Shown piece after piece: positions 1 through 64,000 of a DNA stretch of 64,000 nucleotides (positions are counted from its first letter, which is position 1; every line of letters starts with the position of its first letter). The notes below the pieces were generated by a model that was not told the origin of the DNA, did no database searches, and saw only the letters and a program-made list of their open reading frames with translations. The stretch spans positions 3,629-67,628 of the forward strand of contig NZ_MDSK01000005.1 in the NCBI RefSeq assembly GCF_002940205.1, written 5' to 3'. The stretch is from Xanthomonas arboricola pv. guizotiae (GTDB lineage: Bacteria; Pseudomonadota; Gammaproteobacteria; Xanthomonadales; Xanthomonadaceae). The position numbers were made by a program, and so were the translations under genes.

Positions 1-1246
1 CCGCGCGGGCGCCGCGTGGCGGCGGCGCCCAGACGTCTTCCAGCAACTGCGGGCGGCAGGCCACCCAGGCGGCGGCCAGCTGCACCAGGATGCAGATCAC
101 CAGGAAGACGAACGGCGAGGTCCAGCCGCCGTGGTGCGCGTGCAGCCAGCCGAACAGGAACGGCCCCAGGCAGCTCACCGCATAGCCCATGCCCTGCGAG
201 AACCCGGACAGGGCCGCCGAGCCGGCCGCAGTGCGGCTGCGTTGATTGACCAGCACCAATGCCAGCGGGAACGTACTCGGCCCCAGGCCGAGCAGGGTCA
301 CCCACAGGATCGGCGCAGCCAGCGGCGCCCACCACAGCCCGGCAAACGCGACCAGGTGGCAGGCCGCGCACAGCAGCACGATCGGAAACGGGTTGCGCAT
401 GCGCACCGCCAGCGCCGGCATGGTCAAGGCGCCGACCATGCCCAGTGCCGCGAACAGCGCCACCATGGTGCCGCCGAATGCGGGCGAGGCGCCGGCTTCG
501 CGCAGCAGCGTCGGCAACCAGGTGAACATCGAATAGGTGACCAGCGAGGTCATGCCGAAGGTCACCGCCATGCTCCAGCCCAGGGCGGTGCGTGCCACGC
601 GCCCCTCGGCCTCGGGCGTGGGCGTGACCGGTGCCGGCCCGGTCGCGCGGAGACGGCGGTGGCTGGTATGCACCATGGTCCAGGCCGCCGCTGCCAGCAG
701 TGCCGGCAACACCCACACCACCATCGAGCTGCGCCAGCCCAGCGCATCGGCTAGCGGTACCGCCAGCAACGCCGGCAGCAGGGTGCCGACCTGCAGCACG
801 GTGATGTAGAGCGTACTGACGCCGCCGACGCGATCGCCGAAATAGCGCTTCACCAGCGGCGGCAACACCACGTTGCCCATGCCCATGCCGGCCAGCGCCA
901 CCAGCGAGCCGACCAGCAGTCCGGCAGTGCCCGGCAGCAGCGGGCGCAACACCAGGCCGACGGTGGCCAATGCCATCGACAGCAGCGCCGTGCGCAGCAG
1001 GCCGAAGCGGCGCAGCAAGGCCGGCGTGGCCACACCGGTCAGTGCGAACGCAGCCGTCGGCAACATGCCGAGCGCACCCATGGTGGGCGCGCCGAATGCG
1101 TACTCGTCGGCAATGCGTTCCAGCAGCGGCGTCAACGATGTCACCGCGGTACGCAAGTTGAAGGCGGACAACAAAATGGCAGCCAGCACCAGGCCGCGAC
1201 CACGCAACCGGGCGGACGGGGAGGCAGCGGCGATGACAACAGACAT
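1..1246 (-). CDS. MFS transporter, CynX/NimT type (partial, C-terminus off window)
   Basis: Inner-membrane major facilitator superfamily permease. The visible 415 residues contain many hydrophobic segments, and the first transmembrane region carries the AFNLRTAVTSLTPLL motif typical of the CynX/NimT (cyanate and nitroimidazole transporter-like) branch. The substrate cannot be read from sequence. The ATG start is followed by a short basic stretch (SARLRGR) before the first membrane helix, as usual for MFS proteins. No stop is reached before the window edge, so the last residues are missing. Members of this branch are generally efflux or small-anion porters, but that is family knowledge and was not shown here. 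No partner gene is visible. Confidence 0.85.
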   Translation of the reverse strand, partial: MSVVIAAASPSARLRGRGLVLAAILLSAFNLRTAVTSLTPLLERIADEYAFGAPTMGALGMLPTAAFALTGVATPALLRRFGLLRTALLSMALATVGLVLRPLLPGTAGLLVGSLVALAGMGMGNVVLPPLVKRYFGDRVGGVSTLYITVLQVGTLLPALLAVPLADALGWRSSMVVWVLPALLAAAAWTMVHTSHRRLRATGPAPVTPTPEAEGRVARTALGWSMAVTFGMTSLVTYSMFTWLPTLLREAGASPAFGGTMVALFAALGMVGALTMPALAVRMRNPFPIVLLCAACHLVAFAGLWWAPLAAPILWVTLLGLGPSTFPLALVLVNQRSRTAAGSAALSGFSQGMGYAVSCLGPFLFGWLHAHHGGWTSPFVFLVICILVQLAAAWVACRPQLLEDVWAPPPRGARA

Positions 1247-1288
1247 GACAGACCATCCGCACTGCGCGCATGCATGCGCCAGCGCCTG

Positions 1289-1325
1289 AAAACACAAAAC
1301 CGGCACGAGGCCGGTTTTGTGTTTT
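1289..1325 (-). terminator. Hairpin terminator behind tRNA-Pro
   Basis: Perfect 16-bp inverted repeat (AAAACACAAAACCGGC and its complement) around a 5-nt loop. Read on the minus strand the right arm ends in TTTTGTGTTTT. It lies immediately downstream of the tRNA and upstream of the exporter gene, so it most likely ends the tRNA transcript. Confidence 0.75.
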
Positions 1326-1330
1326 GAAAC

Positions 1331-1407
<77 letters not shown>

Positions 1408-1419
1408 AAGGAGCCGCGT

Positions 1420-1448
1420 ATGTTACATAGGGAATGCGGAATCGGCAA
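1420..1448 (-). promoter_or_regulatory. Candidate sigma70 promoter of tRNA-Pro
   Basis: On the minus strand TTGCCG and TAACAT are separated by 17 bp. The -10 element lies about 13 bp before the mature tRNA 5' end, which fits a short 5' leader. Confidence 0.5.
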
Positions 1449-1467
1449 GCATCCAGCGAAAATAATT

Positions 1468-1578
1468 TTACTGCTGCGGTTGGCCACGCTCCGGCTCGCG
1501 TGCTTCGAACCACATGCCGTTGAGCACGGCCGCCAGTGCGGCCAGACCGGTGCCGAGGATCCAGGCGAAGTACCACAT
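1468..1578 (-). CDS. cydX: Cytochrome bd oxidase small subunit CydX (YbgT family)
   Basis: A 36-residue single-helix membrane protein, MWYFAWILGTGLA..., with the MWYFAWILG N-terminus diagnostic of CydX. In characterised bd oxidases it packs against CydA and stabilises the haem-containing core. The charged tail after the helix (EAREPERGQPQQ) is usual. It follows cydB by 92 bp and has its own good ribosome-binding site (AAGGAGAA, about 5 bp before ATG). It is easily missed because of its length, but the N-terminal motif and operon position make the call firm. Confidence 0.93.
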   Translation of the reverse strand: MWYFAWILGTGLAALAAVLNGMWFEAREPERGQPQQ

Positions 1579-1670
1579 TGTCGTTCTCCTTGAGTCGTTG
1601 AAGCAGGTGCGAGGGTGAGGCCTGCTGCGAGCGCGATGCGGCTGTGCATCGCAACGCACAGCGGGCATGC

Positions 1671-2822
1671 TCAGTAGGCGTTCGGATTGGCCGAGAGTTC
1701 GTCGGCGGTGACCTTGCCCTTGAGCACGCGATAGACCCAGCTCGTGTAGGCCAGCACGATCGGCATGAGCAGCGTGGTCGCCAGCAGCATGATCCACAGC
1801 GTCAGGCGGCTGCTGGAGGCATCCCACAGCGTCAGGCTTGCGCTCGGTGCGGTGGACGAGGGCAGCAGGAACGGGAACAACGCAAAGCCGACGGTGAAGA
1901 CGATGCCGACGATGGCGCAGCCCGAGGCGATGAACGCCAGGCCGCCGCGACGCACACGCAACAGCAGCGCATTCATCGCCAGCCCGACCAGGCCGATCAG
2001 CGGTGCCATCAGGGTGGCCGGCATGCTGCTGTAGTTGTGCAGCCAGCCGCCGGCCGCGGTGAGCGCGGCGGTCTTGCCGAGCGGATTGGTCGGCGCATCG
2101 GTGGCCAGGAGCGAGGTCACTGCATAGCCCGGCAGACCCAGCGCCACCCATGCACCGGCGGCGGCAAACAACGCCACCGCGCAGAGCGCGGCGATGCTGC
2201 CGAAACGCGCCGCACGCTCGGCCACCGGTCCGTCGGTCTTGAGTACCAGCATCGCCGCGCCGTGCGCCATCAACATCGCCACGCTGAGCAGGCCGGCGAG
2301 CAGCGCGAACGGCGTCAGCAGCCCGAACAGGTTGCCGGTGTAGAACGTGCGCATGCTGGCGTCGAAGTGGAACGGCACGCCGAGCAGCACATTGCCGACC
2401 GCAACGCCCATGATCAGCGCCGGAATGCAGCCGCCGACGAACAACGCCCAGTCCCAGTTGCTGCGCCAGCGCTGGTCGGCCAGCTTGCCGCGGAACTTGA
2501 ACCCGACCGGGCGCAGGATCAGTGCGAACAGGATCAGGAACATCGCCAGATAGAACCCGGAAAAACTCACCGCATACAACGGTGGGAATGCGGCGAAGAT
2601 CGCGCCGCCGCCCAGGATCAGCCAGACCTGGCTGCCTTCCCAGACCGGGCCGATGGTGTTGATCACCAGCCGGCGTTCGGCATCGTTGCGGGCAACCAGC
2701 GGCAGCAGCGTGCTGACGCCCAGATCGAAGCCGCCCATCACCGCGTAGCCGGACAGCAATACGCCGATCAACAGCCACCAGATCACGCGCAATGTGGTGT
2801 AGTCGAGCAAGATGAAATCCAT
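1671..2822 (-). CDS. cydB: Cytochrome bd ubiquinol oxidase subunit II
   Basis: A 383-residue polytopic inner-membrane subunit of cytochrome bd oxidase, which oxidises ubiquinol and reduces oxygen with high affinity. The N-terminus ([19 protein letters not shown]) and the [12 protein letters not shown] segment are characteristic of CydB. Length matches the enterobacterial protein closely. The ATG is preceded by AGGAGAG at good spacing and starts 16 bp after cydA stops, so translation is probably coupled. CydB binds no haem but forms the pseudosymmetric partner of CydA. It is transcribed with cydA and cydX from the divergent promoter region near position 4500. Confidence 0.96.
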
Positions 2823-2838
2823 GGGTGTCTCTCCTGGC

Positions 2839-4461
2839 TTACGCTGCGCCGCCGGCCAGCGCGCCGGTGCTCAGTGGGGCGTCGGGTGAGGACGCGTGGG
2901 GCGAACTGCCGTGTGGCGACGGGGTGCGTTGGCTCGGTGGAAACAGCGCATCCGGACCCTTGCGGATGGTCCTCAGCGACAGCTTGATCGCGATCACCAG
3001 CAGCGTGGTGTACAGCGCGGTGAAGCCGACCAGGGTCACCACGATTTCGTACAGGTCAAGTCCCGATGCGGCATAGAAGGTCGGCAGCACACCTTCCACC
3101 GCCCATGGCTGGCGGCCGTACTCGGCCACGAACCAACCGCATTCGATCGCGATCCACGGCAGCGGCAGGCTCCACAGCGCCACCGTCAGGAACCAGCGCT
3201 TTTCCTGGAAGTTGTGCTTGCAGGCGAACCAGAACGCGATGGCGAAGAAGGCGATCAGGTAGATGCCGATGGCGGCCATGATGCGGAAGGTCCAGAACAG
3301 CGGCAGCACCCGCGGCACGGTGTCCATCGCGGCCTGGGCGATCTGCTGCGGCGTGGCGTTGCCGATATCGTCGCGATAGCGCTTGAGCAGCAGGCCATGG
3401 CCCAGATCCTGCCAATGCGCATCGAAGACCTTGCGCGCTTCGGCATCGTCCTTGTTGGCGCGGATGCGTTGCAGCGCGCCGTAGGCGATCTGGCCGCCGC
3501 GGATGCGATGCTCGGCACGGCCGACCAGTTCCAGGATGCCGGGGATCGGCTGGTCCAGCGAACGTGTGGCGATCAAGCCCATCAGGTACGGGATCTTGAC
3601 TGCGTAGTCGTTGCGATGGGTCTGCTGGTTGGGAATGCCGAACGCGGTGAAGTCGGCTGGCGCTGCCTCGGTTTCCCACATCGCCTCGATCGCCGCCAGT
3701 TTCATCTTCTGGTGCTCGTTGGCGGCATAGCCGCTTTCATCGCCGAGCACCACCACCGACAGCGAGGACAAAAGGCCAAACGCGGCAGCCACCGCGAACG
3801 AACGCCGCGCCATCTCCACATGGGTGCCGCGCAGCAGATAGAGCGCGCTGATCGCCATCACGAACACCGCGCCGAGCACGTAGCCGGCGCTGACGGTGTG
3901 CACGAACTTGGCCTGCGCCACCGGGTTGAACAGCACCGCCATGAAATCGACCACTTCCATGCGCATGGTGTCCGGGTTGAACACCGCCCCGGTCGGGTTC
4001 TGCATCCAGCCATTGGCGATCAGGATCCACAGTGCCGAGAAGTTGCTGCCCAGCGCCACCAGCCAGGTGGTGGCCAGATGCTGCACCTTGCTCAGCCGGT
4101 TCCAGCCGAGAAAGAACAGGCCCAGGAAGGTCGCTTCCAGAAAGAACGCCATCAGGCCTTCGATCGCCAGCGGCGCGCCGAAGATGTCGCCGACGTAGTG
4201 GCTGTAGTACGACCAGTTCATGCCGAACTCGAATTCCATCACGATGCCGGTGCCCACGCCCATGGCGAAGTTGATGCCGAACAGCACGCCCCAGAACATG
4301 GTCATGCGCCGCCAGATGTCCTTGCCGGTCATCACATAGACGCTCTCCATGATGCCGAGCAGGAACGACAGGCCCATGGTCAGCGGCGGAAAGATGAAGT
4401 GGTACATCGCGGTGACTGCGAACTGCAGCCGCGATAGTTCAACAACTGTCGAGTCGATCAT
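2839..4461 (-). CDS. cydA: Cytochrome bd ubiquinol oxidase subunit I
   Basis: A 540-residue haem-bearing subunit of the bd quinol oxidase. The N-terminal [20 protein letters not shown] region carries a haem-ligand histidine (His21, equivalent to His19 in E. coli). The GDESGY motif and following segment correspond to the quinol-binding Q loop, here of the long E. coli-like type. EYGRQPW near the C-terminal third is another family signature. I chose the ATG at 4461, because the reading frame extends 84 codons further upstream through the promoter and FNR-type box, which is not credible coding sequence. The proline/serine-rich tail ([16 protein letters not shown]) is longer than in E. coli and probably unstructured. 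Confidence 0.96.
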
Positions 4462-4503
4462 GGCGGGTGGGCCTGGTTGGGTGTCGATGAAGGAATGCAG
4501 CCG

Positions 4504-4545
4504 ATCATCTGCGCTTGCTGCGACACGCGCGTTGATCCAGATCAA
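4504..4545 (-). promoter_or_regulatory. FNR/Anr-type box and candidate cydA promoter
   Basis: TTGATCCAGATCAA at 4532-4545 is a perfect match to the FNR consensus TTGAT-N4-ATCAA. On the minus strand a -10-like GATGAT lies at 4509-4504, predicting a start near 4497. That places the box centre at about -41.5, the class II activator geometry, with a 36-nt leader before cydA. Low-oxygen activation of cydABX is the natural reading. The same box could also serve cydDC, whose -10-like TACAAT is at 4602-4607, but there the spacing is less typical and no -35 is seen. Confidence 0.7.
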
Positions 4546-4640
4546 TGCCGAGGCGGGCGGGTGCGGCACAATGTGCACCCCCGTAGCGGGAAGTGGCGAC
4601 TTACAATCGCTTGCAACACGGTGTCTTCCTCGAGAGCGAT

Positions 4641-6356
4641 GTGAGCCAGCCCAGCGTGCGAGCCAGCGAAACGCCAGCCCAGCGCCGTCAACGCGGCCAA
4701 TGGCTGGATGCACTGGCGGCCCCGGCCACGCGTGCGCGGCGCCTGGCCGGCGTGGCGGTGGCGGTGTCGGGCGTGCTGCTGCTGGCGCAGGCGGCGGCGA
4801 TCGCGTGGTTGCTGCAGGCGGTGCTGGTGCAGCATCTGGCGCTGGCGCAGTTGCGCGACGTGGGAGCGGGGCTGGTCTGTGCGCTGGTAGGGCGCGCGCT
4901 GCTCAATGCCTGGGCGCAGTCGCTGAGCGGCGAGGTGGCCGATGTGGCCAGGCGCGAACTGCGTGCCCGCATCGCGCGCCGCCTGGTGCAGCACGGGCCG
5001 GTGTGGCTGCGCCGGCAGCGCAGCGGCGAACTGGGCGAATTGAGCCTGACGCATACCGATGCGCTGGAGGGCTACTTCGTCGGCTACCAGCTCGCACGCA
5101 CCGAGATGCTGCTGGTGCCGCCGCTGATCCTGGTCGCGGTGTTTTCGGTCGACTGGGTGGTGGGCCTGGTGTTGCTGCTGACCGCACCGCTGATTCCGTT
5201 CTTCATGATGCTGGTGGGTTGGGGCGCCGAAGCCGCCGGGCGCGACCAGCTGCGCGAACTGGCGCGGATGGGCGGGCACTTTGCAGATCGCCTCAAGGGC
5301 CTGGGCCTGCTGCGCGTGTATGGCCGCGGCGAGGCCGAGTTGAGCGGCATTGCCGCGGCGGCCGAAGGCGTGCGCGAGCGTTCGCTCAAGGTGCTGCGCA
5401 TCGCCTTCCTGTCGTCCACGGTGCTGGAATTCTTCGCCTCGGTGAGCGTGGCCATCGTGGCGCTGTACTTCGGTCTGACCTATCTGGGCATGCTGGATCT
5501 GCACGGCTTGCCGACGCTGGGCGCGGGCATGTTCTGCCTGCTGCTGGCGCCGGAATTCTTTGCGCCGTTGCGGCGGCTGGCGGCGCATTACCACGACCGT
5601 GCCAATGCGCTGGCGGCGGTGGCCGAAGCCGAGCGCCTGCTGGAAGGATTCGCACCGCCATCGGCAGCGCCAGCGGTGACGGTGCCTGCCTTGCGTGCAC
5701 TGGAACCGGCCCAGGCACACGCCCCGCTGCTGCAGGCGCGCGATCTTGCGCTACGGCCGCCGGGCGCGCCGTACACGGTGGTCGCGCATTTTTCGCTGAC
5801 CTTGCAGCCCGGGCAGCGCGTGGCGGTGATCGGTGCCAGCGGCAGCGGCAAGAGCACCTTGCTGGAGGGCCTGGCCGGCTGGCTGGCGCCGGAGGCCGGC
5901 AGCGTGGTGCTGCGGCCGGGGACTCGCATCGGCTATGCCACGCAGCGGCCGTATCTGTTTCACGGCAGCATCGCCGACAACCTGCGCCTGGCCGATCCGC
6001 AGGCCGGCGCTGCGCGCCTGCACGCGGTGGCCGACGCCGCGCAGGTGCTGCGCTTTGCCGCGCAGCTGCCTGCGGGCCTGGACACGCAGATCGGCGAGCG
6101 CGGCTTCGGATTGTCCGGTGGCGAGGCACGGCGCGTGGCCCTGGCGCGGCTGTTGCTGCGCGAGCCGGACTTGTTGCTGCTGGACGAACCCACTGCCTTC
6201 CTCGATCCGGACACCGAAGCGGAGTTGCTGCGCACCCTGGGTGTGTTCGCGCGCGGTCGCGCGGTGGTGCTGGCCACGCACAGCGCCGCGGTAATGCGCT
6301 GGGCCGATACGGTGATCGACCTGCGCGGCGCCACCGTCGCAGCGGAGCTGCCATGA
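4641..6356 (+). CDS. cydD: Heterodimeric ABC transporter CydDC, subunit CydD
   Basis: A 571-residue ABC exporter half: an N-terminal six-helix membrane domain followed by a nucleotide-binding domain with Walker A GASGSGKST, signature LSGGEARRVALAR and Walker B LLLLDEPT. CydDC exports reduced thiols (glutathione, cysteine) to the periplasm and is needed for assembly of cytochrome bd and some c-type cytochromes. The frame is open from a GTG at 4593, but a -10-like TACAAT at 4602-4607 would lie inside that version. I therefore prefer the GTG at 4641 (MSQPSVRASE...), with moderate certainty about the start. It overlaps cydC by 4 bp and is divergent from cydAB. Confidence 0.92.
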   Translation: MSQPSVRASETPAQRRQRGQWLDALAAPATRARRLAGVAVAVSGVLLLAQAAAIAWLLQAVLVQHLALAQLRDVGAGLVCALVGRALLNAWAQSLSGEVADVARRELRARIARRLVQHGPVWLRRQRSGELGELSLTHTDALEGYFVGYQLARTEMLLVPPLILVAVFSVDWVVGLVLLLTAPLIPFFMMLVGWGAEAAGRDQLRELARMGGHFADRLKGLGLLRVYGRGEAELSGIAAAAEGVRERSLKVLRIAFLSSTVLEFFASVSVAIVALYFGLTYLGMLDLHGLPTLGAGMFCLLLAPEFFAPLRRLAAHYHDRANALAAVAEAERLLEGFAPPSAAPAVTVPALRALEPAQAHAPLLQARDLALRPPGAPYTVVAHFSLTLQPGQRVAVIGASGSGKSTLLEGLAGWLAPEAGSVVLRPGTRIGYATQRPYLFHGSIADNLRLADPQAGAARLHAVADAAQVLRFAAQLPAGLDTQIGERGFGLSGGEARRVALARLLLREPDLLLLDEPTAFLDPDTEAELLRTLGVFARGRAVVLATHSAAVMRWADTVIDLRGATVAAELP

Positions 6357-8029
6357 ACGACACACGGCCCGACCGTCTGCGCGATGTGTTTCGCCGGCAT
6401 GCCTGGCGCCTGCTGCTGTCGGCGCTGTTGGTCCTTGTCACCATGCTGGCCGGCGTGGGCCTGCTCGGCGTGTCCGGCAGTTTCCTGACCGCCGCCGCCT
6501 TGGCCGGTGTCGCGGGCATGGGCAGCGGCTTCAATTTCTTTTCGCCCTCCGCCGGCATTCGCGCGCTGACCTTCGCGCGCATCGTTTCGCGTTATGGCGA
6601 AAAATTGATCGGCCACGACGCCACGCTGCGCATCGCCCGCGACCTGCGCGTGTGGTTCTTCCGCCGCGCGTTGCCGCTGGCGCCGGGCCGCCTGTCGGCC
6701 ACGCGCACCGGCGATCTGCTGGCGCGGTTGATGTCCGACATCGGCGAGGTCGATGGCGTGAGCGTGCGCGCGTTGGCGCCGTTGAGCGCATTGCTCGGCA
6801 TCTGGGTGGCCGGCGTGGTGGCAGCGGCGCTGATCTATCCGCCGGCCGGCGTGTTGCTGGTGGTGCTGGGCGTGGTCATCGGCGGCGTGGTGCCGTGGCA
6901 GGTGACGCGCGGCGGTGCGCAGCGCGAGCAGCTGCGCGCCATGCAACGCACCACCTTGCGCACGCAGGCGTTCGAGGGCCTGGAAGGTGCGGCCGATCTC
7001 GCTGCGGTGGATGCGCAAGGTGCCTGGCTGCATCAGGTCGATGCAACGGCGGCGGCAGTGGTCGATGGCGATCGCCAGCAACGCCGTCGCCTGATCGGCG
7101 GCAATCTGCTGCATGCGGTCTGCGGCGGTATCGGTCTGGCCGGCATGTTGTGGCTTGGGTTGAGCGCGGCAGAACGCGGATTGATTGCTGCGGAGATGGC
7201 GGCCGGGCTGGTGTTCCTGACCATGGCACTGCTGGAGGTCTGGGCCGGCGCCGGACTCGCCTTGCAGGCGCTGCAGAGCGCGCGCGTTGCGGCCAGGCGC
7301 CTGCAGTCCATCGTCGACCAGGCGCCGTCGGTCGACGATCCGTCGCAGCCAGTGGATGCGCCACGCAGCGGTACGCTGCGCCTGCGACAGGTCAGTTTTG
7401 CGTGGCCGGGCAGTGGACGTGCGCTGCTGCAGGCGCTCGATCTGAGCCTGGCGCCTGGCGAGCGCATCGCCATCAGCGGCGACAGCGGCAGCGGCAAGAG
7501 CAGCTTGTCCGCAGTGCTGTTGCGGCTGTGGGACCCGCAGGCCGGGCAGGTGACCTACGCCGATATCGACCTGCGCCATTTCGCGCAGGCGCAATGGCAT
7601 CAACGCATCGCCTGGCTGCCGCAGAATGCCCCGGTGTTTGCCGGCACGGTGCGCGACAACCTGCGCATCGGCGATGCCGGCGCGAGTGATGCAGCGATGT
7701 GGAACGCGCTGGACCAGGTGCGTCTGCGCGCCTGGGCCACCGCGCAGAACGGGCTGGACACCTGGGTCGGCGAAAACGGCGCCACGCTCTCGGCCGGCCA
7801 GGCGCGCCGGCTGGCGCTGGCGCGCGCCTTGCTGCGCGAGGCGCCGATCCTGCTGCTGGACGAACCCACCGACGGCCTGGATGTGGATACCGCGCACGCC
7901 TTGCTGCTGGATCTATCGGCCGCGCTGGGCGAGCGCAGCCTGGTGATGATCACCCACGACAGCGTGCCCGATGGCGTGGTGCAGCGACGTTATCGCCTGC
8001 GGGCCGGTGCGCTGGAGCCCTTGGCCTGA
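6353..8029 (+). CDS. cydC: Heterodimeric ABC transporter CydDC, subunit CydC
   Basis: A 558-residue partner of CydD. It starts with ATG overlapping the cydD stop (ATGA), so the two are translationally coupled. The N-terminal membrane domain ends near residue 320. The ATPase domain has Walker A GDSGSGKSS, signature LSAGQARRLALAR (an A in place of the first G), and Walker B ILLLDEPTDGLD. The variant signature motif suggests asymmetry between the two ATP sites, which is common in heterodimeric exporters. It works with CydD in periplasmic thiol export, supporting cytochrome bd (encoded next door) and probably cytochrome c maturation. Confidence 0.93.
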   Translation: MNDTRPDRLRDVFRRHAWRLLLSALLVLVTMLAGVGLLGVSGSFLTAAALAGVAGMGSGFNFFSPSAGIRALTFARIVSRYGEKLIGHDATLRIARDLRVWFFRRALPLAPGRLSATRTGDLLARLMSDIGEVDGVSVRALAPLSALLGIWVAGVVAAALIYPPAGVLLVVLGVVIGGVVPWQVTRGGAQREQLRAMQRTTLRTQAFEGLEGAADLAAVDAQGAWLHQVDATAAAVVDGDRQQRRRLIGGNLLHAVCGGIGLAGMLWLGLSAAERGLIAAEMAAGLVFLTMALLEVWAGAGLALQALQSARVAARRLQSIVDQAPSVDDPSQPVDAPRSGTLRLRQVSFAWPGSGRALLQALDLSLAPGERIAISGDSGSGKSSLSAVLLRLWDPQAGQVTYADIDLRHFAQAQWHQRIAWLPQNAPVFAGTVRDNLRIGDAGASDAAMWNALDQVRLRAWATAQNGLDTWVGENGATLSAGQARRLALARALLREAPILLLDEPTDGLDVDTAHALLLDLSAALGERSLVMITHDSVPDGVVQRRYRLRAGALEPLA

Positions 8030-8086
8030 GGATGCTGTTGCCGGTTCGCACTGACCGGTTGTGCGCATGCATCGCGCAGGCGCCGC

Positions 8087-8508
8087 TCACCCCAGCAATG
8101 TGTGGAGTGCTGCCATCAGCGCAGCTTGGCGGCATGCCCAATACAAGGCGGCGACGTTCGCTACGACAGTGATCCAGAACCGCAGTTGGAAGGCTGCCTT
8201 GCTGGATTTATGCCGGAACAGCGCCTGCGCCAGCAACGCGCCCGGCCAGCCGCCGAGCAGTGCGATGAGGTGCAGGGTGGCTTCCGGTGTGCGTTGCCGG
8301 CCGCGTTGGGCTGCGCTCTTGTCGAGCCGGTAGACCACATCGCCAGCAAGCTTGCAGCCGCGTACCACAGCGCCAGCAGCGCCGGCAGGCGGCCTGCAAC
8401 CACCATGGCGGTCATTCCGATCAGGAACAGCAGGGCGAGCGTCTTGCGCGGCAGGCTCTGCTGCTGGGACGTGCCGCGACGCCGTTGCGCCGGTCTGGAA
8501 ATCAGCAA
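8087..8508 (-). pseudogene. DUF1294 membrane protein, disrupted by a single-base frameshift
   Basis: Two adjacent minus-strand frames together spell a DUF1294 protein. The first frame (from a TTG at 8508) gives SLPRKTLALLFLIGMTAMVV...ALWYAAASLLA. The second gives VVYRLDKSAAQRGRQRTPE...LLGGWPGALLAQALFRHKS and a final hydrophobic segment to the stop at 8087. They join near 8340, where one base appears to be missing. The continuation in the first frame (MWSTGSTRAQP...) has no family character. DUF1294 proteins are small membrane proteins of unknown role. This may be a true pseudogene or a sequencing error. The start overlaps the end of metX. Confidence 0.75.
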
Positions 8509-9704
8509 GCATCCAGGAAGTTGCGTACCGCTGGCCCGAAGCGCGCAAAATCGACCAGGAAGGCATCGTGGCCTTGTGGCGAATCCAACCCGATGAAGTG
8601 TGCCTCGGCACCGCCGGCGCGCAGGCCTTCGGCGATCTGTTCCTGTTGCTGCACCGGGAACAGGATGTCGGTGTTGGCACCGATCGCCAGCGCCCGCGCG
8701 ATGCGGATCTGCGCCAGTCCGGCAAGCACCGTGGCGTCGGTCGAGATGCCTGTATCCGGCTTGGCGGCGACCGCGGCGTTGTCGACTTGCGTGCCATCGA
8801 CCCGCGCGTCGATGGCCGGGCTGTTGTCGACATACTCGGCCAGATCGAACCAATCCATCGAGCGGCTCAGATACAGATAGCAGTTGGGATCGAAGAAGCG
8901 CACGAAGCGGCGCGCATGGCCTTCCAGATAACTTTCGACCTGGAATTCCAGGCCGAACGGATCGTCGGCGGCCTGTTCGGAATCCAGCCGCACGCGGCCG
9001 AAACGGCCATCCCATTCCAGTGCCGAGCGGTAGGTGATCACGCCGAGTTTGCGCGCCATGCGCATGCCCGATTCCGGGTAATGCGTGTCGTCGTAGTGGC
9101 CGCCGTTCCAGTGCGGATCCAGTCGGATGGCTTCGCGCTGCAGCGAGCGGATCGCGATCGAGAACGGCAGCGCCTGCGCACTGCCGGAGATATTGATATG
9201 GCTGCGCGCGATGCCGGGGTGGCGCAGCAACAACGCTAGTGCGGTCATGCCGCCCATCGAGTTGCCGATCAGGCAGGCCAGTTGTTGGATACCCAACGCG
9301 CGCACCACGTCGGCTGCGGCATCGGCCACATCTTCGATCGACAGTTCCGGGAAACCCAGGCGATACAGCGTGCCGGTGGCAGGGTCGATCGACGCCGGGC
9401 CGGTCGAGCCCTTGCAGCTGCCCAGTGAATTGACGCAGACCACGAACCAGCGTTCGGTATCGATCGGCTTGCCCGGCCCGAGCATTGCTTCCCACCAGCC
9501 CGGCTCGGCATTGGCCGGATTTGCCGCGGCATGCGCATTCGGCGACAGGCCAGTGACGATCAACACCGCATTGCTGCGATCGGCTGCCAGCGTGCCCCAG
9601 GTTTCGTAGGCGACACGCGCCTGCAGCAGCAGGCCACCGCGCTTCATCGGAAACGGCGAGGGCAGGGCGTGAAATAGCGTGCCGGGGGGAATGAATTCAG
9701 TCAT
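8502..9704 (-). CDS. metX: MetX-family homoserine/serine O-acyltransferase
   Basis: A 400-residue alpha/beta-hydrolase-fold acyltransferase. The nucleophile elbow is GNSMGG (Ser149). The C-terminal acid and histidine lie in GANTDILFP and SPQGHDAF. Classical MetX acetylates homoserine for methionine synthesis, but in Xanthomonadaceae members of this family have been reported to use succinyl-CoA, and some act on L-serine (cysteine route) instead. The sequence alone does not settle acyl donor or acceptor. It stands alone on the minus strand, with its end overlapping the broken DUF1294 gene. The ATG at 9704 gives the expected family N-terminus (MTEFIPPGTL). Confidence 0.88.
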   Translation of the reverse strand: MTEFIPPGTLFHALPSPFPMKRGGLLLQARVAYETWGTLAADRSNAVLIVTGLSPNAHAAANPANAEPGWWEAMLGPGKPIDTERWFVVCVNSLGSCKGSTGPASIDPATGTLYRLGFPELSIEDVADAAADVVRALGIQQLACLIGNSMGGMTALALLLRHPGIARSHINISGSAQALPFSIAIRSLQREAIRLDPHWNGGHYDDTHYPESGMRMARKLGVITYRSALEWDGRFGRVRLDSEQAADDPFGLEFQVESYLEGHARRFVRFFDPNCYLYLSRSMDWFDLAEYVDNSPAIDARVDGTQVDNAAVAAKPDTGISTDATVLAGLAQIRIARALAIGANTDILFPVQQQEQIAEGLRAGGAEAHFIGLDSPQGHDAFLVDFARFGPAVRNFLDAC

Positions 9705-9745
9705 GCAGCAATTCTATCTGCCATGGCAGGGGCCGGGGGCCGGGA

Positions 9746-9776
9746 GGGGAATGGGGAATGGGGAATGGGGATTCGG
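9746..9776. repeat. GGGAATG-type intergenic repeat tract
   Basis: Tandem imperfect heptamers (GGGGAAT repeated, then GGGGATTCGG) upstream of metX. The same sequence family appears between other genes in this window at about 18.3, 18.4, 19.3, 55.7, 55.8, 57.4 and 57.45 kb. The rest of the 244-bp gap to ccmI shows nothing recognisable. Confidence 0.7.
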
Positions 9777-9948
9777 TTTGAGCCCTTGAACTGTGTGTGA
9801 TGCCACTCTCGGGAGCGGCGGATCTGTGGCTCGGTTGCAGGGCAACGGCCGGTGGAGATGGTCGGTGTGCATGGTTTGCAACACCGCAGCCGACTCACTC
9901 CGGTGCGGCGTCATCGTTGCTTGCGTTGCGTCGACACGTGGCGGCCAC

Positions 9949-10962
9949 TCAGCGACCGATCACCAGCTCCACCGGAGCGGCAGTGGGCAGTTCCACCATC
10001 ACCGGCATGCTTTCGACATCGTCGGCCTGGCGCATTGCGTTGCCGCTGCGCGATAGCCTGGCAAGTACCTGCACGGTGTCCAGCGACGATAGCGTGCGCG
10101 TCGGCATCGGGCTGTCGCCGTCGTCCATGGTGATGGTCAATGGCAGCTCGCTTAGCGCGTGTTTTTCCACCGCCACCGGCATCGGCGTGTCGGCGGCGCG
10201 CGCAATCACGAACACGCTGGTGTCGCCCGGCAATCCGGCGCGTTTGGCGAACTCGGCATCCAGCGTCACGCGCACCTGGATGCGTTTGCTGTTGGCTGCA
10301 TCGGCGGCAGGCGTAGCCGGTGCCTGGATCGGCGCCAGCCCGGCTTCCTGGCGCGCGGCGTTGATCTGTTCCAGCAGGCCCGGGCGGGTAGAAGCATCGA
10401 CCACGCGCAGCAACGGCTCCCAGGTCTCGCTGGCCTTGGCCGGTTCACCGGCCTGGCGCTGCACCACGCCCAGGAACCAGCGAGCGCGTTGATGGTCCGG
10501 CTGCACCGCCAGCGCATGTTCCAGCAGGCGCATGGCCTGCGGATCCGGGCGCCCGCTGGCGTCGGCGAGCATGCGCGACTGTGCGGCAGCCACCAGCACA
10601 TCCGGCTCGTCCGGACGCAGCACGACCGCGCGCGCAAACGCATCGCGCGCCTCGGCGAATTTCTGTTGGCTGGACAGCGAGCGCCCCAGCAACACCCAGC
10701 CTTCGGCCTGATCGGGATTGCGCGCCAGTGCGGCGCGCAGTTGCACGATGGCTTCATCCAGCGAGCGTGGCGTGGCCGGCCGCTCGGCCGGCGCCTGAAT
10801 CGCGCTCGGCGTGCCGACCAGCCAGTACAGCGCCACGCTCGCCGCCAGCAGCAACACCGCGATGCTGGCGGTCAGCCCGCGCGCCTCGCGCCACAGCGGC
10901 CGCAGCGCCACGCCGAACGCGAGCAGCGCCAGCACCACCATCGCACTGACGAAGCCGACCAT
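9949..10962 (-). CDS. ccmI: Cytochrome c maturation factor CcmI (CycH)
   Basis: A 337-residue membrane-anchored TPR protein. Two N-terminal hydrophobic segments are followed by TPR repeats (LRAALARNPDQAEGWVLLGR; ARDAFARAVVLRPDEPDVLV) and a periplasmic C-terminal domain. CcmI holds apocytochrome c for haem ligation by CcmFH. I set the start at the ATG at 10962, which shares its A with the ccmH stop (TGATG) and has AGGAG 5 bp upstream. Two GTG codons just before it are less likely. It is the last gene of the ccm operon, and the fused-length form is usual for this lineage. Confidence 0.9.
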   Translation of the reverse strand: MVGFVSAMVVLALLAFGVALRPLWREARGLTASIAVLLLAASVALYWLVGTPSAIQAPAERPATPRSLDEAIVQLRAALARNPDQAEGWVLLGRSLSSQQKFAEARDAFARAVVLRPDEPDVLVAAAQSRMLADASGRPDPQAMRLLEHALAVQPDHQRARWFLGVVQRQAGEPAKASETWEPLLRVVDASTRPGLLEQINAARQEAGLAPIQAPATPAADAANSKRIQVRVTLDAEFAKRAGLPGDTSVFVIARAADTPMPVAVEKHALSELPLTITMDDGDSPMPTRTLSSLDTVQVLARLSRSGNAMRQADDVESMPVMVELPTAAPVELVIGR

Positions 10963-11396
10963 CACCACTCCTGCTCATCGGCGGGCAGGGCGGGTGCAGC
11001 CACGCTGCGCCGGCGCACCAGCAGCACAACGGCGCCAGCGCCCAGCAACAGCGCCAGCAGCGGGCCGAACCACAGCAGCCAGGTGCGCGATTCCACGCGC
11101 GGGCGGTACAGCACGAACTCGCCATAACGCGCGACCAGGAACTGGCGGATCTGCGCATCGCTGCGGCCTGCGTGCATCAGCGCCAGCACTTCGCGGCGCA
11201 GGTCCTGGGCGATCTGCGCATTGGAATCGGCCAGCGACTGGTTCTGGCACTGCACGCAGCGCAGCTCGGCGGTGAGCGCATGGAAGCGCGCCTCTTCCTC
11301 GGCCGAGGCATAGCGCAGCGGCGCCGGGTCGCCGACCGGCTGGGCCAGCGCCAGCCAGGGCAACAGCAGCAGCGTCAGCAGCCAGGCGCGCATCAT
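10962..11396 (-). CDS. ccmH: Cytochrome c maturation protein CcmH
   Basis: A 144-residue thiol-redox protein with an N-terminal signal (MMRAWLLTLLLLPWLALA), the CcmH signature LRCVQCQNQS (Cys47 and Cys50), and one C-terminal transmembrane helix followed by a short basic tail. It reduces the haem-binding cysteines of apocytochrome c and works with CcmF and CcmI in haem ligation at the periplasmic face. The length corresponds to the short CcmH, with the TPR part encoded separately as CcmI. The start overlaps the dsbE stop by 4 bp. Confidence 0.93.
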   Translation of the reverse strand: MMRAWLLTLLLLPWLALAQPVGDPAPLRYASAEEEARFHALTAELRCVQCQNQSLADSNAQIAQDLRREVLALMHAGRSDAQIRQFLVARYGEFVLYRPRVESRTWLLWFGPLLALLLGAGAVVLLVRRRSVAAPALPADEQEW

Positions 11397-11995
11397 GGCG
11401 TGGCGTGCAGGTCCGGTGCGGCACTGGGCGAGCGCTCGATCCTGCTCAGCACCGGAATCAGCTGGGTGTCGATGATGGATTGGGTGAGCATGCCGCTGTA
11501 CTTCCAGCGCACCACGCCGCGGCCGTCGACCAGAAAGGTCTCCGGTGCCGCAGCGATGCCGAAGTCGATCGCGGTACGGCCATCCTTGTCGGCGACCACC
11601 AGCAGGTAGGGGTTGCCCAGCTGTTCGAGCCAGCGCAGCGCATCGTTGCGCTCGTCCTTCCAGTTGTAGCCGATCACGCGCACGCGCTTGGTCAGCGCAA
11701 AGCGGCTCAGCACCGGGTGCTCCTCGCGGCAGGCCGGGCACCAGCTGCCCCACACGTTGATGATGTACGGCGCGCCGCGCAGTTCGCGCGCATGCACCAC
11801 GATGCTGGGGTCGTGCAGCAGCGGCAGCGCGAACTCCGGCGCCGGCTTGCCGATCAGCGCAGAGGGCAGGGCATCGCGATCGTCCTGACCGGAGCGCACC
11901 ACCGCATAGACCAGCAGCGCTGCCAGCGCGAGCAGCAGCACGATGGCACCCACCAGAACCGCAGTAGGCAGGCGGGGTGAACGTGACTCAACCAT
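11393..11995 (-). CDS. dsbE: Periplasmic thiol:disulfide oxidoreductase CcmG/DsbE
   Basis: A 200-residue membrane-anchored thioredoxin-fold protein. A hydrophobic anchor at residues 11-33 is followed by the thioredoxin domain with the active site WCPAC (Cys86, Cys89) within NVWGSWCPACREEHP. CcmG supplies reductant for apocytochrome c and CcmH. The frame extends upstream, but MVESRSPRLP at 11995 gives a standard N-terminus and overlaps the ccmF stop by 8 bp, so it is preferred. Confidence 0.92.
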   Translation of the reverse strand: MVESRSPRLPTAVLVGAIVLLLALAALLVYAVVRSGQDDRDALPSALIGKPAPEFALPLLHDPSIVVHARELRGAPYIINVWGSWCPACREEHPVLSRFALTKRVRVIGYNWKDERNDALRWLEQLGNPYLLVVADKDGRTAIDFGIAAAPETFLVDGRGVVRWKYSGMLTQSIIDTQLIPVLSRIERSPSAAPDLHATP

Positions 11996-13925
11996 CTTGG
12001 ATCTCCGGAGAACGACGAAAACGCCGGTCGGCCGCAGTGACCAGGCCGCCAAGCGCCATCAGCAGCGCTCCCAGCCAGATCCAGCGGACGAACGGTTTGA
12101 GGTGGACGCGGACCGCCCAGGCCTGATTGCCCAGGGGTTCGCCAAGCGCGACATACAGGTCGCCGAACGGGCCGGGACGGATCGCCGCCTCGGTCAGGGT
12201 CTGCCCGCCGCTGGCGTAGCGGCGTTTTTCCGCACGCAGCAGGCCGACCGGCGCATCGTCCTTGAACACCTGCAGATTGGCACGGTCGGCGACGTAATTG
12301 GGCCCGCGCAGTTCTTCGACATTAGCGAAGTGCAGCGCGTAGCGGCCGATCTGCATCTGCTGCCCGGGCGCCAGTGCGAGCTCGCGCTGCAGGCTCAGCG
12401 ATTCCACCAGCAACGCACCGGCCAGGAACACCGCCACGCCCAGGTGCGCCAGCAGCATGCCCAGCATTTCGGCGGTGAGCTTGCGGCCCTTGGCCGCGCG
12501 CCGCGTCCACAGGAAACGCAGCGTGCCCAGCAGCACCCAGGCCGCGCCGGCCACGCCGAGTGCCGCCTTCCACTGGCCCTGCGGCGCGGCGAACCAGGCC
12601 AGCACGCCTGCGGCAAGCGCCAGGCCTGCCCACGGCGCGAGCATCGCCAGCGGACGCGAGGCCTGCTCGCGCTGCCAGCGGGTCAGCGGGCCGAACGGCA
12701 ACAGCGCCACCAGCGGCGCCATCAGCACCACGAACAAGGTGCCGAAGTAGGGCGGCCCCACCGACAGCTTGCCCAGGCCCAAGGCGTCGGCCAGCAGCGG
12801 ATACAGCGTGCCCAGCAACACCATCGCGCAGGCGCAGGCGAGCAGCAGGTTGTTCAACAGCAGCAAGGTTTCGCGCGAGCTGCCGGCGAACGCGCGGCGC
12901 GGGTCATCGACCAGCGACAGGCGCGGCGCACGCAACGCGTACAGCAGCAGCGAACCGCCGACCACCGCCAGCAGGAACACCAGGATGAACAGGCCGCGCG
13001 ACGGGTCGGCCGCAAACGCATGCACGCTGGTCAGCACGCCCGAGCGCACCAGGAAGGTGCCCAGCAACGACAGCGAAAAGGCGGCGATCGCCAGCAGCAA
13101 GGTCCAGCTGGCGAAGCTGCCGCGCTTTTCGGTGACCGCCTGCGAATGCAGCAAGGCGGTGCCCACCAGCCACGGCATGAAACTGGCGTTTTCCACCGGG
13201 TCCCAGAACCACCAGCCGCCCCAGCCCAGCTCGTAATACGCCCACCAGCTGCCGAGTGCGATGCCGACGGTGAGCATGGCCCAGGCCACATTGGTCCACG
13301 GCCGCGTCCAGCGCAGCCAGCGCGCATCCATGCGACCTTCCAGCAACGCAGCGATGGCGAAGGCGAACGGCACCGCAAAGCCGACATAGCCGCAATACAG
13401 CATCGGCGGATGGATGATCAGCCCCGGGTCCTGCAACAGCGGATTCAGATCGGCGCCTTCCAGCGGCACCGGCGACAAGCGCGCGAACGGATTGGAGGTG
13501 AACAGCAAAAACGCCAGGAAGCCGATGCTGACCAGCGCCATCACCCCGAGCACGCGCGCCACCACCTGCGCGGGCAGCCGCCGCGACCACAGCGCCACCG
13601 CCCCGGTCCACAGCGCCAGCACCAGCGTCCACAGCAGCAATGAGCCCTCGTGCGCACCCCACACCGCCGAGTAGCGATACATCACCGGCAGCAGGCTGTT
13701 GGAATTCTCGGCGACATAGCGCACCGAAAAATCCTGCACCAGGAAGGCATGCGTCAGCAGCGCGAAGGCCGCTGCGATCAGGCCCAGCAGCAGCAACGCG
13801 GCCGGCCGCGCGACCGCCATCCAGCTGCTGCGCCCACGCTGCGCACCGGCCAGCGGTAGCGCGGCCTGCACCAGGGCCACCAGCAAGGCCAGAATCAGCA
13901 GGAAGGTGCCGAGCTCAGGCAGCAT
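11988..13925 (-). CDS. ccmF: Haem lyase subunit CcmF
   Basis: A 645-residue multi-spanning inner-membrane protein of the haem handling family. The tryptophan-rich WWD motif appears as WGGWWFWDPVENASFMPWL, and conserved histidines flank it (FLLVQ/AHEGSLLLW and TEKRGSFASW regions). With CcmH and CcmI it attaches haem b covalently to CXXCH motifs. The ATG at 13925 gives MLPELGTFLLILALL, and length agrees with the E. coli protein. The frame stays open upstream, but that part has no membrane character. A 171-bp gap separates it from ccmE, unusual in this otherwise overlapping operon. Confidence 0.94.
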   Translation of the reverse strand: MLPELGTFLLILALLVALVQAALPLAGAQRGRSSWMAVARPAALLLLGLIAAAFALLTHAFLVQDFSVRYVAENSNSLLPVMYRYSAVWGAHEGSLLLWTLVLALWTGAVALWSRRLPAQVVARVLGVMALVSIGFLAFLLFTSNPFARLSPVPLEGADLNPLLQDPGLIIHPPMLYCGYVGFAVPFAFAIAALLEGRMDARWLRWTRPWTNVAWAMLTVGIALGSWWAYYELGWGGWWFWDPVENASFMPWLVGTALLHSQAVTEKRGSFASWTLLLAIAAFSLSLLGTFLVRSGVLTSVHAFAADPSRGLFILVFLLAVVGGSLLLYALRAPRLSLVDDPRRAFAGSSRETLLLLNNLLLACACAMVLLGTLYPLLADALGLGKLSVGPPYFGTLFVVLMAPLVALLPFGPLTRWQREQASRPLAMLAPWAGLALAAGVLAWFAAPQGQWKAALGVAGAAWVLLGTLRFLWTRRAAKGRKLTAEMLGMLLAHLGVAVFLAGALLVESLSLQRELALAPGQQMQIGRYALHFANVEELRGPNYVADRANLQVFKDDAPVGLLRAEKRRYASGGQTLTEAAIRPGPFGDLYVALGEPLGNQAWAVRVHLKPFVRWIWLGALLMALGGLVTAADRRFRRSPEIQDG

Positions 13926-14096
13926 CGGGTTGGCGCGTTGGCGGGCAGGCAGTGGTGCGACGCTTGCCGGCGCAATGCAGGGGCGACATCCGGGCAGCGT
14001 CTGCATGCGCCTGCCCAGGCATCGCGACATCGTCGGCCACGCAGGCAAGCTGCAAGCGATCACAGCGCAGCAAGGCGAACGTTTTGACCCCTGCCA

Positions 14097-14097
<1 letters not shown>
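13915..14097 (-). CDS. Possible 60-residue coupling ORF between ccmE and ccmF
   Basis: A small open frame fills the only large gap in the ccm operon. Its ATG shares bases with the ccmE stop (TGATG), and its own stop lies 10 bp inside ccmF, so ribosomes could pass from ccmE to ccmF through it. The product (MAGVKTFALLRCDRLQLACV...) has no recognised domain and an alanine/cysteine/arginine-rich composition like non-coding frames in GC-rich DNA. It may only provide translational coupling, or may not be translated. Confidence 0.25.
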
Positions 14098-15483
<1,386 letters not shown>

Positions 15484-15577
15484 GCGATGGCAGCAGCCTT
15501 TGGAATGGCATTGGCTCTCGAAACAGCAACAACGCAATGAGTGGAGCGTCTTGTCGACAGCGCATCGACCGCAGGGC

Positions 15578-16269
15578 TCAACTCAAGGAAATCCGGATCG
15601 CGGCAGCCGCAGCCAGCGGTGCCAGCACCACGCCGATCACCAATCCGGCGCCCAGCAACAACAACGCACCCACCGCATCCTGTCCTTGTCCGCTGGCCGC
15701 GACACTGCCGGCACCGAACACCAGCACCGGCACGTACAACGGCAACGCCAGCAACGCCACGAGAATACCAGAGCGTTTCATCGTCACCGTCAGCGCCGCG
15801 ACCACGGCACCAAGCAGACTCAGAAGCGGTGTGCCCAGCGCCAACGATGCCAGCAGCACCGGTAGTTGGTCATGTGGCAGGTGCAGCAATTCGCCCAGCA
15901 GCGGCGTCACCGCGATCAACGGCAGCGCGCTGGTGGCCCAATGCAGCAGCACGCGCACCGCGATCAGCCACGCCAACGGCACCGGCGCCAGCAGCCATTG
16001 CTCCATCGAGCCGTCTTCCACATCGCTGCGGAACAACGCATCCAGCGACAGCAGGCCGGCCAGCAGCACCGACAGCCACAGCACCGCCGGTGCGGCCTGC
16101 GCCAGCAGGTCCGGGCGACCGCCCAGCCCCAGCGCGAACAACACCACGATCAGCAGCGCGAACAGCGCCGGCTGCAAGGCATCGCTGCGACGGCGCCACA
16201 GCAGCTGCAGGTCGCGGCTGAGCAGCGCGCGCGCGGCCTGCCACAGCGAGGGTTGTGGCGAATGCAGGC

Positions 16270-16273
<4 letters not shown>
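15578..16273 (-). CDS. ccmB: Haem exporter permease CcmB
   Basis: A 231-residue membrane component of the CcmAB ABC transporter, which drives release of haem-loaded CcmE. Six hydrophobic segments are visible, and the sequence [19 protein letters not shown] is characteristic of CcmB. The ATG start overlaps the ccmA stop by 4 bp. Slightly longer than the E. coli protein because of N-terminal residues. Confidence 0.93.
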
Positions 16274-16914
<641 letters not shown>

Positions 16915-17112
16915 CGGCGCAGCGGGCTCCCGTCGCAGGACGGCATGGGGTGGGCGAGGCAGGGCGCGCATTGTAGCGACGATGGCGCGCTGCCGGGGGC
17001 GCGTTCGGTAGGGTGATGTGTCCGGGAACGCTGTTTTGCATCGCCCGGGCGCAACCGCCTGGCGGCTTTGCGTACACTCGCGGTCCCCCCGTTTGTTGCC
17101 CGGACAGGCCCG

Positions 17113-18261
17113 ATGCCCCTCACGACCAAGCTGCCCAAGGTGGGCACCACCATCTTCACCGTCATGTCGCAGCTGGCGGCCGAACACGGCGCGGTGAATC
17201 TGGGCCAGGGTTTTCCCGATTTCGCGGTGCCGCAGCGGCTGGTCGATCAACTGACCAAGGCCATGGCGGCCGGCCACAACCAGTACCCGCCGATGACCGG
17301 CGTTGCGGCCTTGCGCCATGCCATCGCCGGCAAGGTGCAGCGCTGCTACGGCGCGCAGGTCGATGCCGACAGCGAGATCACCGTCACCAGCGGTGCCACC
17401 GAGGCGATCTTCAACGCCATCCACGCGGTGGTGCGCGCAGGCGAGGAGGTCATCGTGCTGGACCCGGCCTACGACTGCTACGAGCCGGCGATCGACCTGG
17501 CCGGCGCGCGCGCCGTGCACGTGGCGCTGGACCCGCAGACCTTCGCCATCGATTGGCCGGCGCTGCGCGCGGCGATCACGCCGAAGACGCGCCTGCTGAT
17601 GATCAACTCGCCGCACAATCCGTCCGGCGCGATGCTGTCTGCCGATGACATGCAGCGCCTGACCGAGCTGCTGCGCGGCAGCGACATCTTCCTGCTCTCG
17701 GACGAGGTGTACGAACACATCGTGTTCGACGGCCGCCGCCACGAATCGGTGTTGCGCTGGCCGGAACTGCGCGAGCGCGCGTTCGTGATTTCCAGCTTCG
17801 GCAAGACCTATCACTGCACCGGCTGGAAGATCGGCTACGCCATCGCGCCGCCGGCACTGAGCGCCGAGTTCCGCAAGGTGCACCAGTACAACACCTTCAC
17901 CAGCTTCGGCCCGGCCCAGCACGCGTTCGCCGCGATGATCCGCGACGAACCCGAACACGACGAGCAGCTCGGCGCGTTCTACCAGGCCAAGCGCGACCGT
18001 TTCCGCGAACAGTTGCTGACCACGCGCCTGCAGCCGTTGCCGGTGCCCGGCGGCTATTTCCAGCTGGTCGACTATTCGGCGATCAGCGACCTGCCCGACA
18101 CCGAGTTCGTGAAGTGGCTGACGGTGGAAAAGGGCGTGGCCGCGATTCCGCTGTCGCCGTTCTACGAGACCGCGCCGCAAGGGCAACGCCTGGCGCGGCT
18201 GTGCTTCGCCAAGAACGATGCGACCCTGGATGCGGCGATCGCGCGGTTGCAGCAGCTCTGA
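17113..18261 (+). CDS. PLP-dependent methionine/glutamine aminotransferase (YbdL/MtnE type)
   Basis: A 382-residue fold-type I aminotransferase. The PLP lysine is in [16 protein letters not shown], with the NPHNPSG-type segment ([10 protein letters not shown]) and [13 protein letters not shown] for cofactor binding. The closest named group is YbdL/methionine aminotransferase, which transaminates 2-oxo-4-methylthiobutanoate to methionine with glutamine as a frequent donor. The next gene encodes an omega-amidase, which hydrolyses the 2-oxoglutaramate left when glutamine is the donor. That pairing supports a glutamine-driven methionine salvage role. The ATG at 17113 gives [19 protein letters not shown], the normal N-terminus. 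Confidence 0.85.
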
Positions 18262-18267
18262 AGAGCT

Positions 18268-18452
18268 GGGAATCGGGAGTCGGGATTGGGGAATCGTAAG
18301 AGCGTTACTGGACTCCTTCTCGATTTCTGCCGGCCCGGGACAGGCAATCGTGAGCGCGTCGCTGATGTTCTTCCTGCCCTCCGACTTTGTCACCCACATA
18401 GCGCACAGACACCACCACACCCGCTCTACCCATTCCCCATTCCCCATTCCCG
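18268..18452. repeat. Inverted pair of GGGATTC-type tracts between aminotransferase and amidase genes
   Basis: Direct tract at 18268-18296 (GGGAATCGGGAGTCGGGATT...) and the complementary form at 18431-18452 (CATTCCCCATTCCCCATTCC), about 135 bp apart. The two can pair imperfectly. The pair fills most of the 199-bp gap and ends 8 bp before the amidase start codon. Confidence 0.7.
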
Positions 18453-18460
18453 AGCCTTCA

Positions 18461-19261
18461 ATGCACGACCTGCGCATCTCCCTGATCCAAGGCGACACCC
18501 GCTGGCATGACCCGGCCGGCAATCGCGACTATTACGGTGCGTTGCTGGAGCCGTTGGCCGGGCAGACCGATCTGGTGATCCTGCCGGAGACCTTCACCAG
18601 CGGGTTCTCCAACGACGCCATCGACAAGGCCGAGGACATGGACGGGCCGACCGTGGCCTGGGTGCGTGCGCAGGCGGCGCGGCTGGATGCTGCCGTCACC
18701 GGTAGCGTGCAATTGCGCACGCCCGAAGGCGTGTTCAACCGGCTGCTGTGGGCCACGCCGGACGGGGCGCTGCAGTATTACGACAAGCGCCATCTGTTCC
18801 GCTTCGGCAACGAGCACCTGCGCTACGCGGCCGGGCGCGATCGCCTGACGGTGGAGTGGAAGGGCTGGCGGATCAATCCGCAGGTCTGCTACGACCTGCG
18901 CTTTCCGGTGTTCTGCCGCAATCGCTTCGATGTCGAGCGGCCGGGCCAGCTGGATTTCGATCTGCAACTGTTCGTCGCCAACTGGCCGTCCGCGCGCGCC
19001 TATGCATGGAAGACGCTGCTGCGCGCCCGCGCGATCGAAAACCTGTGCTTTGTGGCAGCGGTCAACCGCGTCGGCGTCGACGGCAATCAGCTGCACTACG
19101 CCGGCGACAGCGCCGTGATCGATTTCCTCGGCCAGCCGCAGGTGGAGATCCGCGAGCAGCCACAGGTGGTCACCACCACCCTCAGCGCTGCCGCACTGGC
19201 CGAACACCGCGCACGCTTCCCGGCGATGCTGGATGCCGATGGCTTTGTGATTCGGGATTAG
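18461..19261 (+). CDS. Omega-amidase (YafV/Nit2 type, nitrilase superfamily)
   Basis: A 266-residue carbon-nitrogen hydrolase. The Glu-Lys-Cys triad is visible as [13 protein letters not shown] and [13 protein letters not shown]. The YafV/Nit2 branch deamidates alpha-keto acids such as 2-oxoglutaramate, removing the by-product of glutamine-dependent transamination by the neighbouring enzyme. The ATG at 18461 gives [18 protein letters not shown]. The last codons and the stop are encoded by a GGGATTC-type repeat tract (FVIRD then TAG), so the C-terminus has probably been reshaped by the repeat. Confidence 0.88.
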
Positions 19262-19327
19262 GGATTGGTGCAAAGCAGGCAAGGCTCAGCTATCCGCTTG
19301 CCCGCCGTTGCGAATCCACAATCCCCG
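19249..19327. repeat. GGGATTC-type tracts at the convergent gene ends
   Basis: GATTCGGGATTAGGGATTGG at 19249-19268 overlaps the amidase stop codon. A complementary short form (GAATCCACAATCCCC) lies at 19312-19326, just before the stop of the convergent glutaminyl cyclase gene. Together they could form a bidirectional terminator-like hairpin. Confidence 0.6.
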
Positions 19328-20098
19328 CTACTCCCCCAACCTGATCTCGTAGATCTTCGGCCACCGCTTGCCGGTGACGAACAGGCGATCGTGCTCGGCG
19401 TCGTAGGCGATCCCGTTGAGCACATCGTTGCCGGGGTCGCTCAGCGTGTCGGCGTCCGGCACCAGCGCCTTCAAGTCGATCCAGGCGATCACCTTGCCGC
19501 TGGCCGGGTCGATGCGTGCGATGCGGGTGGTCAACCAGACGTTCGCCAACAGCGCGCCGTTGACCCATTCCAGCTCGTTGAGATTGTCCAGCGCCCTGCC
19601 GCCGGCAGTGACCTTGATGCTGCCGACCTGCTGCAGCGTCTGCGGATCCAGCCGTCGAATATTGGCAGTGCCATCGCTCATGTACAGGCTGCTGTCGTCA
19701 CGGGTCAGCGCCCAGCCCTCGCCGGAATAATGGAACTGCGTGCGCGGCGTCAGCGTGGCCAGGTCGTAGACGAATCCGCGCTGGTTGCGCCAGGTCAGCT
19801 GGATCAGGCGGTCCTGCCAGGCCACGATGCCTTCGCCGAAAAACGGCGCCGGTGTCGTGGCCTGCTGCAGGACGCGGCCGGTCGCAAGCTCGACCTTGCG
19901 CACGCTGGACCGGCCCAGTTCGCCGGTGCTCTCGTACAGGTACCCGTCCAGATAGAACAGGCCTTCGGTAAAGGCGGCGGTGTCGTGCGGATAGGTGCGC
20001 ACGACGGTATAGCCCTGGGTCGGGATGGTCTCGCCGCAGTGGGCGGGGGTGGGCAGCAGCAGGGCGGCGAAGAGCAGGCTGTAGGCGGTGCGTGGCAT
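19328..20098 (-). CDS. Secreted glutaminyl-peptide cyclotransferase
   Basis: A 256-residue periplasmic enzyme with a signal peptide (MPRTAYSLLFAALLLPTPAHC). It converts N-terminal glutamine of proteins and peptides to pyroglutamate. The mature part begins TIPTQGYTVVRTYPHDTAAFTEGLFY, typical of the plant/bacterial five-bladed propeller glutaminyl cyclases, of which the X. campestris enzyme is a structural example. Later repeats such as LNELEWVNGALLANVW and GNDVLNGIAYD are also family signatures. Physiological substrates in bacteria are unclear. Convergent with the omega-amidase gene. Confidence 0.9.
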   Translation of the reverse strand: MPRTAYSLLFAALLLPTPAHCGETIPTQGYTVVRTYPHDTAAFTEGLFYLDGYLYESTGELGRSSVRKVELATGRVLQQATTPAPFFGEGIVAWQDRLIQLTWRNQRGFVYDLATLTPRTQFHYSGEGWALTRDDSSLYMSDGTANIRRLDPQTLQQVGSIKVTAGGRALDNLNELEWVNGALLANVWLTTRIARIDPASGKVIAWIDLKALVPDADTLSDPGNDVLNGIAYDAEHDRLFVTGKRWPKIYEIRLGE

Positions 20099-20263
20099 GC
20101 CGCAATCATCCCATGCCGCCATCGCAGACTGTGGCTGCGCAGGCCACCGGCTGGCGAAATAATGATTCGCTGAACGGTCGCATGCGCGGTGCCGGCATGT
20201 TGTCGCGGCTGCCACATCGGCGCTGCTAGGCTCGGCGCCACGTTCACCAACCGGAATGCCCGC

Positions 20264-20701
20264 ATGATCAAGTCCCTTTCCCTCTTCGCGCTGCTGGGCG
20301 CCGCAACGCTTGCACCGCAGGCGCAGGCCGCCGGCAACATCGACTGCCAGCTGTCGTTCAACCTGTCGGGCTGGTCGTTGTTCTACAAGACCGCCAGCGG
20401 CACCGGCACCATCAAGTGTGACAACGGCACGGTGATCCCGGTCAAGATCTCCAGCAAGGGCGGCGGCCTGACCGTCGGCAAGTCCAAGATCGTCGGCGGC
20501 CGCGGCAGCTTCTCCGGCGCCTACAGCCTCAATGATCTGTTCGGCACCTACGCGGCGGCCGAAGCGCATGCCGGCGTGGTCAAGTCCAGCACGGCACAGG
20601 TGGTCACCAAGGGCGACATTTCGCTGGCCCTGGCCGGCACCGGCGAGGGCGTCGATCTGGGCGTAGCGGTGGGCAACTTCGTCATCAAGCCTCGCAAGTA
20701 A
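20264..20701 (+). CDS. Small secreted protein of unknown function
   Basis: A 145-residue protein, not recognised. It has a clear signal peptide (MIKSLSLFALLGAATLAPQAQA) and a compact mature part of about 120 residues rich in glycine, serine and beta-prone stretches (YKTASGTGTIKCDNGT; LTVGKSKIVGGRGSFSG). Two cysteines remain after cleavage, which could form a disulfide. The end (GEGVDLGVAVGNFVIKPRK) loosely recalls DUF1134-like secreted proteins, but I would not assign it. The start was chosen at the ATG beginning the signal sequence; the open frame extends 25 codons further up. Monocistronic, followed by a strong terminator. Confidence 0.75.
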   Translation: MIKSLSLFALLGAATLAPQAQAAGNIDCQLSFNLSGWSLFYKTASGTGTIKCDNGTVIPVKISSKGGGLTVGKSKIVGGRGSFSGAYSLNDLFGTYAAAEAHAGVVKSSTAQVVTKGDISLALAGTGEGVDLGVAVGNFVIKPRK

Positions 20702-20860
20702 GACGCTGCGCGGTGCAGCGCAGGCGTCGCGAATGGTCGACGCCTGCCGGCACGCGCAGCGCCAGCACAGTGCGCTCCCGCGCTGACGCGTTGCGACCTC
20801 GGTGTCGCTGCTACGGCAAGCAGCTGCAAGGCTGCATAGCCACGGAGGCAACAACAAAAA

Positions 20861-20886
20861 ACGGCCCTTTGCAGGGCCGTTTTTTT
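20861..20886. terminator. Bidirectional rho-independent terminator
   Basis: Stem ACGGCCC/GGGCCGT around TTTGCA, with a run of A before and a run of T after it, so it can act in both directions. It lies between the small secreted protein gene (plus) and rluB (minus), which converge here. Confidence 0.92.
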
Positions 20887-20903
20887 ATTGCGCGCGTCGC
20901 AGC

Positions 20904-22538
20904 TTAGCGACCGCGATTACCGCCGCCTGGCGGGCGACGATTGCCGCCGCCCGGCGGGCGACCACCCGGTCCACGCGGCGCGCCGCCCGGACCACCGGGG
21001 CCGCGATTGCCGCCCGGACCACGGTTGCCGCCGGGGCCGCCCGCGCGTGCGCCGGTCGGGCGACCGGCCGCCGGACGTGCCGCGCCATACGGGCTGAAAC
21101 CCGGGTTGGCGTGATCGGACGGAAAGCTCGGCGCATTGCCCGGATGACCATACGGGTGCTTGCGCTGACCCTGGCCTTGGCCCTGCGACTGGCCCTGTCC
21201 GCCACCGGCGCCGCCACGTCCCGCGCCGCCTGCGCCGGGACGTGCATTGCCCGCGCCGCCACCTGGGCGTGCACCGCCCGGACCCTTCTTCGCGTACGGG
21301 CGTGCCTGGCCGGTGCCGGGGCCGCCGGGGCCGGCATTGCGGTGACCGCTCGGCCCGGTGCTCACGCCATCGGGCACATACCAGCTGCGGAACGCGGCGG
21401 GGTTGCCGTCCGGCAGGCCGCGGTCGCCCTTGGCGGGGGCGCGTTGCTTGAACGGGCGCTGCTGCGACTGCTTGGCCGCCGCTTCGCCGCTGACGGTGAG
21501 GCCACCGCGGAAACCGCCCGGCTTGCCACGGCCACGGCCGCCGCGATCTTCGCGCAGGTTGTCGAAGCGGCGCAGTTCGCGGCCTTCGTCGGCGCCGGAG
21601 GTCTGGCCGTTGACGTAGGCATTGCTGCGGCCATCGCGCGAGACGTGCACGGTGGACTTGGCGGCGCGGCGCTGGCCGATCACCGGCTGCAGGGTCAGCG
21701 CCGACGGCGCGCCTTCTTCCAGCTTGAGTTCGGCGCGCAGGGCGTCGACCTTGTCCTGCGCCACTTCCACCGAGTGCCCGCGCAGCAGTTCGCGCGGCAA
21801 CGAGATCTTGCCGTAGCGGCTGCGCTTGAGGCGACTGACCTGGCAGCCCTGCGACTCCCACAGGCGACGCACTTCGCGGTTGCGGCCTTCCTTGACCACC
21901 ACGCGGAACCAGTCGTGTGAGTCGGTGCCGCCGATGCGTTCGATCTCGTCGAACTTGGCGCCGCCGTCTTCCAGCAGCACGCCGCGCGACAGGCGCTCGA
22001 TGATGGCGTCGGAGACCTTTTCCTCGCCTTCCGGGGCGCGCACGCGCACCACGTATTCGCGCTCGACCTCGTAGGAGGGGTGCATCATCGCGTTGGCCAG
22101 CTCACCGTCGGTGGTCAGCAGCAACAGGCCGGTGGTGTTGATGTCCAGGCGGCCGATCGCGATCCAGCGCGAGCCCTTCAATGCCGGCAGCGACTCGAAC
22201 ACGGTCGGGCGGCCTTCGGGATCTTCGCGCGTGGTCACTTCGCCTTCGGGCTTGTTGTAGATCAGCACGCGGGAGGGTTCGGTCAGCGCGCTGGCGACGA
22301 AGCTGCGGCCGTCCAGTTCGATCTTGTCGCCGCTGCGCACCGACATGCCGGTCTGCGCGACGGCGCCATTGACCTTGATCAGGCCATCGGCAATGCGCTG
22401 TTCCAGCGCGCGGCGCGACCCCAGGCCGGCCTGGGCCAGCACCTTGTGCAGGCGCTCTTCCAGCTTGGGCGCTTCGGGCGCGCTGTCGCGCTTGAGGGAA
22501 AGCTTGTTCAACGACAGCTTGCGGGGGGTGTCACTCAT
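20904..22538 (-). CDS. rluB: 23S rRNA pseudouridine synthase RluB with long glycine-rich tail
   Basis: A 544-residue enzyme. An S4 RNA-binding domain (about 28-85: LEERLHKVLAQAGLGSRRAL) is followed by the RsuA/RluB catalytic domain with the nucleophile motif GRLDINTTGLLLLTTDGEL (Asp132). RluB modifies U2605 (E. coli numbering) of 23S rRNA. The catalytic part ends near residue 290. The remainder is low-complexity, dominated by PGG, GGNRG and RPPGGGNR repeats, much longer than in E. coli and probably an unstructured RNA-binding extension. The ATG at 22538 is preferred over an upstream start inside scpB. It overlaps scpB by 8 bp. Confidence 0.9.
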   Translation of the reverse strand: MSDTPRKLSLNKLSLKRDSAPEAPKLEERLHKVLAQAGLGSRRALEQRIADGLIKVNGAVAQTGMSVRSGDKIELDGRSFVASALTEPSRVLIYNKPEGEVTTREDPEGRPTVFESLPALKGSRWIAIGRLDINTTGLLLLTTDGELANAMMHPSYEVEREYVVRVRAPEGEEKVSDAIIERLSRGVLLEDGGAKFDEIERIGGTDSHDWFRVVVKEGRNREVRRLWESQGCQVSRLKRSRYGKISLPRELLRGHSVEVAQDKVDALRAELKLEEGAPSALTLQPVIGQRRAAKSTVHVSRDGRSNAYVNGQTSGADEGRELRRFDNLREDRGGRGRGKPGGFRGGLTVSGEAAAKQSQQRPFKQRAPAKGDRGLPDGNPAAFRSWYVPDGVSTGPSGHRNAGPGGPGTGQARPYAKKGPGGARPGGGAGNARPGAGGAGRGGAGGGQGQSQGQGQGQRKHPYGHPGNAPSFPSDHANPGFSPYGAARPAAGRPTGARAGGPGGNRGPGGNRGPGGPGGAPRGPGGRPPGGGNRRPPGGGNRGR

Positions 22539-23748
22539 GTGTCTGGCTCCGGCCGACGCGTTGTGGGTCGGCCTCTGGGTCGGAATCGGCTTCGTCAACA
22601 GCCACGGTCGTCGTCGCGACGGCGTTGTCTTCGTCTTCGTTCACTGCATCCGCGCGCGTTCCCGGCGCGGTGTCGGGGTCGCCCTCACGGGCGTCATCTG
22701 GGTGTTGCGTGTGCTGGTCGTGCGCCGAGCCAGGCTCGGGGTGCTGCGGTGTCTGCGCGCTCACTGCGTCGGTGGCTTCCGTGTCGATTGCATCGTCGAG
22801 AGCGTGGTCTTGCTGGTCCAAGCCGGCATCGCTGACGGCTTCCTGCGTGCGCTGGCCGGCATCGGTGCCGATGTCGCTTGCAGCATCGCGCTCGGCGTTG
22901 ATCTGGTGATCGCTCGCTGCTTCGGCAGTATTGTCCGGGCTCGCTGGGGCGTTGGCGCCGTGCGCTTCCGAACCCTCTGGCGAGTCACTGGCGCCGCTGT
23001 CGCTCTTGACGCTCTCGCCGGCGTTGGCTTCTGCATCTGCGCCTGTATCCGCATCGTCAGCACCTGCCTCGTCCGCTGCTACATCCGCATCCCCACCTTC
23101 AGCGTCAGCCGTATCGGTATCAGCATCGGCCTGGTCCTGGGCCGCATCCATCGCTGCCGAGGCCGGCACTGCACCATCCAGTTGCCCGTCGCGGTCCAGC
23201 GGCAGCTGCGGTTCCAGCTCGGCGATGTCCTTCAACTCAGACAATGGCGGCAGCTCGTCCAATCGCTTGAGCCCGAAGTAATCCAGGAAGCCCTTGGTGG
23301 TGCCGAACAGGGCCGGCTTGCCGGGCACGTCGCGGTGGCCCACCACGCGGATCCACTCGCGTTCCTCCAGCGCCTGGATGATGTTGCTGCTCACCGCCAC
23401 GCCGCGCACCTGCTCGATCTCGCCGCGGGTGATCGGCTGGCGGTAGGCGATCAGCGCCAGGGTTTCCAGCGTGGCGCGGGTGTACTTGGTGCGGCGCTCG
23501 GTCCACAGCCGGGCGACCCAGCCATGCACGTCCGCCTTGACCTGGAAGCGGAAGCCCGAGGCCACCTCGACCAGCTCCACGCCGCGCTCGGCGCAGCCGT
23601 CGCGCAGCAGTTCCAGCGCACGCTCGACGCTGCCGGGCGGCGCCGGTTGTTCTTCGGGGAACACGCCCTGCAGCTGCGCCAGCGTCAGCGGCTGGCTGCT
23701 CGCCAGCAGGGCGGCTTCGATAATGCGGGTGATCAACGCTTGATCCAT
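22531..23748 (-). CDS. scpB: Segregation and condensation protein ScpB with acidic tail
   Basis: A 405-residue protein. The first 190 residues are the winged-helix ScpB fold (ALITRIIEAALLASSQPLTL; TLETLALIAYRQPITRGEIE; NIIQALEEREWIRVVGHRD), which binds ScpA and SMC in the condensin complex. The remaining 215 residues are very rich in Asp, Glu, Ala and Ser (DADTDTADAEGGDADVAA) with no fold apparent. Usual ScpB is near 200 residues, so the tail doubles the protein. The start MDQALITRII at 23748 lies 13 bp after the scpA stop. Confidence 0.9.
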   Translation of the reverse strand: MDQALITRIIEAALLASSQPLTLAQLQGVFPEEQPAPPGSVERALELLRDGCAERGVELVEVASGFRFQVKADVHGWVARLWTERRTKYTRATLETLALIAYRQPITRGEIEQVRGVAVSSNIIQALEEREWIRVVGHRDVPGKPALFGTTKGFLDYFGLKRLDELPPLSELKDIAELEPQLPLDRDGQLDGAVPASAAMDAAQDQADADTDTADAEGGDADVAADEAGADDADTGADAEANAGESVKSDSGASDSPEGSEAHGANAPASPDNTAEAASDHQINAERDAASDIGTDAGQRTQEAVSDAGLDQQDHALDDAIDTEATDAVSAQTPQHPEPGSAHDQHTQHPDDAREGDPDTAPGTRADAVNEDEDNAVATTTVAVDEADSDPEADPQRVGRSQTHE

Positions 23749-23761
23749 TCGGTGATCGGCT

Positions 23762-24667
23762 TCAGAGAGGTTCGTTGGCGGCATCGCTGTCGTCGAATTC
23801 GCTGGAGAATTGCAGCGGCGCATTGGTATTGCCCAAGGCCAGCGACTTCACGTAGATCGGCGCCAACGGCGCCTCCTGCACGATGTCCAGCAATTGCTCC
23901 TTGGCCAGTTCGAGCAGCGCCAGGAAGGTGACCAGCACGCCGAGCTTGCCTTCTTCGGCCGTGAACAGCGATTCGAAGCGATAGAACCTGCCATCGTCCA
24001 GGCGGCTCAGTACATCGCCCATGCGCTGGCGCACACTCAGCGCCTCGCGCTTGATCGCATGGCCGGTGAACAGCTCGGCGCGCTTGAGCACGTCGTACAG
24101 CGCCATCAGCATTTCTTTCAGTTCCACCGGCGGCGGCAGCTTGACCGCGGCGCGCTCGGGCAGATGCGCCTGCACCGGTGCGCTGTCGCGGCCCATGCGC
24201 GGCAGGGTGTCCAGATCCTCGGCGGCCTGCTTGAAGCGTTCGTATTCCTGCAGCCGGCGGACCAGCTCGGCGCGCGGATCGTGTTCTTCGCCTTCCTCGC
24301 TGGGCGGGCGCGGCAACAGCATGCGCGACTTGATCTCGGCCAGGATCGCGGCCATCACCAGATATTCGGCCGCCAGTTCGAAGCGCAGCTCCTGCATCAC
24401 GTTGATGTAATCCACGTACTGCCGGGTGATCTCGGCGACGGGAATATCCAGGATATCCAGATTCTGCCGGCGGATCAGATACAGCAGCAGGTCCAGCGGA
24501 CCTTCGAAGGCATCCAGGATGACTTCCAGCGCGTCCGGCGGGATATACAGATCCTGCGGGATCTGCAGCACCGGTTGCCCATGCACCACCGCCAGCGGCA
24601 TTTCCTGCTGCTGTGGCGGCGCGCTCGTGGCTGGCGGAGTCGCGTCGTGCGCGAGTTCGGAATTCAT
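23762..24667 (-). CDS. scpA: Segregation and condensation protein ScpA
   Basis: A 301-residue kleisin of the SMC-ScpAB condensin. The signature LDAFEGPLDLLLYLIRRQNL is followed by LDIPVAEITRQYVDYI and a C-terminal winged helix (LVTFLALLELAKEQLLDI). About 45 N-terminal residues before the core are proline/glutamine-rich. I used the ATG at 24667 (MNSELAHDATPP); an upstream in-frame start at 24748 is possible. Heads the scpA-scpB-rluB operon. Confidence 0.9.
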   Translation of the reverse strand: MNSELAHDATPPATSAPPQQQEMPLAVVHGQPVLQIPQDLYIPPDALEVILDAFEGPLDLLLYLIRRQNLDILDIPVAEITRQYVDYINVMQELRFELAAEYLVMAAILAEIKSRMLLPRPPSEEGEEHDPRAELVRRLQEYERFKQAAEDLDTLPRMGRDSAPVQAHLPERAAVKLPPPVELKEMLMALYDVLKRAELFTGHAIKREALSVRQRMGDVLSRLDDGRFYRFESLFTAEEGKLGVLVTFLALLELAKEQLLDIVQEAPLAPIYVKSLALGNTNAPLQFSSEFDDSDAANEPL

Positions 24668-25017
24668 CAGGTCGACATCGGGTCTTACGGTCGCCGGCCG
24701 CGGTCTGAGCCGCGCCTGCAGGGCTTTGCCTTGAGTTATTGCGATCAATGTCGTGCCCGTGCCGGCACGATCCTACAAATCCACATACAACGTGCGCCGC
24801 GTGGCATGCGGCGACGGAACAGCGAGGAGGTCGTCTACGCGGGTCGGCGGTGGGCAGCGAATCGGTCGTCGAGGAGGCGTGGGGCCTGGGCCGACGGGCC
24901 GCTGCGTCCGATTGCGTGTGCAGTGGTGGCAAGGGTAATGCGTGCGCGGGGGCGGTGTCCAGCGCCGAGGCGGCTAGAATCCCGGGGCTGTTCTTCACGT
25001 CTTGGGCGAGGTGGCCT
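24668..25017. other. 350-bp intergenic stretch between scpA and yciI
   Basis: Divergent promoter region. Open frames here are GC-frame shadows without recognisable protein character. A -10-like TAGAAT at 24975-24980 faces yciI, but no matching -35 is evident. Nothing else could be identified. Confidence 0.4.
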
Positions 25018-25317
25018 ATGTGGTACGTAATCGAAGGGTATGACCGGGCCGACGCACTGGCGGCCCGGCAGCAGGCGCGACCGGCGCATCTGGCGCGTTT
25101 GCAGGCGCTGGCGGCGGCAGGGCGCCTGCTGGTGGCCGGCCCATGCCCGGCGATCGACGTCGAGGATCCGGGCCCGGCCGGTTTCAGCGGCAGCGTGGTC
25201 ATCGCCGAATTCGACGCGCTGGACGACGCCCGCGCCTGGGCCGATGCCGATCCGTATGTCGCGGCGGGCGTCTACGTGCGCACCGAGGTACGCCCGTTCC
25301 GCCGGGTGTTGCCGTGA
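25018..25317 (+). CDS. yciI: YciI family protein
   Basis: A 99-residue ferredoxin-like-fold protein. [39 protein letters not shown] and [21 protein letters not shown] follow the YciI/YCII pattern, including the conserved histidine (R-P-A-H) and the aspartate in ADADPY. Function in most bacteria is unknown; relatives include dehalogenase-like enzymes. Its stop overlaps the bolA GTG start by 3 bp, so the two are probably co-translated. Confidence 0.85.
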
Positions 25318-25583
25318 GCCGGGTCGAGCGGATCCGCGCCGCGCTGCAGTCGGCGCTGGCGCCGACCGAGCTGGAAGTGGTGGACGACAGCCATCGCCAC
25401 GCCGGGCATGCCGGCGCGCGCGACGGGCGTGGGCATTTCAATGTGCGCGTGGTCAGCGCCGCCTTCGCCGGCAAGCCGCCGCTGGCGCGTCACCGCGCGG
25501 TCTATGCCGCGGTGGGCGAGATGATGCAGACCGATATCCACGCGCTGTCGATCGAGGCGATCGCGCCCGGCGAGGCGGGGTAA
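25314..25583 (+). CDS. bolA: BolA family protein
   Basis: An 89-residue BolA-fold protein. DDSHRHAGH and [25 protein letters not shown] are the BolA signatures; the histidine and the preceding loop are used with monothiol glutaredoxins to bind [2Fe-2S] clusters. Roles in the family include iron-sulfur trafficking and stress-related transcription. The start is a GTG overlapping the yciI stop. Followed by a REP-like hairpin. Confidence 0.9.
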
Positions 25584-25603
25584 CCAGGTGATCAAGCCGC
25601 CGT

Positions 25604-25670
25604 CGTAGGAGCGCACCCGGGCGCGACGGGGTTATCGGTGAGGCCTGTCGCGCCCGGGTGCGCTCCTACG
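25604..25670. repeat. REP-like long hairpin, copy 1
   Basis: CGTAGGAGCGCACCCGGGCG at 25604-25623, extended to 25627, is repeated in inverse at 25647-25670 (24-bp perfect arms, 19-nt loop). A second copy lies at 38922-38991. The sequence is a dispersed intergenic palindrome that could stabilise or end the yciI-bolA transcript. Confidence 0.8.
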
Positions 25671-25755
25671 GGGGCGAGCATTCCCTGACACGTGGGCGAC
25701 ATTTGTTGCGACGCAACACATCGCTTCACGTATTCATCACCTGCAGATGCTTGAT

Positions 25756-25817
25756 CTGTAAGCGTTTTCACGGACGTGAAGACAGGGGTTTACGCCCCTG
25801 TATGAAAACGCTTACAG
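25756..25817. promoter_or_regulatory. Twin LacI-type operators in inverted orientation
   Basis: CTGTAAGCGTTTTCA at 25756-25770 and its exact complement TGAAAACGCTTACAG at 25803-25817 lie 47 bp apart. Each has the central CG and flanks of LacI/GalR-family operators (compare TGTAAGCG-TTTTCA). Between them sits another palindrome, ACAGGGG-TTTACG-CCCCTGT. The pair precedes the LacI-family gene by 43 bp, so autoregulation by looping is plausible. Confidence 0.65.
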
Positions 25818-25859
25818 TCCGCGCCAGTTTTGGGAAGCCGGTCGCGGAGGGCGACACGA

Positions 25860-26882
25860 ATGGCCAAGGGTGCGGTCACCATCAAAGATGTCGCCAGGGA
25901 AGCGCAGGTCTCCGTCGCAACGGTGTCGCGTGCGCTCAACGGGCATGAAAACGTCGCCGGGCCGGTGCGCCAGCTGGTGCAGGACGTGGCCGCGCGGCTG
26001 CGCTACAGCCCGCATGCGGCAGCCCGCAGCCTCAGCAGCCGACGTACCCAGACCCTGGGCGTGGTGCTGCCCGATCTGTATGGCGAATTCTTTTCCGAGC
26101 TGATCCGCGGGATCGATGGCGCGGCGCGCGCCGCCGGCCAGCATCTGCTGGTGTCCAGTTACCACGGCGACCCGGAGGCGCAGGGCAGGGCATTGCAGTC
26201 CATGCGCGGGCGCGTGGATGGTCTGCTGGTGCTGTCGCCGTATGCCGAGCAGCCCGGGTTCCTCACCGACAACCTGCCGCAGGCGCTGCCCACGGTGCTG
26301 ATCAATGCGCACGTCCCCGGCGATGCCTATCCGGTGCTGAGCATCGACGACCATGCCGGCGCGATGGCGATGACCGAACATCTGTTGTCGGCCGGACATC
26401 GGCGCATCGCGTTCATCGGCGGGCCGGCGCTCAATTTCGATGCGCGCGAACGCCTGCGCGGCTTCCGCGATGCCATCGCCGCCTACGGCGATACCGCGCA
26501 GACCATCGAATTCCCCGGCGACTTCGACGAGGCCTCCGGCCACCGCGCCGGCCAGGCGATGCTGGCCGACGGCGCGCTGCCCGACGCGGTATTCGCCGCC
26601 AACGACATGACCGCGCTGGGCTGCCTGTACGCGTTTGCCCAGGCCGATATCTCGGTGCCCGGGGACGTGGCACTGGCCGGCTTCGACGATATTCCGCTGG
26701 CCCGTTTCGTCCACCCGGCGCTGACCACGATGCGGGTCAGCATCGCGCGCCTGGGCGAGCAGGCGATGTCCCGGTTGATGCGGCTGGTGGACCAGCCCGG
26801 CCGCGATGACGGCATCCGCCAACTGCTCACGCCCGAGCTGGTGATCCGCGCCTCCTGCGGCGCCGGCGAGCCCGGCCTCTGA
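25860..26882 (+). CDS. LacI family transcriptional regulator
   Basis: A 340-residue regulator. The N-terminal helix-turn-helix (VTIKDVAREAQVSVATVSRA) and hinge helix (SPHAAARSLSSRRT) are followed by a periplasmic-binding-like sugar sensor domain (TLGVVLPDLYGEFFSELIRG; AVFAANDMTALGCLYAF; VALAGFDDIPLARFVHPALT). It presumably binds the twin operators just upstream and the palindrome before the GH144-like operon, controlling the adjacent transporter locus. The ATG at 25860 has GGAGG 9 bp upstream; a TTG 30 bp earlier is also in frame but less likely. The effector sugar is unknown. Confidence 0.9.
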   Translation: MAKGAVTIKDVAREAQVSVATVSRALNGHENVAGPVRQLVQDVAARLRYSPHAAARSLSSRRTQTLGVVLPDLYGEFFSELIRGIDGAARAAGQHLLVSSYHGDPEAQGRALQSMRGRVDGLLVLSPYAEQPGFLTDNLPQALPTVLINAHVPGDAYPVLSIDDHAGAMAMTEHLLSAGHRRIAFIGGPALNFDARERLRGFRDAIAAYGDTAQTIEFPGDFDEASGHRAGQAMLADGALPDAVFAANDMTALGCLYAFAQADISVPGDVALAGFDDIPLARFVHPALTTMRVSIARLGEQAMSRLMRLVDQPGRDDGIRQLLTPELVIRASCGAGEPGL

Positions 26883-27003
26883 GGTTTCCTGCCCGCTGAC
26901 CCTTTTCGCGGACGTTCTGTCCGCTCCCGCTGCCCCCCGCAGCGGTCGTTCCTGCAAGTCGCAACGCCACAACAACAATCTGTACCGATCCCTGGAGGGA
27001 CCA

Positions 27004-29982
27004 ATGCGCCACCACTACCCCCATTCCGCCAGTCCGGCGCGCAAGCTGCTCAGCTGCGCCCTGGCCAGTTGCCTGCTGCTTGGCGCCGCACCGGCTTTTG
27101 CGCAGAGTGCTGCTGCGACCATCCGCGGCCAGGTCACCGTCGACTCGGCACCTGCCAGCCAGGCCCAGGTCACCGCGACCAACCTCGCCACCGGCCTGAC
27201 CCGCACCGTGCAGGTCAGCAACGGCGGCTACTCGCTCGGCGGCCTGCCGCCGGGTTCGTATCGCCTGGACGTCACCGCCAACGGCCAGACCACCTCGCAG
27301 AACGTCACCGTGCAGGTCGGCCAGACCGCGACCCTGAACCTGGGCGTCGGCGGCGAACCCGCCACGGCTGACGGTGGTAACGCCACCACGCTGGATGCGG
27401 TGCAGGTCAAGGCGCCGCCGGTACTGGTGGAAACCCGTACCTCCGAGAACGCCACCTATATCTCCAACGTGCAGATCCAGAACCTGCCGCGTGCCACGCG
27501 CAACTTCCTGGAACTGGCCGACACCGTGCCGAACGTGCAGTTCACCCGCGAGGCCAACGGCACCACCAAGGTCCGCTCGGGTGCCACCTCGGCTGAAGGC
27601 ACCAATGTCTACATCGACGGCGTGAGCCAGAAGAACTACGTGCTGACCGGCGGCGTCAGCGGCCAGGATTCCAGCCGCGGCAACCCGTTCCCGCAGTCGG
27701 CGATCGGCGAGTACAAGGTCATCACCTCCAACTACAAGGCCGAGTTCGACCAGGTCAGCGGCGCGGCCATCGTGGCCTCGTCCAAGTCCGGTACCAACGA
27801 TTTCCACGGCAGCTTCTTCTGGGATACCAGCAACGACGGCTGGCGCGAAGAAAGCCCGCTGGAAAGGCGCGCCGGCGTGCGCGACGACTTCGAGGAAACC
27901 CAGTACGGCGCCACCTTCAGCGGCCCGATCCTCAAGGACAAGGCGCATTTCTTCGTCGCCTATGAGGCCAAGGAATACACCACGCCGAACGTGGTGATTC
28001 CCGGTTCGATCTATTCGGACCGCGTCGATCAGCTGCCCGCGCAGTTGCAGCCGCTGGTCGCCACCTACAGCACGCCGTTCAAGGAAGACCTGTACTTCGC
28101 CAAGATCGACTGGACCATCGGCGACAACAGCCTGTTCGAGCTGAGCGGCAAGTACCGCAAGGAAGACGAGCTCAACGACGTCGGCGGCACCTCGACGCTC
28201 GAGCACGGCAGCATCAACGGCCAGGAGGAAAAGCGCGCCAACCTGCGTTGGCAGTACAGCGGCGCCAACTTCCTCAACGAAGCCAACCTCAGCTACGAGA
28301 GCGCGTTCTGGAACCAGGCGCCGATCAACAACGGCAACGGCTACATCCTCAGCTACACCCCCAACCGCGGCAACGAGACCGACGTGCTTGCCGCAGGCGC
28401 CGGCAGCAGCTTCCAGCGCAAGGGTCAGAAGGGCTGGACCTTCCAGGACGACCTGACCTTGAACAGCCTGGAATGGCACGGCGCGCACACCGTCAAGATG
28501 GGCGTGAAGTTCAAGAGCATCGATCTGGATTCCACCCAGTTCAATCCGGCCAACCCGCAGTACTACTACAACATCCTCAGCGACGTCGAAACGCCGTACC
28601 GGGTGCGCTTCGGTGCGCCGCTGGTCGAAGGTGGCGGCTCGGTGGTGTCCGAGAACAAGCAGTACGGCATCTACCTGCAGGACGACTGGGAGGTCAACGA
28701 GCACTGGACCCTGAACCTGGGCGTGCGCTACGACTACGAAGAAACCCCGGCGTTCCTGGACTTCGTGACCCCGTCCGACGTCGCCGGCGCCTTGCAGAAC
28801 TGGACCAACCTGCGTAACGCCAACTACGACATCAACAATTTCATCAGCACCGGCAACAACCGCAAGGCGTTCAAGAATGCCTGGCAACCGCGGCTGGGCG
28901 CCTCCTACGACCTGTTCGGCGATCAGGCCCACGTGATCTATGGCGGTGCCGGCCGTGCCTACGACCGCAACATCTTCGACTACCTGGCGCTCGAGCAGCT
29001 CAACAACTCGTTCAACTCCTATAGTTACTACTTCACCAGCGCCAACAACCCGGCCTGCCTGGGCGACCCGTGCACCGCATGGAATCCGGCCTATAACACC
29101 CAGCAGGGCCTGAACACGCTGACAGCCAGCAGCAGTGGCGGCGGCGGTCGCGAGGTCTACCTGATCGACAACAACATCAAGACCCCGTACTCGGACCAAT
29201 TCAGCATCGGCATGCGCAACATGGTGCCGCTGTGGGGCCAGGACTGGTTCACCGACGTGACCCTGAGCCGCATCGAAAGCCATGACGGCTTCGCCTTCGT
29301 GCGCGGCAACCGCCTGCCGGACGGCACGTTCTTCCAGCCGGGCACCACTTCCGGCTCGCCGACCGATGGCCCGGATGGCTACAGCGCCATCGTGCTGGGC
29401 ACCAACGGCGTGGAAACCCGCAACAACCAGCTCGCGTTGCAGGTCGAAAAGCCGTTCGACGAGGAGTCCGGCTGGGGCCTGACGGTGGCCTACACCTATT
29501 CCGACGCCAAGGAGAATCGCCAGTTCGGCGAGCATTACGCCCTGGATCGCGAACGCATCGAGGACTACGGCTGGCGCGAGGCCGGTGGCATTCCGAAGAA
29601 TCGCCTGGTGGTCACCGGCATCTACGAGCTGCCGTACGCGATCAAGCTGTCCAGCAAGCTGTCGCTGGCCAGCCAGACCGCGCGCTACGGGCAGAACTGC
29701 CTGGCCGGCAACGACCAGTGCTACATCGTGCAGTTCAAGCCGGACGGCACGCTGGGCTACAAGGAGTTCAGCATCGCCGCCAATAAAGAATGGGATACCG
29801 GCGCAGGTGTCAAATTCAACGTGCGTGCGGATATCCTCAACGTGTTCAATTGGGTGAACTACGCCAACTTTAACGGCGAGACCGGGACACTCGGAGACTT
29901 GAACACGGCTTACGGCACCCCGACCGGTGTGCTGGCGTCGCCGATGCGTACCTTCCGGCTGGCCTTCGGCCTGAACTGGTGA
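27004..29982 (+). CDS. TonB-dependent outer-membrane transporter, Oar-like
   Basis: A 992-residue outer-membrane receptor. Signal peptide of 33 residues (...LLLGAAPAFA), then a carboxypeptidase-regulatory-like domain (about 38-115, ATIRGQVTVDSAPASQAQVT), a plug (about 140-260; NVQIQNLPRATRNFLELADT), and a large beta-barrel ending in a C-terminal aromatic strand (MRTFRLAFGLNW). Its position between a LacI regulator and a glycoside hydrolase/ABC operon suggests uptake of oligosaccharides, as in the carbohydrate-utilisation loci with TonB-dependent transporters known in Xanthomonas. The ATG has CTGGAGGG 6 bp upstream. Only two close cysteine pairs occur (ACLGDPC; NCLAGNDQC), likely extracellular-loop disulfides. 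Confidence 0.92.
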   Translation: MRHHYPHSASPARKLLSCALASCLLLGAAPAFAQSAAATIRGQVTVDSAPASQAQVTATNLATGLTRTVQVSNGGYSLGGLPPGSYRLDVTANGQTTSQNVTVQVGQTATLNLGVGGEPATADGGNATTLDAVQVKAPPVLVETRTSENATYISNVQIQNLPRATRNFLELADTVPNVQFTREANGTTKVRSGATSAEGTNVYIDGVSQKNYVLTGGVSGQDSSRGNPFPQSAIGEYKVITSNYKAEFDQVSGAAIVASSKSGTNDFHGSFFWDTSNDGWREESPLERRAGVRDDFEETQYGATFSGPILKDKAHFFVAYEAKEYTTPNVVIPGSIYSDRVDQLPAQLQPLVATYSTPFKEDLYFAKIDWTIGDNSLFELSGKYRKEDELNDVGGTSTLEHGSINGQEEKRANLRWQYSGANFLNEANLSYESAFWNQAPINNGNGYILSYTPNRGNETDVLAAGAGSSFQRKGQKGWTFQDDLTLNSLEWHGAHTVKMGVKFKSIDLDSTQFNPANPQYYYNILSDVETPYRVRFGAPLVEGGGSVVSENKQYGIYLQDDWEVNEHWTLNLGVRYDYEETPAFLDFVTPSDVAGALQNWTNLRNANYDINNFISTGNNRKAFKNAWQPRLGASYDLFGDQAHVIYGGAGRAYDRNIFDYLALEQLNNSFNSYSYYFTSANNPACLGDPCTAWNPAYNTQQGLNTLTASSSGGGGREVYLIDNNIKTPYSDQFSIGMRNMVPLWGQDWFTDVTLSRIESHDGFAFVRGNRLPDGTFFQPGTTSGSPTDGPDGYSAIVLGTNGVETRNNQLALQVEKPFDEESGWGLTVAYTYSDAKENRQFGEHYALDRERIEDYGWREAGGIPKNRLVVTGIYELPYAIKLSSKLSLASQTARYGQNCLAGNDQCYIVQFKPDGTLGYKEFSIAANKEWDTGAGVKFNVRADILNVFNWVNYANFNGETGTLGDLNTAYGTPTGVLASPMRTFRLAFGLNW

Positions 29983-30057
29983 GGTGCCCGGCCGCCCTGG
30001 CAGCGATGTCAGGGCGGTCGAACTCGGCGCTTGGATAGGGTAGGTTGGCGTGCGAGA

Positions 30058-30071
30058 TGTAATCGATTACA
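30058..30071. promoter_or_regulatory. Perfect palindrome, probable LacI-family operator
   Basis: TGTAATCGATTACA is a perfect 14-bp palindrome with the central CG of LacI/GalR operators. It lies 14 bp before the GH144-like gene and overlaps where a -10 element would fit, so repression of the six-gene operon is a reasonable reading. Half-sites (TGTAA) match those of the twin operators at 25.8 kb. Confidence 0.6.
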
Positions 30072-30085
30072 CAAGTGGGGGGCGG

Positions 30086-31705
30086 ATGAACAGGGGCAGG
30101 ACTTCGTATTGGTTGACGATTCCACTCTTGCTGGGTGCGCTGGTGCTGGCGTCCTGCAAGCAGGCCGAGGAACCCAAGGTGGCCGAAAAGAAGGCACCGG
30201 TGAAAGTCATCCTGGTGGAGGCGCAGCTACCACCCAAGCCGGTCAAACCCACGCTGCCGCCGCTGTTCTCGGACATCGAGCGCCGCACCTTCCAGTTTTT
30301 CTGGGATACCACCAACGAACTCAATGGGCTGTCGCCGGACCGCTTTCCGTCGCGCCCGTTCGCCAGCATCGCCTCGGTGGGATTCGCGCTGACCGCGTAC
30401 CCGATCGGCATCGAGAACGGCTGGGTCAGTCGCAATCAGGCGATCGACCGCACCTTGACCACACTCAAATTCTTCCGCGATGCGCCAATGGGGCCGCAGC
30501 GGACCGGTAGGGCCGGGTACAAGGGCTTCTACTACCACTTTCTGGACATGCAGCAGGGCAACCGTTACGACAGCTGGGTCGAGCTGTCGAGCGTGGATAC
30601 CGCGCTGCTGATGATGGGCGTGCTGTTCACCCAGTCGTATTACGACGGCGACGACCCGCGCGAGAAGGAGATCCGGCAGATCGCCGATGCGCTGTACAAG
30701 CGCGTGGACTGGCGCTGGCTGCAGCAGCGCGCGCCGCTGATCTCGATGGGCTGGTTCCCCGAGAGCGGCTTCATCGATCACGACTGGATGGGCTACAACG
30801 AGGCGATGATGCTGTACATCCTCGCGCTCGGCTCGCCGACCCACGGCGTGGACGTGGATGCCTGGACCAGCTGGACCCGCACCTACAACAACGACTGGGG
30901 CGTCTACCAGGGCCAGGAATACCTGTCCTTCGGCCCGCTGTTCGGTCACCAGTACAGCCATGTCTGGATCGATTTCCGCGACATCCAGGACCAGTACATG
31001 CGCGAACGCGGTATCGATTACTTCCTCAACAGCCGCCGCGCCACGCTGGCCCAGCGCGACTACGCCATCGACAACCCGATGAAGTGGAAGGACTACGGCG
31101 AGAACGTCTGGGGCCTGACCGCCGGCGACGGCCCGCAGAACACCAGCCAGGAATACCGTGGCGAGCAGCGCCAGTTCCGCCACTACTCCTCGCGCGGCGC
31201 CGGCCTGCGCGAGAACTTCGACGACGGCACCATCGTGCCGTCGGCGGCGATTTCCTCGATCGTGTTCGCCCCGGAAGTGGTGATCCCTGCCACCGAGGAA
31301 ATGCACAAGCGCTATGGCGACTTCCTGTACTCCAGCTACGGCTTTCTGGACTCGTTCAATCCCAGTTTCAACTACGACATCCCGCTCAAGACCGGGCGCA
31401 TGGTGCCGGACCGTGGCTGGGTGGCCAGCGACTACATCGCCATCGACCAGGGCCCGATCCTGGCGATGATCGCCAACTACCAGAACGAATTCGTCTGGAC
31501 CGTGATGAAGAAGAACCCCTACATCCGGGCCGGTCTGGAACGTGCCGGCTTCACCGGCGGCTGGCTCACCCCCGAAGGCGAGCCGCAGCCGGCGCCGCAG
31601 AAGGACGAGCAGAAGGCCGCCGCCCGCGCGCTGGGCATGGCCGAGTCGCGTGCCGCCGCCGCCCAGGCCCAGCAAGACCCCTCGCAACGCCAAAAACCCG
31701 AGTAA
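30086..31705 (+). CDS. GH144-like (glucoamylase-type PF10091) lipoprotein
   Basis: A 539-residue lipoprotein with lipobox LVLASC (Cys24) and a short proline/lysine linker. The rest matches the Glycoamylase/GH144 fold: FSDIERRTFQFFWDTT, FASIASVGFALTAYPIGIE, TRAGYKGFYYHF-type segment, and FGHQYSHVWIDFRDIQDQYM. Characterised GH144 members cleave beta-1,2-glucan, so this is probably a periplasm- or membrane-facing beta-1,2-glucanase; activity is inferred from the family. First gene of a six-gene operon in which successive genes overlap or nearly touch. The C-terminus is alanine/glutamine-rich. The ATG is preceded by a G-rich RBS. Confidence 0.85.
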   Translation: MNRGRTSYWLTIPLLLGALVLASCKQAEEPKVAEKKAPVKVILVEAQLPPKPVKPTLPPLFSDIERRTFQFFWDTTNELNGLSPDRFPSRPFASIASVGFALTAYPIGIENGWVSRNQAIDRTLTTLKFFRDAPMGPQRTGRAGYKGFYYHFLDMQQGNRYDSWVELSSVDTALLMMGVLFTQSYYDGDDPREKEIRQIADALYKRVDWRWLQQRAPLISMGWFPESGFIDHDWMGYNEAMMLYILALGSPTHGVDVDAWTSWTRTYNNDWGVYQGQEYLSFGPLFGHQYSHVWIDFRDIQDQYMRERGIDYFLNSRRATLAQRDYAIDNPMKWKDYGENVWGLTAGDGPQNTSQEYRGEQRQFRHYSSRGAGLRENFDDGTIVPSAAISSIVFAPEVVIPATEEMHKRYGDFLYSSYGFLDSFNPSFNYDIPLKTGRMVPDRGWVASDYIAIDQGPILAMIANYQNEFVWTVMKKNPYIRAGLERAGFTGGWLTPEGEPQPAPQKDEQKAAARALGMAESRAAAAQAQQDPSQRQKPE

Positions 31706-31708
31706 TCC

Positions 31709-33067
31709 GTGCGACTTTTGAAACTGTTGATATTGGCCGCCGCCCTGTGTGCAGGTGCGGCGGGATGCGAACGCGCCGATCCGGCCAAGACCACCGTGCG
31801 CTTCTGGGCCATGGGCAAGGAGGCCGAGGTGGTCGCCGAACTGGTGACCGACTTCGAGAAGCAGAACCCCGATATCCACGTGGATGTGCAGAACATCCCG
31901 ATGACGGCGGCGCACGAAAAACTGCTGACCGCCTTTGCCGCCGATGGCTTGCCGGACGTGTGCCAGCTCGGCAACACCTGGCTGCCGGAGTTCGCCCTGC
32001 TGGACACGCTGGAACCGATGCAGCCGTATGTGGCGCGTTCCAGGATCGTCGACCCGCAGGATTATTTCCCCGGCGTGTGGGACACCAATCTGGTCGACGG
32101 CACCCTGTATGGCGTGCCGTGGTATGTGGACACCCGGCTGCTGTTCTATCGCAAGGATCTGCTGCGCGAGGCCGGCTATAACGAGATGCCCAAGACCTGG
32201 GCCGAGATGGAACAGGTGATGGCGGCGATCAAGCGCAAGGTCGGCCCGGACCGCTACGCCATCCTGATGCCGCTCAACGAGTTCGAGCAGCAGCTGTCGT
32301 TCGCGCTGCAGCAGGACGACCGCCTGCTGCGCGACCACGACAACTACGGCAACTTTCGCGGCACCGGCTTCCGCAAGGCGCTGGGCTTCTACGACACCAT
32401 GTATCAGAAAGGCTGGGCGCCGAAGGTCTCCGAGACCCAGGTCTCCAACGTCTGGTACGAGTTCTTCAACGGCTATTACGCGTTCTATCTGTCCGGCCCG
32501 TGGAACGTGCGCGAGTTCAAGCTGCGCCAGCCGCCGGGCATGCAAGGCAAGTGGGGCACCGCGCCGCTGCCGGGACCCAACGGCCTGGGCGCCGGGATTG
32601 CCGGCGGTTCCAGCCTGGTGATCTTCAAATCGTCGGAGCACAAGGACGCCAGCTGGAAGCTGATCGAATACCTGTCGCAGCCGCAGGTGCAGGCGCGCTT
32701 CCACGCCATCATCGGCGACCTGCCGCCGCGCCGCAGTACCTGGGCGTTGCCTTCGCTGGCCAACGACGAACTGGCGCATGCCTTCGGCGACCAGCTGGAG
32801 CGGGTCAAGGCCACGCCCAAGGTGCTGGAGTGGGAGCGCATCGTGCAGGAAATGCGCCTGGTGACCGAGCGCGTGGTGCGTGGCGGCCAATCACATGAGG
32901 CCGCCGTGCAGGAACTGGATAAACGCGTGGACGAGATCCTGGCCAAGCGCCGCTGGATCTTCGAACAGGAGGGCGGGCATGTCGGTCCGGCCGGTGCATC
33001 GGCGACGCCTGCGGCGACACCCGCCGCAGCGCCAGCACCGGCAGCGGGCGAGGGGGCGGCACGATGA
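31709..33067 (+). CDS. ABC transporter sugar-binding lipoprotein (CUT1 family)
   Basis: A 452-residue extracytoplasmic solute-binding protein, anchored by a lipobox Cys20 (CAGAAGC). The fold signature of family 1 binding proteins is clear (VRFWAMGKEAEVVAELVTDF; LPDVCQLGNTWLPEFA; VPWYVDTRLLFYRKDLLREA; GGSSLVIFKSSEHKDASWKL). It would deliver oligosaccharides to the two permeases encoded next. Starts at a GTG 3 bp after the GH144-like gene. The final 35 residues are an Ala/Pro-rich tail (ATPAATPAAAPAPAAG), unusual for the family. It overlaps the next gene by 4 bp. Confidence 0.9.
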   Translation: MRLLKLLILAAALCAGAAGCERADPAKTTVRFWAMGKEAEVVAELVTDFEKQNPDIHVDVQNIPMTAAHEKLLTAFAADGLPDVCQLGNTWLPEFALLDTLEPMQPYVARSRIVDPQDYFPGVWDTNLVDGTLYGVPWYVDTRLLFYRKDLLREAGYNEMPKTWAEMEQVMAAIKRKVGPDRYAILMPLNEFEQQLSFALQQDDRLLRDHDNYGNFRGTGFRKALGFYDTMYQKGWAPKVSETQVSNVWYEFFNGYYAFYLSGPWNVREFKLRQPPGMQGKWGTAPLPGPNGLGAGIAGGSSLVIFKSSEHKDASWKLIEYLSQPQVQARFHAIIGDLPPRRSTWALPSLANDELAHAFGDQLERVKATPKVLEWERIVQEMRLVTERVVRGGQSHEAAVQELDKRVDEILAKRRWIFEQEGGHVGPAGASATPAATPAAAPAPAAGEGAAR

Positions 33068-33948
33068 TGCAGCGTAATTCCGTCGCCGGCTGGGTGTTCG
33101 CCGCGCCGTCGATCCTGGTGCTGGGCATGTTCTTCGGCGTGCCGGTGTTCGCCGCGCTGGTGCTCAGCGTCACCGACTTCGATCTGTACGCGCTGGCCGA
33201 CAGCGGCCATCTGCGCTTCGTCGGCCTGGGCAACTACATCGACCTGCTGCAGACGCCGCTGTTCTGGAAGTCGTTGTGGAACACCACGTATTTCGTGCTG
33301 CTGGGCGTGCCGATGTCGATCGGCGTGTCGCTGGGCGCGGCATTGCTGCTCAATGCCAAGGCCTCGCGCTTCAAGGCCTTGTTCCGTACCGCCTTGTTCG
33401 CCCCGGTGGTGACCACGCTGGTGGCGGTGGCGGTGATCTGGCGCTATCTGTTCCACATCAAGTACGGCCTGGTGAACTTCGGTCTGGGCCATCTGGGCAT
33501 CGCCCCGATCGACTGGCTGGGCGACCCGCGCTGGGCGATGCCGACCATCATGCTGTTCGCGGTGTGGAAGAACTTCGGCTACAACATGGTGATCTTCCTG
33601 GCCGGGCTGCAGGCGATCCCGCAGGATTTGTACGAGGCCGCGCGCATCGATGGCGCCTCGCGCTGGAAGCAGTTCCTGCATATCACCCTGCCGATGCTCG
33701 GCCCGGTGCTGATGGTGGTCGGGGTGATCACCATCTCCGGCTATTTCCAGCTGTTTGCCGAGCCCTACGTGATGACCCGCGGCGACCCACTGCAAAGCAC
33801 CGTCAGCGTGCTGTACTTCATGTTCGAGGAAGGGTTCAAGTGGTGGAACCTGGGCCGCGCGTCGGCAGTGGCGTTCCTGTTGTTCCTGATCATCCTGGCG
33901 GTGACCACCGTGATGCTGCGCTTCGGCCGCAAGAGGGATTTGATATGA
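33064..33948 (+). CDS. ABC sugar permease, MalF-like
   Basis: A 294-residue inner-membrane permease with six hydrophobic segments. The EAA loop that contacts the ATPase is YEAARIDGASRWKQFLHITL. It pairs with the MalG-like permease that follows, overlapping it by 4 bp. CUT1 transporters need an ATPase; none is encoded in this operon or window, so a shared MsmX/UgpC-type ATPase from elsewhere is presumably used. Confidence 0.9.
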   Translation: MMQRNSVAGWVFAAPSILVLGMFFGVPVFAALVLSVTDFDLYALADSGHLRFVGLGNYIDLLQTPLFWKSLWNTTYFVLLGVPMSIGVSLGAALLLNAKASRFKALFRTALFAPVVTTLVAVAVIWRYLFHIKYGLVNFGLGHLGIAPIDWLGDPRWAMPTIMLFAVWKNFGYNMVIFLAGLQAIPQDLYEAARIDGASRWKQFLHITLPMLGPVLMVVGVITISGYFQLFAEPYVMTRGDPLQSTVSVLYFMFEEGFKWWNLGRASAVAFLLFLIILAVTTVMLRFGRKRDLI

Positions 33949-34781
33949 GTCGTGATGTCGGCCAATCGCGCTGGAATGGCGTGCTGATCAACGGCGGCCT
34001 GCTGCTGCTGGCGCTGGTCAGCCTGGCGCCGCTGCTGTGGATGCTGTCGGTGTCGTTCATGCCCACCGGCGAGGCCAGCCGCTTCCCGCCACCGATGCTG
34101 CCGTCGGCATTCACCACCGCCAATTACCACGAGTTGTTCGCGCGCACCGGCATGGCGCGCAACTTCGCCAACAGCTTGCTGGTGTCCGGGCTGATCACGC
34201 TCGGTTCGTTGCTGATCAACACCATGGCCGGCTATGCGTTCGCCAAGCTGCAGTTCGTCGGCCGCGAGCGCATCTTCAAGATCCTGATGGCCGCGCTGGT
34301 GATCCCGGCGCAGGTGGCGATGCTGCCGCTGTTCCTGCTGATGAAGCAGTTGCATCTGGTCAACAACATCGGTGGGGTGGTGGTGCCGGCGTTGGCCACG
34401 GTGTTCGGCATTTTTCTGGTGCGTCAATACGCGCGCAGCATTCCGGATGAATTGATCGAAGCCGCGCGCATTGATGGTGCCAGCGAGATGCGCATCTTTT
34501 TCCAGATCGTGTTGCCGATGCTCAAGCCGGTGCTGGTCACCTTGACCATCTTCACCTTCATGGGCTCATGGAACGACTTCATGTGGCCGCTGATCGTACT
34601 GACCGACCAGGAGCAATACACCTTGCCGGTGGCGCTGGCGGCGCTGTCGCGCGAGCACATCATGGATGTGGAATTGATGATGGCCGGTGCAGTGGTGACG
34701 GTGATTCCGGTGCTGCTATTGTTCCTGGCGCTGCAGCGTTACTACATCCAGGGTCTTCTGCTGGGGAGTGTGAAGGGGTGA
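33945..34781 (+). CDS. ABC sugar permease, MalG-like
   Basis: A 278-residue permease with the EAA motif IEAARIDGASEMRIFFQIVL and six membrane segments. It forms the heterodimeric channel with the preceding permease. It overlaps both neighbours by 4 bp (ATGA and GTGA), indicating coupled translation through this part of the operon. Confidence 0.9.
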   Translation: MSRDVGQSRWNGVLINGGLLLLALVSLAPLLWMLSVSFMPTGEASRFPPPMLPSAFTTANYHELFARTGMARNFANSLLVSGLITLGSLLINTMAGYAFAKLQFVGRERIFKILMAALVIPAQVAMLPLFLLMKQLHLVNNIGGVVVPALATVFGIFLVRQYARSIPDELIEAARIDGASEMRIFFQIVLPMLKPVLVTLTIFTFMGSWNDFMWPLIVLTDQEQYTLPVALAALSREHIMDVELMMAGAVVTVIPVLLLFLALQRYYIQGLLLGSVKG

Positions 34782-37700
34782 ATCCAGTGTTCCTGCGACT
34801 GTTTGCCATGACCGCCATTGCCGCCGCGGGCGCGGCACCGGCGCAGGAGCGCGTGCTCGACGGCTTCAACGACATCGGCGCCTGGCGCCTGGTGGTGTCC
34901 AATCAGGTCAGCGGTTCGCTGCGCCCGGTGGCCACCACCTCCGGCGGCCATGCGCTGTGTCTGGATTACAACTTCAACGGCGTGTCCGGCTATGTCGGCA
35001 TCCGTCGCAACCTGCCCATCGAGTACCCGGACAATTACCGGCTTGGCTTCGCGCTGCGCGGCGACTCGCCGTCCAACGATCTGCAGATCAAGCTGATCGA
35101 TGCCAGCGGCGATAACGTGTGGTGGGTCAACCGCCCCGGCTTTGCGTTTCCGAAGAACTGGACCACCTTCAGCTACCGCAAGCGCAACATCGAAAAAGCC
35201 TGGGGTCCGGGCCAGGACAAGCAGCTGCGCAGCAGCGCGGATGTGGAATTCACCATCTACAACAAGGTCGGCGGCAAGGGCACGGTGTGCTTCGACCGCC
35301 TGACGCTCACGCCGCTGCCGCCGGAAGACACCTCGCCGTTGAAGGCCGAGGCGATCACCGATACCGCGCCGGCACTGGAACAACGCCTGGCCGACGGCAA
35401 GCCGGAGACCTTCTGGCTCAGCGGCGCGGTCAAGCAACAGACCGTCACGCTGGACCTGGGCAAGGTGCGCGAATTCGGCGGCGCGGTGGTGCAGTGGGTC
35501 CCCGGCCTGCAGGCCTCGCAATACGTGGTACGCGCGTCCAGCGACGGGCGCGGCTGGCGCGACCTGCGCACCGTCACGGCCGGTGCCGGCGGCACCGATT
35601 GGCTGGCGCTGCCGGATACCGAGGCGCGTTACCTGCGCTTCGATCTCAAGGACGGCCCCAACTGGCGCTACGGCATCAAGGAAGTGCAACTGCAGCCGCT
35701 GGCGTTTGCGGCGACCCCGAACGACTTCATCAAGTCATTGGCCGCGCAGATGCCGCGCGGCAGCTATCCGCGCGGTTTCTCCGGCGAGCAGCCGTACTGG
35801 ACCATCCTGGGTCTGGATGGCGGCACCGAGCAGGGCCTGATCGGCGAGGACGGCGCGGTGGAAGTGGGCAAGGGCGGTTTCAGTATCGAACCGTTCGTGG
35901 TCACCGGCGGCAAGCTGCTGCACTGGTCCGATGTCAGCAGCGAGCAGAGCCTGCAGGACGACTACCTGCCGATTCCCAGTGTCGACTGGCATCACGACCT
36001 GATGAACCTGCGCGTGACCGCATTCGTGCAGGGCGCCCCGGATCAGGCGCAACTGGTCGCACGCTATCAGCTGCACAACACCGGCAAGGAGGCGCGCGAC
36101 TTCACCCTGGCGCTGGCGGTGCGGCCATTCCAGGTCAACCCGCCGGCGCAGTTCCTCAATACCCTGGGCGGCGTCAGCCGGATCGAACAACTGGCCGTGG
36201 ACGGCGGCCAGGTCAGCGTCAACGGCAAGCCGCGCGTGTTCGCTGCGCAGCGCCCGGATGCCAGCTTTGCCAGCGCCTTCGACAGCGGCATGGACGTCAG
36301 CCATCTCACCGCCGCCACGCCGCCAACAGTCACCCAGGTCAAGGACGACACCGGCTTGGCCTCGGGTGTGCTGCTGTATCGCTGGAAGCTGGAGCCCGGT
36401 CAACGGCGTGAAGTGGCGCTGGTGATTCCGCAGACCGGCGCCGCGCAGCTGCCGGCCGGCTTCGATGCCGACACGGCGCAGCAGCAGGTCGCCCAGCAAT
36501 GGCGCAGCAAGCTCGATCGGGTGCGCATCAGCGTGCCGGCCGAAGGCAAGCCGGTGGTCGACACCTTGCGCACGGCGCTGGCGCACATGCTGATTTCGCG
36601 TATCGGCCCGCGCCTGCAGCCGGGCACGCGCTCGTATTCGCGCAGCTGGATCCGCGACGGCGCGATGATTTCCGAAGGCCTGCTGCGGCTCGGCCGCGAA
36701 GATGTGGTCCGCGACTATGTAGACTGGTTCGCGCCATATCAGTTCGCCGACGGCATGGTGCCGTGCTGTGTGGACGACCGCGGCAGCGATCCGGTGCCGG
36801 AGAACGACAGCCATGGTGAGCTGATCTACAACATCGCCGACTACTACCGCTATACCGGCGACAAGCCATTCGTGGAAAAGATGTGGCCGCACGTCGCCGG
36901 CGCCTACGACTACATGGACAAGCTGCGCCTCAGCGAACGCACCGAAGAGAACTTCATGCGTAACCCGGCCTTCTACGGAATGATGCCGGTGTCGATCAGC
37001 CACGAAGGCTATTCGGCCAAGCCGGTGCATTCGTACTGGGACAATTTCTGGGCGCTGCGCGGCTACAAGGACGCGGTGATGCTGGCCGGTGCGCTGGACA
37101 AGCCCGACGAGGTCGCCCGTTTCAGCACCGCACGCGATGAGTTCAGTGGCGACCTGATCGCCTCGCTGGGTGCGGCCGTGCGTCAGCACAACCTGGATTT
37201 CCTGCCGGGTTCCGCGGAACTGGGCGACTTCGATGCGACCTCGACCACCATTGCGTTGACCCCGGGCGGCGAGCAGCAACGTCTGCCGCAGGACCTGCTG
37301 ACCAACACCTTCGAGCGCTACTGGAAAGAGTTCACCGACCGCCGCGACGGCAAGCGCGAGTGGAAGGACTACACGCCCTACGAATGGCGCAACGTGGCCG
37401 CATTCGTGCGCCTGGGCTGGCGCGACCGTGCCTGGGACGCCACCGCGTTCTTCTTCAAGGACCGCGCACCGCAGCCGTGGAATCAGTGGGCCGAAGTGGT
37501 CTCGCGTACGCCGCGCACGCCGTTCTTCGTCGGCGATCTGCCGCATGCCTGGGTCGCTTCGGATTTCGTGCGCTCGGTGCTGGACATGTTCGCCTACGGC
37601 CGCGAATCCGATGCCAGCCTGGTCATCGCCGGCGGTACGCCGACACGCTGGTTCGAAGGCAAGGGGATTGGCATTGCCGAACTGCGCACGCCGTACGGGC

Positions 37701-37942
37701 GGCTCAGCTACACCTTGCAACGCACCGACAAGCAATTGGTGCTGCAACTGCAGCCCGGGCTGATCCTGCCGCCGGGCGGGGTGGTGCTGCCGTGGCCGTA
37801 TCAAGGCGCGCCGGGCAAGGCCACGGTCAACGGCGAATCGGTGGAGTGGCAGAACGGCGAATTGCGCATCCAGCAGCTGCCGGCCAACGTGCAAATCGAT
37901 GTGCCCAGCGCGGTGCGGCGGGCCGAGCGCGCCACGCAATGA
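34778..37942 (+). CDS. Large secreted multidomain glycosidase with CBM-like and F5/8C domains
   Basis: A 1054-residue protein with a signal peptide (...AAGAAPA). Domain order: a CBM-like beta-sandwich (about 25-185, FNGVSGYVGIRRNLP; WWVNRPGFAFPKNW), an F5/8 type C (discoidin) domain (about 190-320, TFWLSGAVKQQTVTLDLGKV), a beta-rich linker domain, and an (alpha/alpha)6-barrel catalytic region (about 560-1000) with YSRSWIRDGAMISEGLLRLG near 620 and AELGDFDATSTTIAL near 815. I cannot assign a GH family; the RSWIRDGA motif resembles GH15/GH63-like inverting enzymes. It starts at a GTG overlapping the MalG-like gene. Probably acts on the same glucan as the GH144-like protein. Confidence 0.75.
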   Translation: MNPVFLRLFAMTAIAAAGAAPAQERVLDGFNDIGAWRLVVSNQVSGSLRPVATTSGGHALCLDYNFNGVSGYVGIRRNLPIEYPDNYRLGFALRGDSPSNDLQIKLIDASGDNVWWVNRPGFAFPKNWTTFSYRKRNIEKAWGPGQDKQLRSSADVEFTIYNKVGGKGTVCFDRLTLTPLPPEDTSPLKAEAITDTAPALEQRLADGKPETFWLSGAVKQQTVTLDLGKVREFGGAVVQWVPGLQASQYVVRASSDGRGWRDLRTVTAGAGGTDWLALPDTEARYLRFDLKDGPNWRYGIKEVQLQPLAFAATPNDFIKSLAAQMPRGSYPRGFSGEQPYWTILGLDGGTEQGLIGEDGAVEVGKGGFSIEPFVVTGGKLLHWSDVSSEQSLQDDYLPIPSVDWHHDLMNLRVTAFVQGAPDQAQLVARYQLHNTGKEARDFTLALAVRPFQVNPPAQFLNTLGGVSRIEQLAVDGGQVSVNGKPRVFAAQRPDASFASAFDSGMDVSHLTAATPPTVTQVKDDTGLASGVLLYRWKLEPGQRREVALVIPQTGAAQLPAGFDADTAQQQVAQQWRSKLDRVRISVPAEGKPVVDTLRTALAHMLISRIGPRLQPGTRSYSRSWIRDGAMISEGLLRLGREDVVRDYVDWFAPYQFADGMVPCCVDDRGSDPVPENDSHGELIYNIADYYRYTGDKPFVEKMWPHVAGAYDYMDKLRLSERTEENFMRNPAFYGMMPVSISHEGYSAKPVHSYWDNFWALRGYKDAVMLAGALDKPDEVARFSTARDEFSGDLIASLGAAVRQHNLDFLPGSAELGDFDATSTTIALTPGGEQQRLPQDLLTNTFERYWKEFTDRRDGKREWKDYTPYEWRNVAAFVRLGWRDRAWDATAFFFKDRAPQPWNQWAEVVSRTPRTPFFVGDLPHAWVASDFVRSVLDMFAYGRESDASLVIAGGTPTRWFEGKGIGIAELRTPYGRLSYTLQRTDKQLVLQLQPGLILPPGGVVLPWPYQGAPGKATVNGESVEWQNGELRIQQLPANVQIDVPSAVRRAERATQ

Positions 37943-38901
37943 GTGACGCCGCTCGACCGACCCGGGCAGCGCCGGCGCGGCCCGGTGCCGGGTGGCCGGT
38001 CGCGTGGGTGGCGCTGCTGCTGTGCACTGTCGCTGCACACGCCACGCAGGCCAGCCACGCCGTGCAGGTCGCGCAACCCGCACAGCTCAACCAGGCCGAT
38101 CAGTCAGGCCACGCATCCCGGCCAGTGCAGCCGCCGGGCGCGGCGCAGCGCGAGATGACCCTGGTCACACTCAACCTGCATCACGACCGCGAAGACTGGC
38201 CGGCGCGTCGCGCCTATATTGCCAGACAGCTCAAGCAACTGGCGCCGGACGTGATCGCGCTGCAGGAAGTGATCGAGCGCCGCGGCAGCGTGAAGAACCA
38301 GGCCGCCTGGCTGGCACGCAAGCTGGATTACGACTACACCTTCGCCTCGGCCGATCCGGTCGGTGCGCCCAAACGCTACGGCAATGCGCTGTTGAGCCGT
38401 CGCAAGGTACTGGCCACGCACCAGCGCCTGTTGCAGCCCCTGGACGATTACCGTGTCGCCGCGCACCTGCAGCTGGACGTCGATGGCCAGCCGGTCAACG
38501 TCTACGTCACCCATCTCAACGAACGTGCCGATGCACGCGGTACGGCCACACGCACGCGTCAGGTCGCCGACCTGCTGGATTTCATTGCCTCCAACAGCGA
38601 GCAGGCACCGGTCGTAATCGCCGGCGATTTCAACACCGCCGCCGACGCCCTGGATCTGGAAGCGCTACGCAAGGGCTACGGCGACAGCTACGGCAGCGTG
38701 CATCGCAACAGCGGCGCCACGGTCAGTACCTTGAACCTGCACGTCTTCGATAAACCTGCGCGCATCGACCACGTGTTCTTTCAGCAGAACCGCCTGCTGG
38801 CCCGCGAAGCGCGCATCCTGTTCGACACGCCGTATGCCGAAGGGCGCTGGGCCTCGGATCACTACGGCGTCTGGGTGCGCCTGCAGCTCGCGCCTCCGTA
38901 A
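37939..38901 (+). CDS. Endonuclease/exonuclease/phosphatase (EEP) family protein
   Basis: A 320-residue protein with an N-terminal signal or anchor (residues 17-36), a low-complexity Ala/Gln stretch, and an EEP metallo-phosphoesterase domain: TLVTLNLHHD, IALQEV (metal-binding Glu about 108), VIAGDFNTAAD and the catalytic SDHYGVW. It overlaps the glycosidase gene by 4 bp. An exported phosphodiesterase in a glycan operon could strip phosphoglycerol or similar groups from a glucan. That is inference; nuclease or lipid phosphodiesterase activity is equally compatible with the fold. Confidence 0.82.
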   Translation: MSDAARPTRAAPARPGAGWPVAWVALLLCTVAAHATQASHAVQVAQPAQLNQADQSGHASRPVQPPGAAQREMTLVTLNLHHDREDWPARRAYIARQLKQLAPDVIALQEVIERRGSVKNQAAWLARKLDYDYTFASADPVGAPKRYGNALLSRRKVLATHQRLLQPLDDYRVAAHLQLDVDGQPVNVYVTHLNERADARGTATRTRQVADLLDFIASNSEQAPVVIAGDFNTAADALDLEALRKGYGDSYGSVHRNSGATVSTLNLHVFDKPARIDHVFFQQNRLLAREARILFDTPYAEGRWASDHYGVWVRLQLAPP

Positions 38902-38921
38902 CTCGACCACTACATCAACCA

Positions 38922-38991
38922 CGTAGGAGCGCACCCGGGCGCGATGGGGCGTTACCGGGAACGCCCCGTCGCGCCCGGGTGCGCTCCTACG
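38922..38991. repeat. REP-like long hairpin, copy 2
   Basis: A 32-bp stem with one G-T wobble around the loop ACCGGG; the outer arms (CGTAGGAGCGCACCCGGGCG...) match the copy at 25.6 kb. It lies between two convergent genes and probably acts as a bidirectional transcript end. Confidence 0.82.
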
Positions 38992-39020
38992 AGAAGCCAC
39001 CGATTGCAGCGCCGCCACGC

Positions 39021-40253
39021 TCACCCATGCAGGCGATTGAAGATCTGCACACCAGCCAGCCACACACCGGCCATGCTGCCGAAATTGGTCAGCAGAAAGG
39101 TCAACACCACGCGTGAGACGCGATTGCGGTACCAGCCGCGCAGCGTCTGCGCATCGTCGCGCAGCGACAGGAAATCGCCATAGGCCGGCTTGCGCATATG
39201 CACTTCCACCAGCGCCGCAAATGCACCGGTCGGCACGCTCAGGCGGAACGGCTTGAACGGCGCCACGACTGCTGCGGTGAGAATGCTCAACGGGTGGCTG
39301 CCGGCCAGCAGGCAGCCCAGTGCAGCCAGTCCGCCGGTATACATCGCCCACTGCAACAACAGGTCCGCGCCCATGCTCAGGCCGCCGCGCCAGAAGCCGA
39401 TGCCGATGCCGGTGATGATGACCGCCAGGATGCCCAGCGTGATCCACGGAATGCGCTTGCGCTGCTGCACGTATTCCAGCGACTCGCGCAATGGGCCAGG
39501 TGCGGCGGTGTCCTGCTCCAGGTGGCGTGCAAGACCGGCCAGATGTCCTGCACCGACCACCGCCAGGATCTCGCGCTGATCGGTGGTGGCTTCCTCGCGC
39601 AGGCGCGTGGCCATGTACTGGTCGCGCTCGGCGATCACGGTCTCGTACAGCTCCGGGCTTTCGCTGGCAAAGTCACCGAAGCTCGCCTCCAGCATGTCGC
39701 CCTGCTTGAGCTTTTCGATTTCCTCTTCGCCCACCTCGTCGGCAGCGAACAGGCCGCCGAGCAGGCCGCCGGCCAGTTTCATCTTGCCGAAGAATCCCAG
39801 CCGCCCGGACGCGCGCTTGAAGGTCAGGCCGACTTCGCGATCGATCAGGTGCACCGGCAAGCCTTGTGCGCGCGCCAGATTCACTGCTTCCTTCAACTCC
39901 GCGCCCGGCTCGATGCCGAGTTGCTTGGCCAGGCGGCGCTGGTAGGCGGCCAGGGCGAGGTTGGCCGCAAACAAGGCCACCCGGCCCTTGCGGATCACCT
40001 GCACCAGGTCCAGGCGGGCGAGGGCATCCGGGTCGCTGAGCGCCTGCAGGCGCTGCGCGTCCAGTTCCACCGCCACCGCGTCGTAGCGACCGCTGCCGAT
40101 CGCCCGCTGCACCGCGGCCACGCTGGCCAGCGAGACATGCGCGGTGCCGAGCAGGGTATAGCGCACGCCATCGCGTTCGACGATGCGATGCGGCTGGCCG
40201 GACAGCGCATCGTCCAGAACGTGGGTGGTTTGCTCAGTCATGGGGTCATTCAT
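39021..40253 (-). CDS. TraB/PrgY family membrane protein
   Basis: A 410-residue protein. The N-terminal TraB (Tiki-like) domain shows the conserved LLGTAHVS and VVGAGHLAGL motifs, which in relatives form a metal-dependent protease-like site. Three to four hydrophobic segments follow (ITLGILAVIITGIGIGFW; LLLQWAMYTGGLAALGCLL). The family was named for plasmid pheromone shutdown (TraB/PrgY), but chromosomal bacterial members have no established role. The start is uncertain: the ATG at 40253 overlaps the GNAT stop by 8 bp, and another at 40241 is possible. Confidence 0.82.
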   Translation of the reverse strand: MNDPMTEQTTHVLDDALSGQPHRIVERDGVRYTLLGTAHVSLASVAAVQRAIGSGRYDAVAVELDAQRLQALSDPDALARLDLVQVIRKGRVALFAANLALAAYQRRLAKQLGIEPGAELKEAVNLARAQGLPVHLIDREVGLTFKRASGRLGFFGKMKLAGGLLGGLFAADEVGEEEIEKLKQGDMLEASFGDFASESPELYETVIAERDQYMATRLREEATTDQREILAVVGAGHLAGLARHLEQDTAAPGPLRESLEYVQQRKRIPWITLGILAVIITGIGIGFWRGGLSMGADLLLQWAMYTGGLAALGCLLAGSHPLSILTAAVVAPFKPFRLSVPTGAFAALVEVHMRKPAYGDFLSLRDDAQTLRGWYRNRVSRVVLTFLLTNFGSMAGVWLAGVQIFNRLHG

Positions 40254-40773
40254 CAGAAGGAGGGGCGGTGTCGCCGGAGCCGAGCGCGCGTTGCATCTGC
40301 ATGCCGTCCAGCCAGCGACCATGCTTGCGGCCGATACCGGTGAACACTCCGACCGTGCGAAAACCAAAACGTTCATGCAGCCGCCGCGATGCCAGGTTGT
40401 CGGCATCGCCGATCACCGCAATCATCTGTCGATAGCCGCGCTGTTGGCAGCGTGCGATCAGCTCGCCGAGCAAGGCCTTGCCGACGCCGTGGCCTTGCGC
40501 GCCGCTGGCGAGATAGATCGAATTCTCGACGGTCCAGCGGTAGCCGGCGCGTGCGCGATAGGCGCCGACGTAGGCATAGCCCACCACCACGCCATCGCGC
40601 TCGGCAACGAGATAGGGGTAGCCGGCATCCACGCTCGCGCGCACCCGCGCGCCCATCTCCTCGCGCGATGGTGCGCTGTCTTCGTAGCTGTTGACCCCAG
40701 CAATCTGCTCCGCATAGATCGCGGTGATGGCCGGGATGTCCGCGTCGCAGACTTCGCGCAACTCGACAGGCAT
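40246..40773 (-). CDS. GNAT N-acetyltransferase, phosphinothricin acetyltransferase-like
   Basis: A 175-residue acetyltransferase. VELREVCDADIPAITAIYAE, YVGAYRARAGYRWTVENSIY and the acetyl-CoA loop GAQGHGVGKALLGELI are typical of the PAT/Bar branch, whose members acetylate phosphinothricin, methionine sulfoximine or related amino acids. Substrate cannot be read. It lies 4 bp downstream of the agmatine-pathway amidase gene, so co-transcription with aguA-aguB is possible. Confidence 0.85.
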   Translation of the reverse strand: MPVELREVCDADIPAITAIYAEQIAGVNSYEDSAPSREEMGARVRASVDAGYPYLVAERDGVVVGYAYVGAYRARAGYRWTVENSIYLASGAQGHGVGKALLGELIARCQQRGYRQMIAVIGDADNLASRRLHERFGFRTVGVFTGIGRKHGRWLDGMQMQRALGSGDTAPPSDE

Positions 40774-40777
40774 GCGG

Positions 40778-41662
40778 TCAGTCGATGTAGCGCTTGAGCA
40801 GGTCGCCATACGCATCGATACGGCGATCGCGCAGGAACGGCCAGATGCGGCGCACGTGTTCGCTGCGCTGCAGGTCGACGTCGCACACCAGCACCGTCGG
40901 CTCCTGTCCGGCTTCGGCGATGAACTCGCCCTGCGGCCCCAGCACATGGCTGTTGCCCCAGAACTGGATGCCCGACGCGCCCAACGGCGAGGGCTCATGG
41001 CCGACGCGGTTGCACGACAGCACCGGCACCCCGTTGGCGACCGCATGGCCGCGATGGCTGAGCACCCAGGCATCGCGCTGGCGCTCCTGCTCCGGTTGCT
41101 GGTCATCCGGATCCCAGCCGATCGCGGTGGGGTAGAGCAGCAGTTCCGCACCGGCCAGCGCCATCAGGCGCGCCGCTTCGGGGTACCACTGGTCCCAGCA
41201 CACCAGCACGCCCAACCGGCCGACCGAGGTATCGATCGGCGCAAAGCCCAGATCGCCCGGGGTGAAATAGAACTTTTCATAGAAGCCCGGATCGTCCGGG
41301 ATATGCATCTTGCGGTACTTGCCGAGCAGGCGGCCGTCCTTTTCGAACACGACCGCAGTGTTGTGATACAGCCCGGCCGCGCGCCGCTCGAACAACGAGG
41401 CCACCAGCACCACGCCGTGCTGCTTGGCCAGCGCGCCCAGCCGTTCGGTACTGGGGCCGGGGATCGGCTCGGCCAGGTCGAATTCGTCCACCGACTCGTG
41501 CTGGCAGAAATACGCACCGTTGTGCAGTTCCTGCAGCAGCACCAGCTTGGCGCCCTGTGCGGCGGCTTCGGCCACGCGCGATTCGATGATGGCCAGATTG
41601 GCCGCGGCGTCGCCGTGGTTGCGCTCCTGGATCAGCGCGACGGGAAGGAGATGACGGGTCAT
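40778..41662 (-). CDS. aguB: N-carbamoylputrescine amidase
   Basis: A 294-residue nitrilase-superfamily enzyme converting N-carbamoylputrescine to putrescine, CO2 and ammonia. The triad is visible as LLQELHNGAYF, KYRKMHIPDDP and VLVCWDQWYPEAARL. Conservation with plant and bacterial AguB is high (FTPGDLGF; TAIGWDP). It follows aguA by 138 bp on the same strand, giving the two-step route agmatine to putrescine. The start is the ATG at 41662 (MTRHLLPVALIQERN). Confidence 0.93.
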   Translation of the reverse strand: MTRHLLPVALIQERNHGDAAANLAIIESRVAEAAAQGAKLVLLQELHNGAYFCQHESVDEFDLAEPIPGPSTERLGALAKQHGVVLVASLFERRAAGLYHNTAVVFEKDGRLLGKYRKMHIPDDPGFYEKFYFTPGDLGFAPIDTSVGRLGVLVCWDQWYPEAARLMALAGAELLLYPTAIGWDPDDQQPEQERQRDAWVLSHRGHAVANGVPVLSCNRVGHEPSPLGASGIQFWGNSHVLGPQGEFIAEAGQEPTVLVCDVDLQRSEHVRRIWPFLRDRRIDAYGDLLKRYID

Positions 41663-41800
41663 GGCGATTCGTCCAGCTAGGTGACGCACTAAGGTAGCGC
41701 GCGATGGTGGAACGCCGGCCTGCCGGCCGGAACAGGAAACCGCGCGCGGCATGTGCCGCCGCGATGCAGGCAAAATCTAGAGCTGCTTCCGGAGCGGCTC

Positions 41801-42835
41801 TCAGGCGGCGAGCAGGCCGGCCGGCAATTGCATGGTCAGGCAATGCAGGCTGCCGTTCTGCCAGATCAACGCACGACACGGCACCGGCACGATCTCGTGT
41901 TGCGGGAACGCCTGCGCCAGCACTGCCTGCGCAAGCGCATCGGCCGCATCGCCATAGGCCGGCATCAGCACCGCACCGTTGACGATCAGGAAATTGGCGT
42001 ACGAAGCGGCCAGACGCCGTCCTTGATCCAGGATCGGCTCGGCCCACGGCAGCACGAACAGGCGATATGGCTGCCCGTCGGCCTTGCGCAGCGCGGCCAG
42101 TTCGGCGCCCATCGCCTGCAATTCGGTGTAATGCGAATCGCTGGGTACATCGCAGCCTTGATAGACGATCGCATCCGGGCCGGCAAAGCGCGCCAGCGTG
42201 TCGATATGCGCATCGGTATCGTCGCCTTCCAGGTAGCCGTGATCCAGCCACAGCACCCGCTCCTGCGCCAGCCACGTGGCCAGATCGCTGCTGAGCGATT
42301 CGCGCGTGCGCTGTGGGTGACGCTCATGCAGGCACTTCCAGGTGGTCAGCAGCGTGCCGGCGCCGTCGGTCTCGATCGCACCGCCTTCCAGGGCGAAGTC
42401 GATGGTCTCTACTGGCGCCGGCACGAACACCCGCGCGGCATCCAGCGAGCTCACCAACTGATCGTCCAGGCTGGCTTCGAACTTGCCGCCCCAGCCGGTG
42501 AAACGGAAATCCATCAACCGGAAGCCGGTGTCCTGGCGCAATGTGATCGGGCCGGAATCGCGCAGCCAGGTGTCGTTGTATGCGGCAATCACGAAACGCA
42601 CGCGCGTCATGTCCACCCGCGCCGAACGCAGCCGCGCCTCGGCGTAGATCTGCAGGTCGTCGTCGGCCGCACAGATGACCACCGGCTCGAAGCGGGTGAT
42701 CGCCGTGACCAGCGCGATATAGGTCTCTTCCACATCGGCTAGGCGTTCGGCCCAGTCGGTGCCGGCATGCGGCCACGCGAGCAACACGGCGGATTGAGGT
42801 TCCCACTCGGCGGGAAAGCGAAGACGGTTGGTCAT
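41801..42835 (-). CDS. aguA: Agmatine deiminase
   Basis: A 344-residue guanidino-group modifying enzyme that converts agmatine to N-carbamoylputrescine. Family signatures: RFPAEWEPQSAVLLAWPH, YNDTWLRDSGPI, ALEGGAIETDG, the histidine in DTDAHIDTLARF, and the catalytic cysteine near the end (GSLHCLTMQLP, Cys332). The start at MTNRLRFPAEW (42835) is preferred over an ATG three codons earlier. A stem-loop GTGCGGGC-CATC-GCCCGCAC lies at 42858-42877 in the leader region. Confidence 0.94.
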   Translation of the reverse strand: MTNRLRFPAEWEPQSAVLLAWPHAGTDWAERLADVEETYIALVTAITRFEPVVICAADDDLQIYAEARLRSARVDMTRVRFVIAAYNDTWLRDSGPITLRQDTGFRLMDFRFTGWGGKFEASLDDQLVSSLDAARVFVPAPVETIDFALEGGAIETDGAGTLLTTWKCLHERHPQRTRESLSSDLATWLAQERVLWLDHGYLEGDDTDAHIDTLARFAGPDAIVYQGCDVPSDSHYTELQAMGAELAALRKADGQPYRLFVLPWAEPILDQGRRLAASYANFLIVNGAVLMPAYGDAADALAQAVLAQAFPQHEIVPVPCRALIWQNGSLHCLTMQLPAGLLAA

Positions 42836-43069
42836 GCCAGGCATTACTCATCTTGGTGTGCGGGCCATCGCCCGCACGTTCATCGATATCCCGCACGTAG
42901 TACGGGCTCTTGCAATCCAGGCGCGCATCGACGCGCCTAGCCTTGGTAAAGCCTCGAAGCAACGCATGTCCGGTTGCTGACGGAAACGGCAACGTCGCGA
43001 TGCGAAACATTCCGGCCGGCGCTGCAGCTGACAGGCGCCAGCACCTACGGCCGAGTCGTCCTCAACGCG

Positions 43070-43411
43070 TTACCGAATCGGCGGTTTCGGCCCGATCTCG
43101 TTGGCATCGGCTTTATTGGCCACCACGTCGATCACCTTGCTTTTTTCGAAGTACACGGTGAACGCCGGGTACACCCAGCGATGGATGGTCGGCCACTGGC
43201 GCTTCTGGCCACCGCGCGGCTCCAGCTTTTCCTGCGGCGCGCCATAGCGGCCTTCGACCTGGCGCATGCTGTCGCCGCGCAAGGGCAGGGCAGCGGCGGG
43301 CTTCTGCTGTGCGCGATCGACCAGCAGCGTATCGGCCGACGCAACGGCACTGATCCCCATCAGCGCGATTGTCAGCACGATCGGCGGCATCCCAAACGAA
43401 CGGTTGCGCAT
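43070..43411 (-). CDS. Small secreted protein of unknown function
   Basis: A 113-residue protein with a signal peptide (about 26 residues, ending ISAVASA). The mature part (RGDSMRQVEGRYGAPQEKLE...HRWVYPAFTVYFEKSKVID) has the look of a short BamE/SmpA-like fold: a helix with GxP followed by a beta-strand pair ending in VYFE, but the match is weak. No partner gene. The 234 bp upstream of aguA and downstream of this gene hold only short hairpins. Confidence 0.7.
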   Translation of the reverse strand: MRNRSFGMPPIVLTIALMGISAVASADTLLVDRAQQKPAAALPLRGDSMRQVEGRYGAPQEKLEPRGGQKRQWPTIHRWVYPAFTVYFEKSKVIDVVANKADANEIGPKPPIR

Positions 43412-43609
43412 GTCATCTACTCCCCAGTGGACAAGATTTCAGGTGGTGATTACAGCAAAAAACCAGGACCGACGCCGCTGCGACGCCAAGTTGGTCGAGC
43501 GCCGCCGAAACCGGTCTGGCCGCGTCTGTCCGGAATCGGTCATGTCCCGGCCAACCGGGGCGCAGGTCACAGTGCATGGAGCGATAACCGGCGTGAAGCA
43601 GCGGCCAAG

Positions 43610-43629
43610 AAAAAACCGCCCGGAGGCGG
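43610..43629 (-). terminator. Rho-independent terminator of rpmJ
   Basis: Stem CCGCC/GGCGG around TCCG; on the minus strand it is followed by a run of T. It lies 32 bp downstream of the L36 stop. Confidence 0.8.
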
Positions 43630-43660
43630 CTTTCTCGGGTCTTGCACGCGTGGCGAACGC

Positions 43661-43786
43661 TTAGCGCTGACGCGCCTTGAAACGCGGGTTCGACTTGCAG
43701 ATCACGAAGACCTTGCCGCGGCGGCGGACCACCTTGCAGTCGCGGTGACGGGTCTTCGCAGACTTCAGGGAGGATAGGACTTTCAT
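43661..43786 (-). CDS. rpmJ: 50S ribosomal protein L36, zinc-independent (YkgO-like) form
   Basis: A 41-residue protein, [20 protein letters not shown]..., ending [10 protein letters not shown]. It matches the C-minus L36 paralogue (E. coli YkgO/RpmJ2): only two cysteines (17 and 30) remain and the zinc-ligand histidine of the C-plus form is replaced by Phe. Canonical L36 uses a Cys3-His zinc site. Too short for many gene callers. It has its own promoter and terminator, so is expressed independently. Confidence 0.93.
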
Positions 43787-43864
43787 GGCACACCTCGGCG
43801 TAAACGGTTGGATTCGATGGAAGAGTGCCCGCTATCGAGCGGTGCACCCGGAATTAAGCCGGCA

Positions 43865-43894
43865 ATTCTAACCGGCTTTTCGCCGTGCTTTCAA
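43865..43894 (-). promoter_or_regulatory. Candidate sigma70 promoter of rpmJ
   Basis: TTGAAA (43894-43889) and TAGAAT (43870-43865) on the minus strand with an 18-bp spacer, close to consensus, about 79 bp before the L36 start. No Zur-like palindrome was obvious in the leader. Confidence 0.65.
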
Positions 43895-43959
43895 GTGGTT
43901 GCATCGCAATCCCGGCGAGCGGCGCTACACTACCGCCTGATGACCTACCGGAAACCTGA

Positions 43960-44643
43960 ATGACCGACCTTTCGCCCGTCCTTACCATCGATGGTCCCTC
44001 CGGCGCCGGCAAGGGCACCGTGAGCCGGATCGTGGCCGCCCGGCTGGGCTGGCATTACCTCGATTCGGGCGCACTGTATCGCGCGGTGGGCGTGGCAGCG
44101 AGCTGGGCCGACCTGGATGTCTCCGATCCGGCCGCGCTGGTGCGCTGCACCTTCGACACCAGGGTGGAGTTCGACGATGCCGGCGAGGCCGGGCTGCGGG
44201 TGCTGGTCAATGGCGTGGACGCCACCGGCGAACTGCGCCTGGAGACCACCGGCGCACTTGCCTCGGCGATTGCGGCCATTCCCGAGGTGCGCAGCGCACT
44301 GAAGGAGCGCCAACGCGCATTCAGGCGGGCGCCCGGCCTGGTCGCGGACGGACGCGACATGGGCACGGTGATCTTCCCCGATGCCGCCTTCAAGGTGTTT
44401 CTGACCGCCAGTGCCGAAGAACGTGCGGGCCGTCGCCATAAACAGTTGATGGAAAAGGGTGTTTCGGTTATCTTTGACGACCTGCTGCGCGAGATCATGG
44501 CTCGAGATGCCCGTGATGCGCAGCGGGTGGTGGCGCCATTGCGGCCGGCCGAAGACGCCGTGCTGATCGATACCAGCGGAATGGGGATCGAGGATGTCGT
44601 CCAGCGTGTGGTCGGGTTGTTGACCGTTCGCACGTCGTCGTAA
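43960..44643 (+). CDS. cmk: Cytidylate kinase
   Basis: A 227-residue nucleoside monophosphate kinase phosphorylating CMP and dCMP. P-loop [18 protein letters not shown], and [20 protein letters not shown] are diagnostic. Start ATG at 43960; a -10-like TACACT lies at 43926-43931. The cmk-rpsA-ihfB order is conserved widely in gammaproteobacteria. Confidence 0.95.
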
Positions 44644-44826
44644 GCGTTCCGCAAGCGGGCCTGTCCCGCCGACCGTAAGGCGTTCCAAGGCTCCGTCGCA
44701 CATCCCGTGTGGCGGTTCTACTACTACTTAACCGACTCGCTGTCCGGAGTCGACCAACAGGCTGGGCGCTTGGCATCTGTCGCATTCGACGATCAACGCC
44801 CGTGTGTTCAACTGAGTAAAATTCAA

Positions 44827-46512
44827 ATGACAGAATCTTTTGCTGAACTGTTCGAAGCCAGTCAAGCCAATCTGGCGAAGCTGAAGCCGGGCTCGATCGT
44901 CACCGGTACCGTCGTGGAAGTGCGTGGCGACGTGGTGGTGATCAACGCTGGCCTGAAGTCCGAAGGCATCGTGCCGATCGAGCAGTTCCGTAACGACGCT
45001 GGCGAGATCGATGTCGGCGTCGGCGACCAGGTCAAGGTTGCCCTCGATTCCATCGAGAACGGCTTCGGTGAGACCGTGCTGTCGCGCGAGAAGGCCAAGC
45101 GCGCAATGGTGTGGGACGAGCTGGAAGAGGCGTTGGAAAAGAACGAAACCATCACCGGCCGCATCAGCGGCAAGGTCAAGGGTGGTTTCACCGTGGACAT
45201 CAAGGATGTCCGCGCGTTCCTGCCTGGTTCGCTGGTGGATGTGCGCCCGGTGCGCGACCCGGCCTACTTGGAAGGCAAGGAACTCGAGTTCAAGCTGATC
45301 AAGCTGGACCGCAAGCGCAACAACGTGGTGGTCTCGCGTCGTGCCGTGGTCGAGAGCGAGCACTCGGAAGAGCGCGAGCAGCTGATGGACAAGCTGCAGG
45401 AAGGCGCGATCCTGAAGGGTGTCGTCAAGAACCTGACCGATTACGGCGCGTTCGTGGACCTGGGCGGTATCGACGGCCTGCTGCACATCACCGACATGGC
45501 CTGGAAGCGCGTGCGCCATCCGTCCGAAGTGGTCAACGTCGGCGACGAGCTGGACGTGCGCGTGCTGAAGTTCGATCGCGAGCGTAACCGCGTCAGCCTC
45601 GGCCTGAAGCAGCTGGGCGAAGATCCGTGGGACAACATCGCACGTCGTTACCCGGCCAACAGCCGCGTGTTCGGCAAGGTCTCCAACGTCACCGATTACG
45701 GCGCATTCGTCGAGATCGAGCCGGGCGTCGAAGGTCTGGTGCACGTCTCCGAGATGGATTGGACCAACAAGAACGTCAACCCGTCCAAGGTTGTGCAAGT
45801 TGGTGACGAAGTCGAAGTGATGGTGCTGGATGTCGACGAGGAGCGTCGCCGCATCTCGCTGGGCATGAAGCAGGTTGCCGCCAACCCGTGGGAAACCTTC
45901 GCTGCCACCCACAAGAAGAACGACAAGGTGTCCGGTCAGATCAAGTCGATCACCGACTTCGGCATCTTCATCGGTCTGGACGGCGGCATCGACGGTCTGG
46001 TGCACCTGTCCGACATCAGCTGGAACACCACCGGCGAAGATGTCGTGCGCAACTACAAGAAGGGCGACACGCTGGAAGCCGTCGTGCTGGCAGTCGATCC
46101 GGAACGTGAGCGCATCAGCCTGGGCGTCAAGCAGCTGGAGCAGGATCCGTTCGGCCAGTACATGGCGTCCAACCCGAAGGGTTCGAAGGTCGAAGGCGTG
46201 GTGCGTGAAGTGGATGCCAAGGGCGCCACGATCGACCTGGCAGACGGCATCGAAGGCTACGTCGCTGCGCGCGACATCGCCAACGAGCGTGTGGACGACG
46301 CGACCCAGCACCTGAAGGTCGGCGACAAGATCGAAGCCAAGTTCGTGGGCATGGACCGCAAGGGCCGCACCCTGCAGCTGTCGATCAAGGCCAAGGACGA
46401 TGCCGAAATGCGTGAAACGCTGGAGGAATACCAGTCTTCGGCCGCATCCGGTGGCATGACCCAGCTGGGCGCGCTGCTGCGTGCACAGTTGAACAGCAAC
46501 AAGTCCGAGTAA
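44827..46512 (+). CDS. rpsA: 30S ribosomal protein S1
   Basis: A 561-residue protein of six S1 RNA-binding repeats (for example [20 protein letters not shown] and two [14 protein letters not shown] / [14 protein letters not shown] repeats). It recruits mRNA to the 30S subunit. The ATG at 44827 gives [13 protein letters not shown]; the open frame before it lies in the 183-bp leader, which in other species binds S1 itself for autoregulation. No clear promoter was seen in the leader. Confidence 0.97.
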
Positions 46513-46540
46513 GCGCGTAGCGCTCGCAAGAGCGTGATGG

Positions 46541-46566
46541 ATCGGCCCGGGCTTGCCCGGGCCGAT
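46541..46566. terminator. Strong hairpin after rpsA
   Basis: A perfect 12-bp stem (ATCGGCCCGGGC and complement) with a 2-nt spacer, 28 bp after the rpsA stop and 34 bp before ihfB. There is no U-run, so it may attenuate or protect the rpsA message rather than terminate fully. Confidence 0.55.
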
Positions 46567-46600
46567 TCCGATGTGTCAGTCGAAAAAAGCAAGTCTTCCC

Positions 46601-46912
46601 ATGACCAAGTCCGAATTGATTGAAATCCTGGCGCGACGTCAAGCGCATCTGAAGGCGGACGACGTGGATCTGGCAGTCAAATCGCTGCTGGAAATGATGG
46701 GGCAGGCGCTCTCCGATGGTGATCGGATCGAAATACGCGGGTTCGGCAGCTTCTCGCTGCATTACCGCCCGCCACGTCTTGGCCGTAATCCGAAGACCGG
46801 CGAGTCGGTCGCGTTGCCGGGCAAGCATGTTCCGCATTTCAAGCCTGGCAAGGAATTGCGCGAGCGTGTCAGCTCCGTGGTCCCGGTCGATCTGCTGGAT
46901 GCGGCTGACTGA
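46601..46912 (+). CDS. ihfB: Integration host factor subunit beta
   Basis: A 103-residue HU/IHF family DNA-bending protein. [20 protein letters not shown] at the N-terminus and the DNA-binding arm region [20 protein letters not shown], with the intercalating proline, identify the beta subunit. It works with IhfA (not in this window). The tail is about nine residues longer than in E. coli. Its location behind rpsA is the conserved one. Confidence 0.95.
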
Positions 46913-46977
46913 GGTCATTCTGCCGCTGCGTTTATGTCGGCTCGGTTAAGCTAAGCCTCTTTCGACGGAGTCTGGCC

Positions 46978-47283
46978 ATGAAGGTGTTTCGCTTGCTGGT
47001 GATGTTGGCCTTCCTGCTGGTCGGTCTGATCATCGGTGCGGTCAATTCCCAGGACGTCACCCTCGACTTCCTTTTCTCCAGTGTGCACACGACCTCCGGA
47101 ATCGCGATCATCGTCGCGCTGCTGGTCGGTGTGTTGATCGGCGCCGGCATGGTGCTGGTCAGTGTGGTCATTCCCCTCTATTCCAAACTGCGCCAGGCCA
47201 ACAAGGCGGTTGCAGTCAGTCGCGCCGACGCCAGGCCCATTGCGCCTGCCGCAGTCGAGCCGCGCCCCCTTGATGGACTGTAA
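46978..47283 (+). CDS. lapA: LapA (YciS) family inner-membrane protein
   Basis: A 101-residue protein with two transmembrane helices and a LapA domain (LIIGAVNSQDVTLDFLFSSV). In E. coli LapA and LapB act with FtsH to control LpxC degradation and so lipopolysaccharide synthesis. It sits 6 bp before lapB, the usual pairing. The C-terminus (ADARPIAPAAVEPRP) is a short flexible tail. Confidence 0.88.
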   Translation: MKVFRLLVMLAFLLVGLIIGAVNSQDVTLDFLFSSVHTTSGIAIIVALLVGVLIGAGMVLVSVVIPLYSKLRQANKAVAVSRADARPIAPAAVEPRPLDGL

Positions 47284-47289
47284 GCGCGT

Positions 47290-48468
47290 ATGGACTTTCT
47301 GACCGAGTGGATCTGGTTCTTCCTGTTCGTGCCGTTGGCAGCGCTGGGGGGCTGGGTCGTTGGCCGCCGCGGTGGTCAACGCCACGGCGATACCCAGGTC
47401 AGTCGCCTGTCCAGCACCTACTTTCGTGGCCTGAACTATCTGCTCAACGAGCAGCCGGACAAGGCGATCGAGCTGTTTCTGCACATCGCCGAACTGGACA
47501 AGGAAACCTTCGAGACCCAGGTCGCGTTGGGGCATTTGTTCCGTCGCCGCGGTGAGGTCGACCGCGCGATCCGGCTGCATCAGGGCCTGGTGCAACGCGC
47601 CGACCTGACCGATCAGCAGCGCGTGCAGGCCTTGCTGGCGCTGGGCGAGGACTACATGAAGTCCGGCCTGCTGGATCGTGCCGAGACCGTGTTCACCGAA
47701 CTGGCGCAACTGGATCAGCGTGCGCCGCAGGCGCTGCGTCACCTGATCGGCATCTATCAGGCCGAGCGCGACTGGGAAAAGGCGATCGACAACGCCACCC
47801 GTTACGAAGAAGTCACCGGCGAGCCGATGGGCAAGCTGATTTCGCAATTCGAGTGCGAGCTGGCCGACCGCTATCGCGGCCTGAGCAAGCCCGACGAAGC
47901 GTTGCAGGCGATCGCACGCGCCTACCAGGCCGATGGCACCTCGGTGCGCGCCGGCATTCTGGAGGGACGCATCGAAGCCGAGCGCGGACACGAGGAAGCG
48001 GCAGTGCGCGCGTTCGAGCGCGCTGCGCGGCATGATCCGGAATACCTGCCGGAGATCATTCCCGCATTGATGGCGGCCTATCGGCGGGTCGGCGATATCG
48101 CCGGCGCGCGCAATTTCCTGTCCGAGATGACCGAGCACTATCGCGGCATCGCCCCGGTGCTGGCGTTGACGCAGCTGATGGAAGCGCAGGACGGTGTGGC
48201 GCCTGCACTGGCTTACCTGGGCCGTCAGCTCAAGGACCGGCCATCGGTCCGCGGCGAGTCTGCATTGATCGACCTGACCCTGGCCGAAGGCAGCGACCCG
48301 GTCGGCACCTTGCAGGACCTCAAGCACATCACCGACCAGCTGCTGGTGCGCAACCCGAGCTACCGCTGCACCCGCTGCGGCTTTGGCGCGAAGACGCACC
48401 ACTGGCAATGCCCGAGTTGCAAGGAATGGGGCACGGTCAAGCCGCTGTTGAACTACGCGGTGGTCTGA
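47290..48468 (+). CDS. lapB: Lipopolysaccharide assembly protein LapB (YciM)
   Basis: A 392-residue membrane-anchored TPR protein: an N-terminal helix (WIWFFLFVPLAALGGWVVG), then about nine TPR-like repeats, and a C-terminal rubredoxin-like zinc-binding domain (CTRCGFGAKTHHWQCPSCKE). LapB is an adaptor for FtsH-dependent LpxC turnover and for LPS assembly. The conserved four cysteines are all present. The stop overlaps the next gene start (TGATG). Confidence 0.95.
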   Translation: MDFLTEWIWFFLFVPLAALGGWVVGRRGGQRHGDTQVSRLSSTYFRGLNYLLNEQPDKAIELFLHIAELDKETFETQVALGHLFRRRGEVDRAIRLHQGLVQRADLTDQQRVQALLALGEDYMKSGLLDRAETVFTELAQLDQRAPQALRHLIGIYQAERDWEKAIDNATRYEEVTGEPMGKLISQFECELADRYRGLSKPDEALQAIARAYQADGTSVRAGILEGRIEAERGHEEAAVRAFERAARHDPEYLPEIIPALMAAYRRVGDIAGARNFLSEMTEHYRGIAPVLALTQLMEAQDGVAPALAYLGRQLKDRPSVRGESALIDLTLAEGSDPVGTLQDLKHITDQLLVRNPSYRCTRCGFGAKTHHWQCPSCKEWGTVKPLLNYAVV

Positions 48469-49445
48469 TGCTGCAGGCCTGGCTGTGGTGGTGTCTGTCG
48501 CACCTGACGATCGCAGCAATGGGAACCTGGGTGTTGCGACGCTACGCGCTGCATCGGCGTCTGCTCGATCATCCGGGTGAACGCCGCAGCCATGTGGTCG
48601 CCACCCCGCGTGGCGGTGGCATGGCAATCGTGGCGGCGCTGCTGTCCGGGTGCGTGGCGGCAAGCGTATTGTGGCCGGCCACAGGGCCGAGCATTGGCTG
48701 CTTCGCGGCCGGGCTGGTGCTGGTGGCCGGGGTGGGTTGGTGGGACGACCATCGTCCGCTCTCGGCCAGACTGCGTTTTGCGATCCACCTATTGGCGTCG
48801 GTCATGCTGGGCTGGCTGGTCAGCCAGCACACCGGCAGGCTCTGGGATGGCGTGCTCACCGCCGCCGCGTCGGTGGTGTTGATCAATGTCTGGAACTTCA
48901 TGGACGGCATCAACGGCCTGGCCAGCAGCCAGGCAGCCCTGGCCGCGCTGGCATTTGCTGCGGTCGTGCCTGGCACCTGGGCCTGGGCCGGCCTTGCCGT
49001 CGCCGCATCCTGCCTGGGGTTTTTGCCGTTCAACTTTCCGCGTGCGCGCATCTTCCTCGGCGACGGCGGCAGCGGCGCATTGGGCTATGTGCTGGCTGCA
49101 CTGCTGGCGCTGACGGTGGCGAGCGGGCAGGTGAGTTGGTGGATCAGTTGGGTGCCACTGACCGCGTTTCTTGTAGACGCCGGCTTCACGCTGCTGTCTC
49201 GCATGCTCGCCCGGCAGCGGTGGTGGGAGCCCCATGCCCAGCATCTATACCAGCGTCTGGCACGCAAGCTTGAGACGCACGTTCCGGTTACCGGTATTTA
49301 TTTCGCTTTCAGCGTCGCTGCCGTCTGCTTGTATGTGTTACTTCGTCATGATGCAACCTGGCTGCAGATGTCCGGAGCCCTGGCATGGGCCCTGGGCGCC
49401 ACCGCAATCTGGCATTTTCTGCGCGATGGACTGCGCAATTCCTGA
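48468..49445 (+). CDS. WecA/MraY-type undecaprenyl-phosphate sugar-1-phosphate transferase
   Basis: A 325-residue polytopic membrane enzyme of glycosyltransferase family 4. Catalytic motifs: GWWDDHRPLSA (first aspartates), NFMDGINGLA, and FLGDGGSGALGY. A cytoplasmic histidine-rich loop (HAQHLYQRL) helps determine the sugar. The group transfers GlcNAc-, QuiNAc- or FucNAc-1-phosphate to undecaprenyl phosphate to start O-antigen or related glycans. The next gene (WbpM type) supplies 4,6-dehydration of UDP-GlcNAc, consistent with a WbpL-like role. ATG overlaps the lapB stop. Confidence 0.88.
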   Translation: MLQAWLWWCLSHLTIAAMGTWVLRRYALHRRLLDHPGERRSHVVATPRGGGMAIVAALLSGCVAASVLWPATGPSIGCFAAGLVLVAGVGWWDDHRPLSARLRFAIHLLASVMLGWLVSQHTGRLWDGVLTAAASVVLINVWNFMDGINGLASSQAALAALAFAAVVPGTWAWAGLAVAASCLGFLPFNFPRARIFLGDGGSGALGYVLAALLALTVASGQVSWWISWVPLTAFLVDAGFTLLSRMLARQRWWEPHAQHLYQRLARKLETHVPVTGIYFAFSVAAVCLYVLLRHDATWLQMSGALAWALGATAIWHFLRDGLRNS

Positions 49446-49458
49446 GTAATGGACTTTT

Positions 49459-51366
49459 ATGATTTCCTGGCGTGACCGTTTGACCAAAGCCCTGCCGCAG
49501 GCGGCGGTGGTGCTGCATGACCTGTTGATGGTGTGGGTATGCTGGCAGCTGCTGCATGCCGGCCGCTACTCCATGCTGCGCGAGGCTCCCGATCTGCCGT
49601 TATGGGATTGGCGCACTGCGGTAGTCCTGGTCGCGCAAGGCCTGGTGTTCTGGAAGATGGGCCTGTACCGCGGGCTGTGGCGATTCGCCTCGGTGCCGGA
49701 CTTGTGGAACATCTTCAAGTCGAGTTTTCTCGGCCTGGTCGCGATCGTGCTGGCGTTGTCCTATGACCGCCTGGATGGGGTGCCGCTATCGGTGCTGGTG
49801 GTCTATCCGTTCGCACTGTCGGCGCTGCTGGGCACGCCGCGGCTGCTGTATCGCGCCTGGAAGGACTACCAGATCGCGCACTCCGGCGATGCTGCGCAGC
49901 GTGTGTTGATCCTCGGCGCGGGTCGCGCCGCCGAAGGCCTGGTCCGCGATCTGCGCCGCACCGGTGCATTCGTACCGGTCGGCTATCTGGACGATGCCAA
50001 CAACCTGCATGGCGCCAAGATCCAGGGCCTGAACGTGCTGGGCAACCTGGACCAGGCTGCAGCCATCGCCAAGGAAACGGCGGCCAAGCTGCTGGTCATC
50101 GCGATCCCGTCGCTGGATGCCTCGGGCATGCAGCGCGTGGTGGCGATTTGCGAAAGTACCGGGCTGCCGTTCCGCATGGTGCCCAAGCTGATCAACGTGC
50201 TGGAAGGGCGCTCGTTGCCTGGCGAACTGAAGGAAGTCGCGATCGAGGACCTGCTCAACCGCAAGCCGGTCACCCCGGATTGGCGCCTGATTCGCGACTG
50301 GTTGACCAACAAGACGGTGATGGTGACCGGCGCGGGTGGCTCGATCGGGTCGGAAGTCTGCCGCCAGTGCGCCCGTCACGGCGCGCGCCGCATCGTGCTG
50401 CTGGAGATCGATGAGCTGGCATTGCTGACCGTCGATTCGGACCTGCGTCGGTTGTTCCCCGATATCGAGGTGGTGCGCGTGCTCGGCGATTGCGGCGACC
50501 CGGCGGTGGTCGCGCATGCCTTGAACACCGCACTGCCGGATGCGGTATTTCATGCCGCCGCCTACAAGCAGGTGCCGCTGCTGGAAGAGCAGTTGCGCGA
50601 GGCGGTACGCAACAACGTGCTGGCCACCGAAAACGTGGCGCGTGCCTGCCAGCGTGCACGCATCGAGACCTTCGTGTTCATCTCCACCGATAAGGCGGTC
50701 GAGCCGGTCAACGTGCTGGGCGCGAGCAAGCGCTATGCGGAAATGATCTGCCAGAGCCTGGACGCGCGCGACGCACCGACGCGCTTCATCACCGTACGTT
50801 TCGGCAACGTGCTGGATTCGGCCGGCAGCGTGGTGCCGTTGTTCCGTGAGCAGATCCGCCAGGGCGGCCCGGTCACGGTGACGCATCCGGATGTGACGCG
50901 CTACTTCATGACCATCCCGGAAGCCTGCCAGCTGGTGGTGCAGGCTGCGGCCTCCGCTTCGCATGGCGCGATCTACACGCTGGACATGGGCGAGCCGGTG
51001 CCGATCCGCCTGCTCGCCGAGCAGATGATCCGTCTTGCCGGCAAACAGCCCGGCAAGGATGTGGCGATCCTCTATACCGGCCTGCGTCCGGGCGAGAAAC
51101 TGCACGAAACCCTGTTCTATTCGGACGAAGACTATCGCCCCACCGCGCATCCCAAGATTCTGGAAGCCGGTGTGCGCGAGTTCTCGCACGAGCAGGTGCT
51201 GCAGCTGGTGACGCGTTTGCGTGAGGCGGTTAACCGCTACGACATCAAGGCGATGGAGACTGTGCTGGGCAGTCTGATGCCGGATTTTGCGGCTGCTCGA
51301 CGGAAAGTCGACGCGCGATCTGATACGGTCGTTCCATTCCCCGCACGTGAGGTCAGAAGACTTTAA
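49459..51366 (+). CDS. UDP-GlcNAc 4,6-dehydratase, WbpM/CapD family
   Basis: A 635-residue protein: four N-terminal transmembrane helices, a first nucleotide-binding region (RVLILGAGRAAEGLVRDLR), then the catalytic short-chain dehydrogenase domain with VMVTGAGGSIGSEVCRQ, the segment FHAAAYKQVPLLEEQ, and FVFISTDKAVEPVNVLGASKR. It makes the UDP-4-keto-6-deoxy sugar used for O-antigen amino sugars. Membrane-fused, full-length form of the WbpM type. Its stop overlaps the galU start by 1 bp, so the two are coupled. Confidence 0.9.
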   Translation: MISWRDRLTKALPQAAVVLHDLLMVWVCWQLLHAGRYSMLREAPDLPLWDWRTAVVLVAQGLVFWKMGLYRGLWRFASVPDLWNIFKSSFLGLVAIVLALSYDRLDGVPLSVLVVYPFALSALLGTPRLLYRAWKDYQIAHSGDAAQRVLILGAGRAAEGLVRDLRRTGAFVPVGYLDDANNLHGAKIQGLNVLGNLDQAAAIAKETAAKLLVIAIPSLDASGMQRVVAICESTGLPFRMVPKLINVLEGRSLPGELKEVAIEDLLNRKPVTPDWRLIRDWLTNKTVMVTGAGGSIGSEVCRQCARHGARRIVLLEIDELALLTVDSDLRRLFPDIEVVRVLGDCGDPAVVAHALNTALPDAVFHAAAYKQVPLLEEQLREAVRNNVLATENVARACQRARIETFVFISTDKAVEPVNVLGASKRYAEMICQSLDARDAPTRFITVRFGNVLDSAGSVVPLFREQIRQGGPVTVTHPDVTRYFMTIPEACQLVVQAAASASHGAIYTLDMGEPVPIRLLAEQMIRLAGKQPGKDVAILYTGLRPGEKLHETLFYSDEDYRPTAHPKILEAGVREFSHEQVLQLVTRLREAVNRYDIKAMETVLGSLMPDFAAARRKVDARSDTVVPFPAREVRRL

Positions 51367-52259
51367 TGAGCCAGCGTATTCGCAAGGCCGTATTCCCCGT
51401 CGCAGGTCTTGGGACCCGCTTTCTTCCGGCAACCAAGACGGTGCCGAAGGAAATGCTGCCAATCATCGACAAACCCTTGATCCAGTACGCCGTCGACGAG
51501 GCCATCCAGGCCGGCTGCGACACGCTGATCTTCGTGACCAATCGCTACAAGCACTCGATCGCCGACTACTTCGACAAGGCCTACGAACTGGAGCAAAAGC
51601 TCGAGCGCGCCGGCAAGCTCGAACAGCTGGAGCTGGTGCGGCATGCGCTGCCGGACGGCGTACGCGCCATTTTCGTGACGCAGGCCGAAGCGCTCGGTCT
51701 GGGTCATGCAGTGCTGTGTGCCAAGGCCGTGGTCGGTGACGAGCCGTTCGCGGTGCTGCTGCCGGACGATCTGATGTGGAATCGCGGCGATGCTGCGTTG
51801 ACCCAGATGGCCGACGTTGCAGAGGCCTCCGGCGGCAGCGTCATCGCGGTGGAAGACGTGCCCCACGACAAGACCGCTAGCTACGGCATCGTGTCCACCG
51901 ATGCATTCGATGGTCGCAAGGGCCGTATCAACGCGATCGTCGAAAAGCCCAAGCCGGAAGTAGCGCCGAGCAATCTGGCCGTGGTTGGCCGTTACGTGCT
52001 CAGCCCGAAGATCTTCGACCTGCTTGAAGCCACCGGGGCAGGTGCGGGCGGCGAGATTCAGCTGACCGACGCGATTGCCGAGCTGCTGAAGAACGAGCAG
52101 GTCGACGCTTTCCGTTTCGAAGGCCGCCGTTTCGATTGCGGCGCGCATATCGGCCTGATCGAAGCCACCGTGCACTTCGCGCTTGAGCACGAAAAGCACG
52201 GCGGTCCGGCGAAGGAAATCCTGCGCGCCGCATTGGCCGAGGCCGACGCGCGCGACTGA
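51366..52259 (+). CDS. galU: UTP-glucose-1-phosphate uridylyltransferase
   Basis: A 297-residue nucleotidyltransferase making UDP-glucose. The signature AVFPVAGLGTRFLPATKTVP and PKEMLPIIDKP is followed by AVLLPDDLM and FRFEGRRFDCGAHIGLIEA. UDP-glucose feeds xanthan, LPS core and periplasmic glucan synthesis. The ATG overlaps the stop of the dehydratase gene. A hairpin terminator follows. Confidence 0.95.
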   Translation: MSQRIRKAVFPVAGLGTRFLPATKTVPKEMLPIIDKPLIQYAVDEAIQAGCDTLIFVTNRYKHSIADYFDKAYELEQKLERAGKLEQLELVRHALPDGVRAIFVTQAEALGLGHAVLCAKAVVGDEPFAVLLPDDLMWNRGDAALTQMADVAEASGGSVIAVEDVPHDKTASYGIVSTDAFDGRKGRINAIVEKPKPEVAPSNLAVVGRYVLSPKIFDLLEATGAGAGGEIQLTDAIAELLKNEQVDAFRFEGRRFDCGAHIGLIEATVHFALEHEKHGGPAKEILRAALAEADARD

Positions 52260-52284
52260 TTGCCTGGCCATCGCCTGCATCCAC

Positions 52285-52316
52285 GAACGACGCCATCTGG
52301 CGTCGTTCGTCGTTTT
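52285..52316 (+). terminator. Rho-independent terminator of galU
   Basis: An 11-bp perfect stem (GAACGACGCCA and complement) with a TC loop at 52285-52308, followed by GTCGTTTT. It lies 25 bp after the galU stop. Confidence 0.8.
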
Positions 52317-52420
52317 GGGGTCTCGCTGGGCGAGAACGCCGTGCTGTTGGGGTGATCGACACGGCAGGGCGCTGTGCCAACTGCGCACGCTGGTGCAGGC
52401 GCGTGATGCGCGCCTGCCGC

Positions 52421-52426
52421 TAGAAT
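52421..52426 (+). promoter_or_regulatory. -10-like element directly before the Kef-type antiporter gene
   Basis: TAGAAT within GCTAGAAT ends only 7 bp before the ATG at 52434. A transcript starting at the normal distance would begin at the start codon, suggesting a leaderless message. No consensus -35 is visible. Confidence 0.4.
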
Positions 52427-52433
52427 CCTCGGC

Positions 52434-54290
52434 ATGAGCCAGCCTGCCGAATCCAGCGAACTGATCAACGTGGTGGCCCTGCTGGGCGCTGCGGTGGTCG
52501 CCATCCCATTGTTCCGACGCCTGGGCCTGGGCTCGGTGCTGGGTTACCTGGCGGCGGGTCTGGCGATCGGTCCGTTCGGTCTGGGCCTGTTCGATGACCC
52601 GCAGGCGATCCTGCACGTGGCCGAGTTGGGCGTGGTGATGTTCCTGTTCGTGATCGGACTGGAAATGCGGCCATCCCACCTGTGGAGCCTGCGCAAGGAA
52701 ATCTTCGGCCTGGGGACGCTGCAGATCGCGGTCTGTGCGCTGGTGCTGACCGGCATCGGCCTGGTGCTCGGCTTCGCGCCGCCGGTGGCATTCGTGGCCG
52801 CATCCGGCTTCGTGCTGACCTCCACGGCGGTGGTGATGCAGTTGCTGGCCGAGCGTGGCGATGTTGCCTTGCCGCCGGGTCAGAAAATCGTGGCGATCCT
52901 GCTGTTCGAGGACTTGTTGATCGTGCCGCTGCTGGCGATCGTGGCCTGGATGGGCGCCAACGGCGACCCGCAGGCGGCCACGCAACGCTGGCAGGACATC
53001 GGCATCGGCCTGGCCTGCATCGTCGGCCTGGTGGTGGCGGGGCGTTGGTTGCTCAACCCCTTGTTCCGCATCCTGGCCGCGTCCAAGGCGCGCGAGGTGA
53101 TGACGGCGGCGGCCTTGCTGGTGGTGCTGGGTGCGGCGCTGCTGATGCAGGTCGGCGGGCTGTCGATGGCGATGGGCGCGTTTCTGGCCGGTGTGCTGTT
53201 GTCCGAATCCACCTTCCGGCATCAGATCGAGGCGGATATCGAGCCGTTCCGCGGCATCCTGCTGGGGCTGTTTTTCCTGGGCGTCGGCATGAGCCTGGAC
53301 CTGCATGTGGTTGCGGCCGACTGGCGGCTGATCGTTGCCGGCGTGCTGGCGCTCATGCTCGGCAAGGGCGTGTGCATCTACGCGGTGGCGCGGTTGATGC
53401 GCAGCGACCATCGTCAGGCACTGGACCGTGGCGTGCTGATGGCGCAGGGCGGCGAGTTCGCCTTCGTGCTGTTCGCCGCGGCATCGGCTTCCGGCGTCAT
53501 CGACGCGCAGGTCAATGCCAGCCTGACGGCGATCGTGGTGTTGTCGATGGCGCTGACGCCGCTGTTCGTGCTGTTGCAGCGACGGCTGACGCCGGCCGAC
53601 CAGCCGTCGCTGGACGGCGTGGAAGCCGTCAGTGGCCAGACCGGCAGCGTGCTGATCATCGGGTTCGGACGCTTCGGTCAGGTTGCCAGCCAATCGCTGC
53701 TGGCGCGCGATGTGGATGTGACCATCATCGATAACGACGTCGAGATGATCCAGAGCGCAGAACAGTTCGGTTTCAAGATCTACTACGGCGACGGCACCCG
53801 GCTCGATGTGCTGCATGCCTCCGGTGCGCACAGCGCCCGCGCGATCGCGGTATGCATCGACAACCGCGAGGCGGCCAATCGCATCGTCGAGCTGGCAACG
53901 CGCGAGTTCCCGCACGCCAGGTTGCTGGTGCGCTCGTTCGACCGTGAGCATGCATTGCAGTTGGTCGCTGCCGGGGTGGACTACCAGATTCGCGAGACCT
54001 TCGAGTCGGCGGTGGCGTTCGGGCAGGCGGCCCTGGTCGAACTGGGCGTGGACGAGGACGAGGCCGTCAGCATCGCGCGCGCGATCCGGCGTCGCGATGC
54101 CGAGCGTTTCGAACTGGAGATTGCGGCCGGCAGCACGCGTGCCGGCGCTGCGGCGGGGCTGATGTACGGCAATCTCACGCCGACCGTGCCCAAGCCCACG
54201 CCATTCACTCCGCCACGGCGGGAGGGCCGCACGCTCAATCCCGATGCGGTACCGCAGGCCGCTCAGCCGGAAGCCACGGCCCGCGACTGA
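52434..54290 (+). CDS. Kef-type potassium/proton antiporter (CPA2 family)
   Basis: A 618-residue protein: an N-terminal CPA2 antiporter domain of about 12 helices (GLGSVLGYLAAGLAIGPFGL; FLFVIGLEMRPSHLW; FLGVGMSLDLHV) and a cytosolic RCK/TrkA-N domain (SVLIIGFGRFGQVASQSLLA, about 405-525). The tail (VPKPTPFTPPRREGR) is variable. KefB/KefC relatives are glutathione-gated K+ efflux systems; whether this one is gated by glutathione adducts cannot be read. It converges with the DUF1244 gene. Confidence 0.9.
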   Translation: MSQPAESSELINVVALLGAAVVAIPLFRRLGLGSVLGYLAAGLAIGPFGLGLFDDPQAILHVAELGVVMFLFVIGLEMRPSHLWSLRKEIFGLGTLQIAVCALVLTGIGLVLGFAPPVAFVAASGFVLTSTAVVMQLLAERGDVALPPGQKIVAILLFEDLLIVPLLAIVAWMGANGDPQAATQRWQDIGIGLACIVGLVVAGRWLLNPLFRILAASKAREVMTAAALLVVLGAALLMQVGGLSMAMGAFLAGVLLSESTFRHQIEADIEPFRGILLGLFFLGVGMSLDLHVVAADWRLIVAGVLALMLGKGVCIYAVARLMRSDHRQALDRGVLMAQGGEFAFVLFAAASASGVIDAQVNASLTAIVVLSMALTPLFVLLQRRLTPADQPSLDGVEAVSGQTGSVLIIGFGRFGQVASQSLLARDVDVTIIDNDVEMIQSAEQFGFKIYYGDGTRLDVLHASGAHSARAIAVCIDNREAANRIVELATREFPHARLLVRSFDREHALQLVAAGVDYQIRETFESAVAFGQAALVELGVDEDEAVSIARAIRRRDAERFELEIAAGSTRAGAAAGLMYGNLTPTVPKPTPFTPPRREGRTLNPDAVPQAAQPEATARD

Positions 54291-54373
54291 GCCGCCGGTG
54301 GCCGGTGAGCGCCGAAGCGGGTTCGGCACTGCGGTTGTAGCGGCGGTTCGGGAAAAACCTTGGCTGATGGAAC

Positions 54374-54395
54374 GGCCGGCGCCAACGCGCCGGCC
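54374..54395. terminator. GC hairpin between convergent genes
   Basis: A 9-bp stem (GGCCGGCGC and complement) with loop CAAC, placed between the antiporter gene and the convergent DUF1244 gene. It lacks a U-run, so termination efficiency is uncertain. Confidence 0.5.
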
Positions 54396-54416
54396 TGAGG
54401 CGACAAGTCGACCGAC

Positions 54417-54737
54417 TCAGCCGTGCCGGCGTTGCGCGGCCGCGAACGCCTCCAGCTGCTCGGGCGTGGCGTCTTTCTGGTGCTGCTGTTTCCAGTCGGC
54501 AAACGGCATGCCGTACACCGCTTCGCGTGCCTGCTCCTTGCTCAGCGGCTGGCCGTGCGCTTCGGCGGCTTCGCGGTACCAGTCGCCCAGGCAGTTGCGG
54601 CAGAAGCCGGCCAGGATCATCAGATCGATGTTCTGCACATCCGGGCGCTGCTGGTTGAGATGCTGCAACAGGCGGCGAAAGGCGGCCGCTTCGATGGACG
54701 TGGTGATGGAATCGGGTGTCGAGGTGGTGTCGGTCAT
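54417..54737 (-). CDS. DUF1244 family protein
   Basis: A 106-residue soluble protein. The central segment (AAAFRRLLQHLNQQRPDVQN; LMILAGFCRNCLGDWYREAA) is the DUF1244 signature, with its conserved Cys pair (FCRNCL). Structural members form helical assemblies; the function is unknown. Start ATG at 54737. Divergent from folD, sharing about 50 bp of intergenic sequence. Confidence 0.88.
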   Translation of the reverse strand: MTDTTSTPDSITTSIEAAAFRRLLQHLNQQRPDVQNIDLMILAGFCRNCLGDWYREAAEAHGQPLSKEQAREAVYGMPFADWKQQHQKDATPEQLEAFAAAQRRHG

Positions 54738-54786
54738 GACGGAATCGGGGACAATAGACGGCCTTCGACTCTACACCTGACGCCCC

Positions 54787-55698
54787 ATGACCGTTTCCGC
54801 GCCAGCTGCCTCTGCTCCGGCCCGCCTTCTCGATGGTCGCCGCATCGCCGAGGAACTGCTCGACGGGCTGAAGCTGCGCGTGGATGCGCGCCTGGCCGCC
54901 GGCAAGACGCGCCCCGGGCTTGCGGTGGTGCTGGTCGGTGGCGACCCGGCCTCGTCGGTGTATGTGCGCAACAAGCGGCGTGCGGCGGAAAAGGTCGGCA
55001 TCGAGGCCTTCGACTACGACTTGCCGCAGGGCACCAGCGAGGCGGAGTTGGCGCGCCTGATCGACCGGCTCAATGCCGATCCCAAGATCCACGGCATCCT
55101 GATCCAGCTGCCATTGCCGGGCATCCCCGATGCCAACCGCCTGATCCAGCGCATCGATCCGCGCAAGGACGTCGACGGCTTCCATCCGCAGAATGTCGGG
55201 CACCTGGCGCTGCGCGAGTTCGGCCTGCGTCCGTGCACGCCGCGCGGCATCGTGACCTTGCTGGGGCACACCGATCAGCCGGTGCGCGGGCGCAACGCGA
55301 CCATCGTGGGCGTGAGCAATCACGTCGGCCGGCCGATGGGCCTGGAGCTGCTGATCGCCGGTTGCACGGTCACCAGCTGCCACAAGTTCACCCCGCCCGA
55401 GGTGCTGGAAGCCAGCGTGCGCAATGCCGACATCCTGGTGGTGGCGGTGGGGCGACCGGGCCTGATTCCGGGCGAATGGGTCAAGCCCGGCGCCGTGGTG
55501 ATCGATGTCGGCATCAATCGACTGGACGACGGCCGCCTGGTCGGCGATGTCGGTTTCGACGCGGCGGTGCAACGTGCGGCCTGGATCACGCCGGTGCCGG
55601 GCGGGGTCGGGCCGATGACGGTCGCCACGCTGATGCAGAACACCATCGAGGCCGCTGATGCGGCGGGGATTCAGGATTCGGGATTCGTTAAAAGCTAA
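54787..55698 (+). CDS. folD: Bifunctional methylenetetrahydrofolate dehydrogenase/cyclohydrolase
   Basis: A 303-residue enzyme of one-carbon metabolism (5,10-methylene-THF to 10-formyl-THF). Catalytic lysine lies in [13 protein letters not shown]; other signatures are [20 protein letters not shown], and the NADP loop [12 protein letters not shown]; the end contains [19 protein letters not shown]. The last nine residues (IQDSGFVKS) are encoded by GGATTC repeats and probably replace an older C-terminus. Confidence 0.95.
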
Positions 55699-55837
55699 CG
55701 GCGAAGTGCATGCATCGGCTGATCCGGATTGCATCCGAGATCGGCCGGCCATCGGCATACAGGCGAACAGGCGAACAGTGCGGGGCGGTGCAGGGCGGCG
55801 CTGTTACGAATCCCGAATCACGACTCCCCAATCCCGG
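55665..55837. repeat. Inverted GGGATTC tracts between folD and guaB
   Basis: Direct tract GGGGATTCAGGATTCGGGAT at 55665-55684 (continuing to 55687) overlaps the end of folD. The inverse form (CGAATCCCGAATCACGACTC...) lies at 55807-55837, 47 bp before guaB. Spacing of about 120 bp. A -10-like TAAAAT at 55849-55854 precedes guaB. Confidence 0.7.
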
Positions 55838-55883
55838 CCCCAATGCGTTAAAATGCCGCGCTTCCCCAAACTCGGGTCCGCCG

Positions 55884-57341
55884 ATGCTACGCATCCAGGC
55901 TGAAGCTCTCACCTACGACGACGTTTCGCTCGTCCCCGCTCATTCGATCTGCCTGCCCAAGGACGTCAGCCTGGAAACCCGGCTGACCCGCGATCTGCGC
56001 CTGAAACTGCCGATTCTCTCGGCCGCGATGGACACAGTGACCGAGCACCGCCTGGCGGTGGCCATGGCCCAGCTGGGCGGCATCGGCATCATCCACAAGA
56101 ATCTGACTCCTGCGCAGCAGGCGGGCGAAGTGGCCCGGGTCAAGAAATTCGAATCCGGCGTGATCACCGAGCCGTTCACGGTGAGCCCGGACACGACCAT
56201 CGGCGAGGTGCTCAAGCTGACCCGCGCGCGCAACATCTCCGGCGTGCCGGTGGTGGATGGCAGCGAACTGGTCGGCATCGTCACCAGCCGCGACATGCGC
56301 TTCGAGAAGAAGCTCGACGATCCGGTCCGCCACATCATGACCAAGAAGGATCGCCTGATCACCGTGCGCGAAGGCGCCAGTGACGAGGAAGTGCTGGAGC
56401 TGCTGCATCGCAACCGCATCGAAAAGATCCTGGTGGTCAACGACAGCTTCGAGCTGCGCGGCCTGATCACGGTCAAGGACATCCAGAAGAAGACCGACAA
56501 CCCCAACGCCGCCAAGGACGGGTCCACGCGCCTGCTGGTCGGCGCGGCGGTCGGCGTGGGCGGCGACACCGAGCAGCGCATCGAACTGCTGGCGGCGGCG
56601 GGCGTGGACGTGGTCATCGTCGATACCGCGCACGGCCATTCGCAGGGCGTGATCGATCGCGTGGCCTGGGTCAAGAAGGCGTATCCGCAGCTGCCGGTGA
56701 TCGGCGGCAACATTGTCACCGGCGATGCCGCACTGGCACTGATGGACGCCGGCGCCGATGCGGTCAAGGTCGGCGTGGGCCCGGGGTCGATCTGCACCAC
56801 GCGCGTGGTCGCCGGTGTCGGCGTGCCGCAGATCACCGCGGTGGACATGGTCGCCGAGGCGCTGCAGGACCGTATTCCGCTGATCGCCGATGGCGGCATC
56901 CGCTACTCGGGCGACATCGGCAAGGCGTTGGTCGCCGGCGCCTCCACGGTGATGGTCGGCGGCCTGTTCGCCGGCACCGAGGAGGCCCCGGGCGAGGTCG
57001 AGCTGTTCCAGGGCCGCAGCTACAAGAGCTACCGCGGCATGGGCAGCCTGGGCGCGATGGAGAAGGGGTCCAAGGACCGTTATTTCCAGGATTCCAGCGA
57101 TGCCGACAAGCTGGTGCCGGAAGGCATCGAAGGGCGCGTGCCGTATCGCGGCCCGGTCGGTGGCATCGTCCATCAGCTGATCGGCGGCCTGCGCGCCACG
57201 ATGGGCTATGTGGGCTGCGCGACCATCGAGGAAATGCGCACCAAGCCGAAGTTCGTCACCATCACCGGTGCCGGCCAGCGCGAAAGCCATGTCCACGACG
57301 TACAGATCACCAAGGAACCGCCGAATTACCGCATGGGCTGA
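55884..57341 (+). CDS. guaB: IMP dehydrogenase
   Basis: A 485-residue enzyme converting IMP to XMP, the committed step of GMP synthesis. A TIM barrel with the catalytic cysteine loop [15 protein letters not shown] is interrupted by two CBS domains (about 90-205; [20 protein letters not shown]). The C-terminal flap has KGSKDRYFQ and [13 protein letters not shown]. The ATG at 55884 ([18 protein letters not shown]) gives the standard N-terminus; the open frame upstream runs through the repeat region. Confidence 0.97.
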
Positions 57342-57352
57342 TGCCTCTGCGC

Positions 57353-57461
57353 GGGATTGGGGATTCGGGATTGGGGATTGGTACTAGCCCGCCGCATCTC
57401 CTTCGGCAGGGCGCATCGCCGCCATCCCGCTGTTGCCAATCTCCAATCCCGAATCCCCACT
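57353..57461. repeat. Inverted GGGATTC tracts between guaB and guaA
   Basis: Direct tract GGGATTGGGGATTCGGGATT at 57353-57372 (continuing to 57380) and the inverse form CAATCTCCAATCCCGAATCC at 57437-57456 (continuing to 57461), 56 bp apart. Together they fill the guaB-guaA gap, where an RNA hairpin could separate the two messages. Confidence 0.75.
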
Positions 57462-57471
57462 CACGGCGCCA

Positions 57472-59037
<1,566 letters not shown>

Positions 59038-59344
59038 TTTGGCATCTGGCACCGGCTGGCACCGAGTAGCACGAAAACACACCTAAGCCCGCGTAAATGC
59101 GGGCTTTTTTGTGATTTCGTTTAGCACTGGCTGGCAATCTTTGGCATCGCCAAGCACTACTTTTTCATGGCATGATGGATGGCATTGAGTGCTTCGATGC
59201 CATGACGCTCCGTCGATACCATGTAGCCATTTTTCTAGTGCTCATGGTATTGAAATGACGTAGTGCAATGATTTCATTGTGTTTTTACGCCAGGATTCGG
59301 CCTATTTTAAATCATGGTATTTGAGCCGAACTAGGGCGAAAATC
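59038..59344. other. Putative attL/integrase arm-site region (307 bp without a gene)
   Basis: Contains seven direct TGGCA motifs (from 59040, 59047, 59057, 59132, 59142, 59168 and 59180) and an inverse TGCCA at 59198, several extended as TTTGGCATC or CTGGCACC. Such clustering is what arm-type binding sites of a tyrosine integrase look like. A terminator at 59085-59106 lies among them. Which bases form the crossover core cannot be told without the right junction. Confidence 0.5.
59085..59110 (+). terminator. Rho-independent terminator of guaA
   Basis: Stem AAGCCCGC/GCGGGCTT around GTAAAT, followed by TTTT, 48 bp after the guaA stop. It would also insulate guaA from the element. Confidence 0.9.
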
Positions 59345-60547
59345 ATGTTGACCGATACCAAGCTGCGCAACCTCAAGCCGAGGGATAAGCTCTACAAGGA
59401 AAACGACCGTGACGGTCTCTATGTAGCCGTCACGCCCGCAGGGGCGATCTCATTCCGGTACAACTACTCGATCCACGGTCGGCAGGAGACCATCACCTTC
59501 GGCCGCTACGGTGTTGGGGGCATCACCCTGGCGGAAGCCCGCGAGCGGTTGGGCGAGGCCAAGAAGATGATCACGGCCGGGAAGTCGCCGGCGAAGGAGA
59601 AGGCTCGGGACAAGGCCCGTGTCAAGGACGCGGAGACGTTCGGGGCCTGGGCGGAAAAGTGGCTGCGTGGCTACCAGATGGCCGATTCCACCCGTGACAT
59701 GCGCCGCTCTGTCTACGAGCGCGAGCTGAAGCCGAAATTCGGCAATCAGAAGCTGGTGGAGATTACCCACGAGGACTTGCGCGCGCTGACCGATGCCATC
59801 GTGGAGCGCGGCGCTCCGGCAACCGCAGTGCATGTCCGCGAGGTGGTGTTACAGGTTTTTCGCTGGGCCATCGAGCGCGGCCAGAAGGTCGAGAACCCGG
59901 CAGAGCTGGTGCGCCCGACGAGCATCGCCAAGTTCGAGCCGCGCGACCGTGCGCTGACGCCCGACGAAATCGGCTTGATGTACCAGTACATGGAGCGCAT
60001 CGGCACGGCGCCATCCATCCGGGCGGCGGCCAAGCTGTTGCTGCTGACGATGGTGCGCAAGAGCGAGCTGACCAACGCGACCTGGAGCGAGATCAATTTC
60101 AGCGATGCGCTTTGGACGATCCCCAAGGAGCGGATGAAGCGACGCAATCCGCACCTGGTGTTTCTGTCCCGCCAGGCGCTGGACATTTTCATTGCCCTGA
60201 AAACCTTTGCCGGTGGGTCGGACTATGTATTGCCCTCACGGTATGACTCGGACTTGCCCATGAGCAGCGCCACACTCAACCAGGTGCTGACGCTGACGTA
60301 TCGGTTAGCGCAGAAGGAAGGGAAGTCGCTCGCCAAGTTCGGGCCACATGACTTGCGGCGAACGGCCAGCACGTTGCTGCACGAAGCTGGCTACAACACC
60401 GATTGGATCGAGAAGTGCCTTGCCCACGAACAGAAGGGCGTCAGGGCCGTCTACAACAAGGCAGAGTACCGCGAGCAGCGGACGGCGATGTTGCAGGACT
60501 GGGCGGACATGATCGACGAATGGACGCTCAAGCGGCCGAAGGCGTAA
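59345..60547 (+). CDS. Tyrosine integrase (P4-type, DUF4102 N-terminus)
   Basis: A 400-residue site-specific recombinase. An N-terminal DUF4102 arm-binding domain (MLTDTKLRNLKPRDKLYKEN) is followed by a SAM-like core-binding domain (about 97-180) and the catalytic domain with Arg238 (MVRKSEL), Lys265, His335-x-x-Arg338 (GPHDLRRTAS), His361 and Tyr370 (AVYNKAEY). The full pentad appears intact. It faces away from guaA and would insert or excise the element. The start at the ATG at 59345 is preferred over a codon 66 bp earlier. Confidence 0.95.
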   Translation: MLTDTKLRNLKPRDKLYKENDRDGLYVAVTPAGAISFRYNYSIHGRQETITFGRYGVGGITLAEARERLGEAKKMITAGKSPAKEKARDKARVKDAETFGAWAEKWLRGYQMADSTRDMRRSVYERELKPKFGNQKLVEITHEDLRALTDAIVERGAPATAVHVREVVLQVFRWAIERGQKVENPAELVRPTSIAKFEPRDRALTPDEIGLMYQYMERIGTAPSIRAAAKLLLLTMVRKSELTNATWSEINFSDALWTIPKERMKRRNPHLVFLSRQALDIFIALKTFAGGSDYVLPSRYDSDLPMSSATLNQVLTLTYRLAQKEGKSLAKFGPHDLRRTASTLLHEAGYNTDWIEKCLAHEQKGVRAVYNKAEYREQRTAMLQDWADMIDEWTLKRPKA

Positions 60548-60636
60548 GTCAGAGGAGGGCAGGTAGGCAGCGCCTCCAGAATAGCGACCATGGCCTCGGC
60601 TGTCATTGACACTTGAGGGGCGCGGCGTTTTAGCGG

Positions 60637-60882
60637 CTAAAAAGCGGTGGCTGCGACCGACGGGGTGAAGCCAGGCCGCATGGCCTGCGTGCCCGATGAC
60701 TTGCGCGCCTCGATCCATTCCTCGATTTCTACCAAGTCCCAGGCGACGTTTCGGCTGGTGAGTGCGATCCGGCGCGGGAACTCCCCGCGCTGCTCCATGT
60801 TGAAGATCGTGCGCTCAGACAGCGGGATCATCGCCAGCAGTTTCTTGCGATTGATGAGCGTCTTACTTGTCGTTGCCTGCAT
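60637..60882 (-). CDS. AlpA family excisionase-like regulator
   Basis: An 81-residue protein with the AlpA/MerR-like winged-helix: LINRKKLLAMIPLSERTIFN, MEQRGEFPRRIAL, NVAWDLVEIEEWIEARKSS. In P4-like and other islands such proteins bind near the int gene and regulate or direct excision. The ATG at 60882 has GAGG about 8 bp upstream; a GTG at 60903 would add seven residues. It converges with the integrase gene. Confidence 0.85.
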   Translation of the reverse strand: MQATTSKTLINRKKLLAMIPLSERTIFNMEQRGEFPRRIALTSRNVAWDLVEIEEWIEARKSSGTQAMRPGFTPSVAATAF

Positions 60883-60986
60883 CCCCTGGCCTCTTTCAGT
60901 CACTTGCGAACATGTGCCTGATAGTGCCCGTCAATGCGGATTGATTCGGCCTAATGATTGACCCTTTTGGTTGACACGAAAAGAAA

Positions 60987-62006
60987 TCAGCGGATGGGGC
61001 GCTTCTTCTTCAAGTGAAACATTGCGGGGATTGATGACAGCGCCTTCGATACCGCTTGGCGCTCGATGCCCAACCTTCGCGCAATCTCCGACTGATTGAG
61101 TCCAGACCACTGGAGCATCAAGATCTGCTTCCTCCGATCGGAGAGCTTCGAGTCCACCATCAGCCGCGCCTGGTTGCGCAGTTCCGCTTTGTCTGCCGGC
61201 TGCAACGTCTGGCGCATGACATAGTGGAAGAAGTAGCCGTCAACGAGTTGATCGCCCGATTTCACTTGCGGCGTTGCCGGCTTCGCGCATTGCTGGCTGA
61301 GCTTGGCCAGCTCAAGTTCAAACTGCGCGAGTGATCGCTTCGCCTGCCTGTATGCGGGGTTCCATTCGCCATTCGTTAGCTTGGGTCGATGCCCTTCGCA
61401 ATACTGGTGACTAAGTTCAAGTTTCTTGCGATTCTCAAGCTCCGCATCATTGACCTGTTGCTCCGCAACCTTGGCCATGAACGCGGAAAACTCCGTCAGC
61501 TCTCCGCAGAAGTCGCAGAAGCCGTGTTTCCGTTGCGCATTGAGACTGACGCCCTGAGCGGGGGAAGACGTTTGAGGGCGTTTGCTGGCACAGTAGCAAA
61601 CCAGTTCGATCAAGGCTTCGATGGTCGCGGTAAAGCGATGATCCCTTGGTGTCTGTCGGTCTTCCGTTTTGATGAACTGGCGTAGCAACTGGCGCTGCAC
61701 GCGAACCATCGCGTCAAGTCCTACCAGTCCAATGATCGCGCTGAAGCTCACACCTGTGCCGGCGCCGGGAACGTAGCCCGAGTAGCGTACTGGAAGGGTT
61801 GCCATGTAGGCGGCTACAGCAGGATCGATCACTTCCTGGATCAGTCGCCCGATAGGGTAGCGTCGCGAAGACGTGGAGTATGGCTTCCAACGTTCGCGGA
61901 AATCTTTGATGGACTGAGAAACGGTGGGGTCGCAGCCTTCCCAGATGGGAATGTAGTAACGACCAAGGCGCTTCTTTGCGTGCTCTTCGTTTTCCATGTC
62001 AACCAT
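60987..62006 (-). CDS. Unrecognised DNA-binding protein of the element
   Basis: A 339-residue protein I could not assign. Visible features: a possible zinc site with Cys164-x-x-Cys167 (HGFCDFCGELTEF) and Cys203-x-x-His206 (HQYCEGHRP), a charged helical stretch between and after them, and a C-terminal helix-turn-helix (about 291-326; LQWSGLNQSEIARRLGIERQ) like sigma-70 region 4 or LuxR-type. The GAGTGVSFSA segment near residue 81 is glycine-rich. It may be a regulator of the element. The start is uncertain among ATG 62006, ATG 61997 and TTG 62015. Confidence 0.7.
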   Translation of the reverse strand: MVDMENEEHAKKRLGRYYIPIWEGCDPTVSQSIKDFRERWKPYSTSSRRYPIGRLIQEVIDPAVAAYMATLPVRYSGYVPGAGTGVSFSAIIGLVGLDAMVRVQRQLLRQFIKTEDRQTPRDHRFTATIEALIELVCYCASKRPQTSSPAQGVSLNAQRKHGFCDFCGELTEFSAFMAKVAEQQVNDAELENRKKLELSHQYCEGHRPKLTNGEWNPAYRQAKRSLAQFELELAKLSQQCAKPATPQVKSGDQLVDGYFFHYVMRQTLQPADKAELRNQARLMVDSKLSDRRKQILMLQWSGLNQSEIARRLGIERQAVSKALSSIPAMFHLKKKRPIR

Positions 62007-62087
62007 TATTGCCAACTAATAAGCTGCTATCAAGCCTGACGCTGCTTAACCTTCGTTGCAATTCAGTTGATAACGGAGGTTTACGCA

Positions 62088-62321
62088 ATGACGATGGAAG
62101 ACACGCTGCTGCAACGCTTCGGCCCGCTGCTGAGCATCGCGCAGCTCGCCACTGTCCTGGATCGTTCGCCTGATGGGTTGCGGATCAGCTTGCGAGCGAC
62201 GAACGAATGGACGCAGCGGATCAACAAGGCCCGCTTGAAGATCGGCCGGAGGGTCTACTTCCGAACCTCGCAGATCGCCGAGGTGTTGAGTGACGAGTCC
62301 CTGTACGGAACGGGGAACTGA
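62088..62321 (+). CDS. Small helix-turn-helix-like protein preceding repA
   Basis: A 77-residue protein (MTMEDTLLQRFGPLLSIAQL...) with a strong ribosome-binding site (GGAGG 8 bp before ATG). The central part (IAQLATVLDRSPDGLRISLR) resembles the DNA-binding helices of small plasmid and island regulators; the tail (GRRVYFRTSQIAEVLSDE) is typical of excisionase/AlpA-like wings. Exact family unknown. It ends 3 bp before repA and so is probably co-expressed with it, perhaps regulating replication. Confidence 0.75.
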   Translation: MTMEDTLLQRFGPLLSIAQLATVLDRSPDGLRISLRATNEWTQRINKARLKIGRRVYFRTSQIAEVLSDESLYGTGN

Positions 62322-62324
62322 GGA

Positions 62325-63203
62325 ATGGCGATTGATGTACTGGCGGCGTTCGAGCACGAACCGCCGGTACTGGACTTCATATGGCCCGGCTTCCTTGCGG
62401 GCACTGTCGGCGCGCTCGTCGCTCCAGGAGCCACGGGTAAGAGCTTCTGGGCGCTGGAAGCAGCCATGAGCATCGCATGCAGCGTCGCGGGTGGCGACCT
62501 CGTTGGCCTAGCTCCCGCGCACACCGGGCGCGTGGTCTATTTGGCCGGGGAAGACCCTCCGCCGGCGCTGGTGCGGCGCATTCATGCCATCGGCCAGCAC
62601 CTCGGGCACGCCGCCCGCCAGGCCATCGCAGAGAACCTCGCGCTTGAGCCGATCATGGGCAAACGCCTGAACGTCATGGACGATGCCCACTTGCGCCGCG
62701 TCATCGAGTACAGCGCCGGGGCGCGGCTGATCGTGCTGGACACCCTGAGCCGCATTCACGCCCTCGATGAGAACAGCAACGGCAACATGGCCCACCTCGT
62801 GGCCGTGCTGGAGCACGTTGCGGCCACCACGGGCGCATCCGTGCTCTACCTGCACCACGTCAGCAAAGGCAGCGCCCGCGAAGGGCAGACCGACCAGCAG
62901 CAGGCAGCACGTGGCGCGTCCGCGCTGATCGACAACGCCAGGTGGTGCGGTTACGTCGCCCGGATGACCGAGGACGAAGCAAAGCGCCTCAGCGACCGCG
63001 CCCATGACCGGCAGCCAATCGGCAATGAGCGCCGCAGCTACTTCGTGCGTTTCGGCGTCAGCAAGCAGAACTACGACGCCACGCCGCTTGATCGCTGGTA
63101 CATGCGACATGCGGGCGGCGTTCTGGTGCCGGTGGAGCTGCACGAGGTCAGCAGGAATGAGGAGAAGGGGCGCGATGGCCGGAGGCGAGGCGATGGCTTT
63201 TGA
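62325..63203 (+). CDS. repA: IncQ-type RepA replicative helicase
   Basis: A 292-residue ring-helicase of the RSF1010 RepA/DnaB-RecA fold. Walker A APGATGKS (33-40), Walker B LIVLDTL (135-141), and the segment VLYLHHVSKG (HH at 177-178), QQQAARGASALIDNARW and RFGVSKQNYDATPLDRW track RSF1010 RepA along its whole length as I remember it. In IncQ plasmids RepA is a 5'-3' helicase used with RepC and a RepB primase. Here it lies on a chromosomal element. It follows the small gene by 3 bp. Confidence 0.9.
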   Translation: MAIDVLAAFEHEPPVLDFIWPGFLAGTVGALVAPGATGKSFWALEAAMSIACSVAGGDLVGLAPAHTGRVVYLAGEDPPPALVRRIHAIGQHLGHAARQAIAENLALEPIMGKRLNVMDDAHLRRVIEYSAGARLIVLDTLSRIHALDENSNGNMAHLVAVLEHVAATTGASVLYLHHVSKGSAREGQTDQQQAARGASALIDNARWCGYVARMTEDEAKRLSDRAHDRQPIGNERRSYFVRFGVSKQNYDATPLDRWYMRHAGGVLVPVELHEVSRNEEKGRDGRRRGDGF

Positions 63204-64000
63204 CCTCACCCATGCCAGGCACGATCCGATGCACTGCTTGGTTCCCGGTCTGTTCCGCAGCCTCAAGCGCGGCGAACGGAAGAAGCTCAAGCTCGATGTG
63301 ACGTACCACTACGCCGAGAATGAGCAAGCACGGTTCGTCGGCTTCGAGCCTCTTGGCGCTGATGACATGCGGCTTCTGCAAGGTCTTGTGGCTCTTGGCG
63401 GGCCGAAGGGCATCATCCTGACGCCAGAGCCATCAGCGGATTTGCCGAAGCAGCTCCGTCTATTTCTTGAGCCGAAGTTCGATGCGGCAGGGCAGGATGC
63501 GCTTGTCGTGCGCGAGAGCATGACCAGTCTGCTAGGCGAAATCGGCTTGACCGATGGCGGCGACAACATCAGGGCGATCAAGGCGTGTTTGCTGCGCATG
63601 ACAAACGTGACAGTGATGGTCACCAAGGGGATCAGGCACAGATCTTTTCACCTGATGAGCCATGCCTTCGATGAGGGGGATGGACGGCTATTCGTGGCGT
63701 TAAATCCTCAGATTACGGAGGCGATTCTTGGGAGGCGACCGTATACCCGCATCGACATGGCCGAGGTACGGGCGTTACAAACCGACCCGGCCCGCTTGAT
63801 TCACCAGCGTCTATGCGGCTGGATCGACCCGGGCAAAGCCGGACGTGTGGAACTGGATACCCTTTCTGGTTACGTCTGGCCGGACGAGGCGAACGCCGAG
63901 GCCATGAAGAAGCGCCGCCAGAAGGTTCGCAAGGCTCTGGCCGAGCTTGCCGCCGTGGGCTGGAAGGTAAGCGAGTATGCGGTAGGGAAGTGGGAAATCG
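63193..64000 (+). CDS. repC: IncQ-type RepC replication initiator (3' end off window)
   Basis: About 269 residues visible without a stop. Motifs shared with RSF1010 RepC include the start (RHDPMHCLVPGLFRSLKRGE), PLGADDMRLLQGLVAL, RLIHQRLCGWIDPGK and SGYVWPDEANAEAMKKRR. RepC binds origin iterons to begin replication. RSF1010 RepC is about 283 residues, so only the last few residues are missing. The ATG at 63193 has GGAGG 7 bp upstream and overlaps repA by 11 bp; an ATG at 63175 is also in frame. No iteron array was found in this window. Confidence 0.9.
   Translation, partial: MAFDLTHARHDPMHCLVPGLFRSLKRGERKKLKLDVTYHYAENEQARFVGFEPLGADDMRLLQGLVALGGPKGIILTPEPSADLPKQLRLFLEPKFDAAGQDALVVRESMTSLLGEIGLTDGGDNIRAIKACLLRMTNVTVMVTKGIRHRSFHLMSHAFDEGDGRLFVALNPQITEAILGRRPYTRIDMAEVRALQTDPARLIHQRLCGWIDPGKAGRVELDTLSGYVWPDEANAEAMKKRRQKVRKALAELAAVGWKVSEYAVGKWEI

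What the first reader, a model, noticed from the sequence alone, without database searches (positions are those of the whole stretch)
59038..64000. IncQ-type repA-repC carried on a chromosomal guaA-integrated element
Two adjacent proteins match RSF1010 RepA and RepC along nearly their full length, yet the genes sit beside a tyrosine integrase behind guaA in the chromosome. IncQ replication modules are known from small mobilisable plasmids; on an integrative element they suggest an excised, autonomously replicating circle. No RepB primase or mob gene lies in view, so the replicon is incomplete here or continues outside.
Basis: partly seen in the sequence, partly recalled or inferred. Interest (0 to 1): 0.78.

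Follow-up and report, generated by a model that had tools for sequence, protein, structure and literature searches.

The report
IncQ-type guaA island with helper-plasmid sites
A 14-kb mobile DNA island sits at the end of the guaA gene; it carries the replication genes and origin of a small plasmid but no primase, relaxase or complete transfer machinery, and it bears DNA sites of a different conjugative plasmid family (IncP-1), which suggests that it lives as a satellite of such plasmids.

Summary
RepA matches solved RSF1010 RepA (E 2e-72) and RepC the Pfam RepC family (E 6e-150), beside a tyrosine integrase behind guaA. The contig continues: the island spans 14,149 bp between GAGTGGGAGTGA repeats. 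It is a GIsul2-type integrative mobilisable element; that family, with RepA/RepC and guaA, is in print (PMC5704250, PMC9376610). Up to the right repeat there are a 22-bp iteron array across the repC end (IncQ-type oriV), an IncP oriT, TraJ, a TraK-like protein, TrbJ/K/L and a restriction-modification cargo, but no RepB primase and no relaxase. Not found in print in my searches: three exact IncP-1 TrfA iterons and four exact KorB operators, two pairs fused as iteron-7 bp-operator. Of 52 guaA islands (14 lineages) 46 have an iteron and 51 a KorB site; however, in 32 the KorB site lies only inside trbJ, where IncP plasmids have it too. Control motifs: 0. Best reading: an IncP-1 satellite that transfers with IncP proteins and replicates from an IncQ-type origin lacking its primase. 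That TrfA and KorB act on it is untested.

The parts
57472..59037 (+). guaA, host gene whose 3' end is the attachment site (start codon inferred)
   Evidence: Pfam GATase and GMP_synt_C
59019..59037 (+). attL (19-bp near-repeat GACGATCGAGTGGGAGTGA); the second copy stands at L007:14797-14815, window-equivalent 73168-73186
   Evidence: direct repeat D13, spacing 14149; 15-bp core exact twice, 0 of 200 shuffles reach two
59345..60547 (+). tyrosine integrase of the island
   Evidence: PF00589 E 1e-22, PF13356 E 6e-19; 92% identical to the GIsul2 integrase (L019)
60607..60641 (+). composite site: TrfA iteron 60607-60621, 7 bp, KorB operator 60629-60641, between the 3' ends of int and alpA (overlaps the last codons of alpA)
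60637..60903 (-). AlpA-type protein, probable excisionase
   Evidence: PF05930 E 1.6e-12; PHROG excisionase 5e-11
60987..62015 (-). 342-aa protein with C-terminal HTH, probable regulator; homologues in many related islands
   Evidence: weak sigma-70 region 4 matches below cut-off; 16-sequence alignment; model all-helical, mean pLDDT 78, pTM 0.47
62088..62321 (+). small HTH_17-like protein, 4 bp upstream of repA; GIsul2 has alpA at this place (start codon inferred)
   Evidence: PF12728 E 0.002, below cut-off; L019 annotation
62325..63203 (+). repA, IncQ-type helicase
   Evidence: 1g8y E 2.1e-72
63193..64000 (+). repC, IncQ-type initiator (ends at window-equivalent 64062)
   Evidence: PF06504 E 5.6e-150

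Best explanation
The region is the left part of a 14.15-kb integrative mobilisable element of the GIsul2 type. Shown by sequence: Int and AlpA with guaA 3'-end att repeats; IncQ-type RepA and RepC with a 22-bp iteron array across the repC end; an IncP-type oriT with TraJ; TrbJ, TrbK, TrbL; no relaxase and no primase found; three TrfA iterons and four KorB operators. Inferred: Int and AlpA excise a circle. An IncP-1 plasmid in the same cell supplies relaxase, coupling protein and most of the pilus; the island gives its oriT, TraJ and its own TrbJ/K/L and is transferred. RepA-RepC at the iterons keep the circle replicating until it integrates again, with priming by host or helper because RepB is missing. 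The KorB and TrfA sites tie the island to the presence of an IncP-1 helper. This helper-sensing step is the newest and least certain part (about 0.4 by itself); the IncP-dependent transfer alone I would put near 0.85.
For: GIsul2-like gene order and 76.6% RepC identity. Att repeats. oriT: Rfam traJ-II 113.9 bits, 86% over 144 bp to the traJ-traK intergenic region of IncP-1 plasmid pB8. TraJ, TrbJ, TrbK, TrbL over NCBIfam cut-offs. In L020 (pLH3.4) traI lies between traJ and trbJ; here it is missing. Iterons: 3, KorB: 4, with 0 of 200 shuffles reaching these numbers. 22-bp period at the repC end in 52 of 52 guaA islands. Iteron 46 of 52, KorB 51 of 52, oriT 51 of 52; scrambled motifs 0 and upstream chromosome 0. 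KorB sites outside trbJ in 19 of 52 islands, 11 of 14 lineages. dN/dS 0.03-0.25 over 12 genes, frame-broken L026 int and repA left out. Relatives excise and transfer by experiment (PMC9376610, PMC7775301).
Against: No helper is seen in this genome: KorB_C, TrfA and TraI absent (the last without a positive control), and 0 of 33 other carrier genomes have KorB_C (no control rang in that call). In 32 of 52 islands, among them all 28 of the GIsul2 lineage, the only KorB site lies inside trbJ, where pB8 and pLH3.4 also have one, so inheritance suffices there. Iterons are missing within one mismatch from L029, L072 and L084; L084 has no KorB site or oriT either. No binding, excision or copy-number data exist for this island.
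Confidence: 0.62

Rival explanations
1. A relaxase-less remnant: an IncP-type island that lost traI; oriT, KorB sites and TrfA iterons are relics, and at most Int still works.
For: traI is missing between traJ and trbJ; 4 of 52 related islands still have a TraI hit; no helper in the genome; the KorB site inside trbJ is shared with IncP plasmids.
Against: All genes tested are under purifying selection. 48 of 52 islands in many genera lack a TraI hit. In 11 aligned islands the second iteron is 14 of 15 invariant while its 30-bp flanks are 17% and 20% invariant; the first iteron and KorB stand out less (flanks 47-67%, mean 59%). The iteron-KorB composite is not in pB8. A relaxase-less relative transferred to E. 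coli in experiment (PMC7775301; its annotated relaxase genes belong to repeats with IS91 and floR).
Confidence: 0.2
2. A helper-independent integrated plasmid: RepA-RepC and oriV replicate the excised circle by themselves and host DnaG primes; IncP genes serve only transfer or exclusion.
For: Intact repA and repC, 22-bp iterons at the repC end as in pTC-F14 and an IncQ1 plasmid, IncQ1 oriV similarity in 44 of 52 guaA islands.
Against: RepB primase, which the free IncQ plasmids pTC-F14 and L109 encode, is not found in any of the 52 guaA islands by tblastn; the IncQ1 ssi part of the origin is not matched in them. It leaves the iterons near oriV unexplained.
Confidence: 0.15
3. A self-transmissible ICE.
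For: TraJ and TrbJ/K/L present; PMC7775301 calls a close relative an ICE.
Against: Between the att repeats no relaxase, coupling protein or VirB4-type ATPase was seen among the ORFs scanned.
Confidence: 0.02
4. Plasmid misassembly.
For: 160-contig draft.
Against: guaA precedes repC in 55 of 81 loci from many genera, one on a 4.27-Mb contig (G018).
Confidence: 0.01

Closest known systems
GIsul2 (and ICERspD18B of Rheinheimera sp. D18, locus L058)
   Same: guaA 3' end with GAGTGGGA core, 92% integrase identity, AlpA, IncQ-type RepA and RepC, 22-bp iterons, IncP-type oriT, TrbJ/K/L, ptaRNA1 toxin, no relaxase
   Different: cargo is restriction-modification, not ars and CR2-sul2; RepA only 45% identical; TraJ, TraK-like gene, 342-aa regulator and two iteron-KorB composites are added
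IncP islands (Burkholderia glumae, Brucella suis; PMC5704250 passages)
   Same: TraJ, TraK-like, TrbJ, TrbL, guaA site
   Different: those encode their own MobP relaxase; here none was found
Mobilisable IncP-like plasmids such as pLH3.4 of Xanthomonas perforans
   Same: traJ to ptaRNA1 block about 92% identical in DNA
   Different: free plasmids with TraI and other replication genes
IncQ plasmids (RSF1010 type, pTC-F14)
   Same: RepA, RepC, 22-bp iterons, part of oriV
   Different: no RepB primase, no MobA; integrated in the chromosome
SGI1 and IncC plasmids
   Same: works alike: relaxase-less island that carries a few replacement pilus subunits of its helper and depends on it (PMC5704250 passages)
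   Different: unrelated genes, other site and other helper; not a member

Membership tests
GIsul2-type IME | integration at the guaA 3' end with GAGTGGGA core | tested here: met
   core as in PMC9376610
GIsul2-type IME | integrase, AlpA, RepA, RepC, TrbJ, TrbK, TrbL, ptaRNA1 toxin in this order | tested here: met
   alpA lies reversed next to int here and a small HTH gene takes its place before repA
GIsul2-type IME | no relaxase of its own | tested here: met
GIsul2-type IME | ars operon and CR2-sul2 cargo | tested here: not met
   methylase and EcoO109I-like endonuclease instead; cargo is not held to define the backbone, so I call this a variant
GIsul2-type IME | mobilisation by an IncP plasmid | not testable with these tools
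   needs mating experiments
IncQ replicon | RepA and RepC | tested here: met
IncQ replicon | iterons of oriV | tested here: met
   22-bp array at the repC end, as in pTC-F14 and L109
IncQ replicon | RepB primase | tested here: not met
IncQ replicon | autonomous replication | not testable with these tools
   needs a mini-replicon test
IncP island with relaxase | MobP relaxase TraI | tested here: not met
IncP-1 satellite (works like SGI1) | helper-plasmid binding sites and oriT in cis | tested here: met
   as sequence matches only
IncP-1 satellite (works like SGI1) | response to the helper | not testable with these tools
   needs binding and excision assays

The most novel reading that the evidence does not exclude
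The guaA islands with IncQ-type repAC are dedicated satellites of IncP-1 plasmids that use the helper's replication and partition proteins as well as its transfer system. TrfA bound at iterons next to the IncQ-type oriV would bring host helicase and primase to the origin and so replace the lost RepB; KorB bound at its operators would silence the integrated island and partition the excised circle. The iteron-7 bp-KorB composite would be the helper-sensing element. This would be a hybrid origin: an IncQ opening module served by an IncP-1 initiator.
Probability: 0.22. Interest if true: 0.82.

Novelty: new variant of a known kind. Interest (0 to 1): 0.53.

Why it matters
GIsul2-type islands spread resistance and arsenic genes, and how they find and use a helper is not settled; PMC5704250 only proposes IncP plasmids from TrbJ/K/L similarity. 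An IncP oriT, exact TrfA iterons and KorB operators in most such islands point to the same helper family at further steps and can be tested with purified proteins. The regular absence of RepB from an IncQ-type replicon poses a clear question: who primes this origin?

Tried and rejected
ICE: rejected, no relaxase, coupling protein or T4SS ATPase among the ORFs between the att repeats. Misassembly: rejected. An AT-rich hairpin shared by islands, pTC-F14 and IncQ1 was first taken for the ssi primase site; the layout in PMC4434180 (hairpin, GTG downstream) fits another part of the IncQ1 origin, so the claim was dropped. The 342-aa protein was considered as substitute primase: only HTH matches and an all-helical model of modest confidence (mean pLDDT 78, pTM 0.47), so a primase fold is unlikely; the fold search was not run because the machine was busy. 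RepB hit in L072: it is the LPD7 part of the relaxase. RepB_primase-like domains elsewhere in 2 of 22 genomes were not followed. No right att was found for the neighbouring second island. Rows dropped: of 55 guaA islands three with under 1.5 kb behind repC (L067, L096, L100) are not in the 52; 28 of the 52 are one GIsul2 lineage, hence the lineage counts. Outside the 55 are 6 loci with int but no guaA, 6 with trb but neither guaA nor int, and 14 with none of these. My note says the composite is in 13 loci; it is 14.

Papers. PMC9376610: discussion section and passages. PMC5704250, PMC7775301, PMC9499019, PMC4434180, PMC4081077, PMC4820964, PMC11790492, PMC9373382: passages (with the start of the abstract in listings). 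All others: search listing only. Harmer et al. 2017 (pIP40a, the main GIsul2 description) was not read. That the TrfA and KorB sites are not in print rests on searches of the open library only.
Full report
What is there. The window is C5:3629-67628 of a 4.93-Mb genome in 160 contigs. Behind guaA lie an integrase, a reversed alpA, a reversed gene for a 342-aa HTH protein, then a small HTH gene, repA and repC in one direction. RepA and RepC are IncQ-type. I took the contig past the window (window position = L007 position + 58371).

The whole island. A 19-bp near-repeat of the guaA end stands 14,149 bp further on (D13; 15-bp core exact in both, 0 of 200 shuffles reach two). Between them, past the window: a 22-bp array of 2.8 copies across the repC end (L007:5641-5702); a TraK-like gene (6357-6635; DUF5338, which also matches the annotated TraK of pLH3.4); an IncP oriT region (6828-6931, Rfam traJ-II, 113.9 bits; 86% over 144 bp to the traJ-traK intergenic region of IncP-1 plasmid pB8); TraJ, TrbJ, TrbK, TrbL over NCBIfam cut-offs; a ptaRNA1 toxin gene with its antisense RNA; a repressor-like gene; a C5 methylase and an EcoO109I-like endonuclease (E 5e-8) in DNA of about 49-53% GC. 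No relaxase, coupling protein, T4SS ATPase or primase was seen. In plasmid pLH3.4 traI lies between traJ and trbJ; here it is missing, while the DNA around it is about 92% identical to such plasmids.

Family. RepC is 76.6% identical to that of GIsul2 and the order int, repA, repC, trbJ, trbK, trbL, ptaRNA1 is the same. With L007, L021 and L022 these make 81. In 55 guaA precedes repC; 52 of these have at least 1.5 kb behind repC and fall into 14 lineages at 95% DNA identity around repC, 28 of them in the GIsul2 lineage. A TraI hit is seen in 4 of the 52 (L029, L032, L035 in pieces, L072). Relatives move by experiment: GIsul2 excises and integrates (PMC9376610), and ICERspD18B of Rheinheimera sp. 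D18 (L058) also transferred to E. coli (PMC7775301). In the congeners examined by RepC, 6 of 35 genomes had a match.

IncQ origin without primase. In 52 of 52 guaA islands the best repeat period at the repC end is 22 bp, with 29-40 of 40 positions matching against a background 95th percentile of 21-29 in the same loci. pTC-F14 (4.9 copies), an IncQ1 plasmid (3.5) and GIsul2 (2.9) have 22-bp arrays too. Part of the IncQ1 origin beyond the array matches 44 of 52 islands; the ssi part is not matched in them. The RepB primase domain gives tblastn hits only in pTC-F14, L081, L082, L083 and L102, and another MobA C-terminus only in L069, L074, L077 and L078; none is a guaA island. PF16793 is not found in the own genome; it is in 2 of the 22 genomes searched. 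tblastn would miss a very distant primase.

Helper sites. The RK2 TrfA iteron is TGACA(G/C)(A/T)TGAGGGGC (PMC9499019, passage). The island has three exact copies (L007:2236, 5916 reversed, 6140; 0 of 200 shuffles reach three) and four exact KorB operators (2258, 5896, 7334, 7611; 0 of 200 shuffles reach four). The operator pattern was recalled; the operator DNA used in PMC11790492 (passage) holds it. Positive control: pB8 has six iterons and eleven KorB sites. Among the 52 guaA islands: iteron 46 (11 of 14 lineages; 49 with one mismatch), KorB 51 (13 of 14), oriT 51 (13 of 14). None of the 62 iterons lies in a recognised gene. KorB needs care: 43 sites lie inside trbJ, where pB8 and pLH3.4 also have one, and 38 lie outside; 19 islands in 11 lineages have a site outside trbJ, 32 islands (three lineages, with all 28 GIsul2-lineage islands) only the one inside. 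Among 14 loci with neither guaA, int nor trb genes: iteron 0, KorB 1 (L090, a cut contig of an island lineage), oriT 2 (L071, L082); four of these 14 end within 500 bp behind repC, so they are a weak control, and L103, which has the 342-aa regulator, shows no site in its 1.8 kb. Reversed or scrambled motifs: 0 in the same 385,174 bases; chromosome upstream of guaA, 274,612 bases: no iteron, no KorB site.

The composite. An iteron followed after 7-9 bp by a KorB operator occurs 20 times in 14 of 84 loci, 7 lineages, 10 of the 52 guaA islands, at the int/alpA junction or behind oriV; pB8 has none within 30 bp. Of 369 genomes drawn from the class only the own genome has it; that sample may hold few such islands. 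In 11 aligned islands the iterons are 14 of 15 and the KorB site 12 of 13 invariant; the flanks of the second iteron are 17% and 20% invariant, those of the first iteron and KorB 47-67%, the mean is 59%. So the footprint is clear for one iteron and modest for the other sites.

Reading. oriT and TrbJ/K/L without relaxase fit an IncP-dependent element, as PMC5704250 proposes for GIsul2 by analogy with SGI1. The TrfA and KorB sites add further points of contact. KorB is a sliding clamp that silences genes at a distance (PMC11790492, start of abstract and passages), so sites away from promoters are no contradiction; it also serves partition in RK2 and TrfA recruits host helicase (both recalled). 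A circle without RepB could borrow priming from the helper. This last step is a proposal. A 93-bp stretch between the regulator and the rep operon recurs before the TraK-like gene (72%, D3), which suggests common control of replication and transfer.

Against. No helper is seen in this genome (KorB_C, TrfA, TraI) nor KorB_C in 33 other carriers (no control rang there). Among 35 congeners KorB_C is in 2 (G010, G023) and TrfA in 4 (3 over cut-off): strong in G023, weak in the island carriers G018 (44 bits) and G029 (22 bits, below cut-off). L029, L072 and L084 have no iteron within one mismatch, L084 neither KorB nor oriT. The sites could be relics.

Verdict. The TrfA iterons and composites and the regular lack of the primase were not found in print in my searches (open library only).

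Noticed in passing
contig C5 about 76,800-99,820 (L007:14797 to L008:17822), right of the island: A second guaA-side insertion with its own integrase (about 65-67% DNA identity to the first), AbiEi/AbiEii, IS remnants and a Wadjet type III set (JetB weak, JetC, JetD); no right att was found. A system of the plasmid-cleaving Wadjet kind (recalled) next to an element that may circularise is curious.
   Followed up: partly
L007:12035-14492 (outside the window): Restriction-modification pair of low GC in the slot where GIsul2 carries ars and sul2.
   Followed up: partly
window 61993-62085 and L007:6261-6353: The intergenic stretch between the 342-aa regulator and the rep operon recurs before the TraK-like gene (93 nt, 72%).
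   Followed up: partly
L007:5946-5979; similar palindromes in L019, L072, L076, L086: A 34-nt perfect palindrome lies behind the oriV iterons; other islands have palindromes of similar length there, partly of different sequence. Role unknown.
   Followed up: no
window 62325-63203 against 63193-64062: repA and repC have different histories: RepA is 76% identical to pTC-F14 but 45% to GIsul2, RepC 57% and 76%.
   Followed up: no
L118 and L121 (G021, G019): Two congeners have a DNA stretch 87% identical to the guaA-integrase region behind guaA although no RepC was found in them, so this integrase also serves other cargo.
   Followed up: no
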